From Acidobacteriota bacterium (GTDB lineage: Bacteria > Acidobacteriota > Terriglobia > Terriglobales > Acidobacteriaceae), in contig QIAN01000048.1 in the NCBI GenBank assembly GCA_003225005.1, forward strand, positions 62,001 to 126,000: DNA of 64,000 bases, written 5' to 3'. The notes under the pieces are model-generated. The model was not told where the DNA came from. It did not search any database and was given only the letters and a program-made list of their open reading frames with translations. Within the stretch, counting starts at the first letter, position 1; each line of letters starts with the position of its first letter. The translations under genes were made by a program, and so were the position numbers. Shown here in pieces: positions 1-64,000 of the stretch.

Positions 1-142
1 TCGTTCTGACAAGCGTTTCCCGGGTTGCGGTTTCATCCATGTCCTCTCTCGCACTCTCGCTTCTCCCGGCGAGGCTTTGTGGATTTCAAATTGACCAAAA
101 TTAATTACGGAGATTTTCAGTATCCGCTGAAGTCAGGATTGT

Positions 143-2902
143 TTAAAAGCGGAATAGATAGGACACCTTCACGAAAAACTGCCGGCTGTCATTGCTGTAG
201 CCTTTGGAACTGTGCAGGCCGTAGGTGGGGTCTACGTCCAAATTTCGATTCAGGTTCTGCAGGTCGCTGTTATAGCCGACATAGATCGCGGTGCCGGGAT
301 GCACCAGATAGGTGATTAAGAAGTCGGCATTGAATTGTTTCGACGTCGGCAGATAGGTAGAAGATGCGGCCGTTGCCGCCACGCACGAGGGCAGCGCGCT
401 GTCGCACGGCGTATTAGCCAGGACTGAGTTGTATTGCAGGATGACGCGCACCGAGAGCTGGGGACTGAACTGCCAGTTCCATTTGCTGCGCAGGATGTGG
501 TTGTTGAAGATTCCGGACCCTGTAGCAATGGTTCGCAGGCGTTCGAACAGATACGTGTTCTCGATCTTGAGCGGACGAACAGGACGCAGCGAGAGCGTGG
601 CGGTGCCCGTGTCCGACCTCCCCAGCATCGACTGCGGCAGCAGAGTTGACGAAGGCACAAAATTCACTCCGTCTCCCCAGCGATAGCTCGCACCCAGTGT
701 CACTTTAGGGAAGTAGCTGGTCTGGATGGAAGCTCCGCGGCTGCGCTCGTGGTAATCCTGATTCTCGGTGGCGGTAACGCCCAAGGCGGCAAAATCCCGG
801 GGACGGAGCCGCTCCCGCAACTCTTCATAGGGAAATAGAAAAATGAATGTCTGTCCGCGGCCCTGAATCGCCAAATAAGGAGTGTAATCTGTATCCAGCC
901 GCAGCCCGGTGTGATCAAAGACGTAGCGGTTCATCAGGGTCGGACCCCAGTCCACAATCCAGCCTTTCTTCGGACGAAACCGGTAGTCCGCCTCCTGGTA
1001 GGAATAGCGAATATCCGTACGATTTACGAAGCCAGGCACAGTCACAAAGCTAGGGCTGATGTCGTCGTACATGGCGTCGTAAGTAAAGTGCAGACCGTCG
1101 CGCTTGAGTTCGAGCTTGTCCGCCGGACCGGCATAGTAATTCGCGCCGAATTGGCTCGAACTTACGACGGCCTGACCTTCCAAGGTCCAGTTGGGATTGA
1201 ACTTCAAGCGGGTGTCCACTCCGCCGATGCGGTTGAACTCTCTGGCCGCGGAATATTCCCAGTCCGTATAAATCACGCCCAAGCTCGATTGCTTGAAGAT
1301 GTCGCGGCTCGCGCGGGCAATCGTGAAGTAGGCGCGCGTTCCCGAGAGCGGATTACGATCCGGGACACGCAGGCCCGGACTGCGGTCGTCGGTTGACATC
1401 AGCCCCACCGAATACGGGCCCTGCTTGCCGGTCAAGCGAATTCCGGCGGACGGATCGCCGATATTGCGGGTGAAAAATAAGTCGAGGGGAGTGCGGAAGT
1501 AATCTTCATTCTCGAGAAAAAAAGGCCTCTTCTCCGGAAAATACACGGCAAAACGCTGGTTCACGGTGATTTGCGGATCTTCCGATTCGACCTGGCTGAA
1601 GTCGGGATTCGCCGTCATGTCGACGACGAAGTGGTCGCGGATCACGAACTTGGCATCCATGCCGATTTGTCCCTGGCCGACGGCATGCTGAAAATAGGGA
1701 TCGCGGGGATCGCGGGTATCAAGGGCGCGGAAGCCGCGCATGATTCCGTAAGGGATGAGTTCGATGCTGTGGCCGGGCGAAATTCCTTCCAGGCCGTGCA
1801 GCGTCGCAGCTTGTCCCAGACGCCCGGCTATTTTGTATGAGATGTGCGGCCAAAATGAATCCTCATTTTTGCGTACGATGCCGCGGTAGAGAATGACGCC
1901 CCAAGTTTGCTTTTCTGTCGCCGGGAAACGCAGACTCTTGAATGGAATCGCGATCCACACGATGTAGCCGCGGTCGGTTGTCTTCCCCCGCGACTTCCAC
2001 ACGGTGTCGAAAGAAACGTCGAAATTCCCGTTGATTTCTTCACGGGAGGCCTCGGTCCAGATGGCGTCCCACTGCACTCCGAGTGGAGTGGTCTGAAACG
2101 CATAGGCGCGTCTGCGGTCGTGAAAAGTATCGAGCATGACTTCGACATTGTCGTCGTCGTAAATGTCCTCGCGGCGAGACATACGGCCGCGGACTTTCTT
2201 GGGATCATCAAAACAGACGAATACAACGTAGAGATTCTTCCGGTCGTATCCCAGATAGGCTTCGGTTGGCTCGGAAACTTTGTCGCCGTCATGCGGGTTG
2301 CGCTGCGCGAAGCCGGTTACCTTCGCCATCTGCAGGGCGGCCTCTCCTTGGGGCTTCATGGTCAGAAAATCTTCCAAGGCTGGCGCTGTACTAAGCCGCG
2401 GGATCGTCAGGGAAGCCGAGGTGAGGTCAGACTTTGGTGCCGGTTGCGTTTCCGGATTCTTGACCTCTGGCTCGGGCTCCTGCGCTGACGGAGATGGATA
2501 CTCGGTGCTTGGCGCGGGCTTCCGTCCCGGCGGAGTCGGATTCGCCTGGGGAGCAGTGGGGGGATTCTGCGGCGTGGTCGTTGGATTCTGTCCGGGAGCG
2601 GGATTTTGCGAAGAGCCGGCGCTCTGAGCGGCGGGGGGCTGCCAGGAAGCGTCGTTTTGCTCCGATGCCGGATTCAGGACCGCGCCGAAATTCACCACAT
2701 CGGCGGTGCGCGGCGACCCGACTGCTGCCCGTGCTTGATCTCCCGGCGGGGACGCGGCCAAAGCGTATAGAGGTCCAGCAGGCAGCGCGAGCGCAACTGC
2801 CAACAGAGACTTCAACCGCGCTTGAAATGACCGACTGAGGTCTCGTCCTGAGCGCAAACTATCCTCACGGGTCCCCGCCCCCTCGCGAGGAAACAGCAAC
2901 AT
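143..2902 (-). CDS. DUF5916/CBM9-like outer-membrane protein
   Basis: A 919-residue envelope protein. A basic, hydrophobic signal-like segment lies at about residues 27-51, followed by a Pro/Gln/Asn-rich linker to about 165, a carbohydrate-binding family 9-like domain (about 170-390), and a long C-terminal region with the motif PEKRPFFLENEDYF, which is typical of DUF5916. The chain ends in SYLFRF; a terminal aromatic residue is the usual sorting signal of outer-membrane beta-barrels, so the C-terminal half is inferred to be a barrel. Proteins of this family are common in Acidobacteriota and Bacteroidota. The ligand is unknown, although the CBM9 fold suggests glycans. The start is uncertain because about 25 residues precede the hydrophobic core. 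It is followed by ruvB on the same strand with a 132-base gap, so probably has its own promoter. Confidence 0.85.
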   Translation of the reverse strand: MLLFPREGAGTREDSLRSGRDLSRSFQARLKSLLAVALALPAGPLYALAASPPGDQARAAVGSPRTADVVNFGAVLNPASEQNDASWQPPAAQSAGSSQNPAPGQNPTTTPQNPPTAPQANPTPPGRKPAPSTEYPSPSAQEPEPEVKNPETQPAPKSDLTSASLTIPRLSTAPALEDFLTMKPQGEAALQMAKVTGFAQRNPHDGDKVSEPTEAYLGYDRKNLYVVFVCFDDPKKVRGRMSRREDIYDDDNVEVMLDTFHDRRRAYAFQTTPLGVQWDAIWTEASREEINGNFDVSFDTVWKSRGKTTDRGYIVWIAIPFKSLRFPATEKQTWGVILYRGIVRKNEDSFWPHISYKIAGRLGQAATLHGLEGISPGHSIELIPYGIMRGFRALDTRDPRDPYFQHAVGQGQIGMDAKFVIRDHFVVDMTANPDFSQVESEDPQITVNQRFAVYFPEKRPFFLENEDYFRTPLDLFFTRNIGDPSAGIRLTGKQGPYSVGLMSTDDRSPGLRVPDRNPLSGTRAYFTIARASRDIFKQSSLGVIYTDWEYSAAREFNRIGGVDTRLKFNPNWTLEGQAVVSSSQFGANYYAGPADKLELKRDGLHFTYDAMYDDISPSFVTVPGFVNRTDIRYSYQEADYRFRPKKGWIVDWGPTLMNRYVFDHTGLRLDTDYTPYLAIQGRGQTFIFLFPYEELRERLRPRDFAALGVTATENQDYHERSRGASIQTSYFPKVTLGASYRWGDGVNFVPSSTLLPQSMLGRSDTGTATLSLRPVRPLKIENTYLFERLRTIATGSGIFNNHILRSKWNWQFSPQLSVRVILQYNSVLANTPCDSALPSCVAATAASSTYLPTSKQFNADFLITYLVHPGTAIYVGYNSDLQNLNRNLDVDPTYGLHSSKGYSNDSRQFFVKVSYLFRF

Positions 2903-3034
2903 ACACTATCCTGGCTCTCCACGAAACTGGAAAACGATGTTGCGAGGTTTCGCGAACGAGGTCGTCATCCATGCCGGCCGTGCGTTCTTGCGGTTGCTGG
3001 AGGCGCAGCGCTGACCTTCAATGTTGCACTACAT

Positions 3035-4087
3035 TCAGAACAATGAACTCTGGCGGCGATTCGGCGTGATCCCAAAATGCTCGTATGCCAATTGAGTGGC
3101 GACGCGCCCGCGCGGAGTGCGATTCAGAAAGCCGATCTGAATCAAAAAAGGTTCGTAGATCTCTTCGATCGCATCGGGCTCTTCCGCCAACGCAGCGGCC
3201 AGCGTGTTTACGCCCACTGGGCCGCCTTGATATTTCTCGATGATGGTAAGCAGCAGGCGGCGGTCGACTTCGTCGAAGCCATAGTGGTCCACTTCCAACA
3301 TCAGCAACGCGGACTTTGCCGTGGGCTGGTCAATCTTGCCCCCGCCGCGCACCTGAGCAAAATCACGCACCCGGCGCAGGAGCCGATTTGCAATTCTCGG
3401 CGTTCCTCGGGAACGGCTTGCAATCTCCATAGTGCCCGGCTTGTCGATCACCACTCCTAGAATGTCGGCTGATCGCTTCACGATCACCAGCAAATCTTCC
3501 GGCGTGTAAAACTCCAGCCGGAGCACGATCCCAAAGCGCGACCGCAGCGGCGCCGAAATCAACCCTGCCCGGGTGGTGGCGCCCACAAACGTGAACGGCT
3601 TTACTTCCAAGGTGTGGGTGCGGGCCGAGGGCCCCTGCCCAATAATGATGTCGAGCTTGTAATCTTCCAGCGCGGAATAGAGCAGTTCCTCGAGCACCGG
3701 CTGTAGGCGGTGGATCTCATCAATGAAGAGGACCTGCTTGTCCTGCATGTTGGTGATGATCGCCGTGAGGTCGCCTTTGATCTGCAGCAATGGAGCGGCG
3801 GTCTGCTGAAAATACACTCCGAGTTCGTTGGCAATGATGTTGGCGAGCGTGGTCTTCCCCAGACCCGGGGGCCCGTAGAGCAGCACGTGATCCATGGCCT
3901 CGCCACGTGAGCGGGCCGCCTCAATCGCTACCGCCAGGTTCTCCTTTACTTTGGTCTGGCCGATGAACTCGTGCAGCCTCTGCGGCCGCAGCTTCAACTC
4001 AAAGGATGAATCATCCTCTACCGGCGCCGCGGACACCAGCCGATCCGGGCTGTAATTCAGGTTGGGGTTATTTTTGGCGGTAGCCAC
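3035..4087 (-). CDS. ruvB: Holliday junction branch migration ATPase RuvB
   Basis: RuvB is the hexameric AAA+ motor that drives branch migration of Holliday junctions with RuvA. From the GTG at 4087 the protein is 350 residues, the family's usual size. Visible motifs are Walker [10 protein letters not shown] (about residues 72-80), Walker [10 protein letters not shown] (about 119-127), sensor 1 in VGATTRAG, the arginine-finger region RSRFG, and the C-terminal winged-helix signature [12 protein letters not shown]. The reading frame stays open 65 codons further upstream to 4282, but that stretch is Arg/Gly/Ala-rich without RuvB similarity, so I prefer the GTG. No ruvA or ruvC lies beside it. 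The EF-G paralogue is upstream on the same strand across a 225-base gap. Confidence 0.95.
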
Positions 4088-4312
4088 TCGCCGGATATTA
4101 CCACGAACCTTGTGCGGGCAGCTGCCTCCGGGGCCCGTCCTGTCCCGTCCTGCCGGTCTCGAGCTGGCTGCCGCAAGGCCACGAGCATTCCTGCGCTCCC
4201 TTTTCGCGATCCCGCCAATAATCCCATCAGCCATGTCGGGCCCAGGGCGGAGTCCCACAATGTGCCCGGCCACATTAGCCAAGGCCGTCGGCGGCTGAAG
4301 ACTTCGTAAGCG

Positions 4313-6430
4313 TTACTCTTCTTCTTCCTTCACCTCGCCCCGTGCCGTTTTGGCTTTCTCAATAATTTTTTCTTGCAGTTGCCCCGGGACCATGTCGTAA
4401 TGGTGCATCTCCATGTTGAAGCTGCCGCGGCCTTGCGTCATGGAGGTCAGGTCTGCGCCATAAGTCAGCATCTCGGCCATGGGTACTTCGGCTTTCACAA
4501 TTGTGTTGCCGCCTTTGTTGTCCATGCCCTGGATGCGTCCACGGCGGCTGTTTAAATCGCCCATGATGGAGCCGGCAAAGTCATCCGGCACCGTGATCTC
4601 GACGGCCATCACCGGTTCCAGGATTGTGGGCTTAGCCTGCTCCATCGCTTTCTTAAAGGCGATGCGTCCGGCCATCTGGAATGACATGTCGTTCGAATCC
4701 ACATCATGGTATGACCCGTCATACAAGATCACGCGGAAGTCGACCACGGGAAAGCCCGCGAGATATCCGCGGCCCGCGGCATCCTTAATTCCCTTCTCGA
4801 TCGCGGGAATGTAGTTTTTAGGGATAGCTCCGCCGAAGATGTCGTTGACGAATTCGAACTGCCCACCGCGCGGCAGAGGCTCAACTTTAATCTTGCAGTC
4901 GCCATACTGACCGTGCCCGCCAGTCTGCTTCTTGTGCCGTCCCTGCACGTCCGCTTTGCCGCGAATAGTCTCGCGATAGGGAACTTTCGGGGCCTTCAAA
5001 ATTACTTCTGTGTGATAACGCTTCCTGAGTTTGGCGACCACGACTTCGATGTGTTGTTGCCCCGTGCCCGCAATCAGGAATTCCTGGGTCTGGGCGTCGC
5101 GGAAAAATCGCAGCATGGCGTCTTCTTCCATCAGCTTGTGAATGCCCGGCCCCAGCTTGTCTTCATCGGCGCGACTTTTGGGCTCGATAGCAAACGTAAT
5201 GGCGGGCTCGGGCAACTTCACTCGCGGATATTGAATGGGCGCCGATTTGTCGCCGAGTGTGTCGCCGGTGAGCGTGTCTTTTAATTTGGCAACGGCGCCA
5301 ATATCGCCAGCGTGCAATTCGGGCAGTGGAATCGCCGTCTTTCCCTGCATGCTGGATATATGTGCGAGCTTTTCCTGCGATGCGCGGCTGAAGTTTTGTA
5401 GCGTTGCATCATTCTTCAACACGCCCGAAAAGACCTTGAAGTAGGAAATCCTTCCCGAGAATGCATCCGACAAGGTCTTGAACACATACAACGATACTGG
5501 CTCGTTGTCAGTTTCATGGCGCTTCGGCGCATCCCCATTTCCAGAGGCCACCGGTTCACCCTGCACCCACTCGTGTTCGGAAGGCGCAGGGGTGTAGTCG
5601 ACAATGAAATCCATCACCCGGTCGGCGCCCACGTTGCCCAGGCCCGAGCTGAAGATCACAGGGAAAAGTTTGTCTTCGCGAATGGCGTTATGCAGCGCCG
5701 GAATCAGATCTTCCTCGGGAATCGTGCCCTTCTCAAAGAACTCTTCCATGAGCTTGTCATCGCCCTCGGCGATGAGTTCTACCAGTTGCTCATGAGCTTC
5801 CTGCACCTGGGCTTTCAGATTCGCCGGGATCTCGGTCTCTTTTCCCTTGCCATTGCCCCCCAGTTCATAGGTGTAAGCCTTCATGCGGACCAGGTCGACT
5901 ACACCGCTCAAATTCTTCTCACTGCCGATGGGCAGCTCAATCGGAATCACGTCCCGGCCAAACCCATTCCTCAGTGACTCCAACACACGCCCGGCATGGG
6001 CACGGTCACGATCCATGCGGTTCACTACGATCAGCCGTGGAGTTTTGTATTCTTCGCAATAATTCCAAACCCGCTGGGTTACGACTTCGACGCCGGCCAC
6101 GCCGTCGACAACAACGATGGCCGCATCCACCACCGGGAGCACCATCTTGGCCTCGTGAACAAACATGCTGAAACCGGGCGTATCCAGAATATTGATCTTG
6201 GTTTTGCCCCATTCCACGCACGCTGCCGCCATCGAAATCGACATCTTGCGCGCAATTTCCTCCTCCTCGAAATCAGTGGTGGCGGTGCCATCGTCCACGC
6301 GGCCAAGGCGCGGGCCTGCGCCCGCCGTGTAAAGCATGGCCGAGACCAGCGAGGTCTTGCCCGCATGTCCGTGACCCACAATCGCAACATTGCGGATATT
6401 CTCACCTGAATAGACTTTCACGGGTTCCAC
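4313..6430 (-). CDS. Elongation factor G paralogue (EF-G2 type)
   Basis: A 705-residue translational GTPase with the full EF-G architecture: G domain, domain II, and domains III-V. G1 reads GHGHAGKTS (residues 19-27) where ordinary EF-G has AHxDxGKTT; G4 is NRMD (137-140). G3 reads DTPGF (83-87), so the catalytic histidine of canonical EF-G (DTPGH) is replaced by Phe. These departures are known features of the second EF-G group found in many bacteria, whose role is less clear than that of the main translocase. No rpsL, rpsG or tuf neighbours are present, which also argues that this is not the primary fusA. It could be a slow or conditional translocation or recycling factor. The C-terminus is acidic (VKEEEE). 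Confidence 0.88.
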   Translation of the reverse strand: MEPVKVYSGENIRNVAIVGHGHAGKTSLVSAMLYTAGAGPRLGRVDDGTATTDFEEEEIARKMSISMAAACVEWGKTKINILDTPGFSMFVHEAKMVLPVVDAAIVVVDGVAGVEVVTQRVWNYCEEYKTPRLIVVNRMDRDRAHAGRVLESLRNGFGRDVIPIELPIGSEKNLSGVVDLVRMKAYTYELGGNGKGKETEIPANLKAQVQEAHEQLVELIAEGDDKLMEEFFEKGTIPEEDLIPALHNAIREDKLFPVIFSSGLGNVGADRVMDFIVDYTPAPSEHEWVQGEPVASGNGDAPKRHETDNEPVSLYVFKTLSDAFSGRISYFKVFSGVLKNDATLQNFSRASQEKLAHISSMQGKTAIPLPELHAGDIGAVAKLKDTLTGDTLGDKSAPIQYPRVKLPEPAITFAIEPKSRADEDKLGPGIHKLMEEDAMLRFFRDAQTQEFLIAGTGQQHIEVVVAKLRKRYHTEVILKAPKVPYRETIRGKADVQGRHKKQTGGHGQYGDCKIKVEPLPRGGQFEFVNDIFGGAIPKNYIPAIEKGIKDAAGRGYLAGFPVVDFRVILYDGSYHDVDSNDMSFQMAGRIAFKKAMEQAKPTILEPVMAVEITVPDDFAGSIMGDLNSRRGRIQGMDNKGGNTIVKAEVPMAEMLTYGADLTSMTQGRGSFNMEMHHYDMVPGQLQEKIIEKAKTARGEVKEEEE

Positions 6431-6904
6431 TCCTTCGGCAGGCTGGGGAACAGAACTGGGCCCGGAAGAGGATCAGGACGGGAACAGGGCCACCCAACAT
6501 CACCTGCGAAAACCTCAGATGCTATCACGCCGGAAGAGGCCGCCTCAACCTACCCCGGCTGGATATCCGTGGCCCGGTACGGGCATCGGGAGCTGCGAAT
6601 AAAGCGTGGCCAGCGCGCCTGGCAGAGTTGATCCATCTCGTACCGATTTCCGGATTGACACGCAGCTGCCAAGCCATGACTGGAAACCCGGAAAAAGGCG
6701 CAGGGTAGATTCGCCGCCTCCGCCCCCTGGCACCCATCCAAGTGTCAAGGGTTTCGATCGTACGTAGGCAGTCCGCATGGGAATACGGTGAGGGAGCTCC
6801 CCAGGGAGCTCCCCCCGCTGACTGCATCGGTGTCGAGAGTTTGATTCTGTTGAACCTATCTCCCGTTCACTGTTCTGCGGAGGGAAAGGTGTTTCTGAGG
6901 GTGT
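6431..6904. other. Divergent intergenic region
   Basis: About 470 bases between the outward-reading EF-G paralogue and the Mpo1-like gene. Reading frames here have no recognisable protein and poor starts. It should hold both promoters, but I could not assign -35/-10 pairs. The only clear structure is the tandem 12-base palindrome listed separately. Confidence 0.5.
6791..6814. repeat. Tandem 12-base palindromic repeat
   Basis: Two adjacent copies of AGGGAGCTCCCC, each containing the palindrome GGGAGCTCCC. It lies about 90 bases upstream of the Mpo1-like gene. It could be a protein-binding site or a cruciform-prone duplication; nothing in the sequence decides this. Confidence 0.6.
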
Positions 6905-7222
6905 ATGATCCGAGGCGCAATGTTCGGCGATCGCAGCCACGAGCAGTGGGTCGCACAATACGCGAACAGTCACCATCATCCCGTAAACCGGGCTTGCCAC
7001 ACCCTGGGTATTCCGACCATTCTTGTTTCGGTCGCGCTTTTTCTGGCGGCTATTTTCGTCCATCGGTTATGGATCTATGCCGCGGCTCTGTTTCTCTTCG
7101 GATGGGTCCTCCAATTTGTCGGCCACGCCTTCGAAGGCAAACCGCCGGAATTTTTCCACGATTGGCGCTTTCTGTTTGTCGGCGTTCGATGGTGGTGGGC
7201 CAAGATCCACGGCAAGGCGTAG
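6905..7222 (+). CDS. Mpo1-like (DUF962) small membrane protein
   Basis: A 105-residue protein with two hydrophobic segments (about residues 37-55 and 56-75). It carries the two histidine-containing blocks of the DUF962/Mpo1 family: SHHHPVNRACHTLGIP near the N-terminus and VGHAFEGKPPEFF in the second half. In yeast, Mpo1 is an iron-dependent dioxygenase of the alpha-oxidation of 2-hydroxy fatty acids; bacterial members are mostly uncharacterised, so the reaction here is inferred from family. The start could be ATG 6905 (GAGGG just upstream) or ATG 6920. A DoxX gene follows after about 100 bases on the same strand. Confidence 0.8.
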   Translation: MIRGAMFGDRSHEQWVAQYANSHHHPVNRACHTLGIPTILVSVALFLAAIFVHRLWIYAAALFLFGWVLQFVGHAFEGKPPEFFHDWRFLFVGVRWWWAKIHGKA

Positions 7223-7329
7223 CAGTGCCCGAGTCTTAAGCGGCTATACCCCTTCCGGAGCACATCAGGGTTTTCTGCAAGGGGACGGGTTCCCGCGACA
7301 TCGAACCAGCTGCATATCGTAAGTGGTCT

Positions 7330-7716
7330 ATGTTTCCTCAACTTGCGCGATTCACTGATCTGGGCCTTCTGCTGATGCGCCTCATGATCGGAGTGGTTTT
7401 CGTTGCCAGTGGCTACAGCCACCTAAAAGATCCAGGCACCCGAGGTAAGAGTATCGGAATGGGCCAGGGCTTCACCATTTTCCTGGGTATTGCAGAAGTC
7501 GGTGGCGGGCTTGGCGTAACCTTTGGCGTTCTTACTCAACTCGCCGCGATCGGACTCATTCTCATCATGCTGGGCGCCATCCAGAAAAAAATCTTCGTAT
7601 GGCACACCGGGTTCTGGGGCGAGAAAGCTTCGGGCTGGCATTACGACCTTCTGTTTGTCGTTATGAATCTTGTGATTCTGTTGACCAACGGTGGAGCATA
7701 CGTGCTATTGAGGTAG
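7330..7716 (+). CDS. DoxX family membrane protein
   Basis: A 128-residue polytopic membrane protein with four predicted hydrophobic segments. The N-terminal stretch LLLMRLMIGVVFVASGYSHL and the later GIAEVGGGLGVTFGVLTQLAA match the DoxX/SURF4-like family. Members have been linked to quinone or thiol redox processes, but most have no assigned function. It follows the Mpo1-like gene in the same direction and converges on the amber-split gene downstream. A small hairpin (GCGGA-TGCTCG-TCCGC, 7742-7757) lies in the convergent gap but has no T-tract. Confidence 0.82.
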   Translation: MFPQLARFTDLGLLLMRLMIGVVFVASGYSHLKDPGTRGKSIGMGQGFTIFLGIAEVGGGLGVTFGVLTQLAAIGLILIMLGAIQKKIFVWHTGFWGEKASGWHYDLLFVVMNLVILLTNGGAYVLLR

Positions 7717-7805
7717 CTAACCCCTTGCGGTTGCTGAGCAAGCGGATGCTCGTCCGCATATTTGGGCTGCTCGTCGCGAGCTCCACGCTGGCCAAGCCAA
7801 GGGTT

Positions 7806-8786
7806 TCAGCGTAGCGGGGAATTTTGCATCTCTAAATTATGTCTCTTCCTCGCTCCCAATTTGCGATTGATGTCATCGGCAAATTCGATGAAGAAGTTCA
7901 GCAGTGTTCCCCAGCCCGCCTGACCGAGAACAGCGCGCCCTCCTTCGGCAAAGGCATCTCGCGGATGCGGCTTCCATGCGGTCGAGATCAAACCTCCGGC
8001 GAACGCCCCTCCATACAACGCCCACTGCGGGCGCCTCTGGTGCTCGCTCCGATCGTAAGTCACGAAGTTTCGCCCGATCGCATGATGAGTTCTTGGCCAG
8101 AATCCACCGCATCGGCACTGGTCGTAGCGCACCTCATATCCCAGCTTGGCGTTGCCGGGGGCCGCCAAGCTGTTGGCGATCACGAATTGTCCCTCGCGCG
8201 ACGCGAACCGCTCCGCATACCCTCCCCAGCCATCGTTCCACTGTGAAGGCCAACCGCGCGCTTGGTTGATCCCGGCGAGGAGTGCCCTCTTCCGATATGC
8301 GCCCGGCGTCGTCAATGTCTGCTCCAGATAAATCCGTTGCCGCTCCGGGGCGGTCTATGACACGAGTTGGCCTTCCTTGCCCACCAGGGGACCCGTCAGC
8401 CAGCCCACCTCCCAGTCACGCAACCGGATCAATGTCGTCGTAGCCACCTGCCTCGTCGCTCCGGCCACAACCTGCACCGGCCCCGGATTGTCGGCTTTCT
8501 TCTCCGGAATCCTCTCCGCGGGATTCTGCTGGGAAGTGTCCCCCGACTTTTGACCAGGGTCCGGCTGAGTGTTGGGGATCTGCTTATCGGGATTTTTAGC
8601 GGGCGAGTTTGCTTCGGTTTGGTTTTCTTGTTGCCGACTCGATTGTGGCTGATTTTGTTGGTTCGGATGATCCTGCGCCGAGCAGCGTCCGGCGAATAGC
8701 AGGAGAGAAACAATCAGCGGGAGAACCCACGCAGAAATCCTGAACTGGTTTCGATCTCCGCTCCACAACGCCGATTGCGGTGCCAC
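7806..8786 (-). pseudogene. Acidobacterial secreted protein split by an in-frame amber codon
   Basis: Two open segments in the same frame, 8355-8786 and the part below 8355, are separated by a single TAG at 8355-8357. The N-terminal part (143 residues) has a signal peptide (WVLPLIVSLLLFAGRCSAQ) and a Gln/Asn/Pro-rich linker, then a conserved-looking block DWEVGWLTGPLVGKEGQLVS. Immediately after the TAG the frame continues TAPERQRIYLEQTLTTPGAYRKR and runs to the TGA at 7806, containing GYAERFASREGQFV, YDQCRCGGFWPRT and RPQWALYGGAFAGG. I recognise this continuous pattern from full-length acidobacterial hypothetical proteins, so the two halves look like one gene with a nonsense mutation. The alternatives are readthrough, two separate polypeptides or a base error. 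The function is unknown; an exported or outer-membrane-associated role is inferred from the signal peptide. Confidence 0.75.
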
Positions 8787-8936
8787 GGCTTCAACTTAGC
8801 ATATGGCACGCTACGACAATGTAAAGCAGTTTCTGTAGAGAGGCCAGGCACGGATGTCGGCGTGATGGCCGAGGCAAGAAGCAAATCCACTTACTCTCAC
8901 GACCAGGAGCTGTCACAACTCAGGACTCGTCGCGTT

Positions 8937-9632
8937 TCAACCCCTCTCAAACGCATGCTTGTTCTCCAACTCATCGACCGCCAACCGCATCGCTGCCTCG
9001 AACTTCTCGCCCTGCCCATTGAGTCCAGAGGTGGGCTCGGCCCACTCGCCTTCCAAACGGATGAGGCCGTCTGCCCCAACCAGCCGACCCGCAAGTTCCA
9101 ACAGGTGCGGTGTTGTTGTCTCCAGATACTGCGCCTCGGTGGGATCAGCAATCCACACTCGCGCAGCAGCCGGTCCGCCCAATTTCGTCTGCCAATAGAT
9201 CTTGCGCTCCAGGAACTGCCCAGTCACCTCATCGGACGCCTTGCCAAACATCCACTTCTGGCGCTTGAAATCGTAGTGCCGGCTTGAGAACGGGACCGGC
9301 AGCAGCTTGCCCGATTTCAAAAACTCGATCTGCCTGCGGTCGACTTCTTTGCGCAACGCGTTGATCACGGGTGCCTCAGCATGCTTCGGCTCAAGCGAGG
9401 GCAGCACTTCGCGCACCGTGGCAGAAAGGTTTACCGCCACCCGGGCGTGGAGACCAGCGGAGCTTTCCAGTTGAATATCACCGTGCAACACCCAGAAATC
9501 TGCTCCCGACGTTGACTGATGGAAAGGCCACTCCAACTTAAAAGTTAGCGGCAGCCCGGTGAGTGTCATCCAAATCTTCCTTCCACCGGCCGCCTCGTTT
9601 TCGCGACTACCCTTTGCTGGTTCCTGCGTCAT
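8937..9632 (-). CDS. Hypothetical protein
   Basis: A protein of 231 residues from the ATG at 9632, chosen because GAGGAG (9642-9647) sits nine bases upstream; the frame remains open to 9713 but without a comparable site. No signal peptide or membrane segment is visible from this start. The sequence is mixed alpha/beta in character, with a Trp-rich stretch (KIWMTLTGLPLTFKLEWPF) near the N-terminus and RRQIEFLKSGKLLPVPFSSRHYDFKRQ in the middle. I do not recognise the family. It sits between the amber-split gene and the glutamine amidotransferase, all on the minus strand. Confidence 0.75.
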   Translation of the reverse strand: MTQEPAKGSRENEAAGGRKIWMTLTGLPLTFKLEWPFHQSTSGADFWVLHGDIQLESSAGLHARVAVNLSATVREVLPSLEPKHAEAPVINALRKEVDRRQIEFLKSGKLLPVPFSSRHYDFKRQKWMFGKASDEVTGQFLERKIYWQTKLGGPAAARVWIADPTEAQYLETTTPHLLELAGRLVGADGLIRLEGEWAEPTSGLNGQGEKFEAAMRLAVDELENKHAFERG

Positions 9633-9763
9633 TCTCGCCTGCTCCTCATTCTGATCTTCGGGGTATATCCTCGTCAGAAGGAATGCCCCCGCGGCACCCG
9701 ATTCAGCTCCCACGGTCCAGCTTCAAACCGGGTGCGAGGTGCAACTGCTCCGCCTATTGCTGT

Positions 9764-10615
9764 TCACAACTTCAGGTTTTCGAATTCTCCCGTGAGCTGC
9801 TGGTGCCGAGCCCGTGCTGCTTCGACCAGGGCTCGGAAAATTGCGCGCGAGGGCTCGTCGTCATCCACGGACCGCTCCGGGTGCCATTGCACGGCCATGA
9901 CAAAGTGATCCAGAGAAGTTCCCTCCAGCGCCTCGACCATGCCGTCTTCATGACAGCGCGCTACCACTCTTAGGCCGTCTCCGATCACGTCCGCCGATTG
10001 ATGGTGAGAGGAATTTACTGGAATTACGACTGTTGCGCTCGCGCCCGGGGAAGCCGCTGGCTTCCGGTGGGCCGAATCCTCTCCGCGGGAGAACTGAACC
10101 TTCGCTGGAAGGCTGCCCCGTACGATCTCCGCCAGCACCGATTGGGGCGCAATGTCGACTTTGTGGGCGACCTTTACCTTCCGTCCTGCCTCGTGATTCA
10201 CAGTTGTTCGCAGGTCTTGGGGCAGGAAGTCGGGAATGTGCTGGATGAGCGAACCGCTACGGTAAACGTTCAAGCTTTGCAGGCCGTAGCAAATGCCGAG
10301 CACGGGCTTGCGCATGTTGTATGCATCCTGCAGCAGAACTTCGTCGACGGTATCGCGGCGCGGATCGGGGGCCGCGGTTTGGGAACAGCGTGCGGCATTG
10401 AACTTCGCGGGATCTACATCTGCCTTACTGCCAGGTAACAGCACCCCATCGCACTGTTCGATGATCTTCATCACTTCGGCAGGCGTCAGATCGAGCGGTA
10501 CGCGGATGGGTCTTCCCCCCGCCATCATTACCGCGCGCTGGTATTGCGGCAGGGCACGGTCGGCGTACTCGGGGTCGCCCGAGTGAGGAACCGGAATCGC
10601 AATCCGAGGGGGCAT
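9764..10615 (-). CDS. Class-I glutamine amidotransferase-like hydrolase (peptidase C26)
   Basis: A 283-residue protein from the ATG at 10615 (MPPRIAIPVP). It has the nucleophile elbow GICYGLQSLN with the catalytic Cys, and a late block VQWHPE carrying the His-Glu pair of the class-I triad. The pattern fits the gamma-glutamyl-gamma-aminobutyrate hydrolase family (PuuD-like, C26), which cleaves gamma-glutamyl amides in polyamine breakdown. No other polyamine catabolic gene is adjacent, so the natural substrate is uncertain. The frame is open to 10684, but similarity starts at the chosen Met. The segment around RGEDSAHRKPAASPGASATVVIPVNSSHHQ appears longer and more irregular than usual. Confidence 0.85.
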   Translation of the reverse strand: MPPRIAIPVPHSGDPEYADRALPQYQRAVMMAGGRPIRVPLDLTPAEVMKIIEQCDGVLLPGSKADVDPAKFNAARCSQTAAPDPRRDTVDEVLLQDAYNMRKPVLGICYGLQSLNVYRSGSLIQHIPDFLPQDLRTTVNHEAGRKVKVAHKVDIAPQSVLAEIVRGSLPAKVQFSRGEDSAHRKPAASPGASATVVIPVNSSHHQSADVIGDGLRVVARCHEDGMVEALEGTSLDHFVMAVQWHPERSVDDDEPSRAIFRALVEAARARHQQLTGEFENLKL

Positions 10616-10726
10616 CCTCTGATTGTAGCGTGAGGCCGATGGCACGAGAACCCTTGCCGGGACAGCAGAACCGTGGTTCGGCAAGGACTGAGCAGAATTA
10701 AGTCTTCGGCGCTGATCAGATTACAA

Positions 10727-11032
10727 TCAGCTGGCCCGCGAAATTGACGCCAGAGTTTTGGCTTGCCGATAATGCTGGATCTCCATGGCAAAAGCCAGTA
10801 CGAACACGATCAGGCCGGCAATTGCCGCCGTCGGCCAAGCGATGTGACGATAGGCGACAGTCATGTCAGGGCGCGTCCCGTGTAAACGCGACGCGATGAC
10901 CGTTCCGACGATCCCCACCAACAGACTCACCGCAAAGACGAGCAGCGTGCAGACAACGGTGACCAGCAAAACCCGCGCCAGCACGCCGTACCAGCGGGGC
11001 TCCCGGAGCTTGGAATCGGACCAGATGCTCAT
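10727..11032 (-). CDS. Small two-helix membrane protein
   Basis: A 101-residue protein with two long hydrophobic segments (about residues 17-48 and 68-84), linked by a loop containing GTRPDMTVAYRHIAWP. The pattern resembles small membrane proteins I have seen annotated as hypothetical in Acidobacteriota. There are no catalytic motifs and no function can be assigned. It is encoded on the same strand as the amidotransferase with a 111-base gap. Confidence 0.7.
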   Translation of the reverse strand: MSIWSDSKLREPRWYGVLARVLLVTVVCTLLVFAVSLLVGIVGTVIASRLHGTRPDMTVAYRHIAWPTAAIAGLIVFVLAFAMEIQHYRQAKTLASISRAS

Positions 11033-11239
11033 TCCCCATATGCCGATTCAAGTACTGTAGAATCAATAGCCTAGAATAGAGCCAAGCATTTCAAGCGATT
11101 CCATTCCAAAGGCTTCTCTCACACCGCTAATTCTTACAGAATCGGGATCAACTGTCCTCGGTTCCCGGGCTCTGACCACGCCGGCTCGCTGCTAGCCTCC
11201 GCAGTGTGGACTTGCCGCTAGTGTATAAAAGAAACAAAT

Positions 11240-11977
11240 ATGTCACAGGCCGCGCCCGCAATCACGCGAAGTCCCGCCGAGGTGGTCCGGCTGACACCGG
11301 TGTCCCAAGCCGGCAATGGAATTTGTTACGCCGTGGCCGGCGAGACTGCTGTGACTTCCATCGATCTGGAGCGCATGATTGCGGCGGTTCCGGCCAAAGT
11401 TGCCCGAGCGCTCGAACGTAAAGCTTACTACTTCGTACCGCTCACCGTATCCCATGGCGAGGAAACGTTGATCGCCGACCGATATGACGTCACCCTTAGT
11501 GACAACGCGGTTTGCCACCGCAACTTAAATCTCGGCGATTCACAATGCGTCTTCATCTCCACCCGCCTGATGGATGACAAGTTTTCTGTTGCCTTCGAGT
11601 TCTATATCAATGTGGGCCACGCTTTGGTCGAGCGGGTGGGCGTATCGAGTGACTTCAGTGAACTGGCTTGGAAGCAGGTCGGGGCAAGGATTCGAGGCGA
11701 GACTTCGCTGGACGCATGGGAGGCACGCAAACTGGCTACGGGCGATGGTCCCGATGCGGAGCGCTACCGGAACGAATACTTCGAGGCTACGTTTTCCGAC
11801 ACGATTTCCATTTACCTGCTATCGCTATATCTCGACATGGATTATTACGACTTGCGGGAGCGGGATTACCCCTTGCTGGCTCCCGCGGCGCTGGCGGAGC
11901 GTCTGAGGAAAGTGGCGGAGATGTTTCCGCCAAACCCCGGTTTTGACTTCGCGATTCTCTACAAGCGGCGCGCGTAG
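11240..11977 (+). CDS. Conserved hypothetical protein
   Basis: A 245-residue, probably cytoplasmic protein with no signal peptide or membrane span. The N-terminal 80 residues contain SIDLERMIAAVPAKVARALERKAYYFVPL; the C-terminal half is acidic and aromatic, with DTISIYLLSLYLDMDYYDLRERDYPLL and a terminal FPPNPGFDFAILYKRRA. I do not recognise a named domain. The well-balanced codon use and lack of a competing frame support a real gene. It stands alone: the gene upstream is divergent and the gene downstream convergent. I could not find a convincing Shine-Dalgarno; the start is the first ATG of the frame. Confidence 0.75.
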   Translation: MSQAAPAITRSPAEVVRLTPVSQAGNGICYAVAGETAVTSIDLERMIAAVPAKVARALERKAYYFVPLTVSHGEETLIADRYDVTLSDNAVCHRNLNLGDSQCVFISTRLMDDKFSVAFEFYINVGHALVERVGVSSDFSELAWKQVGARIRGETSLDAWEARKLATGDGPDAERYRNEYFEATFSDTISIYLLSLYLDMDYYDLRERDYPLLAPAALAERLRKVAEMFPPNPGFDFAILYKRRA

Positions 11978-12013
11978 AAGTTTCCCTGGAGTGCGCACTT
12001 TTTCGCATCCCGC

Positions 12014-12812
12014 TTACTTGCCAAGTGCGAAGTTCACCACGCTCGTCTGATTTCCGCTCACCGTGACAGATTTCTCCCATGCCTTGGATTCAGTGAAGAC
12101 TGGACGCTGCACCTCGCGTTCGGTCAAAACGTCGAAAGCTTTCTGTTTGTCCAGCACGGTCCAGCCTTCGTGCCATGCCACAATTTGATAGGTTGCCGGC
12201 GGCACGTCGGTGAATCGAAGCTTCCCGCTTTCATCGGTAACGGAGTAGTACGGGTGAACCATCATTTCTGCGTTCATCCAGGCGTGACCGCCGTTGCAGC
12301 GCAGATGAACCAATCCCGGCGACGACATGGTGCGAGAAATCAGACATCTGGTTGGGAAAAGGGAAGGGCAAGTTGAAAGTGGCCGCGCCTTCCATGTGAA
12401 ACGTGTGTAGACTGGCACCGGAACTCTGCATTTGGAGGGCTGCGTTTTCCGGGACCAGGAGAATGTGAGGAACGTAGTGAGAGTGCCGCTGCTCCAGGCG
12501 CCGGCGTTGCTCGGGCGCTTCCAAAGCCTTTCCGCTGGAAATATTTTTCAGGTAAACAACGGTGTTGGCTACGCCGCCTTGCGGACCGATGATCAGCCGC
12601 TCCAGATCAACCGTTTTTCTGGAATCAGGATTGCAGATTTGACGGATCCTTGGTGACCGGGAAGTCCAGAATGCGCGGCGCGGGGCCTGACCATTCTCGC
12701 TGCCGGAAATAGTTCCGCCATCTGTGACGGTGACCACTTTGTAATCACCTTGCGCCCCCGCCAAGGCGGCCGCGGCAAGCAAGAACGCCAGGAACAACAA
12801 ACCTTGACCCAC
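12014..12812 (-). pseudogene. Frameshifted secreted protein with carboxypeptidase-regulatory-like end
   Basis: A decayed gene. Reading from a GTG at 12812, a signal peptide (LLFLAFLLAAAALAGA) leads to DYKVVTVTDGGTISG. The good coding then shifts frame: WSGPAPRILDFPVTKDPS is in another frame near 12640-12690, NPDSRKTVDLERLIIGPQGGV returns to the first frame, and after NLPFPFPNQM (about 12350) the recognisable continuation (SRTMSSPGLVHLRCNGGHAW, then VTDESGKLRFTDVPPATYQI) lies in the other frame and runs to 12014. At least three single-base indels are needed. Intact relatives that I know in Acidobacteriota are periplasmic proteins with a cupredoxin-like or Ig-like fold. Their function is unknown. 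Sequencing error is possible, but neighbouring genes are clean. Confidence 0.75.
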
Positions 12813-13233
12813 TCGGCGGATTACAAATCTCCTAAGCGTCTGCGGTCAACGAAGCCTCCTTTTGACCGCGAGCTGGAATTTGGCCGTACGAGTTGCTTCC
12901 GCGGGCACGCGACGTACATCCCTGCTTGCGGGAAAGTGCTGCTCTAGGGGATCTAGATGAGGCAGGCAGCGCCTGTGTTTGCGGTCTTGCTGGTTCCAAA
13001 CCAAGAGAGGGGGAATCCGTCCGCCAAGACGGCTCTTACCCATTGGAACTCGCTCATTAAAGTGCGCCAACTTTGGGCAGAGGCCGAGATTCCCACGGTA
13101 TCTGACCTGAGGGTTACCGCGGATCGTTGCCACGCCTCTCGGATTTCGAATTGCCGTCCGTGGCTTCGATCGAGGGCCGGCCGGAAAGCAACAATCGCAA
13201 CTTCTCCGCCAAAACCTTACAATCGTTTCCTCC
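12813..13233. other. Intergenic stretch without recognisable gene
   Basis: About 420 bases between the decayed gene (minus) and ispE (plus). Short frames exist on both strands, but none shows protein-like composition or a family match. It presumably holds the ispE promoter; no convincing box pair was found. An AGGAGA 14 bases upstream of the decayed gene's GTG (near 12830) may be its old ribosome-binding site. Confidence 0.45.
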
Positions 13234-14190
13234 ATGCCAGTGACCGTCCGTTCTTTTGCGAAGATCAACCTTGGGTTGCGCATTGGCGCAGCGCGGGATG
13301 ACGGATTTCACGAATTGCTTACGGTTTATCAGACCATCGGCCTGCACGACTTGGTAAAGGTCGGGATTGAGCGTGGAACAGGTATTGAGATTCACTGCGC
13401 TGACCCGCGGGTGCCAACGGATGAATCGAACACCTGCTTTCGCACTGCGCAATCTACCCTGCGGGCGCTTGGACTGAAAGGTCGGGTCGTCATTGAAATT
13501 GACAAGCGATTACCGATACAGGGCGGACTGGGCGGAGCATCGGCAAACGCGGTGGCGGTGTTGTTGGGGCTGGAGCTGGCCTCGAAGAAGTCGTTGGGCG
13601 CGACGGAACGGCTAGCAATCGCAGCCGATGTTGGATCGGACCTGCCCCTGTTTTTGGTGGGCGGAGCGGTGCTGGGAGTTGGCCGCGGAGAACAGGTTTA
13701 TCCCCTCCCGGATTTACCGGCGACGGCGTGTGTGGTAGTGACTCCAGCAGTTGGGGTCTCCACTCCGAGAGCATTCGCGGAGTGGGATCGGAGGCAAAAA
13801 TTGACGCTCCCCGCACCATCCGATAGAATGTTGGAGTTCGGCCGCGCTGTTTCAGCGTGGCTGAGTGCAAGGTTTTACTCCGGTGCTCCTCGCAGAAGGG
13901 GCCAGGCCGAGAACCCGCTTCTCGACTTTGTCCGGGCCGGGATCGATAACGACTTCGAACGAGTCGTCTTTCATGAGTATCCCGAACTGTGCGAAGGCAA
14001 GCGTGCGCTGATCGATGCGGGCGCGGAATATGCGTCACTGTCAGGCTCCGGGTCGGCGGTATACGGACTTTTTGCGTCGCCCCCGGCTGCGCGACGGGCT
14101 GCGGCCCGGCTGGGGAAACAGGGCTGGACGGCGCATATTACCGTCACCCTGGGGCGAGGGCGGTACTGGCGAAGAATTTTTGATTGTTGA
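13234..14190 (+). CDS. ispE: 4-diphosphocytidyl-2-C-methyl-D-erythritol kinase
   Basis: IspE phosphorylates the 2-hydroxyl of 4-diphosphocytidyl-2-C-methylerythritol with ATP in the non-mevalonate isoprenoid pathway. The 318-residue protein is a GHMP kinase: SFAKINLGLRI at residues 7-17 contains the catalytic-site Lys, the ATP loop is LPIQGGLGGASANAVAVL (about residues 90-107), DVGSDLPLFL follows, and the late glycine motif is SLSGSGSAVYGLF. It opens a plus-strand housekeeping run. Its last codons (FDC and the stop) fall inside a palindromic repeat arm (14182-14207), so the extreme C-terminus seems to have been replaced or extended by repeat sequence. Confidence 0.93.
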   Translation: MPVTVRSFAKINLGLRIGAARDDGFHELLTVYQTIGLHDLVKVGIERGTGIEIHCADPRVPTDESNTCFRTAQSTLRALGLKGRVVIEIDKRLPIQGGLGGASANAVAVLLGLELASKKSLGATERLAIAADVGSDLPLFLVGGAVLGVGRGEQVYPLPDLPATACVVVTPAVGVSTPRAFAEWDRRQKLTLPAPSDRMLEFGRAVSAWLSARFYSGAPRRRGQAENPLLDFVRAGIDNDFERVVFHEYPELCEGKRALIDAGAEYASLSGSGSAVYGLFASPPAARRAAARLGKQGWTAHITVTLGRGRYWRRIFDC

Positions 14191-14259
14191 TTTTTGATGG
14201 TTGATTGACAATAGAAGCAGCCCGATCCGGGTGCAGTCAACAATCAAGAATCATCAATC
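14182..14259. repeat. Imperfect inverted repeat, TTGATTGTTGA type
   Basis: Arm 1 (14182-14207) matches the reverse complement of arm 2 (14234-14259) at 22 of 26 positions, with a 26-base spacer. Arm 1 covers the stop codon of ispE. It resembles dispersed palindromic elements of similar TTGATT-rich composition. It could fold as an RNA hairpin after ispE but has no T-tract. Confidence 0.7.
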
Positions 14260-14272
14260 GACAATGATTCAC

Positions 14273-14346
14273 TGGGCCGTCGACTAATGGTAGGTCAAGT
14301 GCCTTTGGAGCACTTTGTCTAGGTTCGAATCCTAGCGGCCCAGCCA
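14273..14346 (+). tRNA. tRNA-Gln (anticodon TTG)
   Basis: A cloverleaf can be drawn by hand. The acceptor stem TGGGCCG pairs with CGGCCCA (7 of 7), the D-loop contains ATGGTAGG, the anticodon stem AGTGC/GCACT encloses loop CTTTGGA with anticodon TTG, and the T-arm contains GGTTCGAATCC. Discriminator G and an encoded CCA follow (14343-14346). The T-first acceptor and the anticodon identify tRNA-Gln. It is flanked on both sides by imperfect palindromes. Confidence 0.95.
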
Positions 14347-14351
14347 GAAAC

Positions 14352-14433
14352 CAGCTGTCAGCCTGCAGCGATCCGTTCTCCGCTTGGGCAGGAGAGCCGA
14401 CGGCGTTCGTTGATGGCTGAAAGCTGACGGCTG
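14352..14433. repeat. Imperfect inverted repeat, CAGCTGTCAGC type
   Basis: Arm 1 (14352-14373) matches the reverse complement of arm 2 (14412-14433) at about 18 of 22 positions. The second arm consists of GCTGAAAGCTGACGGCTGA-like units and ends eleven bases before the prs start, so it may affect translation initiation. Similar short words occur near 40985 and 49278 in this window. Confidence 0.6.
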
Positions 14434-14444
14434 AGAGCTAACCT

Positions 14445-15476
14445 ATGGCAACTTTAGTCACGCCGACGGAGAAAGCCGAAAAGAAGGCGCCGCCTTTGCC
14501 GGAAGAAAAATCCGAGCGCAGGCCGCGTCCGCGCGTGGATGAGAAGTTCAAGATCTTCAGCGGCACGGCCAACGAGCCGCTGGCTGACGAGGTTTGTCAC
14601 TTCCTGGGCTTGCAGCGGGGCCAGGCACAGCTAACCCGCTTTGCCGATGGCGAGTGCTACGTGCAGATCCAGGAGAACGTCCGGGGGGCTGACGTATTCG
14701 TTATGCAGTCGACGTGCCGCCCCGTGGACAGCAATCTGATGGAGCTGTTGCTTATGATGGATGCACTGAAGCGAGCCTCAGCGCGCCGCATTACGGCCGT
14801 CATTCCCTACTTTGGTTATGCCCGACAGGACCGTAAAGACAAGCCGCGAGTGCCCATCTCAGCCAAGCTGGTGGCCGATGTTCTGACCACGGCCGGAGCG
14901 AACCGGGCGCTGATTGTGGACTTGCATACGCCTCAGTTACAGGGTTTTTTCAACATTCCGGTGGACCATTTATTTGCTTCTCCGGTGCTGGTAGACCATT
15001 TCAAAAGGCTGAATCTGCCGAACCTGACCGTGGTTTCGCCGGATGCAGGCGGCGTGGAGCGGGCCCGCTTTTTCGCCAAGAAAGTGGATGCGGCGCTGGC
15101 CATCGTCGACAAACGCCGCATGGAGATGAATGTCGCCGAAGTCATGAACGTCATCGGTGACGTGAACGGGCGTACCTGCTTGATCATCGACGATTTGATC
15201 GATACGGCGGGTACGCTGGTCAAAACGGCTGAGGCGTTGCTGCAAAACGGCGCGACGGATGTGTATGCCTGCTGCTCGCATCCGGTCCTTTCCGGGCCGG
15301 CGGTGGAGAACATCCAGAAATCGGCGCTTAAGGAAGTGGTGGTTACCAATACCGTGCCGCTGACCGAAGAGGCGAGTCATGAGCCCAAGATCAAGGTGCT
15401 CTCCATTGCGGGATTGATTGGCCGGGCAATTCAATCGATCCACGAGGAAACTTCGGTAAGCAAGTTATCTATGTAA
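14445..15476 (+). CDS. prs: Ribose-phosphate pyrophosphokinase
   Basis: Makes phosphoribosyl pyrophosphate from ribose 5-phosphate and ATP for nucleotide, His and Trp synthesis. The 343-residue protein has a charged, Lys/Pro-rich extension of about 33 residues that ordinary Prs lacks, then the conserved fold: KIFSGTANEPLADEV, the catalytic loop YARQDRKDKPR (about 125-135), the active-site DLHTPQLQGFF (about 159-169), and the PRPP-binding IIDDLIDTAGTL (about 247-258). No obvious Shine-Dalgarno precedes ATG 14445; an arm of the preceding palindrome lies there instead. A start within the extension cannot be excluded. It forms a tight run with rplY (12-base gap). Confidence 0.95.
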   Translation: MATLVTPTEKAEKKAPPLPEEKSERRPRPRVDEKFKIFSGTANEPLADEVCHFLGLQRGQAQLTRFADGECYVQIQENVRGADVFVMQSTCRPVDSNLMELLLMMDALKRASARRITAVIPYFGYARQDRKDKPRVPISAKLVADVLTTAGANRALIVDLHTPQLQGFFNIPVDHLFASPVLVDHFKRLNLPNLTVVSPDAGGVERARFFAKKVDAALAIVDKRRMEMNVAEVMNVIGDVNGRTCLIIDDLIDTAGTLVKTAEALLQNGATDVYACCSHPVLSGPAVENIQKSALKEVVVTNTVPLTEEASHEPKIKVLSIAGLIGRAIQSIHEETSVSKLSM

Positions 15477-15488
15477 GGAAAGAGACTT

Positions 15489-16244
15489 ATGGCTACTGCA
15501 ACTGAATCAAACATTCTGGAAGCGCAACCGCGAACCTCGGGAAACAAGAATGAAGCCCGCCGCGTGCGCGCGGGCGGTAAAATTCCTGGGGTGCTTTATG
15601 GTGCGGGCAAGGATTCGCTGCCCGTCAGCTTAGACCCGCGGCATGTGCTTCGGATTCTGCACTCCGAGAGCGGCCATAACACCATTTTCGATCTTGCCCT
15701 CAACGGCGGCGAGCGCACCAAGGCCATGATCGTGGATTGGCAATATGAGCCCATCAAAGGCCACCTGCTCCACATTGACCTGAAGCGCATCGCCATGGAT
15801 CGCATGCTGAAGGTTAGCGTGCCCGTCCTGCTCAAGGGCGAAGCCGAAGGCGTGAAGCAGCAGGGCGGAATTCTCGAACAGGTACTGCGCGAAGTGGAAG
15901 TGGAGTGCTTGCCTGGCGATATCCCAAGCCACATTGACGCGGATGTCAGCGATCTGGTGTTTGGCAAGGTGCTGCGCGTGTCGGATCTGCCTCGCGGCGA
16001 AAAGGTGAAGGTCCTGACCGATCCGAACCAAACCGTGGCGCACGTGACCACGGTGAAGGAAGAAGTTGTCGCGACGCCTGAAGCGGTGGCGGCGGAGGCA
16101 GGTGCCGTTCCGGCTGAGCCTGAAGTCATCAAGAAGGGTAAGCAGGAGACCGAGGCGGAGGGCGAAGCTGGCGAGGACAAGAAGGCCGAGAAGCCTGAGA
16201 AGCCTGAGAAGCCTGAGAAGCCTGAGAAGAAGGAGAAAAAATAG
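15489..16244 (+). CDS. rplY: 50S ribosomal protein L25/TL5 (Ctc type)
   Basis: Binds 5S rRNA in the large subunit. The long, two-domain form is present: an N-terminal L25 beta-barrel (about residues 1-95, including GKIPGVLYGAGK and ILHSESGHNTIFDL) and a C-terminal TL5 domain (about 100-190, including LKGEAEGVKQQGGILEQVL and ADVSDLVFGKVLRVSDL). The last 60 residues are a low-complexity acidic/Lys tail ending in repeated EKPEKP units. The prs-rplY-pth order is a conserved bacterial arrangement. AAGGAAAGAGAC directly upstream provides a ribosome-binding site. Confidence 0.95.
   Translation: MATATESNILEAQPRTSGNKNEARRVRAGGKIPGVLYGAGKDSLPVSLDPRHVLRILHSESGHNTIFDLALNGGERTKAMIVDWQYEPIKGHLLHIDLKRIAMDRMLKVSVPVLLKGEAEGVKQQGGILEQVLREVEVECLPGDIPSHIDADVSDLVFGKVLRVSDLPRGEKVKVLTDPNQTVAHVTTVKEEVVATPEAVAAEAGAVPAEPEVIKKGKQETEAEGEAGEDKKAEKPEKPEKPEKPEKKEKK
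16191..16226 (+). repeat. rplY: Four tandem 9-base repeats in the rplY tail
   Basis: AAGCCTGAG is repeated four times without a mismatch, encoding KPE units in the L25 tail. The exact DNA identity suggests recent slippage expansion, so copy number may vary between strains. Confidence 0.9.
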
Positions 16245-16260
16245 CCCCGTGGTTAGAGCT

Positions 16261-16299
16261 GCCGGGCCTTGCCCGGCTGGACAGCCGGGGCGGCTGTCC
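16261..16299. repeat. Two tandem perfect hairpins between rplY and pth
   Basis: GCCGGGC-ctt-GCCCGGC (16261-16277, 7-bp stem) is followed by GGACAGCC-ggggc-GGCTGTCC (16279-16299, 8-bp stem). There is no T-tract, so these are probably not classical terminators. The second may be a dispersed palindrome; either could modulate transcript stability between rplY and pth. Confidence 0.7.
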
Positions 16300-16316
16300 C
16301 CACATGGGATGGCAGC

Positions 16317-16904
16317 GTGAAACTCATCGTCGGCCTCGGCAATCCGGGTATCGAATATGAGTCCACGCCGCATAACTTGGGCTTTCTTGCGATCGACCGC
16401 ATCGCGGACGATCTCGGGCTGGAAGTGAGAAACCGGCAGTGCCGGGCGCTCACGGCACGGGCGGTGATGGGTGATGAGCCGGTGCTGCTGGCCAAGCCCG
16501 AGACTTTCATGAACCTGAGCGGGGATTCGGTCCGGGCGTTGGTAGCCAAGCATGGAGCCAAGCCGCAGTCGGACCTGATCGTAATTCAGGACGAACTGGA
16601 CTTTCCCTTGGGCACGTTGCGCATACATCGGCAGCGCAGTTCGGCAGGACATAACGGCATCGAGTCGATTATAGAGGCGTTAGGCACACAGGATTTTTTG
16701 CGCATCCGGATTGGCGTGGCGCCGGATCGCAAGGTGGAGGATGGTCAGCGTTATCTGCTATCGCCGATGCGCAAGGCAGAGCTCAAAATAGTGGGTGAAA
16801 TGCTCGATACCACGGCAGAAGCGGTCAAGACGATTTTGAAAGAAGGTCCCGCGGCGGCGATGAATCGGTTTAACCGCAAAGCGGAAGAGGAAAAAAAAGA
16901 TTAG
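16317..16904 (+). CDS. pth: Peptidyl-tRNA hydrolase
   Basis: Releases peptides from prematurely dropped peptidyl-tRNA. The conserved N-terminus KLIVGLGNPGIEYESTPHNLGF begins at the GTG at 16317, giving 195 residues, the usual length; the frame is open to an ATG at 16269 but that part is encoded by the hairpin repeats. Active-site features are the His in STPHNLGF, the Asp of DELDFPLG and SAGHNGIESI. It is the last enzyme gene before the rpsF-rpsR-rplI block and reads in the same direction as rplY. Confidence 0.94.
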   Translation: MKLIVGLGNPGIEYESTPHNLGFLAIDRIADDLGLEVRNRQCRALTARAVMGDEPVLLAKPETFMNLSGDSVRALVAKHGAKPQSDLIVIQDELDFPLGTLRIHRQRSSAGHNGIESIIEALGTQDFLRIRIGVAPDRKVEDGQRYLLSPMRKAELKIVGEMLDTTAEAVKTILKEGPAAAMNRFNRKAEEEKKD

Positions 16905-16985
16905 CCGCGGATTTACCGGGGTGAACACCTCATCTGAGATTTTCGCGACTGATCGGCCATGATCCGTGAAACATCTGTGGGTGAA
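16905..16985. repeat. Degenerate CCGCGGATTTAC-type dispersed repeat
   Basis: The pth-rpsF gap contains AGCCGCGGATTTACCGGGGTG at one end and GATCCGTGAAACATCTGTGGG at the other; the second, reverse complemented, resembles the first. Comparable phrases recur as intergenic palindromes in several bacterial phyla. Here it is degenerate. Identification is by memory of the motif and would need a genome search. Confidence 0.45.
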
Positions 16986-16999
16986 TTTGGAGACAGCGA

Positions 17000-17401
17000 A
17001 TGAATCGTACTTATGAATTGATGTTTATCGTTCGGCCCGACATGCTGGACGACGATCTGGACAAACTGGTTTCCACGCTGGAGTCGGCTGTAACCACTGC
17101 CGGTGGCGCCGTCAAGAGCGTAGAGCGCATGGGCAAACGTCGGCTGGCATACGCCGTGCGACGCTTTCACGATGGCATCTACATTTTGCTGACGGTCGAA
17201 GGCGGGGGGGCTGTGGTCCACGAACTGGAGCGCCGCCTGCGCGTGACCGAGCCCGTCATCAAGTTCCTCACCGTGAGGATTGACGAGGAGCAGAAGCGTC
17301 TGGACAAGATCAAGCAACTCCGCGAGTCGCGCAAGAAGGTGAGCCCCGCGCCTGCGGTGGAGGCTGCGCCCGCGGCTAGTGAAACTCCTGCCACGGCCTG
17401 A
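17000..17401 (+). CDS. rpsF: 30S ribosomal protein S6
   Basis: Small-subunit protein that pairs with S18 on 16S rRNA. The 133-residue product starts [15 protein letters not shown], has the typical [24 protein letters not shown] core and a C-terminal Ala/Pro-rich tail of about 30 residues. GGAGACAGCGA upstream serves as ribosome-binding site. It is followed by rpsR and rplI, the standard cluster; the ssb gene sometimes found between S6 and S18 is absent. Confidence 0.95.
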
Positions 17402-17493
17402 GCGGTATACCCCGGCAGGTCGGTGTGCAAATATTCAATGCGGCTTGTGGCCGCGCCGGAGAGATGAATTCCGGCCAGAAAGAAGGAGCCAGC

Positions 17494-17871
17494 ATGAGTG
17501 AAGAGACTAAAGCACCCGCGCCTGCGGTCGAAGGATCGGCCCCGAGTGAAAGGCCGCGATTCGATGGACCGCGCCACGATGGTCCCCGTTCTGGGCCGCG
17601 ATTCGGGAGCCGCTCGGGTCCCGGCGGACCACCGCGCGAAGGCGGACGCAAGTTTTTCCGGCGCAAGAAAGTCTGCAAGTTCTGCGTGGAAAAGATCGAG
17701 AACATCAACTACAAGGACTACCGCATGCTCGGGCAGTTCGTCGCTGAGAGCGGCAAGATCGTGCCGCGCCGGCTGACGGGCGTATGCACTCCGCATCAAC
17801 GGCGTCTTTCGACGGCGATCAAGCAGGCGCGCAACATTGCCTTGCTGCCGTTTGCAGGTGCAAGCCGCTGA
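17494..17871 (+). CDS. rpsR: 30S ribosomal protein S18
   Basis: Binds S6 in the platform of the 30S subunit. The ATG at 17494 is chosen because AAGGAGCC lies just upstream; this gives 125 residues. The first 50 residues are a Gly/Pro/Arg-rich extension with repeated DGPR-like units ([11 protein letters not shown]), absent from the roughly 75-residue standard S18. The conserved core follows: [21 protein letters not shown] and [21 protein letters not shown]. The paired Cys of CKFC suggests a zinc-binding form. The frame is open to 17425 without a ribosome-binding site. Confidence 0.94.
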
Positions 17872-17974
17872 ACCAGGGCGACGCGGATTAGTCGGAGACC
17901 CAGCGCGCCGCCATCGATCCTTGATGAGGGGCCTCAGTACACGGCAGAAAAGTTCAACCATACGGAGTCATGAC

Positions 17975-18430
17975 ATGGAAGTCATTCTGAAGGAAGATGT
18001 GGGCACGCTGGGATCGCGCGGAGACGTGGTCAAGGTGGCAGAGGGGTACGGCCGCAATTTTCTGCTGCCGCGCAAGCTGGCGATCGAAGCCACCACCGGC
18101 AATAAAGCCGTGATCGCGCAGATGAAGGCAGCTTCGGTGCGTCGCTCGGCCAAGGAGAAGACCCAGGCTGAGGAATTGGCCAAGCAGTTTGAAGGCTTGG
18201 CGGTTTCGTTCCAGCGCCGCTCCGGTGAGCACGACCAGCTGTTTGGCTCGGTCACTTCCGGAGATATCGCCGATGCGCTCACCAAGAAAGGATTCAACAT
18301 CGACCGGCGCAAGATTCAGGTACACGAGCCGCTGAAGACGGTGGGCGAGTTCGCCGTCCCCGTCAAGCTGCACAAAGAAGTGACCGCGCATCTGAAGGTG
18401 GTCATCGAGAAGGAAGCGGCTCGAGAGTAA
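17975..18430 (+). CDS. rplI: 50S ribosomal protein L9
   Basis: L9 binds 23S rRNA near L1 and helps frame maintenance. The ATG at 17975 begins MEVILKEDVGTLGSRGDVV, the family N-terminus, giving 151 residues. The signature GYGRNFLLPRKLA is at about residues 24-36, followed by the long connecting helix and the C-terminal domain (LFGSVTSGDIADALTKKG, then GEFAVPVKLHKEVTAHLKV). It closes the S6-S18-L9 cluster; a weak terminator-like hairpin follows. Confidence 0.96.
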   Translation: MEVILKEDVGTLGSRGDVVKVAEGYGRNFLLPRKLAIEATTGNKAVIAQMKAASVRRSAKEKTQAEELAKQFEGLAVSFQRRSGEHDQLFGSVTSGDIADALTKKGFNIDRRKIQVHEPLKTVGEFAVPVKLHKEVTAHLKVVIEKEAARE

Positions 18431-18447
18431 AGGCAACGGTTCGCCCG

Positions 18448-18474
18448 GGCCCCCGGTTCGGGCCTTATCGTTTT
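18448..18474 (+). terminator. Weak terminator-like hairpin after rplI
   Basis: GGCCC-CCGGTTC-GGGCC (18448-18464) is followed by TTATCGTTTT. The stem is only five base pairs and the T-tract is interrupted, so this is a tentative terminator for the ribosomal protein run. Confidence 0.35.
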
Positions 18475-18636
18475 CCCGCCAGCGTGTGCGTAGCCTAAAC
18501 TGCCTTTCCCGCTGCCCAAGCGGCTGGGGCATTTCCGCTGCCAAATCCGACACAAGAGGTAGTGTACCGTGTTCTGTCTTCCGCTAAATCTTTGCCCGAG
18601 AACAATCTAGGCGCACAAAAAAACTCAGGCCAGTCC

Positions 18637-18642
18637 TATAAT
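18637..18642 (+). promoter_or_regulatory. Possible -10 element upstream of the ECF sigma gene
   Basis: The 18431-18848 gap has no convincing gene. It contains a perfect TATAAT about 200 bases before the sigma-factor start. No good -35 is found 17 bases upstream (CACAAA region), so the promoter call is weak. Confidence 0.25.
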
Positions 18643-18848
18643 CGGTGCTCACCATTTGGCTGCCCCAGCGTCTATTCCTATGCAGCCCGGAACACGGCAC
18701 GTTACCGGGCACGTAGAGGACATGACAAAACATGCCGGCCAATGCATGGGCAATCCCAATTGCGGTTGGCGAGAGAGTCCACGCGGGAGCGACTAGCGAA
18801 CGGGTGGGAAGAGGCAGCAGTAATCAGGACCCCATCACCCGGGGCTGC

Positions 18849-19442
18849 ATGACTGCGCAAGAACGCCGCATAGACGATACGATGTTGATCCGCGAGGCGC
18901 AGCGGGGCGACCGCGCTGCCTTCGAGGAACTCGTACGTCACTACGACCAGGCTGTTTTGCGGCTGGCTCTCCACCTCACCGGTTCGGAGCACGACGCGCA
19001 GGACGTCTACCAGGATGCCTTCCTCAAGGCATACAAGAACATTGGCAGCTTTCGTTTTGAATGTTCCTTCTACACCTGGATCTACCGGATTGTGACCAAC
19101 CTTTGCCTCGACCATCTGCGTAAGAAGCAGGTGCGAAAAGAGGATGCACCCGTGGCCAAGGATGCGTCCGGCGGCGAGTACGACCTGCTGGAGCAGGTGC
19201 CTGACGGCCGGGCAGGAGCGAGCCCGGAGCGGGACTTAATGAGCCGTGAGTTGGGCAAGCGTATCCACGGTGCGTTGGAGAAGCTGACGCCCCGGGAGCG
19301 CATGGTATTCGAGCTGAAGCATTACCAGGGATTGAAGCTGCGCACCGTGGGCGAAATTTTGCATACCACGGAAGAGACCGCCAAGAACACTCTGTTCCGC
19401 GCCACGCAGAAGTTGCGGGGGGCGCTGGCGGACGTTCGATGA
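18849..19442 (+). CDS. ECF-family RNA polymerase sigma factor
   Basis: A 198-residue group IV sigma factor (RpoE/SigW-like). Region 2 contains AFEELVRHYDQAVLRLALHLTGSEHDAQDVYQDAFLKAYKNI-type sequence with the core-binding DAQDVYQDAFLKAY; region 4 contains LTPRERMVFELKHYQGLKLRTVGEIL, the -35-binding helix-turn-helix. The ATG at 18849 is taken because homology begins shortly after it; the frame is open to 18732. The next gene is a zinc-finger anti-sigma, the normal partner arrangement. The linker is charged, with many Arg and Asp residues. Confidence 0.93.
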   Translation: MTAQERRIDDTMLIREAQRGDRAAFEELVRHYDQAVLRLALHLTGSEHDAQDVYQDAFLKAYKNIGSFRFECSFYTWIYRIVTNLCLDHLRKKQVRKEDAPVAKDASGGEYDLLEQVPDGRAGASPERDLMSRELGKRIHGALEKLTPRERMVFELKHYQGLKLRTVGEILHTTEETAKNTLFRATQKLRGALADVR

Positions 19443-19514
19443 GCCGGAAATTTGAAGTCGCGGCGAAGCCGCAAGAGTTTGATCAGACGATAGCCCTTAT
19501 GAAGGGGGCGCATT

Positions 19515-20447
19515 ATGAACTGTGAATGGGTAAGAGAAAATATCGTGCTCCAGGTTTACAACGAGCTGGAGGATGACGCTCGCCACGAACTGGAGCAGCA
19601 CGTCGCCCGCTGCGCTGACTGCGCAGCCGAGCTGAAGTCAGCCAAGGAGTTCCACGCGGCGCTGGCGCAGGCTCCCATGCGCGAGCCATCGCCCAACCTG
19701 TTGGCAGCTTCGCGCATGCGTTTCCAGGAGGCGCTGGAGACGGCGGAGCAGGGCGGCCTCTGGCGGCGGCTGGCAATCGATCCGTCAATCTGGCTGCGGC
19801 AAGTGAAGTTTTCTCCCGCCCTGGCGTCTGCGATTTTGATTCTCGGATTCAGTGGAGGTGTGGGGACGGCTTACCGAGTGCTGGTTCGTCCCACCCAAGG
19901 CCCAACTGCAAGTCCTGCCCCGCCGCCGGCGGAGGCCTCGATCACCGGGATTCGCTCCATTACTCAGGAGCCCGGCTCAAATCAGATCAACATCAAATAC
20001 GATACGGTTGCGACCGAGGAGACGCATGGATCGCTGAACGATCAGCGCATCCAGCAACTGCTGTTGTTCGCCGCGCGCAACAACTACAACTCCGGCGTGC
20101 GCATGGATTCAGTCGAACTGTTGACGCAGAAACCCAGCGACCCACGGATTCGTGAGGAATTGATTTATGCGTTGCAGAATGACTCGAATCCCGGAGTGCG
20201 GCTGAAGTCTCTGGATGCCCTGGGCAAGTTTGTGAAAGATGATGTCAAGGTCCGGGATGCGATGCTGGAAGCGCTGGTGAACGATTCGAATCCGGGCGTC
20301 CGAACCGAAGCCTTGCGAATGCTGGAGCCGGTAAAGGCCGACGGCAGCGTGCGTGGAGTGCTGATGACATTAGCGGCGAAAGATCAGAACCAATACATCC
20401 GGTCGCAGGCCCGCACGCAGTTGGCTCAGTTGCCGGAAATTGATTGA
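19515..20447 (+). CDS. Zinc-finger anti-sigma factor with HEAT-like repeats
   Basis: A 310-residue membrane protein that probably sequesters the ECF sigma encoded 72 bases upstream. The N-terminus has the zf-HC2 signature H-x3-C-x2-C in HVARCADCAAEL (about residues 29-40). One membrane segment lies at about 101-121 (SPALASAILILGFSGGVGTAY). The part beyond the membrane, about 175-310, is made of HEAT-like helical repeats, with the phrase NDSNPGVR occurring twice (DSNPGVRLKSLDALGKF and DSNPGVRTEALRML). The exported repeat domain is presumably the signal sensor or docking surface. It probably shares an operon with the DUF4097 and PDZ genes. Confidence 0.88.
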   Translation: MNCEWVRENIVLQVYNELEDDARHELEQHVARCADCAAELKSAKEFHAALAQAPMREPSPNLLAASRMRFQEALETAEQGGLWRRLAIDPSIWLRQVKFSPALASAILILGFSGGVGTAYRVLVRPTQGPTASPAPPPAEASITGIRSITQEPGSNQINIKYDTVATEETHGSLNDQRIQQLLLFAARNNYNSGVRMDSVELLTQKPSDPRIREELIYALQNDSNPGVRLKSLDALGKFVKDDVKVRDAMLEALVNDSNPGVRTEALRMLEPVKADGSVRGVLMTLAAKDQNQYIRSQARTQLAQLPEID

Positions 20448-20502
20448 AAACTGGCGACAGCCAAAAGGGGTAGTCCAGAACTGTAGTGGAGAGGATTGAG
20501 AT

Positions 20503-21699
20503 TTGAAACGTCTGCCACATTTCGTCACTTTTGTTCTTACGCTGGCCTTGCTGGTACCGCTGGGGATGACCCAGGAAACACGCGTGGCGCGCGAAGGCGG
20601 CGCCTGGAGCCAAGAAGTCACAGGTTCCCTTGCCGCAGTTAAGAACTTGCGGGTCAAAATCGACGTGGGGTCGGTCAACGTGAGAGGCGGCCAACAGCAG
20701 GGTATCAATTACGCCATCCATACACGCTCCTACACTTCTTCCGAGCAGGACGCACGCCGCCAGTTCGATTCCTACAAGATCAATGCCTATGTGCGGGGAG
20801 ACACCGCCTGGATCGTCGCTGACTGGCAGGGCGGGAGACCGCGGAAGTTCTCCGGCGAGTTCACGGTAAATGTTCCGCGCGATATGGAGGGAGTGAAGGT
20901 GGAGACGGCAGGCGGCAGTATTGACGCTGCCAGCCTTTCCGGCCGGGTTGACGCGCAAAGCGGCGGGGGCAGTATCCACGTGGATGATATCGGCGGAATC
21001 GTTAGCGCGGAGACTGGCGGGGGATCGATTGACGCGGGCACGATCGGGGGAGATCTGAGCCTGCACACCGGCGGGGGCTCGATTGAAGTCCATAAAGCCA
21101 AGGGTAAGGTGGTGGCGGAAACCGGCGGGGGGAGTGTGGAAATTCAGTCGGGCATGCAAGGGGCGACCATCGAAACCGGGGGCGGCAGCATCGAGGTGCG
21201 GCAGTGCAACGGTAAAGTGAAGGTTTCCACTGGCGGTGGCAGCATCGATCTTGGAGATATTGGCGGACCGGTCGACATTGATACCGGCGGTGGCAGCATT
21301 CACCTGACCTCGGCCAAAGGGCATGTGCGAGCGCAAACTGGGGGAGGCGGCATTGAGCTGTACGGCGTGCCTTCGGCGCGCGCCGAAACCGGTGCGGGCG
21401 GAATCACTGTGAAACTTGTCAACGCTGGCGGAGAACGTAACGATTCGTTGCTCGAAACCTCCGCCGGAGATATCACCGTCTATATTGCGAACGATGTGGG
21501 CATCACGGTCCGGGCCAGCGTCGACTTGGGAAACGGGCATCGCATTACTTCCGATTTTCCGGACATCCACGTACGAAGTGAGGGTGGCGGATACGGTCCG
21601 AAGACGCTGACCGCAGAAGGCAGCCTGAACGGCGGGGGGCCAGTCCTGAAAGTGCGTACCACGACGGGCGACATCTGCTTTAGGCGCTCGAGCCACTGA
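20503..21699 (+). CDS. DUF4097 beta-helix secreted protein with 18-residue repeats
   Basis: A 398-residue protein starting at TTG 20503, with GGAGAGGATTGAG upstream as ribosome-binding site. The N-terminus is a signal peptide (FVTFVLTLALLVPLGMT). After an N-terminal region to about 120, a regular solenoid follows: the phrase TGGGSI(D/E/H) recurs, with its Ile/Val at residues 140, 158, 176, 194, 212, 230, 248, 266 and 284, an exact 18-residue period. This is the DUF4097 (LiaG-like/adhesin) fold, a right-handed beta-helix by inference. It is probably periplasmic or surface-exposed. It lies between the anti-sigma and the PDZ gene, so it may be a regulon member or part of the sensing system. Confidence 0.9.
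   Translation: MKRLPHFVTFVLTLALLVPLGMTQETRVAREGGAWSQEVTGSLAAVKNLRVKIDVGSVNVRGGQQQGINYAIHTRSYTSSEQDARRQFDSYKINAYVRGDTAWIVADWQGGRPRKFSGEFTVNVPRDMEGVKVETAGGSIDAASLSGRVDAQSGGGSIHVDDIGGIVSAETGGGSIDAGTIGGDLSLHTGGGSIEVHKAKGKVVAETGGGSVEIQSGMQGATIETGGGSIEVRQCNGKVKVSTGGGSIDLGDIGGPVDIDTGGGSIHLTSAKGHVRAQTGGGGIELYGVPSARAETGAGGITVKLVNAGGERNDSLLETSAGDITVYIANDVGITVRASVDLGNGHRITSDFPDIHVRSEGGGYGPKTLTAEGSLNGGGPVLKVRTTTGDICFRRSSH
20887..21408 (+). repeat. 54-bp periodic coding repeat (18-residue solenoid)
   Basis: DNA encoding nine perfectly phased turns, with words such as ACCGGCGGGGGCAGCAT recurring every 54 bases, plus two looser turns afterwards. The phase is constant but codons vary, indicating old internal duplication kept by selection rather than a recent tandem expansion. 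Confidence 0.85.
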
Positions 21700-21807
21700 C
21701 GGGGATTCTCGAAGAAGTGGCGTTTTTCCGGCCGCTCCACAGCAATAGTGGGAGGGAAGCGAATCCGTCTTCCGGGAGCTTCACGAAATCAACGTCGAGG
21801 GTTGACC

Positions 21808-22914
21808 ATGCGCAAATATATTTTGACGACCATTACAGTGCTGCCACTACTGCTGAGCTTTTCTCATGCAGCGCAGAGCTGGCCAGTTGATCCTTCGGCG
21901 CAGCCTTATGGATTTCCCAGCGAAGAATCGGGCACCGGCGCCTATCTCGGCGTCGACATTAGCGACATCACCTCCGACCGGCTCGGAGCTCTGAAGCTGA
22001 AGGAAGAGCAGGGCGTCGAAATCACCATGGTGGACCAGGATGCGCCAGCGGGCAAAGCGGGAATCAAGGAGCACGATGTCATCCTGACCATGAACGGCAC
22101 TGCCATCGAGAGCGGCGCGCAACTGCGCAGGATGATTCACGAGATGCCCGCGGGACGGATGGTGATTTTCGGCATCAGCCGCGATGGACAACCCATGACG
22201 ATCAAGGTGCAGCTCGCGGATCGGAAGAAGACATTCGCCTACGTGCCGAAAGATAAAGACTTCCACATCGAAATCCCTCCCATCCCCAATTTGCCCGATT
22301 TCGATATACCCACTTCGGTCGTGGTGGTGCATACCTCGGCGCGTAGCGGTCTGATGGTGGAGAACATCACTCCGCAACTGGGTGAATTTTTCGGAGTGAA
22401 AAATGGGAATGGGGTCTTGATCCGTTCGGTGGAGAAAGGCAGCCGAGCCGACAAAGCCGGTTTTCGCGCGGGGGACGTAATCGTCCGAGTGAACGATCAG
22501 CCGGTTCATGACACCAGCGACTTCAGTCATGCGCTCCGTTCGCGTAATGCTGGCGCGGTGACGGTGAACGTAATTCGCGATAGGAAAGAGCAGAATCTAA
22601 GTCTGCCTCTGCCAGAGCGCAAAGAATCGGGCGAAATGGAAGAGAGCCTCGAGATGCCCGAGATCGACGCCGAGACTCAGGTCGAGCTGGGCGAGGTGCA
22701 GGAGGAGATGGCCCAGTTAGCGCCGCAAATGGAGCTCGCCGGGAAAGAAATGCAATCCGCGAAAGGATTGGCGAGGGGCATGTGCTCGCACAAAGCGATG
22801 CGCCATCGAATGGAACAGATGAACAAAGAGCTGAAGCCAGTAATCCGGCAGAACCTGAAAAACCAAATTGAACGTCTCGTTTACCAGACGCGCGAGGGTG
22901 GGCTGGATATCTAG
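21808..22914 (+). CDS. Secreted double-PDZ protein
   Basis: A 368-residue exported protein; the ATG at 21808 directly precedes a signal peptide (MRKYILTTITVLPLLLSFSHA). Two PDZ domains are seen: about residues 44-130 (AYLGVDISDITSDRLGALKL, GKAGIKEHDVILTMNG) and about 175-270 (SGLMVENITPQLGEFFGVKNG, KAGFRAGDVIVRVNDQPV). No trypsin-like protease domain is present, so it is not DegP. The C-terminus is an acidic then basic helical tail with likely coiled coil. It ends the sigma/anti-sigma run and may bind C-termini of misfolded envelope proteins. Confidence 0.88.
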   Translation: MRKYILTTITVLPLLLSFSHAAQSWPVDPSAQPYGFPSEESGTGAYLGVDISDITSDRLGALKLKEEQGVEITMVDQDAPAGKAGIKEHDVILTMNGTAIESGAQLRRMIHEMPAGRMVIFGISRDGQPMTIKVQLADRKKTFAYVPKDKDFHIEIPPIPNLPDFDIPTSVVVVHTSARSGLMVENITPQLGEFFGVKNGNGVLIRSVEKGSRADKAGFRAGDVIVRVNDQPVHDTSDFSHALRSRNAGAVTVNVIRDRKEQNLSLPLPERKESGEMEESLEMPEIDAETQVELGEVQEEMAQLAPQMELAGKEMQSAKGLARGMCSHKAMRHRMEQMNKELKPVIRQNLKNQIERLVYQTREGGLDI

Positions 22915-22939
22915 CCTCATCCCCGAGGCTTATTACCGG

Positions 22940-24430
22940 CTAGCTGCCCACACCGGTGCCGCGAGCCAGTGGCGCCAGGCAAATCCGATTTCGTCCCGCC
23001 TGCTTGGCCGTGTAGAGACCGGTGTCCGCCGCTCGAACCAGTTCATCCCGGGTGGTTCCGTGTTCCGGGAAAGCAGCCGCTCCAGCACTGATTGTGACCC
23101 GCCGAGGCACGCCCGGGAACTGCCAGCTCTCTACCATCTTTCGCAGCTTTTCGGCAACGCTGACAGCGTATTGAGCGCTGGTCTGGGTCAGCAGAATGCC
23201 GAATTCCTCGCCGCCATACCGGCAAACCACGTCAATTTTCCGCAACTGCTGATGGAATAGCGATGAGACCTGCCGCAGCACTTCATCGCCCAGAAGGTGC
23301 CCGAATTCGTCATTCAAGGGTTTGAATTGATCAATGTCAGCCATGATGACCGCCATTCCGGTTCCATATCTTCGGGCGCGTTCAATCTCTTCCATAATGC
23401 GCAGCTCGAAAAAGCGGCGGTTGAAGATTCCGGTCAGACCATCCAGGTAAGCCAACTGTTTTACGCGCTCAACATAGTGGGCATTCTGAATAGCCGTGGC
23501 GCAGATGTCAGTCACAGACTCCAGGGACTGCAAGTCCGCCTCGACGAACGCATCTACCTTGGAACTGTCGAGCGCGAGTACACCCAGCACCTGTCCGAAC
23601 GAGATGAGCGGTATCGACATACGCGAGGCCGATTCCTTGAAAAACTTCGCGGCTTGAGGAGCGCTGCGCAAGTCACGTTCAGTGACGCTGGTGCTAGTGG
23701 CCAGGATGCGCGACCAGGGATCGGCGCCAGCCAGAAAGCGGCCACCCTCTGAGATCGAAGGCGTGAGCGTTCCGTGATGAGCTCGCAAAACAAGGTCGTT
23801 CTCGTCGCGCAGAAAAAGAGAAACGTGCGACACCTGGAAGGCCTCCTGAATCAGGCAACAGACCTTCCTCATCAGCTCTTCCAGGTCGAGCACAGCGGTA
23901 GTCTGCTGGGCGATAGCGTTGATCGCTTGCAATTGCGCAGCGCGCTGGCGTTCCAGAGAATACAGGCGCGCATTTTGCAGCGCCATGGAGGCCTGGGTTG
24001 AAAACAGGGTCAACAGATCCACGGTTTCATGGCTGAAGTGGTTGAGGCGATCGCTTTGACAATCCAACACCCCTACCACTTCATCGCGCACCATGAGGGG
24101 AACGGCCAGTTCTGAACGCGTGGACTTGGCTGAACACAGGTAGCGCGGATCTTTGCGCACATCAGGCGCATACACCGGCTGTTTCTTCAGAGCGGCAACC
24201 CCGGTGAGGCCTTCTCCGAGGCCCAGTCGAATCTCGTCCTGCCCATCGTCCCAGCCAATCTGTGAGCGGACACACAGCTGCTGCGTGCCCTTATCCAGCA
24301 ACAGGATGGCCACGTTTTGCAGATGAAAATAGTCACGAGCGATGGCCAGAATCCGCTGTAACACCTCATCCAGATCAAACGTGGAGAGGACGGCCTGGCC
24401 GGCGTCGTAAAGGACCGCGATTTTGCGCAT
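22940..24430 (-). CDS. Diguanylate cyclase with two GAF domains
   Basis: A 496-residue cytoplasmic protein predicted to make cyclic di-GMP. GAF 1 spans about residues 10-155 and GAF 2 about 175-320; the GGDEF domain follows (about 325-490). The active-site loop is GGEEF (406-410), an active variant. An inhibitory-site motif RKID (397-400) lies exactly five residues upstream, so product feedback is likely. ADIDQFKPLNDEFGH is the substrate and metal region. Which small ligand the GAF domains sense cannot be told. It converges with the PDZ gene and has no adjacent receptor gene. Confidence 0.92.
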   Translation of the reverse strand: MRKIAVLYDAGQAVLSTFDLDEVLQRILAIARDYFHLQNVAILLLDKGTQQLCVRSQIGWDDGQDEIRLGLGEGLTGVAALKKQPVYAPDVRKDPRYLCSAKSTRSELAVPLMVRDEVVGVLDCQSDRLNHFSHETVDLLTLFSTQASMALQNARLYSLERQRAAQLQAINAIAQQTTAVLDLEELMRKVCCLIQEAFQVSHVSLFLRDENDLVLRAHHGTLTPSISEGGRFLAGADPWSRILATSTSVTERDLRSAPQAAKFFKESASRMSIPLISFGQVLGVLALDSSKVDAFVEADLQSLESVTDICATAIQNAHYVERVKQLAYLDGLTGIFNRRFFELRIMEEIERARRYGTGMAVIMADIDQFKPLNDEFGHLLGDEVLRQVSSLFHQQLRKIDVVCRYGGEEFGILLTQTSAQYAVSVAEKLRKMVESWQFPGVPRRVTISAGAAAFPEHGTTRDELVRAADTGLYTAKQAGRNRICLAPLARGTGVGS

Positions 24431-24513
24431 ATTTCTTCAGGCGTGATTCTAACTTGTGAGGGTAAGAGGGGCCGAGGTGCCTAAAGTAACGCTGCCTCAA
24501 GCGGGATACCGGT

Positions 24514-24723
24514 TTATTTCCATCTCCTGGCGGTACGAATCAGGCCGTACGCCACCAGGCAGAACCAAAAATCCACCACGAGTCCCAGGTCTGGCTGAAA
24601 CAGCCGATGGTGGGCCGCAGGCGGCAGGGATGGCTCCAGCATAAAATAAGCCAGGTTTCCTAGGACGACGGCCGCCGAAGCCTGCAAGAGATTGACCAGC
24701 ACTGTGGGTTTAGACACCGTCAC
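24514..24723 (-). CDS. Small membrane protein
   Basis: From the GTG at 24723 the product is 69 residues with two hydrophobic stretches (PTVLVNLLQASAAVVLGNLAYF and LVVDFWFCLVAYGLI). The frame is open to 24816, but the extra N-terminus is Cys/Gly/Ala-rich and unlikely. Similar small proteins with a VDFWFC-like block seem familiar from acidobacterial genomes, but I cannot name a family. It sits in the gap between the diguanylate cyclase and recG, overlapping neither. Confidence 0.55.
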   Translation of the reverse strand: MTVSKPTVLVNLLQASAAVVLGNLAYFMLEPSLPPAAHHRLFQPDLGLVVDFWFCLVAYGLIRTARRWK

Positions 24724-24797
24724 CCCCGCGGCGCTCCCACGCGGTGAGGAGCACGGGCAGGCGGCTCCTGCTAACATTCCTGCGGAACCTTTCGCGC

Positions 24798-27008
24798 ATG
24801 CTCGAACTCTCCACACCGGTCCAGTACGTTAAGGGCGTTGGTCCGAAATTGGCCGAGATTCTTGCCGCCAAGGGCATCGCCACGGTTGACGATCTTGTTC
24901 ATTATCTGCCATTTCGCTACGAGGACCGGCTGAATCCGCGTGGCATCGCCGAGTTGCGCGCCGGCGAAATGGCCACGGTTATTGGCGAGGTGCGGAATGC
25001 TGGGCTATTTCGCACGCGCCGAATGCCGATCTTCCAGCTAACCGTCGGCCAGGGCCGCAGCCGCCTGCGCTGCATATTCTTCAACGCCACTTACCTTCAG
25101 GGCAAGTTCGAGCCCGGTCGGCTGATCGCCCTCTACGGAAAAGTAGAAGAAGACTCTCGCAACCATGAGCTGCAGATCGTGCAACCGCAGTTCGAGATTC
25201 TGGGCGACGCGGCAGAAGATGGGACGGGCGCAGAGAAAAAGGCGGCAGAGTCCCTGGAAGTCGGACGCATCGTGCCCATTTACGAGTCGGCCGGGCAGGG
25301 TCGCCTGACCTCGCGCTGGTTTCGCCGGATCATTCGCACGGCGCTGGAGAACCTGAATCCTGACCTGCCAGAATCGATTCCCACGGCTGTGCGCACACAC
25401 CTGGGATTGATCTCGCCCCGGCAGGCGCTGTGGAAGGTGCATTGGCCTGAGGCGGGGGAAAGCCTCGCGGACTTGCAATCCGCGCGCACTCCCGCCCACC
25501 TGCGGCTGATTTTTGACGAGCTGTTTTTCGTGGAGCTCGGTCTGGAACTAAAACGCCGCCAGCAGAAAGCCCAAACCGGGATAGCGTTCCGTCTCGACGA
25601 TCGGGTGCGAGCGGCGATCAAGAAGATTCTGCCATTTCATCCCACGGCCGCGCAGAAGAGGGTATTAAAGGAAATTGCTTCGGACATGGAGAAGCCGTAT
25701 CCCATGCGGCGTCTGCTGCAAGGGGAGGTGGGATCGGGGAAGACAATTGTCAGCTTCGAGGCGGCGATTATTGCCATCGAAAACGGCTACCAGGTCGCGC
25801 TCATGGCGCCGACGGAGATCTTGGCGCAGCAGCATTATTTTTCAGCGCGACAGATTTTGGAAAATGCGGGATACCGGATCGTCCTGCTTACGGGCTCGTT
25901 GGACAGTGACCGCAAACGCGAAATCCGGCGTCACATCGCACAAGGAAATGCGCAGCTCGTCATTGGCACACATGCCCTGCTAGAAGAGAAAATTGAATTT
26001 GCGAAGCCCGGCCTTGTCATTGTGGACGAGCAGCATCGTTTCGGCGTGATGCAGCGATTGAAGTTGATGAAGAAATCCGGGGACGTGGAATCCAGCGGAG
26101 GCGGGGCAGCGGGCCAGGCAGGCGTAACGGTCAACCGCCAGACGGCTTTGGCGGTAGAGGCGGATGTGCTGGTCATGACTGCTACTCCCATTCCCCGCAC
26201 GCTGGCGCTCACCTTGTACGGCGATCTCGACTTGAGCGTGCTCGACCAACTTCCACCGGGACGCACGCCCATCGTCACCCGGCGCGTGTCCGACCAGCGT
26301 GCGCCCGAGGTCTGGGAGTTTGTGCGAAAGCAGGTGGCTGCGGGACATCAGGTTTACGTGGTCTATCCAGTCATCGAGGAGAACGAAGAGACCGAACTCA
26401 AGGCGGCGATCAAGATGTACCGCGAACTCAGCGGGAAGATGTTTGCTGACCTGAACGTCGGCCTGTTGCATGGGCGTCTTGATTCCGATTTGAAAGATCA
26501 GGTTATGCGGATGTTTCAGAGGGGCGAGCTGCAAGTTCTTGTGGCTACCACCGTGATTGAGGTGGGCGTGGACGTGCCCAACGCAACCGCGATGGTGATT
26601 GAGCACGCGGAGCGATTTGGCTTGGCGCAGCTTCATCAATTGCGCGGACGTATCGGGCGCGGAGCGGCAAAGTCGTATTGCATCCTCATGACCGGCGGCA
26701 AGGTCAGCGAGGATGGCGAGAAGCGCCTGGACGCCATGGTGCGCACCAGTGATGGCTTTCAGATCGCCGAACTCGATCTTGAACTGCGAGGGCCGGGCGA
26801 GTTTTTCGGAACCCGGCAAGCGGGGATGCCAAGCTTCCGCGTGGCCGATCTCATTCGCGACCGTCAACTTCTGGAAGCGGCCAAGCGCGAAGCGGCGGCC
26901 GTCATGGCAGGACCGAATGCCGAAATTTCCGAAGTGGAGATCAGCCGCGCATTGGTCTGCATGCGCTCTCGCTGGCAACACACCTACGGCCTGGTGGAAG
27001 TGGGCTGA
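24798..27008 (+). CDS. recG: ATP-dependent DNA helicase RecG
   Basis: RecG remodels stalled forks and branched DNA. From the ATG at 24798 the protein is 736 residues: wedge/OB domain (TPVQYVKGVGPKLAEIL at the start, about 1-200), helicase core with Walker A GEVGSGKT, the DEQH box, motif III VMTATPIPRTLAL, and motifs V-VI in ATTVIEVGVDVPNATAMVIE and QLRGRIGRG, then the C-terminal TRG region. A Gly/Ala-rich insert (SSGGGAAGQAGVTVNRQT) between the DEQH box and motif III is longer than usual. The start could also be the GTG-type codon at 24744, but similarity begins at the chosen Met. Confidence 0.95.
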   Translation: MLELSTPVQYVKGVGPKLAEILAAKGIATVDDLVHYLPFRYEDRLNPRGIAELRAGEMATVIGEVRNAGLFRTRRMPIFQLTVGQGRSRLRCIFFNATYLQGKFEPGRLIALYGKVEEDSRNHELQIVQPQFEILGDAAEDGTGAEKKAAESLEVGRIVPIYESAGQGRLTSRWFRRIIRTALENLNPDLPESIPTAVRTHLGLISPRQALWKVHWPEAGESLADLQSARTPAHLRLIFDELFFVELGLELKRRQQKAQTGIAFRLDDRVRAAIKKILPFHPTAAQKRVLKEIASDMEKPYPMRRLLQGEVGSGKTIVSFEAAIIAIENGYQVALMAPTEILAQQHYFSARQILENAGYRIVLLTGSLDSDRKREIRRHIAQGNAQLVIGTHALLEEKIEFAKPGLVIVDEQHRFGVMQRLKLMKKSGDVESSGGGAAGQAGVTVNRQTALAVEADVLVMTATPIPRTLALTLYGDLDLSVLDQLPPGRTPIVTRRVSDQRAPEVWEFVRKQVAAGHQVYVVYPVIEENEETELKAAIKMYRELSGKMFADLNVGLLHGRLDSDLKDQVMRMFQRGELQVLVATTVIEVGVDVPNATAMVIEHAERFGLAQLHQLRGRIGRGAAKSYCILMTGGKVSEDGEKRLDAMVRTSDGFQIAELDLELRGPGEFFGTRQAGMPSFRVADLIRDRQLLEAAKREAAAVMAGPNAEISEVEISRALVCMRSRWQHTYGLVEVG

Positions 27009-27046
27009 GGGCCTGATCCGCCAAACTGATAGAATCTGAACAGCCC

Positions 27047-27967
27047 ATGGCAGGTACTTCCCAACTGGTGCAGATTGAACTGGGCGGTCCGCTCAGAATG
27101 CCTAAGCCGTCATGGCTGAGAGCCAGAGCGCCAGTCGGGGACAACTTCCACAATCTTAAAAAACTAGCGCGCGGATTGGGTCTGCACACCGTTTGTGAGT
27201 CAGCGCGGTGTCCGAATATCGGAGAGTGCTGGAACCACAAGACCGCGACCTTCATGCTGTTGGGGGATATTTGTACCCGGCGTTGCGGTTTCTGCGCGGT
27301 GCCCAAAGGTAAGCCGCAGCCGATCGACTGGGATGAGCCGCGGCGCGTGGCCGAAGCCGTCGCCACCCTAGGATTGAAACATGCGGTTGTGACCAGCGTG
27401 AATCGAGACGACGATAACCTCGGAGGCGCCAGGATTTTTGCCGAAACCATCCGCGAGATTCGTGAGCGGATGCCGGATTGCAGGGTCGAAGTGCTCATCC
27501 CGGATTTTCAAGGTATGGCTGAGGCGCTAAAGGTCGTGCTCGACGCGCAGCCCGATGTGCTGAATCACAACACGGAGTCTGTGCCACGTCTTTACCGCGT
27601 AGTGCGCTCCGGGGCGCGCTACGAACGCACGTTGAAGCTACTGGAGAATGTCAAGAAATTCTCCCCCGGTATGGTAACCAAGAGCGGTGTGATGGTTGGT
27701 CTGGGCGAGACCACGGAAGAATTGATCGAGGTTTTCCGCGATCTGGGCGGCCGCGACGTGGACATTCTTACGGTCGGGCAATACCTGCGACCCTCGCGGG
27801 ATCATCTGCCCATAGCTCGCTTCTACACGCCAGAAGAGTTCAATGATCTCAGAGACGAAGCGCTGCGTTTCGGCTTCCGCCACGTCGAATCGGGTCCGTT
27901 CGTGCGATCGAGCTATCACGCGCATGAACAGGCCGCCTCCACGGCAATCCCCGGGAGGGTGTTCTAG
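27047..27967 (+). CDS. lipA: Lipoyl synthase
   Basis: Radical-SAM enzyme inserting two sulfurs into the octanoyl group of lipoate-dependent enzymes. The 306-residue protein has the auxiliary cluster motif C-x4-C-x5-C in CESARCPNIGECW, the radical-SAM motif C-x3-C-x2-C in CTRRCGFC, and the C-terminal RSSYHA with the conserved Ser ligand. It begins 38 bases after recG in the same direction and may be co-transcribed with it. No lipB is adjacent, so octanoyl transfer must be encoded elsewhere. Confidence 0.96.
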   Translation: MAGTSQLVQIELGGPLRMPKPSWLRARAPVGDNFHNLKKLARGLGLHTVCESARCPNIGECWNHKTATFMLLGDICTRRCGFCAVPKGKPQPIDWDEPRRVAEAVATLGLKHAVVTSVNRDDDNLGGARIFAETIREIRERMPDCRVEVLIPDFQGMAEALKVVLDAQPDVLNHNTESVPRLYRVVRSGARYERTLKLLENVKKFSPGMVTKSGVMVGLGETTEELIEVFRDLGGRDVDILTVGQYLRPSRDHLPIARFYTPEEFNDLRDEALRFGFRHVESGPFVRSSYHAHEQAASTAIPGRVF

Positions 27968-28069
27968 CCTGGACATGCCCCGGCGCGAAAGACACAATCA
28001 TCCTCAGCGCAATTCGGCGATTCATAGCTTCAGCCCCCGGAATATCTTGACCCGGAGGGTTTCCTGCCC

Positions 28070-28870
28070 GTGGTAAGCGCCATTTTAGTCGGGTTGGGCT
28101 TCTTCGCCGGGCTTTTGGGCGCGCTCACGGGCATCGGCGGCGGAGTCCTGCTCTCACCCATTCTGGCCTTGTACTTTGGCATTCCTATTCGGCAGGCCGT
28201 GGGCACAAGTCTGGTCGCCGTCATCACAACTTCAGCGGCAAGTTCCTCGGTTCACCTGCAACGCCACACCACGGATATTCGTCTGGGCATGACGCTCGAA
28301 CTGGCTACGTCTCTGGGCGCGGCGGTCACGGCCTATCTGGCCGGCTACTTCAATCGCGTGGCCTTGGAGGGATTATTCGCAGCGTTTCTGCTGTACAGCG
28401 TGGTCACCATTGTGCGGAGGCGGGAAAAGATTAAGGAAGAAAACGAATTGGCCGTACAGACGGATGGCGAGACGGTCATTCCGGAATATGAGCCGCAGCG
28501 CTATCCCCTGGGGCTGGGCGCATCGTTAGTAGCGGGAGGACTCTCAGGCCTGCTCGGTATCGGAGGCGGACCCATTAAAGTTCCGGTGATGTACCTGTTC
28601 ATGAACGTACCGCTCATGGTGGCTACGGCGACGTCGAATTTCATGATCGGCGTGACCGCAGCCGCCAGCGCGATTGTGTATTACCGCCGCGGCGATATTC
28701 TGGTCGAGGTCGCGGCTCCTCTGGCGGTTGGCGTCTTTCTGGGATCGCTGCTCGGAGCGCGCATGGCACCACGCATCCACGCGAAATACGTGGTGTATCT
28801 GCTCGTGGCAATCATGCTTTACCTCGCGACTCACTTGATTGTGCATCTGCTCAGGACGGGCATGGCATGA
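28070..28870 (+). CDS. TauE/SafE family transporter
   Basis: A 266-residue polytopic membrane protein of the sulfite/organosulfonate exporter family. The duplicated signature is visible: GALTGIGGGVLLSPIL near residue 17 and GGLSGLLGIGGGPIKVPVM near residue 155, with about eight membrane segments overall. It starts at GTG 28070, with GGAGGG 11 bases upstream. It overlaps the DUF1634 gene by four bases (ATGA), a pairing seen repeatedly for this family. The substrate (sulfite, sulfoacetate or other anions) cannot be read from sequence. Confidence 0.9.
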   Translation: MVSAILVGLGFFAGLLGALTGIGGGVLLSPILALYFGIPIRQAVGTSLVAVITTSAASSSVHLQRHTTDIRLGMTLELATSLGAAVTAYLAGYFNRVALEGLFAAFLLYSVVTIVRRREKIKEENELAVQTDGETVIPEYEPQRYPLGLGASLVAGGLSGLLGIGGGPIKVPVMYLFMNVPLMVATATSNFMIGVTAAASAIVYYRRGDILVEVAAPLAVGVFLGSLLGARMAPRIHAKYVVYLLVAIMLYLATHLIVHLLRTGMA

Positions 28871-29166
28871 GCCAACTGCGAGAACCCGCGTTCGACAGGC
28901 AAGTTGCGCTGGTGCTGCGGATCGGCGCGTACGGCGGATTTCTCATCATGCTGACCGGCTTGGTGGTTGGATTATCCGCAACCGGTGAGATGTCATTCGC
29001 CATCGAGCGCTTCGGAGTTCTTGTCATGTTGGCGACGCCCGTGATTAGGGTAGTCGTAGCGTGTGTCCTATTTTTGAGTGCGAAGGATTGGAAATATGGC
29101 GCCATTTCGTTTGGCGTGCTGGTGATCTTGCTACTCAGCGCAGTTTTTGGGATCGGTGAGCACTAG
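28867..29166 (+). CDS. DUF1634 membrane protein, TauE partner
   Basis: A 99-residue protein with three hydrophobic segments, including GAYGGFLIMLTGLVVGLSA and VLVMLATPVIRVVVACVLFL. This matches DUF1634, which commonly accompanies TauE/SafE genes. The four-base ATGA overlap implies translational coupling, so it is probably a small subunit or assembly factor of the transporter. It converges with the MCE gene downstream; no terminator is evident in the 50-base gap. Confidence 0.85.
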   Translation: MSQLREPAFDRQVALVLRIGAYGGFLIMLTGLVVGLSATGEMSFAIERFGVLVMLATPVIRVVVACVLFLSAKDWKYGAISFGVLVILLLSAVFGIGEH

Positions 29167-29215
29167 TGGCCAACCATGAAAGTGGACGGCACGCCGCTGG
29201 CCAGCAGCGAGATCG

Positions 29216-30295
29216 TCAGAAGATATGGAGCTTGATGGAGAGATATTTCTTAGGGTTTTCGCGAATCGACTTTATCAACTCACGCGTTTCTACCAGAATC
29301 TTGTCCGTATTGTTATAGAGTGTCTCATCTTTCAATAGCTTGCCTGCAGTGCCCTGGCCGGCTTCCAGAGCAGTGGTTATCGCGGAGAGTTTGCTGATCG
29401 TGTTGTCGAGTTTGCGAGCCAGCTCTTCGTCCTTGGTTAATTTACCGAGCGTGCCCTGGCCTGCGTTGATGTCTTCAGTCAGCTTCTTGGCGTTGGCGAT
29501 GGTGTCGTTGGCGTTGTTGTAGAGAGCCGGATCCTTGAGAAACTTGCCCGCCGAGCCCTTGCCCTGCTGCAGATCGTCGGCTATGCCATTCAGCTTGTCG
29601 AGAATGGACATGACTTTGTCGTAAGCGTCGTTCCTCGAAACCAATTGACCCAGGCTGCCCTGGCCTTTGCCGATTTGATCCACAATTCCCTTGAACTCAC
29701 TCACGGTTGCCGAGAATCGGTCATACAGAGTGGGATCGTAAATCAGCTTGCCGAGTGATCCCTTGCCGCTTTCCGCGAAGGCTAGGATGCGATCGGCGCG
29801 CTTGAGCAGGGCGTCCATGTTCTGAAGGGTGCTCTGGCTGGAGCGCACAACCTGATTGAAGTCAGGATGCACCTGCGTGGGTAAGGTATCGCCGTTTTGC
29901 GCCACCGGACCGATGGCCTGGGAGCTGTCGATGTCGATGTAGGTTTCGCCCAGCACGCCTGCCGTGCTTAGCGAAGCCACCGAATCGCGGCGAAGGTTGA
30001 AGCTGTATTTCGTGCTGACTTTCATCCCGACTTCAACCGGCGTGAGCTGTTTATCTTTATCGGGCACAACGCGGATATTGGTCACATTGCCAACGTCCAC
30101 GCCGTTCAGCCGGACGGAAGCTCCCTGGCGCAGCCCTCCGGCGTTATCGAAATAGGTTCTTAGGACGATCTTACGGGTGAATAGTCCGGTGGTGCCGCTC
30201 ATCAGGAACAGCAGCACGCCAAGGGTTATGGCGGCCAAAACCACCGTCAGGCCGACGCGCAGTTCTGACCATTTGAGCTGCTTCTGGCTAGGCAA
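29216..30295 (-). CDS. MlaD/MCE-family lipid transport protein with 34-residue repeats
   Basis: A 359-residue periplasmic lipid-shuttle protein anchored by one N-terminal membrane helix (VGLTVVLAAITLGVLLFLMSG, residues 14-34). The MCE domain spans about 38-125 (LRTYFDNAGGLRQGASVRLNGVDVGNV). The C-terminal part from residue 177 consists of five copies of a 34-residue repeat beginning G-(K/Q)-G-(S/T)-x-G-(K/Q)-(L/F). No ATPase or permease of an Mla system is adjacent. The next gene downstream, on the same strand, is the spermidine synthase-like protein, whose coding ends 30402; the spacing gives no strong operon evidence. It ends in KLHIF. Confidence 0.9.
   Translation of the reverse strand: MPSQKQLKWSELRVGLTVVLAAITLGVLLFLMSGTTGLFTRKIVLRTYFDNAGGLRQGASVRLNGVDVGNVTNIRVVPDKDKQLTPVEVGMKVSTKYSFNLRRDSVASLSTAGVLGETYIDIDSSQAIGPVAQNGDTLPTQVHPDFNQVVRSSQSTLQNMDALLKRADRILAFAESGKGSLGKLIYDPTLYDRFSATVSEFKGIVDQIGKGQGSLGQLVSRNDAYDKVMSILDKLNGIADDLQQGKGSAGKFLKDPALYNNANDTIANAKKLTEDINAGQGTLGKLTKDEELARKLDNTISKLSAITTALEAGQGTAGKLLKDETLYNNTDKILVETRELIKSIRENPKKYLSIKLHIF
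29258..29767 (-). repeat. Five exact-period 34-residue coding repeats
   Basis: In the MCE protein, repeat starts fall at residues 177, 211, 245, 279 and 313, each 34 apart. Conserved positions include the glycine motif, then K-L-x-x-D near +7 to +12 and a following helix. The DNA is not identical between copies, so the duplication is old. Confidence 0.88.
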
Positions 30296-30401
30296 AGGTT
30301 TCCCTCAAACGGCCAGTTCGGTTGACGCGCCCGGGCTGTGTGAGCTGTTTCAGACTCCTGACTCGCCTACCGCTGCATGATAACAAACTCAAGCCTTGCC
30401 T

Positions 30402-32810
30402 CTAAGCGGCATTCCGATGGAGAGCGGGCATAAGCAACAATGCGAACAAATAGGCGGCTGCCCCACAGGCCAGCGTCACATTCAAGCCGAATTGAATGGC
30501 TACGACCATTGCCAGCACGGACCCGAGCACGCTGGCCGACGCGTTCATCGCCCACGCCCATTCCACGGCATTGTCGGAGGCTTCTGCGTCCAACGCCGCT
30601 CCCGGGATGCGGAATCGAGGAACGTTCGCCAGAGCACGCAGGCCGGTGGGGAACGGCATGCCCATGACGAAACCCAGAGGTATGAGAAGAACTCCGCTGA
30701 CCAAGAGCCTGAGTCCAAATCCGAGGCCGACCAGCGCCGCCAGCCGGCTGGGTAAGAAGAGCACATGACCGAGAAGCACTGCGACGACCAATACCAGGGG
30801 AACCCAGGCGAGTTGCGTCCGGAGAAGCCACCGCCTGGAAAACAGGCTACCTGCGCCGCTGGAGAGCATCAGCAGGAAAATGACCACCGTCAAAGCATAG
30901 GTGGGATGCCCTAAAAAAAGCACGAAGCGCTGGATGAACGCGATTTCCACCAGAATGTAGCCCAAACCCACCGCGACAAAATAGAGCAACCTCCAGGGCA
31001 GACGCCTCCCCTTTTCCTTCTTCAGCGCGAGCGGCAGAATCAGAAAGACCAACACGGCGGCAAAAGAGATGACCAAAACCAACAGAAGAACCAACACGCC
31101 TAGATTCACCTTCCAGTCGACGCCCCGTTCGAGGCCCTCTTGGCCCAAAATCTGCCCAGCTTTGAGGGTAAAAAAAAAGAAGGGAGCGTTGTCGCTAACC
31201 GGAGTGACGTTGTAGGCATATCCTTGCGCAAAACGATAAGGATCGTTCCTGGCAATCAAATTTGAGAAGGGGTTGTTTTCCGGTTGCGACGGCAAGTAGA
31301 GAGCGGTCAGGTCGGGATACTGCGCCATATGAGCCCGGACGGTGGACTCCTCCTCAGCGGTGAAAGCTGTTTTCTTCGCCAGCACCACCACGGGAATGCC
31401 GTCTGCATCGAGGGCGCCCTCGGAAGCGACAATGAAGTTGCGCGCCGGATCGGCCACTCCTAGACGATGCAGCGCATCCATTGCCACCGAAACCACCCGC
31501 AGGGCCTCGCGCGGCTGGCGAAATTCCCAGCGGGTGATTGCGATCATGCCCTCAGGCTTAAGGTGATCGAAATATTCGCGAAAGGCTTCCACGGTGTACA
31601 GATTGTTTTCACTGAGGGCGAAGGCTCCCGCAGCGGTGGAGGCCCAGGTGTCGACCAGAGTCATCTGTACGACGTCAAAACGCTGCGGAGTCGAACGAAG
31701 AAAAGAGCGGCCGTCGGTGACGTGGACGTGTACTTCGGGACGCTCGTAAAGGTGCTGCGCGTAGTCGGCATAGCGTTCGCGCATGATCGTCGTGGCGATA
31801 ATGGGGTTAATCTCAATGCCCGTCACGCTGGGACTGCCGTTCGCCACGGCGCGCAGCACGTCAACTCCGCCGCCGGGCCCGATGATGGCAAACTCGCCGC
31901 GCGGCCGCAGCACATTGGCCAAAGCAGGCGGAGCCGACATCAAATCGCTTTCCCATTCCGTATCATGCCAGTGCTTCAGGTCGGCATTCATGATGTAAGT
32001 GGAAGCGTCGGCGTCAATCACGATGGCCTTAGCCTGGCCCTGGCGGTCTACTTCCACGCGGGAGAGCGCATTCCAGCGGGCAAATTCTACCCATGCGGGA
32101 TCGCGGAACATCCCCTTGGCATAGACCACGTCAATCAGAGTTCCCGAATGGTTGGCGACGATCAGCGTCAGCAACGCGACGGCGAAAAGCCCTGCCACTC
32201 TCCGCTCAGTCCTGTTCTGGCCCCACAACACTGCCGCGATGGCCTGAGTCACGCCGGCAAACAAAATTGTGTTCGGCCCTCCCCACCAGTTCAACAGGGG
32301 TACAACTGCAAGACACGCCATTGAGCCCCCGGCCAAGTCTGCTCCATAGAGCCATGGGATGCGCTGAGTCTCGCGCGCAAAAACCACGGAGAACAACAAG
32401 CCGGTAAAGAGAAAAGGCACTGCGGCGATCATGTAAATGGCGGTCAGATGCAGAAAGTTCTTGCTCGAAACCTCAAGCGCTACGGGCACATGGAGGACGG
32501 TCTCCAGCACTGCCGGTAGCATCAATGCATTCCCCATGCACAAATAGGCAGCCAGCTTGCGGGTAGAGATGCCAGCCAATACTGTTTTGAACAGATACGC
32601 GAAGACTCCCCCGGCGCCCAACCCCAACAGGGCAATCGATATTGCGAGAAATGCGAAATGATAGAAAAGGACCACGGAGAACAATCGAGTGAGTGCAAGC
32701 TCCAGTAACAGAGCTGCAAAGCTCGTCAGGGCGAGCCCGGCCAGTAGAGTACGGTCGGGAATTGTGCTGGGCGCGGAGAATACAATGGGCGTCTGTGCAA
32801 TTGCCGACAT
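30402..32810 (-). CDS. Polytopic membrane protein with spermidine-synthase-like domain
   Basis: An 802-residue protein in three parts: an N-terminal membrane region with about seven helices (residues 20-240), a soluble Rossmann methyltransferase-like domain of the spermidine synthase superfamily (about 260-500; GPGGGVDVLRAVANG, GIEINPII and the DVVQMTLVDTWAS block), and a C-terminal membrane region with about eight helices (570-800). Such membrane fusions are widespread and uncharacterised; polyamine synthesis is not demonstrated for them. The acceptor-site Asp of true SpeE is not evident. It may act on an envelope-associated substrate. It is transcribed toward the MCE gene. Confidence 0.82.
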   Translation of the reverse strand: MSAIAQTPIVFSAPSTIPDRTLLAGLALTSFAALLLELALTRLFSVVLFYHFAFLAISIALLGLGAGGVFAYLFKTVLAGISTRKLAAYLCMGNALMLPAVLETVLHVPVALEVSSKNFLHLTAIYMIAAVPFLFTGLLFSVVFARETQRIPWLYGADLAGGSMACLAVVPLLNWWGGPNTILFAGVTQAIAAVLWGQNRTERRVAGLFAVALLTLIVANHSGTLIDVVYAKGMFRDPAWVEFARWNALSRVEVDRQGQAKAIVIDADASTYIMNADLKHWHDTEWESDLMSAPPALANVLRPRGEFAIIGPGGGVDVLRAVANGSPSVTGIEINPIIATTIMRERYADYAQHLYERPEVHVHVTDGRSFLRSTPQRFDVVQMTLVDTWASTAAGAFALSENNLYTVEAFREYFDHLKPEGMIAITRWEFRQPREALRVVSVAMDALHRLGVADPARNFIVASEGALDADGIPVVVLAKKTAFTAEEESTVRAHMAQYPDLTALYLPSQPENNPFSNLIARNDPYRFAQGYAYNVTPVSDNAPFFFFTLKAGQILGQEGLERGVDWKVNLGVLVLLLVLVISFAAVLVFLILPLALKKEKGRRLPWRLLYFVAVGLGYILVEIAFIQRFVLFLGHPTYALTVVIFLLMLSSGAGSLFSRRWLLRTQLAWVPLVLVVAVLLGHVLFLPSRLAALVGLGFGLRLLVSGVLLIPLGFVMGMPFPTGLRALANVPRFRIPGAALDAEASDNAVEWAWAMNASASVLGSVLAMVVAIQFGLNVTLACGAAAYLFALLLMPALHRNAA

Positions 32811-32884
32811 GATTGATTCGGAGGCGACAGTCTAGCAGAAGGCCAAGCCCGCGCCTGCAATTCCACATGCCACAAAGGCGGCCA

Positions 32885-33001
32885 GGAGCCTGCGCGGATT
32901 TCATTGCCGTGGATGGCGATCCCTCGCGGAGTATCAAGGCCCTGGAAAATGTGCAGTTGGTGATGAAAGATGGAAAAGTATTCAAGAGCGGGATCAGGGA
33001 A
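32885..33001 (+). pseudogene. Remnant of an amidohydrolase C-terminus
   Basis: The frame reads [20 protein letters not shown] followed by [16 protein letters not shown]. This aligns residue for residue with the C-terminal end of the intact amidohydrolase downstream (GAWADIIAVDGNPLKDVTTL, ERVKFVMKGGEVIRN). Nothing upstream in any frame matches the rest of such an enzyme; it is bounded by the start of the divergent spermidine synthase-like gene. It is therefore a truncated relic, probably of an older gene copy or a local rearrangement. Confidence 0.8.
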
Positions 33002-33180
33002 CTCCGGAATTGTGCTAGGGCCGAGCGTTGGTGCCCTGGTTCCGGCACAGCTGTGAGATTTTTCGTACAATCTGTGCTTGACTTCGGCTGCGCCGTGGGC
33101 ATAATGCGTGAATCCCGTTCTCTGGTTGGAACCGGAGTCGGCTCCTAGGGGTTAGTCGCCGAGAGCCGAAAGGAGAGGTT

Positions 33181-33618
33181 ATGAGCGTACTGGAGCTTTG
33201 TGATCGGGAGATCGCGGCTGTTCCGCTGGAAGCAACCGTGGCCGATGCCATACATAAGATGTTGGACCACCACGTCGGAGCCGTAGCCGTGGTCGACAGC
33301 GAATATCGCGTCGCGGGAATTTTCACCGAACGCGACGTGCTGCGAAAAATGGCGCTGAGCCGGCTGGATCCCCACACTACGCCCGTGCGCGACCTGATGA
33401 CCACGCCCGTCGAGATGGCCACCCGGGCTACTGGCCCGGGGGAAGCATTGACGATCATGCTGGAACGCCACTTCAGGCATCTGCCGGTCGCCGACGACAA
33501 CGGTAAACTCCTGGGGATTCTCTCCATCCGCAACCTGCTGGAGTGGCGTGTGGAAGATCTGGGCCGCCAACTGGATTCGCTGGAACAGTACGTCTCCAAT
33601 GACGGTCCCGGTGGTTAG
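33181..33618 (+). CDS. CBS-domain pair protein
   Basis: A 145-residue protein made of two CBS motifs (a Bateman module): first ATVADAIHKMLDHHVGAVAVVD with GIFTERDVLRKM, second ATGPGEALTIMLERHFRHLPVAD with GKLLGILSIRNLLEW. Such stand-alone modules bind adenosine nucleotides and report energy charge to a partner. The ATG at 33181 has AAGGAGAGGTT directly upstream. A DoxX gene follows after 32 bases on the same strand and may be cotranscribed. No obvious effector domain is present. Confidence 0.9.
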   Translation: MSVLELCDREIAAVPLEATVADAIHKMLDHHVGAVAVVDSEYRVAGIFTERDVLRKMALSRLDPHTTPVRDLMTTPVEMATRATGPGEALTIMLERHFRHLPVADDNGKLLGILSIRNLLEWRVEDLGRQLDSLEQYVSNDGPGG

Positions 33619-33650
33619 CTTAGCCAACCCTGGCTGAAATATCACAATCG

Positions 33651-34130
33651 ATGCCATCCTCATCCGCTTCGTCCAAGGCCATCGCAGGCGCGCGCATAGT
33701 CACGGCTGTATCCTTCCTGCTCTTTGGCGAATACAAGCTGGCCGGTCCGGGCTTCGCCCACGGCGGTTTTCAGGGATACCTCAGGGGCTACGTCGACGGA
33801 ACTGCGGTGAGCTTCTACCGGCCCGTCCTTGTCCATCTGGTTTTGCCGCATGCGGTATTGCTGGGATACATGGTGGGCGTTCTGGAAACATTCATTGGCT
33901 TGAGCCTTCTCCTCGGTCTTTGGGTGCGGCCCGCTTCGGTGCTGGGAGCATTATTCATGCTCAACCTGACACTGTCCACTTGGTGGGAGCCCGGCCATGG
34001 CGCACCCTTGTGGCGCTACTTCGGAGCCGAGCTCGATACTGTCCCGCTGCTGTTGCTGTTTATCATTTTCTTCGCCACTGATGCAGGCACGGTCTGGGGA
34101 CTCGATGGCCGGCGGCGAGCGTGGGTCTAA
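33651..34130 (+). CDS. DoxX family membrane protein
   Basis: A 159-residue polytopic protein with four hydrophobic segments. Conserved positions include FLLFGEYKLAGPGFAHGGFQGYLRGYVDGTAVSFYR near the start and VLGYMVGVLETFIGLSLLLGLWVRPASVLGALFMLNL-type helices. This variant (SURF4/DoxX-like) is a second family member in the window besides the one at 7.3 kb. It is placed between the CBS protein and the amidohydrolase. Its function is not established. Confidence 0.83.
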   Translation: MPSSSASSKAIAGARIVTAVSFLLFGEYKLAGPGFAHGGFQGYLRGYVDGTAVSFYRPVLVHLVLPHAVLLGYMVGVLETFIGLSLLLGLWVRPASVLGALFMLNLTLSTWWEPGHGAPLWRYFGAELDTVPLLLLFIIFFATDAGTVWGLDGRRRAWV

Positions 34131-34199
34131 GTTGAATCCGAGCCGAGGCATTATTCTCATCGAATTTCTTAAGTAACGAAGAAAGAAGAGAGAATCACC

Positions 34200-35495
34200 A
34201 TGGGAAGAGTTGGTTCAGTCTTGGTGGTCGCTGCACTGTTGTTGCTTACTGGGCTGACGGTCGCCCAACAATCCGTTCCGCATGTGGCTGTGCACGCCGG
34301 GAATGTGCTGGATGTGAACAGTGGCAAACTGCTGCCCCATCAAGTCATTGTCGTTGAAGGCGAAAAGATTGTGAGCGTTGGACCCGCGGCAGCGTCCCAA
34401 GTGCCGGCCGGCGCGAAAAGGATCGATCTCCCGAACGCCACTATTTTGCCCGGACTCATTGACGCCCACACTCACCTTACCGCCGACCCCAAGTTCGGGT
34501 ATGACCGCCTGGCGGTTTCCCTGCCGCGCGAAACCTTGATCGGGGCGAAGAATGCGCGAGTTACCCTGCAAGCCGGATTCACCACAGTGCGCAACGTGGG
34601 CGCCTCCGGATACAGCGACGTAGCCCTGCGCGACGCAATCAACGCGGGGGATGTACCGGGTCCGCGCATGCTGGTGAGCGGGCCAGCCCTGAGCATCACC
34701 GGCGGCCACTGTGACAACAACCTGCTGCCTTTTGAGTACCACGCGGTGAGCGACGGCGTGGCTGACGGGTTTGCCGCCGTCCAGCACAAGGTGCGCGAAA
34801 ACATCAAGTACGGCTCCGATCTGATCAAAGTGTGCGCCACCGGCGGCGTCTTATCGAAAGGCGACGATCCGCAGGCATCGCAGTACACGTTGGAGGAAAT
34901 GAAGGCGATTGTGGCCGATGCCCACCGATTGGGAAGAAAAGTTGCTGCCCATGCGCACGGAACGCAGGGAATTCTGTGGGCGTCGGAAGCCGGAGTGGAT
35001 TCCATCGAACACGGCTCTTATATTGACGACGCCGGTATCGCCCAGATGAAGAAAAATGGCACATATCTGGTGCCCACACTTTACCTCGGAGACTGGTTCT
35101 TGGAAAATGCGGAACGAAACCACGTCCCGGATTTTCTCCTGGGCAAGGCGAAGGCGGTTATGCCGGCGGCCCGTCAGAACCTCGCTCACGCGTTTGCCCG
35201 TGGGGTGAAAGTCGCTTTCGGTACGGATGCCGCAGTCTATCCGCATGGCCTGAACGCGCATGAGTTTGCTGTGATGGTGAAGCTGGGGCTGACCCCGCTC
35301 GAAGCCATCGAAGCCGCGACGGTGAATGCCGCCGATCTGCTGGGATGGTCCGGGAAAGTGGGCAGCCTCGAGCCCGGCGCGTGGGCTGACATCATCGCGG
35401 TTGACGGGAATCCGTTGAAAGATGTGACCACGCTCGAGCGCGTGAAGTTCGTGATGAAGGGTGGCGAGGTGATTAGAAATGAATATGCGAAGTGA
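34200..35495 (+). CDS. Exported metal-dependent amidohydrolase
   Basis: A 431-residue hydrolase of the imidazolonepropionase/Xaa-Pro dipeptidase-like amidohydrolase superfamily. A signal peptide is at residues 5-23 (GSVLVVAALLLLTGLTVAQ). Metal ligands are visible: DAHTHL (His 90 and 92), a candidate bridging Lys in DLIKVCATGGV (about 210), His in AAHAHGTQG (about 250) and IEHGSY (about 270), and the catalytic Asp in FGTDAAVYPHG (about 344). The predicted site of action is the periplasm, on peptides or cyclic amides; the exact substrate is not determinable. Purine-rich GAAGAAAGAAGAGAG lies upstream as ribosome-binding site. A C-terminal relic of a related gene is 1.2 kb upstream. Confidence 0.9.
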   Translation: MGRVGSVLVVAALLLLTGLTVAQQSVPHVAVHAGNVLDVNSGKLLPHQVIVVEGEKIVSVGPAAASQVPAGAKRIDLPNATILPGLIDAHTHLTADPKFGYDRLAVSLPRETLIGAKNARVTLQAGFTTVRNVGASGYSDVALRDAINAGDVPGPRMLVSGPALSITGGHCDNNLLPFEYHAVSDGVADGFAAVQHKVRENIKYGSDLIKVCATGGVLSKGDDPQASQYTLEEMKAIVADAHRLGRKVAAHAHGTQGILWASEAGVDSIEHGSYIDDAGIAQMKKNGTYLVPTLYLGDWFLENAERNHVPDFLLGKAKAVMPAARQNLAHAFARGVKVAFGTDAAVYPHGLNAHEFAVMVKLGLTPLEAIEAATVNAADLLGWSGKVGSLEPGAWADIIAVDGNPLKDVTTLERVKFVMKGGEVIRNEYAK

Positions 35496-35686
35496 GGTTG
35501 GCGGATGAGGCCTCTTGGAGCAGTTGCTCTGTCGGCCCTGTCCTGCGATGTTTGCCGCCAACCCCTGGCGCCTCCGCGATTGCAGGTTTTCCATGACGGT
35601 CAAAATCTAGAATCGCAGAGCTCGCCGAGTACCTCCGCGGAAAACGCGGGGCTCTCGCCTTCTCACCTTTAAGGACAGGCGCAGAT

Positions 35687-36628
35687 CTAGGGAGTCAGAG
35701 GTTGCTGGCGCGCCCGCTCCGTTACCCAGTCCGTCCAGATCGAAGAGGCTCCGCTGGCCAACAGCGGGATCTTTCCGAACACCGCATCCACGAAATTTTC
35801 CAACATGGGATAGTGCAGATTAACGTGCGGCGGAAGATGCTCTCTGCCGCCGGGATAAACGAGCTCCGGCCCGTTCAAAGGCGTTAAATCCATTTCGCCT
35901 TCCGTGCCGCGTATGCGGCATTCGTCCCGCTTCACTCTGGAGTGCCACCGTACATCCACCACACCGCGCACGCCGTTCTCGTAATCAATCATCACGGTGG
36001 CATTGTCTTCCACGGCGTAGTGATGCACCGCGTGGGAGAGCTGTCCGCTCACCCGCTGCGGCTGGCCGAAAAGGAAGTTCAACACGTCAATGCGGTGAGA
36101 TCCGATATCGAACAGCGGCCCACCCCCGGCTTTTACAGGATCAACCAACCAGGCGCGGCTGCTATCCCGTCCATCGAACCAATCATGGCAGGTAAGCTCG
36201 GCGAACACCGGCGTCCCGATCGCGCCCGCGCCGAGCAACGCCCGGGCCCGTTGCACTTTAGGATAGCTGCGGCGGTAGTAGGCCACTCCCAGTGTTTTTC
36301 CCGTCTCCGAAGCGGTGCGCAACATGGAGCGCGCTTCCGCCTCGTTCATAGCCATGGGCTTCTCGCATACCACGTGCTTGCCCGCGCGCAGGGCCTGAAT
36401 CGTCTGTGGCGCATGCAGAAAAACCGGGGTGGCAACATAAACCGCATGGACTGCCGTCTCGGAAACAGCTTCCCCGAGGTTAGCCCAAGGGCGCGTGTTC
36501 AACGGAGCAGCTTTTGCCAGATCGCGGGTTACGACGCCGTACAGGTTGCTTCTGGATTCGGCCCGAATCGCCGGAATAACCCGCCTGACCGCGATGTCGC
36601 CGACTCCAACAACAACCCAATTCAGCAT
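35687..36628 (-). CDS. Gfo/Idh/MocA family oxidoreductase
   Basis: A 313-residue NAD(P)-dependent sugar or inositol dehydrogenase-like enzyme, starting at ATG 36628 (MLNWVVVGVGDIAVRRV) with the dinucleotide-binding G-x-G-x-x-A pattern. EKPMAMNEAEA carries the family Lys, and the second half has the C-terminal beta-sheet domain with GGGPLFDIGSHRIDVLNFLFG. The frame is open to 36691 without homology. It converges with the amidohydrolase. The substrate is unknown; this family works on many cyclic polyols and sugars. Confidence 0.9.
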   Translation of the reverse strand: MLNWVVVGVGDIAVRRVIPAIRAESRSNLYGVVTRDLAKAAPLNTRPWANLGEAVSETAVHAVYVATPVFLHAPQTIQALRAGKHVVCEKPMAMNEAEARSMLRTASETGKTLGVAYYRRSYPKVQRARALLGAGAIGTPVFAELTCHDWFDGRDSSRAWLVDPVKAGGGPLFDIGSHRIDVLNFLFGQPQRVSGQLSHAVHHYAVEDNATVMIDYENGVRGVVDVRWHSRVKRDECRIRGTEGEMDLTPLNGPELVYPGGREHLPPHVNLHYPMLENFVDAVFGKIPLLASGASSIWTDWVTERARQQPLTP

Positions 36629-36744
36629 TGCCCGTGTGCCTCGTATCAGTTTCCGAACTGGTGCTCGCACTCGATGAAGCTGACGCAACAAAAATCAAAG
36701 GCCGGACTGAGCCGGCCTTCGCCATTGATTTCGAATGCAGGGAA

Positions 36745-37038
36745 CTATTTCTTGGGAGCGATCGCATCCTTGGCGGCCTTGGCTACGCGGAACTTGACCA
36801 CGGTCTTAGCCTTAATCTGGATGGGCTCGCCCGTCTGCGGATTGCGTCCGACGCGCGCCTTGCGGTGCGCCTTCACCAGCCGGCCCAGGCCGGGCACCAC
36901 GAATACGCCGTTCTTTTTTGTTTCCTTGATGGCGGTATCAGCCAACTGCTCCAGGAACAACGCTGTAGTTTTATTGTTGAGCTCGGTCTTCTCGGCTAGA
37001 TGCCGGATGAGCTGTGTCTTGGTCATACCTGACGCCAT
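36745..37038 (-). CDS. HU-family DNA-binding protein
   Basis: A 97-residue nucleoid protein. The ATG at 37038 is preceded by GAGGAGGAAGTTT, an excellent ribosome-binding site, so the frame upstream to 37083 is not used. The N-terminal helices (MTKTQLIRHLAEKTELNNKT) and the DNA-clasping arm VGRNPQTGEPIQIKAKTVVKFR with the intercalating Pro are conserved. It bends DNA and compacts the chromosome; as the only HU gene in this window it may be the main one or a paralogue. It ends in KDAIAPKK. Confidence 0.95.
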   Translation of the reverse strand: MASGMTKTQLIRHLAEKTELNNKTTALFLEQLADTAIKETKKNGVFVVPGLGRLVKAHRKARVGRNPQTGEPIQIKAKTVVKFRVAKAAKDAIAPKK

Positions 37039-37322
37039 AAACTTCCTCCTCGACAATTTTTTTGATTTAATTCCGGTGGGCACTATGTTACATCAGCAAC
37101 CCTGTGGAAAACACCGCATTTTACGCGGGTCTAGACAATATAAGATGCGCAGGAGGGCCTTTTCATGCGCTGTTTTGCAAATCGAGGTTCTCAAATGGCC
37201 GTTTTGCAGGCCCTCCCTGATGGTCAGAAAGCAGGAATTCACCAGATGAGCCTTTCGCGTAGTGGTCGCGGAAGCGGCATCTGGGGTTTGGAATGCCATA
37301 ATGACTCAGAGGAGTCTGCGTT

Positions 37323-37979
37323 TTGAGCTGTGCCATCTGCGAGATGCGAAGAGAAAAGCGCTTTTGCCCGGCGGTGCATGGGCGCATCTGCGCGCAATGT
37401 TGCGGCGAACAGCGCGAGGTCACGCTCGACTGTCCCAGCGGTTGTCCATATCTTCAGCAAGCACGGGAACACGAGAAGCCGCGTTCCATGGGCCAGTTTG
37501 ATCCCGCCTCGCTGTTTCTCGCGGTTGAGATCCCCGACCAGTTTCTGTACGAGCGCGAGCCCTTGCTAATGGGTTTGAGCTTGGCCTTGGCCAAGGGCGC
37601 CAGAAGAGATCGCACCATGCATGACGGTGATCTGATCGCTGCCCTTTCGGCGCTGTGCACAAGCTATGAGCGCCTGGTTAGCTCGGGACTGCACTACGAA
37701 CAAACGTTGACCAACATCGCGCAGCAAACCATCGCGTCGGAAGTGGAAGCCATGTTGCAGCAATATCGCGAGGTCGAGCTGAAACACGCAGGCTACTCCA
37801 GCTTGCGTGATTCCGACGTGCTGAGAGCCCTGGTATTTCTGGTTCGAATGGCATACGGACGAACCTCAGGCCGTCCCAAGTCGCGTGCCTTCATTGATTT
37901 TCTCGCGGCGCAATTTCCGGAAAGGGAGTCAGCATGGGTTGCGCCCCAGGAAGCTGCCAGCCGGATTATCATGCCGTAA
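37323..37979 (+). CDS. Conserved protein with N-terminal Cys-rich zinc-ribbon-like motif
   Basis: A 218-residue protein starting at TTG 37323. The first 45 residues contain eight cysteines (C-x2-C near the N-terminus, then FCPAVHGRICAQCC and DCPSGCPY), suggesting a zinc-binding module. The rest is mostly helical and lacks membrane segments. It resembles a family of unknown function I know from acidobacterial genomes. It is divergent from HU and its coding ends just before the folK coding. A regulatory or RNA-binding role would fit a zinc ribbon but cannot be inferred reliably. Confidence 0.78.
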   Translation: MSCAICEMRREKRFCPAVHGRICAQCCGEQREVTLDCPSGCPYLQQAREHEKPRSMGQFDPASLFLAVEIPDQFLYEREPLLMGLSLALAKGARRDRTMHDGDLIAALSALCTSYERLVSSGLHYEQTLTNIAQQTIASEVEAMLQQYREVELKHAGYSSLRDSDVLRALVFLVRMAYGRTSGRPKSRAFIDFLAAQFPERESAWVAPQEAASRIIMP

Positions 37980-38037
37980 CCTAAACGGAAAATCGCCGTG
38001 GCCAACGCTCCTGTAGCCGGAGATGACTTGAGTCGTG

Positions 38038-38559
38038 TCAATCCGGGGAAATGCCTGGCTGGATCTTTCTTCTTACTTCCTGACCCGGGGGCAGAGCTTG
38101 CAGCAGCTCAAGGACAGTTTTATTGAACCGCGGGTGCAACGCTTCCGGCCGAATCTCCGCCAAAGGCTCAAGCACAAAGCGCCGTTCCTGCATCGCGGGA
38201 TGCGGTACGGTCAGCTTCGGCGTAGCGATGACAGCATTGCCGAACAGCAATATGTCAATGTCAATCGTGCGCGGTCCTTTTTTCTGCTCGCGCTGGCGAC
38301 CCATTCCTTGCTCAATCCGAAGGATGGACGCCATCAGTACTTCCGGCGTCTTCGGAGTTTCGAGAGCGATGGCACAATTCAAGAACCAGGGCTGAGTCGT
38401 GACCTCGACAGGCTCGGTTTCGTAGAAGGACGAGACTGCTGCCACGCGTCCCTCCGATCCCAGGCGGGAGATCGCATCTCGCAAATGAGCTTCGCGATCA
38501 TTGAGGTTCGAACCCAGCGAAAGATAGGCAGTTTCCTGCATGGATCGACGGTGCCCCAT
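38038..38559 (-). CDS. folK: 2-amino-4-hydroxy-6-hydroxymethyldihydropteridine pyrophosphokinase
   Basis: HPPK activates the pterin in folate synthesis. The 173-residue protein has YLSLGSNLNDREAHL at the start, the pterin loop SFYETEPVEVTTQPWFLNCA, and the signature GPRTIDIDILLFG with the Mg-binding Asp pair. The start could be Met 1 or Met 7. No folB or folP is adjacent. It converges with the Cys-rich protein gene. Confidence 0.95.
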   Translation of the reverse strand: MGHRRSMQETAYLSLGSNLNDREAHLRDAISRLGSEGRVAAVSSFYETEPVEVTTQPWFLNCAIALETPKTPEVLMASILRIEQGMGRQREQKKGPRTIDIDILLFGNAVIATPKLTVPHPAMQERRFVLEPLAEIRPEALHPRFNKTVLELLQALPPGQEVRRKIQPGISPD

Positions 38560-38733
38560 GTTTACACGGTTACTTTACAGCAGAGAATTGTGTCTGCACT
38601 GACGCGCTGAAATTCCCAGGCCGTATTTAGCTCGAACCGCTCATAAGTCTCGGTAGCGGTTAGGCGCGTGGCCATGGGAGACCGTTACCTCTGTCACTAC
38701 GCTCTTCCTCTTGTCGGAATCTACAATCACAGG

Positions 38734-39423
38734 ATGACGTTAGAATCCCTTTTGCTGAGCGCGGACAGCAATGTGGAGAGTGTGCTCCGGCCGACCCTGG
38801 AAAAGCTGGCAATCGAGGTGGAGATCTGCCGAGAAGCGCGCTCGGGAAGCGAAATCCTTCTCTCCGAAAAATTCGACGCCGTGATCGTAGACTGCGACGA
38901 TCTGCGGGGCGGCTTGGCGCTGTTGGAAGGCCTGCGTGCCACCCCCAGCAATAAGAGTTCCGTGAGCTTTGCGATCCTCAACGGCAAAAAGACAACGACT
39001 CAACAGGCATTCGGCATGGGCGCGAATTTTGTTCTACAAAAGCCCATCAGCGCTTTGAATGCATCACGTTGCTTCAACGCAGCATTGAACTTCATGGTTC
39101 GCGAGCGTCGCCGGTATTTCCGCCAGCCGCTCAAGACGCTGGTCAGCATTTTCTACGCCAACAAGGAATTGAAGGCTTCCAGTACCAACGTCAGCGAAGG
39201 TGGCATAGCACTGATATTGCGAGAAGAATTACCCAAAGGCGCGACGCCTCTGCTGAAGTTTATGCTGCCTGACGTCAATGTGCCCTTTGAGGTCGAAGCA
39301 GAGGTGGCTTGGGCGGATAGCAAAGGACACGTCGGATTTCGCTTTTTGAACGTTTCCCAAAGCGCGCAACAAGCGCTGGAGAAGTGGCTGGACGCCCAGA
39401 TGGCGAGTAGTTTTCCTGGGTGA
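38734..39423 (+). CDS. PilZ-domain protein with degenerate receiver-like N-terminus
   Basis: A 229-residue protein. Residues 1-125 resemble a response-regulator receiver fold (DAVIVDCDDLRGGLALLEGLR, and a late Lys in VLQKPISALN), though the typical N-terminal acidic pair is weak. The C-terminal PilZ domain starts at about 126 with RERRRYFRQPLKTLVSI, containing the R-x3-R c-di-GMP motif, and continues with NVSEGGIAL, the second PilZ motif. It is therefore a predicted cyclic-di-GMP receptor. ATG 38734 is used; the frame is open to 38668. It could relay the output of the GGDEF enzymes in this region. Confidence 0.87.
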   Translation: MTLESLLLSADSNVESVLRPTLEKLAIEVEICREARSGSEILLSEKFDAVIVDCDDLRGGLALLEGLRATPSNKSSVSFAILNGKKTTTQQAFGMGANFVLQKPISALNASRCFNAALNFMVRERRRYFRQPLKTLVSIFYANKELKASSTNVSEGGIALILREELPKGATPLLKFMLPDVNVPFEVEAEVAWADSKGHVGFRFLNVSQSAQQALEKWLDAQMASSFPG

Positions 39424-39646
39424 AGGAATCGATGACCCTTCCCAGCTCAAAGAGCACCCGGTAAACTTCTGCTCTTTTCCTGCAGGCGCGTTTCTCCTGG
39501 ACCCAGCCTGCCAACACCCAGCCCTCCAACCCCCAGCAGCGCGTTGAACTTACTGTCGTGGCGAACAGGGTGCCGCAGGTATTCAGCTAGAGACTTGCTT
39601 TCCGGCGGAAGCCTGGCAATCTGGGTAGTGGTCGGTGAGCTACCCT

Positions 39647-39886
39647 ATGCTTCCTGCTGATTTGCGAATCGCCCGGGTGCAAAAAACCCTGCGCTGGTTT
39701 GAACAGGACATCCCTCTGCTCAACATGCGAGTAAAGGATTTGTCCGCTGAACGGCAAGAGTCGGCCCGCAGATTTGCCGCTGCCCTGATTGACAAGACTC
39801 GGGCAGAACTTAAAAAACTGTTGGAAGAACGTCCGCTCGACTTAGGCGACAGCCAGCACGGGCCTCCCTGCGAGCCGGCGGACTGA
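39647..39886 (+). CDS. Small hypothetical protein
   Basis: A 79-residue, charged, helical protein from ATG 39647 (MLPADLRIARVQKTLRWFEQ), with an alternative GTG at 39635. The composition (many Arg, Glu, Leu) and a heptad-like pattern suggest one or two helices, possibly coiled coil. No family is recognised. It ends before the converging lpxC. Its coding status rests on composition only. Confidence 0.5.
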   Translation: MLPADLRIARVQKTLRWFEQDIPLLNMRVKDLSAERQESARRFAAALIDKTRAELKKLLEERPLDLGDSQHGPPCEPAD

Positions 39887-39938
39887 ACATTTCACGGCAC
39901 TCCTTGCCAGGGTGTGCAGAAGAACGATTTTCGTGAAA

Positions 39939-40928
39939 TTAGGCTGAAGACCGAGCCGCGGTTTGCCTATCGCCTTCCAGGTAGGGGGCTTCTTCACGCT
40001 CCGGGTGCGTAACTTCCTCCCATAACGTCTTGTCCCGCAGAATACGGGAGACCAGGGCGGTGTGCATGGCATGACCAGCACGGTCGGCCACAACATTTCC
40101 CAAAATCTGCTTCCCCAAAAGTGCCAGATCGCCCACCAGGTCCAACACTTTGTGCCTTACGAACTCATCCGCGAAGCGTAAAGGCCCGTTCTCAATTCCA
40201 TCTCGCGTAAGGACGATGCAGTTCTCCCGCGAAGCGCCGCGGATGAGGCCCATATCACGCATGGCGCGCTCGTCCTGGCGCGAGCCAAAGGTGCGCGCGG
40301 CCGCAATATTACGCAAATAACTCCCGTTGGAAAGCTCGACGCGAAATGTCTCTTTGCCGATTAACGGATGAGGAAAATTAATGCTGTAAGAAACTGAATA
40401 CGAGTCCGCGGGATAGACGGCAATGAATTTGTTTCCGTCACGCAGTTCCAGCTCGCGGCAAATCTTCAGATACTTGCGAGGGCGGCGTTGTTTGCGAACT
40501 CCCGCTTTCTGAATCATCTCCACGAACGGTCGCGCACTGCCGTCCAAAATTGGCAACTCCAGGTTATCCAGTTCAACGACCGCGTTGTCAATGCCGGTGC
40601 CAATGAATGCGGAGAGCAGGTGCTCCGTGGTGGAGATCAGAACCCCCTTTTTCATTAGGCTCGTGGCGTAGCTGACGCGGGCGACGTTGCGGCTAACCGC
40701 CTCGATCTCAAATCCTTCCAGATCGGTACGGCGAAAAACGATGCCCGTACCGGGGGACGCTGGGAGTATGCGCAACGAGACGGGAGCGCCACTGTGCAGG
40801 CCTATGCCCACGCATTCAACGGCAGAGCGAACTGTCTGTTCACGTGGCAAAAATGGAATGGTGTATGTCCGTATGAATGAATAAATTACCCCTCGAAGGA
40901 GCAAAACTGTCTGTGGTAAAAACGCCAC
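39939..40928 (-). CDS. lpxC: UDP-3-O-acyl-N-acetylglucosamine deacetylase
   Basis: LpxC carries out the committed zinc-dependent step of lipid A synthesis. Conserved features: EQTVRSAVECVGIGLHSGAPVSL at the start of homology, STTEHLLSA with a zinc His, the HKVLDLVGDLALLG block with His and Asp, and the late His in GHAMHTALV. Homology begins near residue 29, and no good ATG exists there. I give the GTG at 40928 as the longest frame; an ATT or TTG start closer to the homology is possible. The protein is 329 residues from that GTG, with about 300 homologous. A hairpin spans the start region. Confidence 0.9.
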   Translation of the reverse strand: MAFLPQTVLLLRGVIYSFIRTYTIPFLPREQTVRSAVECVGIGLHSGAPVSLRILPASPGTGIVFRRTDLEGFEIEAVSRNVARVSYATSLMKKGVLISTTEHLLSAFIGTGIDNAVVELDNLELPILDGSARPFVEMIQKAGVRKQRRPRKYLKICRELELRDGNKFIAVYPADSYSVSYSINFPHPLIGKETFRVELSNGSYLRNIAAARTFGSRQDERAMRDMGLIRGASRENCIVLTRDGIENGPLRFADEFVRHKVLDLVGDLALLGKQILGNVVADRAGHAMHTALVSRILRDKTLWEEVTHPEREEAPYLEGDRQTAARSSA

Positions 40929-41038
40929 AGTACGTGGTGGAATCCCAATGCCGAGCCAAGCTCAACAACAGCAAGGTGAAACCCAGCTGACAGCTGCTCG
41001 GAGCGATAAGGGTCCTCGAGCGAAATGCTCGGAAGAGG
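40911..41038. other. Structured non-coding region upstream of lpxC
   Basis: Between the LolA-like gene end and lpxC lie several potential stems: CTGTGG-TAAAAACG-CCACAG (40911-40930), a long-range CCGAGC (40951-40956) with GCTCGG (40996-41001), CAGCTG-A-CAGCTG (40984-40996), and a stacked hairpin CGAGC-GAAAT-GCTCG (41017-41031) extended by CCT/AGG (41014-41016 with 41036-41038). It could be an lpxC leader (minus strand) or a small RNA on either strand. I do not recognise a known riboswitch or 5S rRNA. Confidence 0.45.
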
Positions 41039-41045
41039 CCGGAAA

Positions 41046-41894
41046 TCAGTGTTTGGCGGTTTCTTTATTGGGGTCGTAACGGGCGTTCGGATCGAACATT
41101 GCCGGGTTCAGGCCCTGGTTGTACTTCGCTGTATTTAGAAAGCGCTGAACCGCCATGTCGCCGTTGAAGTTGCGGGTGAATCTGTAGGCCGTCATAATGC
41201 CCTGGACGAGACGATAGTTGTCGTAAATTTCCTCCTCCAGATTTCGTTGCTTGTCGTCCGGGTCGCGCCAGGTAAAGGTCTTTTTTATGGGCAAATTAGT
41301 CTCAGCGTCGAAATAAAGGGTGACACTCTCGTTCTGGTCATTGATCAGCGTTACCTGTATTGCGGGCTGCTCGGCTGCTACCGCGTTGCCTTCGTAAAAC
41401 AACGCAACCTTTGGATCCGTGGTCCATTTCCGCAACACCACGTCGAGTGAGAACCGACGCCGCCGTAGATAATCGGTAACATCTTTGGGCTCGATCGGAT
41501 GCGGACCCTTGTAGGTAATCTCGTAGCCTTTGTCGCCGTTATAAAGCATGGCGATGTCCCGTTGCTTTGTGATTTCAATCCGCTCTTTGTCGGGGAATTC
41601 CACAAAGCGCCAGAACTGCACACCGTTGCTCGTGGGCCGGCCGTGATGGAAGCTGTAAGTGCGCCCTTCTTGTTGCATGTCGCGCACGCCGAGATAGGCC
41701 TCGCCCCCCAGCGCGTGGATTGCCTTATCCAGCAGCGCTTTGGCTTTACCAACGTTTTCTTGATCGACCGGTATTGCCGGCCCCGCAGCCGTCGAGGTGT
41801 GAGACGGCTCTGGGGGCCCTTCCTGAGCCACGACGGACCTAGCTAGGCTCGCACCCAAGATGAGGGACAGCAATAGGAGAAGGGGACGTTTCAT
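41046..41894 (-). CDS. LolA-like outer-membrane lipoprotein-sorting protein
   Basis: A 282-residue exported protein from ATG 41894, with a signal peptide (MKRPLLLLLSLILGASLARSVVA). Downstream, ALLDKAIHALGGEAYLGVRDMQQEGRTYSFHHG starts a LolA/DUF4292-like fold, with VTLYFDAETNLPIKKTFTW as the hallmark beta-hairpin where lipid transport or lipoprotein sorting relatives are matched. It probably binds a hydrophobic group in the periplasm. Specific function is inferred only. It precedes lpxC on the same strand and is separated from it by the structured region. Confidence 0.78.
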   Translation of the reverse strand: MKRPLLLLLSLILGASLARSVVAQEGPPEPSHTSTAAGPAIPVDQENVGKAKALLDKAIHALGGEAYLGVRDMQQEGRTYSFHHGRPTSNGVQFWRFVEFPDKERIEITKQRDIAMLYNGDKGYEITYKGPHPIEPKDVTDYLRRRRFSLDVVLRKWTTDPKVALFYEGNAVAAEQPAIQVTLINDQNESVTLYFDAETNLPIKKTFTWRDPDDKQRNLEEEIYDNYRLVQGIMTAYRFTRNFNGDMAVQRFLNTAKYNQGLNPAMFDPNARYDPNKETAKH

Positions 41895-42038
41895 CCAGCC
41901 AATTGGGTTCGACGCCAGCAACGAGAATTGTAATCGTTCGCGCGGAATCTTGGCTTACTGCGCGCCGGCGAGGTCACACCTGATTTGGATGCAGAAGACG
42001 GCTGTCTGGTGTGAGCCAGGAGACATTTTTGCCGGATT

Positions 42039-42821
42039 TTACCCGCACAGCACCGCGCCACCGTTTACGTTGAAGATTTCCCCGGTGATGAACGCGGCGT
42101 GTTCGGTGCATAAGAAGAGAGCTGGCGCGGCGATCTCCTCCGGTTTGCCGACTCGTCCCAGGGGAATCGTACTTCGAATTTCGTCGCCGCTCTCGGGATC
42201 ATCCAGCGCCGGCCTCGACATATCGGTATCCACCCAGCCGGGTGCAACCGAATTCACGTAGATTCCTGCTGAGGCCAATTCTGTAGAAAGGCTTTTTACC
42301 ATGCTGATCAGCGCCCCTTTGCTGGCGGAGTAATCGCAATGGAAGGCTTCACCGCGTTGGCCGCTGGTAGAACTGATCAGCACAATGTGTCCGGCAGCAG
42401 TGCCGGTCCGAGGCTGTGTCTTCATTTGCGCAACCGCATGCTTCACCAGCCCGAAGACACCATCCAGATTGATAGCAAGAGTCGAGCGCCATTGCTCGTC
42501 TGGCATCTCATCGATCGCCTTATCCTGAGCAGGCCATACGCCGTGATTGGCAATTAGGATGTCGAGCCGTCCGAAGCGCTTCACCACTTCGGCTACAAGG
42601 CCACGACCTGCCGACGGCCCACTTAGGTTCGAAGCGACAGCCTGGCAATCAGCCTCGCCACATTGCCGGCGTAGTGCCTCGGCTTGGGACTGAGCTTTTT
42701 CATAACTGAAGACGACTTTGGCGCCGGCAGCGGTGAACATGCGCACCGTCGCCGCGCCAATGCCGCGCGAACCGCCGGTGATCAGGGCGACCTTGTTAGA
42801 AAGGGAAAGAGCAATGGACAT
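42039..42821 (-). CDS. Short-chain dehydrogenase/reductase (FabG-like)
   Basis: A 260-residue NAD(P)-dependent reductase from ATG 42821. The classical SDR motifs are present: TGGSRGIG (cofactor), NHG in IANHGVWP (usually NAG), active-site Ser in LISSTSGQ, and Y-x3-K in DYSASKG; the C-terminus has the VAPGWVDTDM and NVNGGAVL blocks. The substrate could be a 3-oxoacyl thioester or another ketone. The frame extends to 43121 but homology starts at the chosen Met. It is downstream of the large signalling gene on the same strand. Confidence 0.9.
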   Translation of the reverse strand: MSIALSLSNKVALITGGSRGIGAATVRMFTAAGAKVVFSYEKAQSQAEALRRQCGEADCQAVASNLSGPSAGRGLVAEVVKRFGRLDILIANHGVWPAQDKAIDEMPDEQWRSTLAINLDGVFGLVKHAVAQMKTQPRTGTAAGHIVLISSTSGQRGEAFHCDYSASKGALISMVKSLSTELASAGIYVNSVAPGWVDTDMSRPALDDPESGDEIRSTIPLGRVGKPEEIAAPALFLCTEHAAFITGEIFNVNGGAVLCG

Positions 42822-42928
42822 AGGAGAAACAGTTTCCAATTTCTTTTGTCCATATGCAAGTGCAGATGCAGAAAGATCGAAACTGGTCGTGGAAAACCGG
42901 TGACAACCGATTGGTCGGGGCGGCGCTT

Positions 42929-45900
42929 CTATGTTCCAAAACTCGAGGCCCGTTCCGTCTTGAGTTCTCGCAGAAGCAAACGCACCAGCATTCCGTCGAA
43001 GCGCGTGCCGCTCATCTTGGCCAACTCGTCGAGCGCCTGCTCCGGAGTCCGGGCCGCTGAAATCGATTGCTCCATGAGCATATTGGAGTAAGCGTCCGCC
43101 AGGCCGATAATCCGGGCCCACAACGGGATCTGCTCCCCGCGCAGTCCATCGGGATACCCCGAGCCGTCAACTCGCTGATGATGATGTTCGACAGCTTCCC
43201 GCATCGCTTTGCTGTGGGGAAGTATGCCTACGATTTCGGCGCCGACTTTGGCGTGCATCCTGACCAGGAAAAATTCATCGTCGGTGAGAGGGCCGGGCTT
43301 GTTCAAAATGCGCTCCGGCACAAAAATCTTGCCTACATCGTGTACGCGAGCAGCATACACGAGGTTGGTTACTTCATCAGGCGACAGCCGAAGTGCACGC
43401 GCAATAATCTCCGTGTAGCGAGCCACTAAGTCACCGTGGCCGGCGGTACGCAGCTCGCGTGATTCGGCGGCACGGCTGAGAACCTCGATCGACTCCTTCA
43501 ACAACTGCAGGTTGCAGTTATCCTCGCCGCCGCAAAGCTTCTGCAGGGTAAGGGTCAATTCCTCGAGGTGCTCGGGGCCAGTATGATCGCGCTGCAAGAA
43601 ACCCTCAATGTAGGCGGAGATTTGCAGGCGCTGTCGGGCAGAGTCCTCGCCCTCGGCGAACTCCTCGGCAGTGGATACCAGGTTCCCGCCTGAGCGTTTG
43701 GAGACATACATGCCGGCGTCAGCGACGCGGATAATATCCTCGATGGAGAATCCGTGGGTGGGAAAGGTCGCCACTCCAAAACTCCCGGTGATCTTATGCT
43801 CGTTCAGCATGGGGTCGGTGGCAATCCACTGTCGCAAGCGCTCGGCTAGCACTTGTGCCTGGTCGCGGCCGGTCTCGGGCATAAGCACGATGAATTCGTC
43901 GCCGCCGTAGCGCGCCACCACGTTTGACTGGCGAGACTTCTGCTCCAGCAGGCGGCCGACGCGAGCCAGAACCAGGTCGCCTTCGAAATGACCCAGAGTG
44001 TCGTTGACCTCTTTGAACTTGTCCAAGTCGATCAACACGACCGAAAATGGACGTCCCGAACGCGAAGCGCGCTTCCACTCCGCCGACAGCGCCTCCCAGA
44101 AGAAGCGCCGCGTCTTGATTCCAGTCAAGCCATCCGTGATCGATTGTTGCTGCAGTTTCTGAAAAACGAAGGCGTTGTGCAAGGCAGTGGCCAGAAGGTC
44201 GGCAAGCGTGTTGAGGATGAGAACGTCTTGTGGGGAAAAAGCGCTCTCATTCCGGCTTTCGATGTTCAGCGCCCCTAGCAGCATTTCGCCGTACGTAATC
44301 GGAATGCAGAGAACGGCACGAGACTCTTGGAGAATGCCGCCCAGTTGGCCTTCTGCCGCGTTCTGCACCAAGGCGCGTTCCCCGGTGCGCGCGACGCGCC
44401 CGAGAATTCCTGCCCCAAGCGGAATCCGCGTGCCCACGGCGTGCGCCGTGGCCCCAGCTTCGGCCTTAATCTCGATTTCCTTGGTTCCGTAATCCAATAA
44501 ACCAATGCCGATATGGTCGAAGCTGAAATTCTTTTGGATTTCTCCCACAATTTGACCCAGCATGTGCATGGGATCGTCGCTGGAGATGGCCATCCGCGAA
44601 ATGTTGTTGAGGAAAGCCAGCTGCTTTGACCGGCGTTTTTCCTCAGCGAACAGGCGGGCATTCTCCACCGCCACCGAGACTTGCCCGGCGGCTGTGAGCA
44701 GCACATCGAGGTCGCGCTGTTCGAAGACATTTTCGCTTTCCAAACTCATAGCGGCCATTAAACCCGCCGGTTTGTTCTCCAAAAAAACCGGCACCGCGCA
44801 CATGCATTTGGCGGGATGTTCCGGAACGTAAGCAACGCCCAACCGCGCCCGCGTTTTTTCCAAATCGGAGCGAATTAGAAGTGGCTGTCCGGTGCGAATC
44901 ACGTACTCGGTGAAGGCATTTTCCAGCTTGCGACGCCGCTTTGGAAGAACCCGATTTTCCACCACCTCGAGCTCGAAGCGGATTTCGTCTCCCTCCTGGA
45001 ACGCGATGTAAAAGTTGCTGGTATCGAAAATCCGCCCGAGCTCGACATGAATGGTGCGCAGCACCTCGTCCTGATTCAGCCGCGAACTTATGGCTTGGCC
45101 GATCTGCGTCAGCAGTGCGTACTCTTTGGTCCGACGATGTGCATCGTGCATCACCAAGTAGTTTTCCAGCGTGAGGCCCAGCTGCAAGGCCAGTCCGACC
45201 ATCAAATGCGGGCCGGAAGAACCGAAGGCCTTGCGCTCAGCATGGGGGAACAGGATTACGCCAAAATTATTCTCGCGCGTCTGTAAGCTCACCACAGTCA
45301 GGTTGCGGATTTCCACCTCCGCCAGCACCCGCTTAAACTCTGCGAACGCCCCCCTGGACCCCACCGGCAAGGGCTCCGTCATCTCTGCCGCGTTGTTGAT
45401 CGTGAGCAGCCCGCCTTGCCGGTAGGCTAGATCAGATATGTACTCTCCGGCCCCAGTTTTCTCCAGAGCCTCGAGGAACTCCGGAGAGAAACCATGCTGG
45501 ACCGACGGCAAGAGTCCGCGCCAGCGGTCAGCGATGCAGATTGCGGCCCGCCGCATCGGCAGAGCTCGCGTCAGCCGGTCGAGCGCGCACTGCATGCTCG
45601 GCACGAGGTCACCCGCGCTGAACAGCTGGCGGGGGTCCACCCCGAGCGTGGAAAGAGCCAGAGTGCTCTCCTGCACCGCGTTGCGCTCCATCTCAAACAA
45701 CACCATGACCATGGCGATGCCGAGCAGCATTTGCGGTGCTGGTCCAAATAAACGGCTGGCGCTCCCGAACGCCTCTACCCAAGGGTTGCGAAGCTGCCCC
45801 ACCGCCATCAGTGCTCCCCACAGCGCCAGAGAAACGGCCAGTACCTGGAACGCCAGCGACCCGCGTTTGTGTCCGTTGATGTAAAAAACCGCGGAACAAT

Positions 45901-46315
45901 ACAGCAGCACGGCCGCCAAGCCTACTCCGAGCCGGATAGCCGGCAGTGCGTCCGGTTGAAACACGCCGCCCACCATGTGCCCGCGAACATTCAACCAAGC
46001 CAGGACGATTCCTGCCACCGCCAGTGCCGCGTCGTACCAGCGAAACCGAGTCGGCCCGCGCATCAGTCGCGTCGAGACAAAAATGCACAACGCCATTGCC
46101 ACTAGAAATAGCGAACTGGCGAAGGCGGCTACGGCAGACGCACGATAAAAGGAAAAAGCATCCAGCACATAATGCAAGGAATACGCAGCCCACGCCATCT
46201 GCCAGGCGCGGAAATAAGGTTGCCGGCTCTGTTCGTGGAGGTAAGTAAAGACCAGGAAGAGCAGCACCGAGACGACGCCTGGAATGATCACGACACTAGC
46301 GGCCACACTGTTCAT
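42929..46315 (-). CDS. Membrane GAF/GGDEF/HD-GYP cyclic-di-GMP protein
   Basis: A 1128-residue integral protein combining synthesis and hydrolysis domains. About seven hydrophobic segments fill residues 5-215; three GAF-like regions follow (about 240-390, 395-550, 570-730); GGDEF (about 735-900) has an intact GGDEF loop near residue 805; HD-GYP (about 950-1110) has HDVGK, HAKVGAEI, the HHH motif and DGSGYPDG. Five residues before GGDEF the inhibitory site reads RQSN, not R-x2-D. Both enzymatic sites appear intact, so it may be bifunctional or switch between activities. It probably senses a membrane or ligand cue. Overlapping frames give no alternative. Confidence 0.92.
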   Translation of the reverse strand: MNSVAASVVIIPGVVSVLLFLVFTYLHEQSRQPYFRAWQMAWAAYSLHYVLDAFSFYRASAVAAFASSLFLVAMALCIFVSTRLMRGPTRFRWYDAALAVAGIVLAWLNVRGHMVGGVFQPDALPAIRLGVGLAAVLLYCSAVFYINGHKRGSLAFQVLAVSLALWGALMAVGQLRNPWVEAFGSASRLFGPAPQMLLGIAMVMVLFEMERNAVQESTLALSTLGVDPRQLFSAGDLVPSMQCALDRLTRALPMRRAAICIADRWRGLLPSVQHGFSPEFLEALEKTGAGEYISDLAYRQGGLLTINNAAEMTEPLPVGSRGAFAEFKRVLAEVEIRNLTVVSLQTRENNFGVILFPHAERKAFGSSGPHLMVGLALQLGLTLENYLVMHDAHRRTKEYALLTQIGQAISSRLNQDEVLRTIHVELGRIFDTSNFYIAFQEGDEIRFELEVVENRVLPKRRRKLENAFTEYVIRTGQPLLIRSDLEKTRARLGVAYVPEHPAKCMCAVPVFLENKPAGLMAAMSLESENVFEQRDLDVLLTAAGQVSVAVENARLFAEEKRRSKQLAFLNNISRMAISSDDPMHMLGQIVGEIQKNFSFDHIGIGLLDYGTKEIEIKAEAGATAHAVGTRIPLGAGILGRVARTGERALVQNAAEGQLGGILQESRAVLCIPITYGEMLLGALNIESRNESAFSPQDVLILNTLADLLATALHNAFVFQKLQQQSITDGLTGIKTRRFFWEALSAEWKRASRSGRPFSVVLIDLDKFKEVNDTLGHFEGDLVLARVGRLLEQKSRQSNVVARYGGDEFIVLMPETGRDQAQVLAERLRQWIATDPMLNEHKITGSFGVATFPTHGFSIEDIIRVADAGMYVSKRSGGNLVSTAEEFAEGEDSARQRLQISAYIEGFLQRDHTGPEHLEELTLTLQKLCGGEDNCNLQLLKESIEVLSRAAESRELRTAGHGDLVARYTEIIARALRLSPDEVTNLVYAARVHDVGKIFVPERILNKPGPLTDDEFFLVRMHAKVGAEIVGILPHSKAMREAVEHHHQRVDGSGYPDGLRGEQIPLWARIIGLADAYSNMLMEQSISAARTPEQALDELAKMSGTRFDGMLVRLLLRELKTERASSFGT

Positions 46316-46539
46316 TGTGATTAAACCGGGGAAAACACGCCGGACACTTTTGCGCAGAACATACCGACCGCGGACGAATATTCATGTTTTCACAGTGCGC
46401 CGCCGAACACAATAAGATTTAGGTACAGTGGCCTAGCCCGTAGAGTCCTTGGAATCAGGTGTCTACATATCCTCGGGGTGAAAATCACGTTCGGCTGTGG
46501 CAACCCCCGGAGCTGCCTTTGTCGTACAATGCTGCTGCC

Positions 46540-46710
46540 ATGATTGCCAAAGATCTGTTGGAAATTCTGGTTTGCCCCGCGTGCAAGAAGGAGCTAGAGC
46601 ATCGTGAGAATCCAGAGAGCCTGAAGTGCGTGCAGTGTCACCGGGTTTATCCCGTACGCGACGATATCCCCATCATGCTGGTGGATGAGGCCACGATCGA
46701 AGCGCCCTAG
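46540..46710 (+). CDS. Trm112-like/UPF0434 small zinc-ribbon protein
   Basis: A 56-residue protein from ATG 46540. MIAKDLLEILVCPACKKELEH followed by LKCVQCHRVYPVRDDIPIML is the Trm112/YcaR pattern, with two CxxC pairs that bind zinc. Trm112 proteins activate methyltransferases; a bacterial partner is not identified here. The frame is open to 46459, but homology starts at this Met. It stands alone between the divergent GGDEF/HD-GYP gene and a gap. Confidence 0.9.
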   Translation: MIAKDLLEILVCPACKKELEHRENPESLKCVQCHRVYPVRDDIPIMLVDEATIEAP

Positions 46711-47157
46711 CGGCGTCCTGGATTGCATCGGGTCTGCACGAACCGCCGGGATGCCTCCGGTAGCCACACCGTGTCGGCACAGTTCTGCTGCGTACACCAG
46801 TTCGTTTGGCTGCTTTTACCCCCCGACCCTCCCGCCCGGACGTTTATTTCACCTTGAAGTGAACTGGGTAGGCAACCTGGGTAGGCTCTGATTGGCTTCG
46901 AAGGCCGTTTCAAAGCCGTCCTGCCCACAACGACACTTAGTGTCAACTTTGAGACGCCGAAAAGGCACCGCCGAGACCTTCCGGAGGCCGCGACCACCCC
47001 GGCTTTGTCGGCTACTTACGTTATTCACAGGGGTTTACGGCCCTAAACCCACTAGTTTCCCGTATAGGAACACTGGGACCAACTGCGGCAATCGGATTGC
47101 ATGCAACTTCCATAGCCGCCGATGAGTCTAATGGGCCATGGAGTATAGGTCGGAGTC
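46711..47157. other. Intergenic stretch without recognisable gene
   Basis: About 450 bases between the Trm112-like gene and the small gene at 47.2 kb. Short frames exist but look random. No tRNA, terminator with a T-tract, or repeat stood out. A promoter for the small gene presumably lies here. Confidence 0.45.
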
Positions 47158-47166
47158 GGAGGTGAT
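47158..47166 (+). promoter_or_regulatory. Strong Shine-Dalgarno site fixing the downstream start
   Basis: GGAGGTGAT is a near-perfect complement to the 16S rRNA tail. It lies seven bases before ATG 47174 and therefore favours that start over the upstream ATGs of the same frame (47138, 47165). Confidence 0.8.
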
Positions 47167-47173
47167 GACGGCC

Positions 47174-47413
47174 ATGATGAATGACAAAGACAGATTTACG
47201 GTGACAGAACTAACCGCGCTACGGAGCGACCTGCTCCAGAGCGGCATGATGGATTCTCGGGAGGCGGCCGAGCTCCTGCAGGTGTTTCTGATGGGGCGGG
47301 GGTACGGAGTTTCGCAGGCTGCGGCTTTGGATGCGGCCGGCCGGGTTGAAATGGCCGGATGCGCTCTGCCGGTCCTGCAGCACGAACTGGAGAATCTGGC
47401 GCTCGTGATGTAA
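47174..47413 (+). CDS. Small hypothetical protein
   Basis: A 79-residue cytoplasmic protein from ATG 47174, chosen by the ribosome-binding site. It contains LLQSGMMDSREAAELLQVFLMGRGYGVSQAAALDAAGRV, a helix-rich stretch, and ends in ELENLALVM. No domain is recognised. The strong translation signal suggests real, well-translated protein. The structured RNA candidate follows it on the same strand. Confidence 0.65.
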   Translation: MMNDKDRFTVTELTALRSDLLQSGMMDSREAAELLQVFLMGRGYGVSQAAALDAAGRVEMAGCALPVLQHELENLALVM

Positions 47414-47486
47414 GGATTTCATGCCGTGCGGGCTGATGCCCCCGCAGCGCAGCGGTTTAGAGTTAGAAAAAAACACAGAAGGCTTC

Positions 47487-47626
47487 GAACCGCTGGGCTC
47501 GGAAAATCAGCTTGGTGAGCCGAGAGCGGAGTAAACAAGATCCTGGGCTGGGCGACGAATCAAGTCGCCCGTACCAGTTCCACGTGAAAGAAAGCCGGGC
47601 AAACCAGCCCGGCTTTGTGGTTTTTT
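47487..47626 (+). ncRNA. Candidate structured RNA ending in an intrinsic terminator
   Basis: Three consecutive hairpins are seen on the plus strand. The first is two-tiered: CCGCT (47490-47494) with AGCGG (47525-47529), enclosing GGCTC (47496-47500) with GAGCC (47517-47521). The second is GGGCGAC-GAATCAA-GTCGCCC (47550-47570). The third is the terminator. No gene on this strand starts until 49314, so this may be a small RNA or the 3' end of the small gene's transcript. The 5' end is unknown. No known RNA class was recognised. Confidence 0.5.
47591..47626 (+). terminator. Rho-independent terminator
   Basis: A perfect 10-bp stem AAAGCCGGGC / GCCCGGCTTT (47591-47600, 47607-47616) with a six-base loop, followed by GTGG and six T residues. 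It is the strongest intrinsic terminator I saw in the window. Reading in the plus direction, it ends transcripts from the small gene or the RNA candidate. Confidence 0.88.
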
Positions 47627-47871
47627 GGCCTGCTGCCATTCCTGGCTGTTTCCGGCTTCGACGCTGGCCGGTTGTTATTATCCCGCCTGGTTCTACCGCT
47701 CACACACGCCAATGTTAATTTCTCGGTTTGCGTGGAGACAACCAGCTTCCCTCAATTTCCCGTCTGCCAGATCGAAGCAGATTGTCAGCGGGAGTATTTT
47801 AGGCAGAAATCCACAGGCAGAATCCTTCGCTCCGGTTGCTGCTGTGAGGTTGCTGCCTGGCTTGCGAAGCC

Positions 47872-49113
47872 CTACTCGTAGCGGAGGCTTTCTACGGGAT
47901 CGAGTTGGGCGGCGCGGGTGGCGGGAACGGTCCCGAAGATAATTCCAACCAACGACGATACGACGATGGCAATGATGGCGGAGAAGCCGGAGACCGGGAT
48001 ACGGTACTCGGTTAGAAAGCGAACTGAAAACGGAAGGGAAAGGCCGATGACGATGCCAACGACGCCTCCGATGAGGGAGATGAGAATCGCCTCCGCAAGA
48101 AATTGAAAGCGGATTTCACGGTTGGTGGCGCCAATGGCTTTACGGATACCGATCTCGCGTATGCGCGACGTCACGGTAGCCAGCATGATGTTCATGATGC
48201 CGATTCCACTTACCAGCAGTACGACCATGGCGACCAGCAGAAGCACCCAAGTCAATGCAGTCGCGGTTTTGTCGGCCACAGCAAGCAGCTCGGTAAGGTT
48301 CTCCACGGTATATACGGACTCGGACCGGTGACGCGACTGCAAGACGCGCTTGATCTGGCTGGTAGCTATGGGCACCATGGCAGGATCTTGCATCGAAAAA
48401 TACATCAGCTTCACGCTGGGAGTTTCGGTGAAATAGCGGCTCACGCTGAACGGAATCAGCATGGTGTTGCCGACCACCTCCGATTCTCCGAAGGTATTGA
48501 CGCGCTCTTTGAATGTCCCAATGATGGTAAAGGGCAGGCCGTTCAATTTAATTACCTTGCCCACCGCCGCTTGCTGGGAACCGTAAATCTCCAGCGCCAT
48601 CTTCTCGGTGATGACCCCGACTTTGTTGTGCGCCTGGGAGTCCTCGAGGTCGAAGAAGCGTCCTGCGAGAACCACCAGGTTGCGGACGCGCAGGTATTCG
48701 GGATACACACCGAGGATGGCGATGTCACGTTCCCGGCCACTGCCGACAGATATGCGTTCGTTGAGGTTGACGACCGGAGAGGCAGCGGCCACGCCGGGCA
48801 CTTCCTCCTGCACCGCTCGCAAATCTTCGATGGTCAGAGGGTCCGGCGTAGTACTGCTGATGCGCTGCGCCCCCCCCTGATATTGTGCGTAAATCAGGTT
48901 GGCGCCGATCGCCTGAATCTGGTTGAGTACGTATTGCCGGCCGGTCATGCCGATGGTGACAACCAGAATCAGAGAGGCGGTGCCGATCATCATGCCCAGT
49001 GCGGTGAGCGTGAAGCGCACCTTGTTACTGCAGAAAGTGTCGAAGGAAAAACTGAGAATCTCGCCGAAAGCCATTCGAGGCCGAAGTCGGTCGGGCATGA
49101 GGGCAGCAGCCAT
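47872..49113 (-). CDS. MacB-type ABC transporter permease
   Basis: A 413-residue protein with the MacB/FtsX topology: an N-terminal helix (VRFTLTALGMMIGTASLILVV, about residues 32-52), a large periplasmic domain (about 60-280), then three C-terminal helices. SRIREIGIRKAIGATNREI is the cytoplasmic coupling motif. No ATPase subunit or membrane-fusion partner lies next to it, so it must work with one encoded elsewhere. These systems move hydrophobic compounds, lipoproteins or peptides or transmit force. The start is uncertain (49113, 49095 or 49074). Confidence 0.9.
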   Translation of the reverse strand: MAAALMPDRLRPRMAFGEILSFSFDTFCSNKVRFTLTALGMMIGTASLILVVTIGMTGRQYVLNQIQAIGANLIYAQYQGGAQRISSTTPDPLTIEDLRAVQEEVPGVAAASPVVNLNERISVGSGRERDIAILGVYPEYLRVRNLVVLAGRFFDLEDSQAHNKVGVITEKMALEIYGSQQAAVGKVIKLNGLPFTIIGTFKERVNTFGESEVVGNTMLIPFSVSRYFTETPSVKLMYFSMQDPAMVPIATSQIKRVLQSRHRSESVYTVENLTELLAVADKTATALTWVLLLVAMVVLLVSGIGIMNIMLATVTSRIREIGIRKAIGATNREIRFQFLAEAILISLIGGVVGIVIGLSLPFSVRFLTEYRIPVSGFSAIIAIVVSSLVGIIFGTVPATRAAQLDPVESLRYE

Positions 49114-49313
49114 TCCAGTTAGATGCTACGCACAGCGAGAAAGAGGCGCAAGTCGCGAGGAGCGGTGACCATCGAATAACAGGAAAAGCAGACCTGGAGC
49201 GGCCTGTTGTGGCACAGTAAAGAGGCGCAATTTCTAGGACTGGTTTCAAAAATCAGGGTCGGCTTCGGCGGCACGATCGTTAGCGGCTGAAAGCTCAGGG
49301 TCGATCCTTACGA

Positions 49314-50708
49314 TTGGAGCGGATGGTCTCTCTCAAAACCGTGAGCGAAGGTGACGCGATTCCGGCCGGTGTGGCGACCAACCTCCGCAGGTCTTTGTTC
49401 TGGATGGTGGTTGTGGCGCTGGCTTTGCGGTTAGCAGTTGTGGCCTTTCTTTATCCCGAGAGACTGAGTCCCGACCGCGATCATTGGCGGTTCGCGGGAG
49501 AAACCGGGCGCATCGCACAATCGATTGTCGAGAGCCGAGGATTCAGCAGCCCCTTCCGGGGCTCAACCGGACCGACGGGAATTATGCCACCGATTTACCC
49601 CTCGCTGCTGGCAGGGGTCTTCCGGCTGTTCGGGATCTATACAAGGGCTTCTGCATTAGTGATGCTGTCGCTCGACAGCCTGTTCTCGGCACTAACTTGC
49701 ATTCCTGTATTTCTGATTGCACAAAGAAGCTTCCGGGGGCGGACCGCGGTCTGGGCGGGATGGGCGTGGACTTTCTTTCCCTACGCAATTTACTTCTCCG
49801 CGGATTTCATATGGGTCACTACGCTGGCCACGTTGATGCTGGCTTTGCTCTTCCTTGCCGCGTTACATCTTGAGGATTCAACCCGGGTCGCACTCTGGAT
49901 CGGCTGCGGAGTTTTGACGGGAATCGGCGGTCTTATGGACCCAGTCGTGTTGTCGGTGATGCCGCTGCTGGTGCTGTGGATGTGCTACCGGCGGCTTCAG
50001 AAAAAACAGCGCTGGTTCGTCCCCGCTCTGGCGGCGGCCCTCGCGTGCGGAGCCACGGTAGCACCGTGGATGATCCGCAACCATCGCGTCTTTCACACCT
50101 TCGTCCCTTTGCGTGACAATTTTGGACTCGAACTCTACGTGGGCAACAACGGAAGCACATGGCACTTTGCTCCTGCCGGGTTTCATCCTTCCAGTGCGGA
50201 CCGGGAGAGGAACGAGTATGTGCAGATTGGCGAACTGGCTTATATGAGGCACAAACAAGCGCAGGCGGTCGCGCTGATCAAGGCTCATCCTGGAGACTTT
50301 GCAGAGCTCACCCTGCGGCGAGCTCTTTACATGTGGACGAACTTCTGGAGCTTCAGTCGCCGCTATCTGGAAGCCGAACCGCTCGATCCGCCGAACATCT
50401 TTCTATGCACCGCGCTGACGGTGCTGGCGCTGGAAGGGTTGAAGCGGGCCTTTCAGCGCGGCGCGAGCATCGGTATGCCTTACGCCATCGCCCTCTTCTT
50501 TTTCCCTATGGTGTATTACGTCACGCACCCGCAAGACTATTATCGACGGCCCATTGATCCGATTTTTGTGGTGCTGGCGGCGTGCGCTGTAACATCCTGG
50601 ATGCAGGGTTCGCGCAAGACCGGCGCTGAGCCAACTTCAGACCCACCCGTCATTAGCTCAGCAACTTACTCCACGAAATCGAGACCGCCGGCAAGACCCA
50701 ACGAGTGA
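49314..50708 (+). CDS. Polytopic glycosyltransferase (GT39/ArnT-like)
   Basis: A 464-residue protein with about ten membrane segments. The first luminal loop contains an acidic pair region (ERLSPDRDHWRFAGE), followed by the PFRGSTGPTGIMPPIYPSLLA block typical of GT-C enzymes (dolichyl- or undecaprenyl-phosphate sugar transferases). It is expected to move a sugar from a polyprenyl carrier to an envelope acceptor. The downstream gene overlaps its stop by four bases (GTGA), showing translational coupling. The acceptor and sugar are unknown. ATG 49323 is an alternative start. Confidence 0.82.
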   Translation: MERMVSLKTVSEGDAIPAGVATNLRRSLFWMVVVALALRLAVVAFLYPERLSPDRDHWRFAGETGRIAQSIVESRGFSSPFRGSTGPTGIMPPIYPSLLAGVFRLFGIYTRASALVMLSLDSLFSALTCIPVFLIAQRSFRGRTAVWAGWAWTFFPYAIYFSADFIWVTTLATLMLALLFLAALHLEDSTRVALWIGCGVLTGIGGLMDPVVLSVMPLLVLWMCYRRLQKKQRWFVPALAAALACGATVAPWMIRNHRVFHTFVPLRDNFGLELYVGNNGSTWHFAPAGFHPSSADRERNEYVQIGELAYMRHKQAQAVALIKAHPGDFAELTLRRALYMWTNFWSFSRRYLEAEPLDPPNIFLCTALTVLALEGLKRAFQRGASIGMPYAIALFFFPMVYYVTHPQDYYRRPIDPIFVVLAACAVTSWMQGSRKTGAEPTSDPPVISSATYSTKSRPPARPNE

Positions 50709-52201
50709 GCGATATCGGGTTTGAAAGATACAAAACGGGGATTGGGCTGTTACTGCTGACCGGCGGGGCGCTGCTGGTTCATGGATACCATCCTTTCGCG
50801 GAAGATGCGGAAATCTATCTTCCCGGGGTGGAGAAGATTCTGCACCCGGAACTGTTTCCGGTGGGACGGGAGTTTTTTGCCGCGCACGCGAGCCTCACGT
50901 TGTTCCCCAACCTGGTCGCATGTTCCGTGCGTGTCACGCACTCGCCATTCGAAGCCGGGCTGTTTCTCTGGCATCTCGCTTCCGTCTTTCTGCTGCTGCT
51001 CGCCTGCTGGGAGCTGAGCGGAAAATGTTTCCCGAGTTTTCGGGCACGCTGGTGCGGTGTGGCATTGGTGGCTGCGCTGCTAACGATTCCGGTGGCAGGG
51101 ACCGCGCTCTATATCATGGATCAGTATGTGAATCCGCGGAATCTGGCAGCGTTCGCGGGGGTTTTTGCCCTCGCCCGAGTGCTGGAGAAAAAGTTCCTCC
51201 GGGCTCTGGCGTGGCTGATATTTGCCGGTGTCGTTCATCCTTTGATGGCGGCATTTGCATTCTCTTACTGTGCTTTGTTGCTGGTGATGGAGAAGTTCGA
51301 GAAGCCGGCGGCGGTTGAATCCCACAAGGTTCGTGCAGCGACGGCTGTGGTAGGTCTGTTGCCATTCGGGATTTCGCTTGCTCCCCAGACTTCGCAGGCA
51401 TATCACGAGGCCGCTCTGCATCACGGCTTCCACTATATCCAGCGCTGGCAGTGGTATGAGTGGCTGGGCATTCTCGCGCCCCTGGTTCTTTTCTGGTGGT
51501 TCAGCCGGATTGCACGGCTGCGACAATGGCACGAATTGGATCGCATGTGCCGCGCGCTCATGATTTATGACCTTATTTATTTCCTGGCGGCACTGGTGGT
51601 CGATTTTCCTGCGCGCTTTGAGAGTCTGGCGCGTTTGCAGCCGCTGCGCAGCCTGCACTTGCTTTACATTCTGATGTTTCTATTTGTGGGCGGATCTGTT
51701 GGCGAATATCTCCTGAAAAATCGGACATGGCGCTGGCTGGCGTTGTTTGTCCCTTTGAGCCTTGGAATGTTCCTGGCACAGCGCTCACTTTTCCCATCCA
51801 GTGCACACCTTGAATGGCCGGGGACGTCGCCGAAGAATGAGTGGGCACAAGCTTTTCTCTGGGTTCGGGGTAACACCCCGGTGGATGCGCTGTTCGCTCT
51901 GGATCCACTTTATATGGAGTTGTCCGGAGAGGACACGATCGGCTTCCGGAGCCTGGCCGAGAGAAGCCGGCTGGCCGACGCAGTCAAGGATAGCGGCGCG
52001 GTGAGCATGTTTCCTCCGTTGGCAGATCAATGGTGGACCCAGGTGCAAGCTTTGAAGGATTGGAAGAACTTTCAGGAACAGGACTTCTCCCGGCTGAAGA
52101 CACAATTCGGCGTGGGATGGGTGGTTTTGCAGCGGTCGGGAGATGCAAATCTTGATTGCCCCTATCAGAATGGGGCAGTGCGAGTGTGCCGGGTTCCGTA
52201 G
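50705..52201 (+). CDS. Polytopic membrane protein, GT-C-like
   Basis: A 498-residue membrane protein with about ten to twelve hydrophobic segments and a C-terminal soluble part (about 390-498). It starts at GTG 50705, overlapping the previous gene by four bases. The early loop GYHPFAEDAEIYLPGVEKIL has an acidic pattern found in GT-C-like transferases, but I cannot assign a family with confidence. The coupling to the preceding gene suggests a shared pathway, probably surface glycan or lipid-linked sugar handling. The last 100 residues, from SGEDTIGFRSLAERS, may be a periplasmic domain. Confidence 0.75.
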   Translation: MSDIGFERYKTGIGLLLLTGGALLVHGYHPFAEDAEIYLPGVEKILHPELFPVGREFFAAHASLTLFPNLVACSVRVTHSPFEAGLFLWHLASVFLLLLACWELSGKCFPSFRARWCGVALVAALLTIPVAGTALYIMDQYVNPRNLAAFAGVFALARVLEKKFLRALAWLIFAGVVHPLMAAFAFSYCALLLVMEKFEKPAAVESHKVRAATAVVGLLPFGISLAPQTSQAYHEAALHHGFHYIQRWQWYEWLGILAPLVLFWWFSRIARLRQWHELDRMCRALMIYDLIYFLAALVVDFPARFESLARLQPLRSLHLLYILMFLFVGGSVGEYLLKNRTWRWLALFVPLSLGMFLAQRSLFPSSAHLEWPGTSPKNEWAQAFLWVRGNTPVDALFALDPLYMELSGEDTIGFRSLAERSRLADAVKDSGAVSMFPPLADQWWTQVQALKDWKNFQEQDFSRLKTQFGVGWVVLQRSGDANLDCPYQNGAVRVCRVP

Positions 52202-52299
52202 TTTGGAACCGAAGGGAAGTTGCATGACCAGATGCAGCCCGAGGTTCGTGGAAGGTTTCTGGCAAACCGATACGATACAATTAAGCCTCCAGGAAATTC

Positions 52300-53172
52300 A
52301 TGGTCTCATCCGCTGCCCCGGCGCTTCAATCGTCTGCCCCGCTGTTCCCCTACGACAAGTGGGGTCGAGCTTTGCCCGCCTTGGCCCGGCAGTACCGCGA
52401 CAATTATCCCTGCCCGCATATCCGACTCGTCGATTTTCTAAAGCCCGAGACCGCCTCGGCCATGGCGGTCGAGTTTCCCCAGCCTGCAAGCGAGGAGTGG
52501 ACGCAATACAAGCACGCGAATGAAAACAAGCTGGGCATGGCCCATCGCGAACGTTTTCCTCCCACGTTAGGCGCGGTGACGGACGAACTGAACTCACCAG
52601 AGTTCGTGGCCTGGTTGTCGGAATTGACCGGCATCCCTAACCTGATCGCGGATCCCATGTTGGAGGGAGGAGGATTGCATCAGTCTGGACGAGGTGGCTA
52701 CCTGAACGTGCATACGGACTTTTCCATGCATCACTTCCACACCAACTGGCACCGGCGGGTGAATTTGATTCTCTATTTGAATCCGGGTTGGCTTGAACAG
52801 TGGGGAGGATCGCTGGAATTGTGGGAACCCAGGATGGCCCGTTGCGGCGCGAAATATCCGCCGCTTCTGAATCATGCTTTAATCTTCACCACGGACGAAC
52901 GTTCTCTTCATGGTTTTCCGGATCCTCAAAAGTGCCCGCAGGGCATTTCGCGCAAGAGCCTGGCGCTGTACTACTACACGGTGGAGCAAGACAAGAAATT
53001 CGCGGTACATTCGACGGACTATTTTGCCCGGCCTCAAGACGGCATCGGGAAAGCCTTTTTGATATGGCTCGATAAGAAGGCCGTCGACCTTTATTCCCGA
53101 GCGAAAGCGCGGTTCGGATTTTCCGACGCCTTGGCCAGCAAGGTTTTGGGATTTCTTTCCGGAAAGAAATAG
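52300..53172 (+). CDS. 2-oxoglutarate/Fe(II)-dependent oxygenase
   Basis: A 290-residue oxygenase of the prolyl 4-hydroxylase-like superfamily. The iron ligands are in LNVHTDFSMHH (H-x-D) and a distal His in SLHGFPDPQKCPQGISRKS, where the Arg/Ser likely bind 2-oxoglutarate. The N-terminal 80 residues precede the double-stranded beta-helix core. Similar enzymes hydroxylate proteins, lipids or sugar parts. It stands about 100 bases after the membrane protein on the same strand, so probably belongs to the same envelope cluster. Confidence 0.88.
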   Translation: MVSSAAPALQSSAPLFPYDKWGRALPALARQYRDNYPCPHIRLVDFLKPETASAMAVEFPQPASEEWTQYKHANENKLGMAHRERFPPTLGAVTDELNSPEFVAWLSELTGIPNLIADPMLEGGGLHQSGRGGYLNVHTDFSMHHFHTNWHRRVNLILYLNPGWLEQWGGSLELWEPRMARCGAKYPPLLNHALIFTTDERSLHGFPDPQKCPQGISRKSLALYYYTVEQDKKFAVHSTDYFARPQDGIGKAFLIWLDKKAVDLYSRAKARFGFSDALASKVLGFLSGKK

Positions 53173-53302
53173 CCCGAGACCTTCGTTGTGCTCGGATCGC
53201 TCGCCCCCACGATTTAAATTTAAAACAACATCTTGAAACCCAGAGATCGCTGGCGGCGGCCGAGGGCGCGGAGTGATTCATGATGCTGCTGGATTCGTTT
53301 CG

Positions 53303-54103
53303 TTAAGTCGAGCGCACTGCTTCCTTGCTGCGCGCATAGTACGCGCCAGGATCGAGTTTGCGGCCCTTGTCGCTGAAGCGGCGAAAGTTGAGGATGTGAG
53401 CCCTCTGCAGAGCGAACTGCAAGGTTGTGGCCAACACGCCAAAGCCATACTTCACACTGCGGCCGAAGTTAATGGACGAGGCCTCTTCGAAATACTTCGT
53501 GGGACACGACACTTCACCGATACCAAAGCCGAAGTGCACGCACTGGGCCAGCATCTGATTGTCGAAGACGAAGTCGTCGGAGTTTTCCAGCAATGGCAGT
53601 TCGGTGAGCACCTTGCGGCTGAAGGCGCGGTAGCCGGTGTGGTATTCAGAGAGTTTCACTCTCAAGAAAAGATTCTCAACCGCGGTGAGCGCGCGGTTGG
53701 CAATGTATTTATAAAGCGGCATACCGCCGCGCAACGCGGTACCACCGATAATGCGCGAGCCCAGCACCACGTCATATACGCCGTACGCAACCATGCTGGC
53801 GAGAGCGGTTATGAGCAAAGGCGTGTACTGATAATCCGGATGCAGCATGATGACGACATCGGCGCCCGCGGCCAGGGCTTCGCGGTAGCAGGTCTGCTGG
53901 TTGCGGCCGTAGCCGTAGTTGCGGTCGTGCTGGAAAATGCGCAAGCCCAACTGGTGCGCAAGGTCAACGGTGCGGTCAGAACTGTGGTCATCGACCAGTA
54001 TGCGGATGTCCACCAGTTCAGGCAGCTCTGCCACCGTTGCCGGGAGCGTCTTCTCCGCGTTGTAGGCCGGCATCACCACCGCGATGTGTTTGCCGTTAAT
54101 CAT
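53303..54103 (-). CDS. Family 2 glycosyltransferase (DPM1-like)
   Basis: A 266-residue transferase with the GT-A fold: [14 protein letters not shown] at the N-terminus, VDDHSSDRT at about residues 37-45, and [10 protein letters not shown] in place of the D-x-D motif. The length and the lack of long C-terminal membrane helices fit dolichyl-phosphate mannose/undecaprenyl-phosphate sugar synthases, which would supply donors to GT-C enzymes such as the gene at 49.3 kb. It is encoded opposite to that group and converges with the oxygenase. Confidence 0.88.
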
Positions 54104-54669
54104 AGTTACGAGGGTTCATCGCCATGATACCTCAGTGGAGTGCCGCTTCACAGAGATAGACGAGAGGGCAGAGGTTCCGATTCAAAAAACCTGAATTTTC
54201 CGAATCTTCGGGGCTTCGACATCCCCTCACTGTTCAGACCAAAGAACTTCACAAGAATGCCGAAGGTGCGGGTGTGGGTAACCCTCCACAACTATCAGAG
54301 ACTTCCGTCCGACGATCAGATCCAGTTTCCGCGATGCCCTCCCCCATCGTCTTCTGGGACCCTCCTGGACGGACTGGAGACTCAATGCAGAGATCTGCCT
54401 GGATGGCGGCGCTTCTGTTCTCTCACGTGCCTGAACGCACAAACCGCCCGTGTTACTCATCTGGTTGCCGACTGGGAAAGGCGGGGAGGGTTGTTCCCAT
54501 AGAACAGGCTCGCGGTAAACTCCCCAAAGGTGCCTGCGACGAACGGCAGCGCTTGTTCGTCGCGCCCCGTGACTTGCTCCAAGCTGCGCCCTGTGCAAAA
54601 CTTAGGCTTAGCTGATTTCTTTGCTTGTCCTCTGGCGTAGAGGCCGGGACGGCGTCGCGCACCAAACCA
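54104..54669. promoter_or_regulatory. leuCD leader region with stable hairpins
   Basis: About 565 bases with no convincing gene. It contains GGGGAG (54483-54488) able to pair with CTCCCC (54520-54525), and a perfect 9-bp stem GCGACGAAC-ggcagcgctt-GTTCGTCGC (54536-54563), about 110 bases before leuC. No T-tract and no run of Leu codons is seen, so it is not a classical leader-peptide attenuator. The region likely holds the promoters of both leuC and the divergent GT2. Confidence 0.45.
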
Positions 54670-56079
54670 ATGCCCGAGAAGCGCACACTGTTCGAAAAGA
54701 TCTGGAACGCCCACTTGGTAGCCGAACCGAGCGGTCGGTCTTCCATTCTTTACGTTGACCTGCACCTCGTCCATGAGGTTACCTCGCCGCAAGCTTTCGA
54801 TGGCTTGCGAACCGCCGGGCGGAGAGTCCGGCAGCCGTTGAGAACCGTAGCCACGGTGGACCACAACATTCCCACCGAGCCGCGCGGTACCCCGATCACC
54901 GACGCCATTGCCGCGCGACAGATTGAAGCCTTGCAGAAGAATTGCAGGGAATTTGGTATCCGGCTTTTTGATGTGGATTCGCCGGAGCAGGGGATTGTGC
55001 ACGTGATCGGGCCGGAGTTGGGCCTGACACAACCGGGCATGACTATTGTTTGTGGTGACAGCCATACTAGTACCCACGGCGCATTTGGGGCTTTGGCATT
55101 CGGCATCGGCACTTCAGAAGTTGAGCATGTTTTGGCTACGCAATGCCTGGCGCAACAAAAACCGAGGACGATGAAAATTGAGGTTCGCGGCCGGCTTCAG
55201 GAGGGAGTCGCTGCAAAGGACCTGGCGCTCGGGATGATTGGACAGATTGGGACGGACGGCGCGAGTGGGCATGTGATCGAGTACGCCGGCGAAGCGGTGC
55301 GCGGACTTTCGATGGAAGGCCGGATGACTCTGTGCAACATGAGCATCGAGGCGGGTGCCCGCGCGGGGATGGTGGCGCCGGATGAGACGACTTTGGCCTA
55401 TGTGAAACGACGTCGTTTCGCGCCGCGTGATGGTGAGTGGGAAACAGCGGTGGCGTTGTGGCGCACATTGCCGACGGATGACGGTGCGTCTTTCGACAAA
55501 GTGGTGGGAATTGATGCTGCGCAACTTTCACCGTTCGTAACCTGGGGGACAGATCCGGGGATGGTGGCCCCGATTACGGGCCGCGTTCCTGAGCCTGGAA
55601 GTATGCGGGACGGCGTGCGCCGTGCCACTGAACTCGCCTTGGAGTACATGGCATTGGAACCCGGCAAACGCATCGAGGAAATCGGCATCGACCGTGTGTT
55701 TATTGGGTCGTGCACAAACTCACGAATTGAAGATCTGCGGGCAGCGGCAAAAGTAGCCAAAGGACACCGTGTGAATCCGAAGGTGCGTGCCATGGTAGTG
55801 CCGGGGTCGCAATCGGTTAAGCGAGCCGCCGAGCAGGAAGGTTTGCACAAGATTTTTCTCGATGCCGGGTTCGAGTGGCGCGAGTCTGGCTGTTCGATGT
55901 GCCTGGGAATGAATCCTGATATCTTGCAACCGGGCGAGCGTTGCGCTTCCACGAGCAACCGCAATTTTGAGGGGCGGCAGGGGCGCGGCGGACGCACCCA
56001 CCTGGTGAGTCCAATGATGGCCGCCGCGGCGGCGGTCACGGGACACTTTACCGACATACGCAACTGGAAATTCCGTTGA
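54670..56079 (+). CDS. leuC: 3-isopropylmalate dehydratase large subunit
   Basis: With LeuD converts 2-isopropylmalate to 3-isopropylmalate in leucine synthesis. The 469-residue protein begins [17 protein letters not shown] at ATG 54670 and has the aconitase-fold motifs: [26 protein letters not shown], the cluster Cys in [11 protein letters not shown] and the C-x2-C pair in [10 protein letters not shown] that bind the 4Fe-4S cluster. The frame is open to a TTG at 54625, but homology begins at this Met. leuD follows after 28 bases. leuA and leuB are not in the window. Confidence 0.96.
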
Positions 56080-56107
56080 CCCTGAAAATGACGATGGAGA
56101 ATCTTCG

Positions 56108-56725
56108 ATGAAGCCGTTCGGCGTGCACCGGGGCAGAGTGGCGCCGCTCGACCGCGTCAATGTGGACACGGACCAGATCATCCCGAAGCAATTTCTGAAG
56201 CGGATCGAGCGTACGGGGTTTGGCGAGTTTCTCTTTTACGATTGGCGCCATGCGGCTGCAGGCCAGAGAGAGGAAACTTTCGTCCTCGACCAGCCGCGAT
56301 ACAAGGGCGCCAGCATTCTGGTCGCTGGAAAGAACTTCGGGTGCGGCTCTTCGCGCGAACATGCGGTGTGGGCGCTCGGCGACTTTGGTTTCCGCGCAGT
56401 GATTGCATCTTCATTCGCCGATATTTTCGCCAATAACGCCACCAAGAATGGCTTCCTCACGGTGTGCCTGAGCGAAGCCAACGCCTTTGAGCTCATGCGC
56501 AGAGCCCGAGAAATCGATAATTACCAACTCACCGTCGATCTGGAAACATGCCAGGTGCGCGACGATCAGAGCTTTGCCGCCGGCTTTCAAGTCGATGAGT
56601 TTGTGCGCCATTGTCTGATGAACGGATTAGATGACATTGGGCTGACGCTACAACACGAAGCGGAGATCACAGCATACGAGGCGAAGCATCCGCCATCGGT
56701 GGCCCTGCAAGATCGGGCCAAGTAA
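56108..56725 (+). CDS. leuD: 3-isopropylmalate dehydratase small subunit
   Basis: The swivel subunit of isopropylmalate isomerase. The 205-residue protein contains LDRVNVDTDQIIPKQFLKRI, the substrate-binding loop GKNFGCGSSREHAVWAL, and the helices of the LeuD fold. It follows leuC with a 28-base gap and is clearly co-transcribed. The length and motifs are normal for the bacterial long form. Confidence 0.96.
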   Translation: MKPFGVHRGRVAPLDRVNVDTDQIIPKQFLKRIERTGFGEFLFYDWRHAAAGQREETFVLDQPRYKGASILVAGKNFGCGSSREHAVWALGDFGFRAVIASSFADIFANNATKNGFLTVCLSEANAFELMRRAREIDNYQLTVDLETCQVRDDQSFAAGFQVDEFVRHCLMNGLDDIGLTLQHEAEITAYEAKHPPSVALQDRAK

Positions 56726-56900
56726 GGAAACCTCTCGTGCGCGTAAAGATTTGTAAAACCTTTGGCCATAGCTGGACTAGTTGGCAGCGCAATTGATGCT
56801 AGTTTCATAAGAGCCTAATATTGCAGTCCGTTGTCCTAAGTTTCCCGTCTCCCGGTAAAGTTGCCGCAACCGGCCAGTAAAGGCTTACGTCTAACTGTTA

Positions 56901-58193
56901 GTGCGTGCCCAAACTATGCGGAAAACGATAGCTGGGTCAAAACTGTCTGCATCAAAAACTGTGAAGATCATCTCTTCGGGTAGTTCTGGACAACAGACGC
57001 TCTCACCGGACTCGGGGGTGCTTGCCATCTTCGTGTTGGTGCTCGGGGCGCTCTGCTTCAGCCTTTCTGGTTGCGGCACGGCCAATTCGAAGCAGCAACA
57101 GGCGCAAGCGGCTGCGCCTCGAGCAGTGTCGGTCGCGATCGCTCAGGTTAAGGTTCAGGACGTCCCTGTCTATGTGACTGGTCTGGGTTCAGTGACGGCT
57201 TTCAATACGGCAAACATCAAGAGCCGCGTGGATGGCCAAATTATGAAGGTGAATTTCAGGGAGGGACAGAACGTCAAGCAGGGCGAACTATTGATACTCA
57301 TTGATCCTCGGCAGTATGAGGCCCAGTTGGAACAGGCGCAAGCGCAGCAATTTCGTGATCAGGCACAACTACGCGACGCCAAACTGAATCTTGATCGATA
57401 TACGGCTCTGATTCCATCTGGCAGCATTTCACAACAGCAGGTAGACACGCAGCACGCACTCGCCGACCAATTGGAAGGCACGGTCCGCAATGATCAAGGG
57501 ATCATCGACAACGCCAAGCTGCAGATTATCTATTGCCACATTACGGCGCCATTCGGCGGGCGCATTGGCTTGCGCCAGGTGGATGTGGGGAACATCGTGC
57601 ATGCTTCCGATGCCAATCCAATGCTCGTTCTGACGCAGCTCCAACCGATCGCAGTCATCTTCACCTTGCCGGAAGATTTGCTGCCGTCGGTGTCGCAGCA
57701 TATGAAGAATTCGACGTTGCAGGTGGACGTGTATAACCGTGACGATCAAACCAAGTTGGCGACCGGAAAACTTCTCACCATCGACAACGAAATTGATCAG
57801 ACGACGGGCACGGCCAAACTCAAAGCGGTGTTTGACAATAAAGACAGTCAGCTCTGGTCCAATCAATTTGTAAACATACAATTGCTGCTGGAGACGCGAA
57901 AGAACAGCACCGTTTTACCAACGGCCGCGATTCTTCGTGGTCCGCAGGGAACCTTCGTTTACGCCGTGAAGCCCGACAAGACGGTCGAAGCGCGCCCGGT
58001 GACCGTGTCGCTTACCCAGGGCGACACGACGATCATCAGCAACGGACTCAACCCGGGGGATACCGTGGTTACCGACGGCCAAGACAAGCTGCAGAGCGGA
58101 AGCAAGATCGAACCCCGAAACCCCAGTCCCGGCAATAATCACGCGATTCCGAGTGCTCGCGGCACAACGGCATCAGGAACTGCTGCTTCATGA
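56901..58193 (+). CDS. RND efflux periplasmic adaptor (MFP), MdtA-like
   Basis: A 430-residue membrane-fusion protein linking inner-membrane pumps to an outer-membrane channel. A hydrophobic segment ends in the lipobox-like FSLSGC, with Cys at about residue 58, so it may be a lipoprotein, although the preceding n-region is unusually long (about 40 residues). The adaptor parts follow: [23 protein letters not shown] (lipoyl half), a hairpin helix region ([20 protein letters not shown]), and the beta-barrel. GTG 56901 or ATG 56916 could start it. Its stop overlaps the first pump gene by four bases (ATGA). Confidence 0.92.
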
Positions 58194-61100
58194 CTCCATC
58201 CCGGATATTCATTCTCCGGCCAGTTGCAACCACGCTGTTAATGGTGGCCGTTCTGCTCGTCGGCTGGGTGGCGTTCCTGCAGTTGCCCGTTTCCGCATTG
58301 CCTGAAGTCGACTATCCCACGATCCAAGTGGTGACGTTTTATCCAGGGGCGGATCCGGAAGTCATGGCTTCATCGGTAACTTCGCCGCTGGAGCGGCAGT
58401 TCGGGCAAGTTCCCGGCCTGAGCCAGATGACTTCCACGAGTTCGTTCGGCAGTTCGGTCATTACGCTGCAATTCAATCTTGACCAGAATATTGACATCGA
58501 AGAACAGCAAGTGCAGGCCGCGATCAATGCGGGTTCGACGTATCTGCCCGCCGATCTGCCAAATCCTCCCATCTATAGCAAGGTAAATCCGGCGGATGCT
58601 CCGATTCTCACGCTGGCCATGACTTCCGACACTTTACCGCTGTCCAAGGTGGAAGACCTTGCGGATACTGCTCTGGCGCAGAAAATCTCGCAGTTGCCGG
58701 GCGTGGGACTGGTCTCTATCAGCGGCGGACAGAAGCCGGCAGTTCGAATTCAGGTGAACCCGACGGCGTTGGCTTCGTACGGACTGAGTCTCGAAGACTT
58801 GCGCACCGCGCTGGTGCAGGCCAATGTCGACCAGGCCAAGGGTGTGCTTGATGGCGCACGGCAGTCTTACACCATCGGGGCCAACGACCAGCTTAACTCG
58901 AGCGAGCAATACAAACCGATTGTCGTCGCTTATCGCAATGGCGGTCCGGTACGCGTAGGCGACATCGCCAACGTAATCGACGGAACGGAAAATGCCTGGC
59001 TCGCCGCATGGATGAATACGACACCGGCGGTCATTGTCAACATACAACGTCAGCCCGGCGCAAACATAATCAGTGTAGTAGATCGGATCAAGAAGCTGCT
59101 GCCGCAGTTGCAGGCATCTCTGCCCTCGGCAGTGAAAGTGCAGATCCTCACAGACCGAACGACGACCATCCGCGCCTCTGTGAAAGACGTGGAATTTGAG
59201 CTGATGCTGACCATCGTGCTGGTGGTGATGGTCATCTTTCTCTTCCTGCGGAACTTTTCGGCCACCGTCATCCCCAGCGTGGCTGTGCCTCTTTCGCTGA
59301 TTGGAACGTTCGGAGTGATGTATTTGCTGGGATACAGTCTCAATAACCTGACCCTTATGGCGCTGACCATCTCCACTGGATTCGTAGTGGATGACGCAAT
59401 CGTCATGATCGAGAACATTGACCGCTACCTTGAGGCCGGAGATTCACCGCTCGATGCGGCACTTAAAGGGTCAGGACAGATCGGATTCACGATCGTCTCG
59501 CTGACGGTTTCTCTCATCGCCGTTCTGATTCCCTTGCTGTTCATGGGCGACATCGTGGGCCGATTGTTCCGCGAATTCGCGGTTACGCTGGCGGTGACGA
59601 TCCTGGTTTCGGCAGGGGTTTCATTAAGCTTGACGCCAATGATGGCGGCGAAATTGCTTAAGCATCGTAAGGAGGGCGAAGAGGGCCGCTTCTACGAAGT
59701 CACTGAAAATTACTACAACCGCGTAATCGCGTTCTACGGCCGCACGGTCAAGTGGGTACTCAAACACCAAACCGCGACATTGTTAGTGACATTGGCGACG
59801 CTGGTTTTGACTCTCATCCTGTATGTAGTCGTACCCAAGGGATTTTTCCCTGTGCAGGATACGGGCGTGATCCTGGGGGTTTCAGAAGCACCTGATAGTG
59901 TTTCGTTCGAGGCGATGTCCCAGCGTCAGCAGGAACTGGCGAAGGTGATTCTCCAGGACAAGGATGTTGACAGCCTCTCGTCTTTCATTGGAGTCGACGG
60001 TACCAATACTACGCCCAACAGTGGACGCATCCAGATCAACCTGAAGCCACGAAATGCACGCGACACTGATGCTTCCGGTATCATTCGCCGCCTCCAGCCC
60101 GAGATCGAGAAAGTCGAGGGCATCACGCTCTACATGCAGCCGGTGCAGGATCTGACCGTCGAGGATCGTGTCAGCCGCACCCAGTTCCAGTACTCGATTG
60201 AAGACGCAGATGCTCAGGAACTTGCGCAATGGACTCCGAAGCTAGTCGACAAATTGCGCACGCTCCCGGAGTTACGCGATGTGGCCACCGACCAACTCAA
60301 CAACGGGCTCAGGGCGAGCGTCACCATCGATCGCGACACCGCTTCGCGGCTCGGAATTCTTCCGCAGGCCATCGATAACACGCTCTACGACGCCTTCGGG
60401 CAGCGGCAGGTTTCAACCATCTTTACCCAGTTGAATCAGTATCACGTGGTGCTCGAAGTAGCGCCGAGCTTCCGCCAGAATCCCGACGCCCTGAAGGACA
60501 TCTACATTCGTCCCAGCGGTGCCGCGCCCGTGGCGGGCGCGCCAACCGGCAATGGAGCCACAACGACCACCAGCGGTGAGCCGATCCCCCTATCGACTTT
60601 CACGCATGTGCAGTCGACCAACGCCGCGCTGGCTGTCAACCATCAAGGACAGTTTCCGGTAGTCACGCTCTCATTCAACCTTGCGCCGGGCGCCTCTTTA
60701 GGGGAAGCAACGCGTTCCATCCAAAACGCAGAAAAGGAAATCCAACTGCCGGCCAGTATTCACGCTGCTTTTCAGGGGACGGCTGCAGCATTTCAAAATT
60801 CGCTTTCCTCCGAGCCGTTCTTAATTCTGGCTGCGGTGATTACCGTTTACATCGTTCTAGGCGTGCTGTATGAGAGCTATATCCACCCCATCACGATTCT
60901 CTCGACACTGCCTTCGGCAGGCGTGGGCGCGATCCTCGCGCTGCAGATTACTCGCAACGACCTCACTGTCGTAGCGCTGATAGGAATCATCCTGCTGATC
61001 GGCATCGTGAAAAAGAACGCCATCATGATGATCGACTTCGCTCTCGAAGCCGAGCGTGAGGAGCACAAACCGCCCGAGGAAGCGATCTATCAGGCATGCC

Positions 61101-61360
61101 TGCTGCGCTTCCGGCCCATCATGATGACGACGATGGCCGCGTTGCTGGGTGGCATACCCTTAGCGCTGGGATCTGGAACGGGGGCAGAGCTTCGACGGCC
61201 CCTCGGCATCACCATCGTGGGCGGACTCCTGCTCAGCCAATTGCTCACCCTATACACAACCCCGGTGGTTTATCTGTGGTTTGATCGATTGGCTCAGAAA
61301 TTTGAGAGATACCGGATCGGCAATCCCATTCCGCCCGAGGAGCCGATGCCGGCGGATTAG
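58190..61360 (+). CDS. RND efflux pump, MdtB-like
   Basis: A 1056-residue inner-membrane HAE1-family pump that exports hydrophobic compounds using the proton gradient. It has the duplicated topology of twelve helices with two large periplasmic loops. The proton-relay Asp pair is in [16 protein letters not shown] (about 400-415). An insert rich in Ala/Gly/Thr ([20 protein letters not shown]) lies in the second loop, unlike the second pump. It is coupled to the adaptor gene by a four-base overlap and precedes a second pump by three bases, the MdtABC arrangement in which two different pump subunits assemble together. Confidence 0.95.
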
Positions 61361-61363
61361 ACA

Positions 61364-64000
61364 ATGAGTATTTCTGCTCCATTCATCCGGCGTCCGATTG
61401 GGACGTCGCTTCTGGCCGCGGCGTTGCTGCTTTCGGGGATTCTCGCCTTTAACTTCCTGCCAGTCGCGTCGTTGCCTAAGGTGGATTTCCCGGTCATTCA
61501 AGTGGGAGCCAGCTTGCCGGGAGCCGATCCGCAAACCATGGCCTCGGCGGTAGCTACGCCGCTGGAACGTCAGTTCGGACGCATTGCAGGCATCAATCAA
61601 ATGACCTCCACGAGCCAACTCGGCTCGACCAGTGTCGTACTGCAATTTGATTTGAACCGCGATATCAATGCGGCTGGACGTGACGTCCAAGCCGCAATCA
61701 ACGCCGCGCGCAGCCAACTTCCGGCCAACCTGCCCAGCAATCCGACATACCGCAAAGCGAATCCGGCGGACGCACCGATTCTGATCCTGGCTTTAACCTC
61801 CGACACAATCCCGGTGCCACGCATGTACGACGCGGCCGACTCCATTCTGGCGCAGAAACTTGCGCAGGTCGAAGGGGTAGGCACAGTCTTCGTGGGAGGG
61901 GCGGCTCAGCCGGCGGTGCGAGCTGAAGTCAATCCCACGTTGCTAAACAAATTGGGAGTCGGCCTGGACACCGTGCGCAATGCGCTGAACCTGGCGAACG
62001 CCAACCGCCCCAAAGGACAAGTAGGCAATGCCAGCCAGTCGTGGGCTTTCACCGACAACGACCAGCTTTTTCTCGCAGACCAATATCGTCCGCTGATTGT
62101 CGCCTACAACCATGGCGCCGCCGTGCGGCTCGGGGATGTGGCTGAGGTCTCGGACTCGGTTTCCGACATTCGCAACATCGGACTGGCCAATGGCAAACCG
62201 AGCGTTCTTATCATTATGTTCCGTCAGCCCGGCGCGAACATCATCGCGACGGTAGATCGCGTCCGGGCGATGATGCCTTACCTGCAGTCTTCCATCTCGC
62301 CGGCAATCGAGCTCTCCATCGCCATGGATCGCACGGTTACGGTCCGCGCTTCGGTAAAGGACATCGAGTTCACTCTGATGTTGTCGATCGTGCTCGTAAT
62401 CCTGGTAGTGTTCGCATTTCTACGAACCGTGCGCGCCACTATTATCCCCAGCATCGCGGTGCCGCTTTCGCTGGTTGGAACGTTTGGCGTGATGTATCTG
62501 CTCGGTTATAGCCTAGATAATCTATCGCTGATGGCACTGGCGATTTCGACCGGCTTCGTTGTCGATGATGCCATCGTCGTACTCGAAAACATCACCCGAT
62601 ATCTCGAGCACGGAATGGATCCCGTACAGGCAGCGTTTAAGGGTGCCCAGGAAATTGGTTTTACCGTGCTTTCCATGAGTACATCCCTCGTGGCCGTTTT
62701 CATTCCCCTGCTCATGATGGGCGGCATTGTTGGCCGACTCTTCCGCGAGTTTGCCGTCACGCTAAGCATAGCTATCCTAGTTTCCCTCGTGGTTTCACTT
62801 ACGACCACCCCCACAATGTGTGCCAAGTTTCTGCGCCCCGCCAATGAAAAGCGGCACAACCGCCTGTACCGCTTCAGCGAATGGGGATTTGATTCAGTGC
62901 TCGCCGGATATCGCCACAGTCTGAAGTGGGTGCTCGGACATCAACCTTTCACCCTGGTGGTGACCATCCTGGTCGCGTGTTTGAGTGTTTACCTGTATAT
63001 CATCGTGCCGAAAGGCTTTTTCCCGCAGCAAGACACTGGGCGGATCATGGGGTCGGTGCAGGCTGCGCAGGACATCTCTTTTCAGGCCATGCGCGACAAG
63101 ATGGAACGCTTTGTAAAGATCGTGATGCAAGACCCCGCCGTCAGCACGATCGTGGGCTTCGCGGGCGGCAACACTGCCACGAACCAGGGGCGCATGTTCG
63201 TCATGCTTAAGGCGCTCGGCGAGCGAGGCACCTGCCCCTCCCACCCGTTCTGGAAATCGTGCCCAGGTGTTTCAGCGGATCAAGTGATCAATCGCCTTCG
63301 CGGCAAACTGGCGGTTGTACCTGGAGCAACCTTGTACATGCAGTCGGCACAGGACTTGACCATAGGCGGACGGGCTGGTAACGCGCAGTATCAGTATACC
63401 CTTCAGGGCGAAGACCTTAATGACCTGAATACATGGTCGCCACAGTTGCTCAATAAATTTCGCACGCTGCCCCAGTTGCGCGATGTCAATACCGACCAGC
63501 AGGATCACGGACTACAGGCAAAGCTGGTGATTGATCGCGACACTGCCAGTCGGCTGGGAGTAACTCCCCAAACGATCGACAATGCGCTCTACGATGCTTT
63601 CGGCCAGCGCCAAGTTTCGACGATGTATCGCCCCCTGAACCAATACCATGTCGTCATGGAAGTCGCACCCCGGTTCCAGCAAACTACGGAAGCATTGCAA
63701 GATATTTATGTACGCTCGTCAACCGGGACGCCGGTTCCACTCGCATCGTTTACGCGTTTCGCCCCGTCGAACACGCCGTTGGCGGTAAATCACCAGAGCC
63801 AATTCCCCTCGGTAACAATTTCATTCAACCTCGCACCGGGCGTTTCGCTCGGTGAAGCCACGCAGGCGATTGAAAGCGCACAACGCGCGATCGGATTCCC
63901 CTCGACGATTCAAGCCAGCTTTCAAGGCACCGCTGCCGCCTTTCAAGACTCACTCTCCAGCGAGCCGGTGCTGATTCTGACCGCTCTGGCCGCGGTTTAT
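61364..64000 (+). CDS. RND efflux pump, MdtC-like (3' end outside window)
   Basis: A second HAE1-type pump, read from ATG 61364 (MSISAPFIRRPIGTSLLAAA) and open to the end of the window, giving 879 codons so far of an expected roughly 1030. The Asp pair is in [16 protein letters not shown]. Compared with its upstream relative it has an extra segment near 63222-63268, between MLKALGER and VSADQVINRLRG, which carries two Cys residues (TCPSHPFWKSCPG). The two pumps differ enough to be distinct subunits, as in MdtBC. The start lies three bases after the previous stop. Confidence 0.93.
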   Translation, partial: MSISAPFIRRPIGTSLLAAALLLSGILAFNFLPVASLPKVDFPVIQVGASLPGADPQTMASAVATPLERQFGRIAGINQMTSTSQLGSTSVVLQFDLNRDINAAGRDVQAAINAARSQLPANLPSNPTYRKANPADAPILILALTSDTIPVPRMYDAADSILAQKLAQVEGVGTVFVGGAAQPAVRAEVNPTLLNKLGVGLDTVRNALNLANANRPKGQVGNASQSWAFTDNDQLFLADQYRPLIVAYNHGAAVRLGDVAEVSDSVSDIRNIGLANGKPSVLIIMFRQPGANIIATVDRVRAMMPYLQSSISPAIELSIAMDRTVTVRASVKDIEFTLMLSIVLVILVVFAFLRTVRATIIPSIAVPLSLVGTFGVMYLLGYSLDNLSLMALAISTGFVVDDAIVVLENITRYLEHGMDPVQAAFKGAQEIGFTVLSMSTSLVAVFIPLLMMGGIVGRLFREFAVTLSIAILVSLVVSLTTTPTMCAKFLRPANEKRHNRLYRFSEWGFDSVLAGYRHSLKWVLGHQPFTLVVTILVACLSVYLYIIVPKGFFPQQDTGRIMGSVQAAQDISFQAMRDKMERFVKIVMQDPAVSTIVGFAGGNTATNQGRMFVMLKALGERGTCPSHPFWKSCPGVSADQVINRLRGKLAVVPGATLYMQSAQDLTIGGRAGNAQYQYTLQGEDLNDLNTWSPQLLNKFRTLPQLRDVNTDQQDHGLQAKLVIDRDTASRLGVTPQTIDNALYDAFGQRQVSTMYRPLNQYHVVMEVAPRFQQTTEALQDIYVRSSTGTPVPLASFTRFAPSNTPLAVNHQSQFPSVTISFNLAPGVSLGEATQAIESAQRAIGFPSTIQASFQGTAAAFQDSLSSEPVLILTALAAVY

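Follow-up and report, generated by a model that had tools for sequence, protein, structure and literature searches.

Sequence and comparative evidence support the reading that nucleotides 47487 to 47626 of the window, a 64,000-nucleotide stretch of an Acidobacteriota genome (contig QIAN01000048.1), hold a 3' untranslated region (3'-UTR) module and intrinsic terminator belonging to the mRNA of ORF91, a small gene whose stop codon lies 74 nt upstream; we put the probability of this at about 0.7. ORF91, nearly always a single-copy gene, would presumably be transcribed from a conserved promoter-like block, and the last ∼90 nt of its mRNA would form a two-hairpin 3' module composed of hairpin A, a CCAC/GTGG clamp, and hairpin B. 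Hairpin B and the T-run behind it would serve as an intrinsic terminator and would also shield the 3' end of the transcript, roles that we infer from the anatomy of the element. An earlier note had described the stretch as a candidate small RNA with three hairpins and had not mentioned the plus-strand ORF ending at 47413. The stretch did prove to be conserved, structured, and non-coding, with a terminator-like hairpin, but an independent three-hairpin gene was not supported, the element being tied to the 3' side of ORF91.

Features of the ORF91 locus and of two other sites (window coordinates unless a contig is named)
Feature	Coordinates	Strand	Remarks
Terminator of an HU-like gene (gene named by eye)	36696-36721	-	Conserved GAAGGCCGGC stem in genus; control
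Dyad GACAC..TTAG..TGTC	46931..46946		Upstream of ORF91; conserved; possible operator
Conserved upstream block	47011..47046	+	Consensus GCAACTTCCGATATTCACAGGGGTTTA; from genus conservation profile
Promoter-like block CGGCA-N6-ATTGCATGCAACTT-N16-GTCTAA	47086..47131	+	Conserved in genus; kept in other genera
ORF91 translation start region (AGGTCGGAGTCGGAGGTG ATG ACG GCC ATG)	47148..47176	+	Invariant, including the MTAM codons
ORF91	47165..47413	+	82 aa, or 91 aa if the upstream ATG at 47138 is used; coding by codon statistics
3'-UTR spacer	47414..47535	+	Unconserved, identity per 10 nt 0.09-0.49; contains the two-tiered first stem, 47490-47529
Hairpin A	47543..47577	+	From predicted fold and genus alignment
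Linker TTCCAC..	47578..47590	+	CCAC pairs with GTGG at 47617-47620; 98.3% of cells paired (29 rows)
Hairpin B (predicted intrinsic-terminator stem)	47591..47616	+	Perfect 10-bp helix; loop AAACCA, 47601-47606; genus consensus loop CAACCA
Terminator T-run	47621..47626	+	Six T, set 4 nt behind the stem by GTGG; weaker in several relatives
Convergent MacB/FtsX-type permease gene	47872..49113	-	Downstream neighbor outside the element; homologue downstream in 10 of 30 genus loci
Own-genome copy of the GATGTAACCGCATC/CCGGGCCAACCAGCCCGG place (L240)	G000:C238:75229-75280		Candidate second RNA

By its pattern of substitution, ORF91 is a real protein gene. When the last 73 codons of 27 homologues were compared with those of the window, there were 892 synonymous and 239 nonsynonymous codon differences, and changes at the first, second, and third codon positions numbered 256, 111, and 1013 (third positions, 1013/1380). 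The protein is 85 to 93% identical across 28 genus loci, with a short hypervariable part after the constant MTAM. It had no match in Pfam or NCBIfam; structure prediction returned a four-helix fold (mean pLDDT, 79.6) for which the Protein Data Bank yielded no look-alike at an E value of ≤0.001. ORF91 was present in 65 of the 299 class genomes searched, and 64 of these belong to the same family as the window. G293 and G343 have two matches each, and the other genomes have one. The gene upstream of ORF91 in the window is of the Trm112 type. A plasmid-borne origin was rejected (0 matches among 72,556 plasmid records).

The link between the gene and the element was established among Candidatus Sulfotelmatobacter and related Terriglobales genome sequences, mostly metagenome-assembled genomes in which binning errors are possible. 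For many of the genomes with an ORF91 locus, the isolate names suggest palsa and bog material. A blastn search with a 191-nt query gave matches in 42 of the 44 other genomes of the same genus (best E value per genome, ≤6e-4). The best matches, 24 to 97 nt long, fell within the last 97 nt of the query, and the match in G010 is a paralogous copy. At 29 of 30 genus loci, ORF91 lies upstream of the element on the same strand; at the 30th (L017), the locus is truncated by the contig start, 97 nt ahead of the element's end. A conservation profile over 28 loci, from which the truncated loci L004 and L017 were omitted, showed that ORF91 is conserved, that the spacer is not, and that conservation resumes at about 47536 and extends to 47622.

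Folding placed the structural signal in the same part of the stretch. Nucleotides 47487 to 47626 fold at −61.5 kcal/mol, compared with a mean of −44.3 for shuffled sequences (z, −4.61; 0/200 shuffles as good), and the predicted fold comprises a two-tiered stem (47490 to 47529), a hairpin with the loop GAAUCAA, and the terminator. All the parts named in the earlier note (the two-tiered stem, a 7-bp hairpin, a perfect 10-bp terminator, and six T residues) are indeed in the sequence. The signal is uneven, however, and concentrated in the last 91 nt: the core from 47536 to 47626 folded alone gave a z score of −5.61 (0/200 shuffles as good), whereas the first stem alone gave −1.98 (8/200). Furthermore, the 5' arm of the first stem re-pairs with AGCGGTT at 47451 once the preceding spacer is included in the fold. 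Loss of the stems in close relatives, which the earlier note had regarded as counting against an RNA, was found for the first stem, while the other two hairpins are kept. Hairpin A consists of a basal helix, CTGG/CCAG (47543 to 47546 with 47574 to 47577), and an upper helix, GGGCGAC/GTCGCCC (47550 to 47556 with 47564 to 47570), closed by a loop that reads GAATCAA in the window, GAAACAA in the genus consensus, and GGAACCAA in many other-genus elements.

Alignment A3, of 29 genus rows (L023, which has a loop insertion, was omitted), was used to evaluate the proposed structure. In it, 94.5% of the cells in the structure are paired, and five pairs changed on both sides (13 cells in the 29 rows), with compensatory changes in hairpin A; none of 500 shuffles attained either the covariation score or the percentage paired. 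The rows of A3, like those of alignment A1, were picked by similarity, so that their conservation is inflated, and hairpin B hardly varies and therefore yields little covariation information. We regard the covariation support for the structure within the genus as modest. Hairpin B occurs at one mismatch or fewer in 43 of the 45 genus genomes, mostly once, and is absent in 2; the explanation that it is a genome-wide repeat was rejected because it is found only one to three times per genome. In G037 (L013:765-1560, minus strand), a second copy of the element's 3' half (∼58 nt) follows small ORFs, as if a module had been inserted at the terminator. These ORFs resemble what we take to be a BrnT/BrnA toxin-antitoxin pair.

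To follow the element into other genera, we selected 80 named loci solely for their ORF91, irrespective of the element; many of them share genomes with the loci given G handles here. Within 420 nt of the ORF91 stop codon, hairpin B was found in 73 of the 80 at four or fewer mismatches and in 59 at one or fewer (49 exact, 10 with one, 5 with two, 3 with three, and 6 with four; 7 had none), and the reversed pattern was found in 0/80 of the same loci. Among the weaker matches, that at L159 is probably due to chance. A generic hairpin finder reported some hairpin in all 80 loci, with AACC in the loop of 54. Hairpin A has a sequence like GGGGACCTCGGAACCAAGTCGATCCCC at many loci of other genera and, compared by eye, is plausibly homologous to the GGGCGACGAATCAAGTCGCCC of the window, while one clade (e.g., L172 to L174, L183, and L190) has a different hairpin A sequence and another loop. 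In alignment A4 (19 other-genus rows), 86.1% of cells are paired and 30/500 shuffles attain the covariation score, a weaker result than in the genus; A4 omits 10 of 29 type II candidates that either align poorly or are of another type. A covariance model, R1, was built from 19 other-genus elements. R1 gave matches in 130 of 250 family genomes at an E value of ≤0.01, although many of the weaker matches are possibly chance. Among the best 30 R1 loci (one per genome), 29 sit 62 to 144 nt behind ORF91, and at L208 the element begins right at the ORF91 stop codon, with 62 nt from stop to terminator.

These positions bear on the explanation that the stretch is an independent small-RNA gene with a promoter of its own. 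Such a gene would account for a structured, conserved, terminator-bounded stretch with no plus-strand gene in the next 1.7 kb, but we consider it unlikely given the element's place 3' of ORF91 both in the genus loci and in the best loci of the family search, and given that the element can begin at a stop codon. The spacer, moreover, has no conserved block, and a search of 47414 to 47540, limited to sigma70-like promoters, found none. An independent small RNA may have a promoter inside ORF91 or one of another sigma type.

Rather than an RNA, hairpin B could be part of a short coding sequence. The frame AGC CGG GCN AAC CAG CCN GGC, which would give a peptide containing SRANQPG, is open, several other-genus elements have an ATG ahead of it, and two variable bases fall at wobble positions. 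However, in the exact and near-exact hairpins inspected, the third positions of AAC and CAG are invariant though free to vary, other loci lack a start or are frame-shifted, and the Thr, Ser, Val, and Leu variants are, by eye, stem-compensating or loop changes. Translation through hairpin B was rejected on the wobble positions, and we consider it extremely improbable.

The GC-rich 10-bp stem of hairpin B is followed by GTGGTTTTTT, as in an intrinsic terminator, while in several relatives the T-run is poor (CGTCTG or TGTCTG). Between 45500 and 50500, six simple terminator-like sites were found, compared with 5.9 expected from shuffles, and that of the element was the strongest of the six. The absence of a following plus-strand gene for 1.7 kb was confirmed from the ORF list, in which the next such gene starts at 49314 and has a Pfam match. 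Known Rho-independent terminators resemble the element in the GC-rich 10-bp stem, the 6-nt loop, the T-run, and the position 3' of a gene. The element differs from them in that its loop is conserved across genera, a second conserved hairpin and a linker lie upstream, and related copies lack the T-run.

A minimal explanation for these data could be that the stretch is a plain intrinsic terminator with an incidental hairpin, its conservation reflecting slow turnover of terminator stems. We give this explanation, which overlaps with the preferred one except for a second role, appreciable weight, short of even odds. The T-run and a purine-rich 5' flank fit it, as does the unconserved surrounding spacer. 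As a control, the terminator of the HU-like gene was treated in the same way as hairpin B; its region was matched in 43 of the 45 genus genomes, 20 of which were aligned. Mean conservation over 26 nt was 0.934 in the HU terminator (21 sequences) and 0.967 in hairpin B (29 sequences), with 16 and 20 invariant columns, respectively. Because the stem of this one control is nearly as conserved, stem conservation alone is not special, and much of the element's conservation may be ordinary terminator conservation. In contrast, AACC is invariant in the loop of 29/29 hairpin B rows, whereas five of the six loop columns of the control stand at 0.71 to 0.90 and its loop length varies. What stands out against the control (n = 1), as judged from these alignments, is the invariant AACC loop, hairpin A, and the linker. 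The loop and the conserved hairpin A and linker upstream of the stem argue against a plain terminator, as do homologous hairpins without a T-run at other loci.

At the other end of the proposed transcript, conservation extends across 46931 to 47176. In the blocks from 46931 to 46950, identity to the window is 0.67 to 0.69 and the majority letter reaches 0.75 to 0.82 (28 loci), and GACAC-N3-4-GTGTC is present in most of the ORF91 leaders inspected. A GCAACTTCCGATA..GGGGTTTA block is also part of this region. The promoter-like block may be read as ECF-type (GCAACTT/GTCTAA) or as sigma54-type (GGCA-N6-TTGCA), both being candidate assignments. An ECF regulon defined by exact GCAACTT-N15-17-GTCTAA was rejected, with 1 copy in the own genome against 3 for the reversed control. 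An RNA hairpin in the leader, CGGCAGC/GCTGCCG, has compensatory-looking changes in the genus but, by eye, is not kept in many other-genus leaders; for this reason, we set it aside and prefer the promoter reading. Around the translation start, the blocks from 47151 to 47170 stand at 0.98 to 1.00 (28 loci). Since both this region and the element are strongly conserved, pairing of the 3'-UTR with the gene's own start could be imagined, but the predicted duplex energies are no better than those of shuffled elements (mean z, 0.07; minimum, −1.89; 28 loci). This explanation was rejected on the mean z score, and we hold it to be very improbable.

Searches for known RNA classes did not account for the element, in agreement with the earlier note's remark that it matches none. 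Over the whole window, Rfam 15 at the gathering threshold gave a tRNA at 14273 to 14343 as its sole match, and up to an E value of 10 it gave nothing real in 47000 to 47900 or 46900 to 47180. Two matches below the gathering score were dismissed: Leu_leader (minus strand; E value, 0.083), which reflects the terminator-like hairpin, and SNORD41 in 47000 to 47900. Acido-1 RNA (RF01686), a non-coding RNA candidate of Acidobacteria (PMC2864571), shares its phylum with the element, but 47000 to 47900 has no Acido-1 match up to an E value of 10. An open-access PMC search found no paper on the element.

Related hairpins occur away from ORF91, and most of the additional hairpin B copies were inspected. 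Copies that resemble hairpin B and in part hairpin A, but have no T-run, lie by genes of the cbb cluster in a few Terriglobales genomes, mostly in their leaders (L096, L226, L227, L228, L233, L267, L268, L270, and L271). Form-I cbbL, the gene for the RuBisCO large subunit, has the hairpin in its leader in G034 (gene assigned by PF00016) and in G402 (gene assigned by eye, on a contig that stops within it). The G030 copy at L227 comprises both hairpins A and B; a CBS-domain gene precedes it, a pyridine-nucleotide reductase gene begins 27 nt after it, and the RuBisCO large subunit gene comes next (all three by Pfam name). The arrangement in G010 (L228) is the same by eye from homology to G030, with 17 nt to the reductase start. 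In G030, a ribulose-phosphate 3-epimerase gene is followed after ∼590 nt by another copy (L226). Among eight form-I cbbL loci found independently by PF00016, three (L267, L268, and L270) have a leader hairpin at two or fewer mismatches, and a fourth (L271) has, by eye, a degraded relative. No hairpin was found in the 330 nt examined at the other four, one of which, C152 of G030, has a copy one gene further upstream. All 26 RuBisCO-family loci were scanned on both strands, and 0/18 of the others had the hairpin at two or fewer mismatches on either. The leaders of L267, L270, and L271 are clearly homologous and are therefore not independent cases. In most of the cbb leaders, AACC is no more frequent than in shuffles; the one clear exception is L271, with AACC four times (4/500 shuffles).

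The paralogous copies in cbb leaders could suggest that the element itself acts in cis as a 5' leader, in the manner of a riboswitch or an RNA thermometer, on a gene downstream. Only those copies precede a co-directional gene, however, and the window element does not. With no plus-strand gene for 1.7 kb in the window, there is nothing downstream to regulate in cis; the next gene after the ORF91 locus is often convergent, a macB homologue lying downstream in 10 of 30 loci, and a terminator is present. We consider a leader role of the window element quite unlikely.

A further place in the genus has a similar look, with GATGTAACCGCATC followed by CCGGGCCAACCAGCCCGG and a T-run. The exact pattern is present in 8 of the 45 genus genomes, including the own genome. 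The loci considered for this candidate RNA are L237 to L244 and L300. A blastn search with 235 nt of this place matched in 11 of 45 genomes, of which G016 and G018 matched only the ORF91 hairpin, leaving nine. In five of the nine (G000, G011, G032, G021, and G001), recR lies upstream, RecR being the Pfam name in L239; recR was not found in the stretches of the remaining four. AACC is above shuffles at L240 (5 versus 1.05; 2/500 shuffles), L241 and L244 (0/500 each), L239 (6/500), and L243 (10/500) but not at L237, L238, and L242 (48 to 52/500). The window stretch itself is not enriched in AACC (2 versus 1.0 in shuffles; 130/500 attain it).

One could propose that the AACCA-loop hairpin is a binding site for a trans factor, an RNA-binding protein or an antisense RNA, common to three transcript kinds; we regard this as improbable. 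The candidate regulon would comprise the ORF91 mRNA tail, the second conserved RNA-like stretch, which has several AACC motifs and is recR-adjacent in 5/9 genomes, and the cbb leaders without a T-run, and it would be a CsrA/CsrB-like system with another motif, tied to carbon fixation. In RNAs of the CsrB/RsmZ type, a protein-binding motif is repeated in hairpin loops, and that motif is GGA. The element resembles them in that, in many relatives, two of its hairpin loops carry an A-A-(C/A/U)-C-A motif and differs from them in having AACC rather than GGA.

In the preferred reading of a 3'-UTR module and terminator, termination by itself would not require the conservation seen in hairpin A, the linker, and the AACC loop, and from this we infer a second function. 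It would most likely be that of a docking site, possibly one cut off as a 3'-UTR-derived, Hfq-dependent small RNA (sRNA), a suggestion from sequence that we make tentatively and think somewhat doubtful. The element lies between the stop codon and the terminator and shares the terminator of ORF91, which is the position of a 3'-UTR-derived sRNA. Conservation beyond the terminator is present in parts of 47536 to 47590 and not in the spacer, and hairpin A differs in one clade. Proteins of the Hfq family were found in all 21 genomes searched, the own genome included. Nine of 13 Sulfotelmatobacter genomes have the family above the cut-off at three places, one strong and two weak, and the other four at one or two; the places in the own genome are in G000:C189, C316, and C308. 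In a review, CpxQ (from the cpxP mRNA), SdhX, and FarS are given as 3'-UTR-derived sRNAs, and conservation 3' of the stop codon beyond the terminator is advised as a sign of such sRNAs (PMC9438474). Like these, as described there, the element is a conserved stop-to-terminator sequence ending at the gene's own terminator in a genome with the Hfq family. The same review has CpxQ more conserved than its own ORF (PMC9438474), whereas ORF91 is conserved too.

The analysis provides an RNA element that has no counterpart in Rfam and can be searched for; it lies at the end of a conserved gene of unassigned function in soil acidobacteria represented mostly by metagenome-assembled genomes. To our knowledge, there is little work on RNA regulation in the soil acidobacteria group that carries it. 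If the element is only a terminator, then the terminator stems of this genus are conserved and need to be controlled for. A 3' fragment, were one released, would be an example of a 3'-UTR-derived sRNA from a phylum distant from the model organisms, and the hairpins in RuBisCO leaders, should they be functional, would suggest that soil acidobacteria control carbon fixation at the level of RNA.
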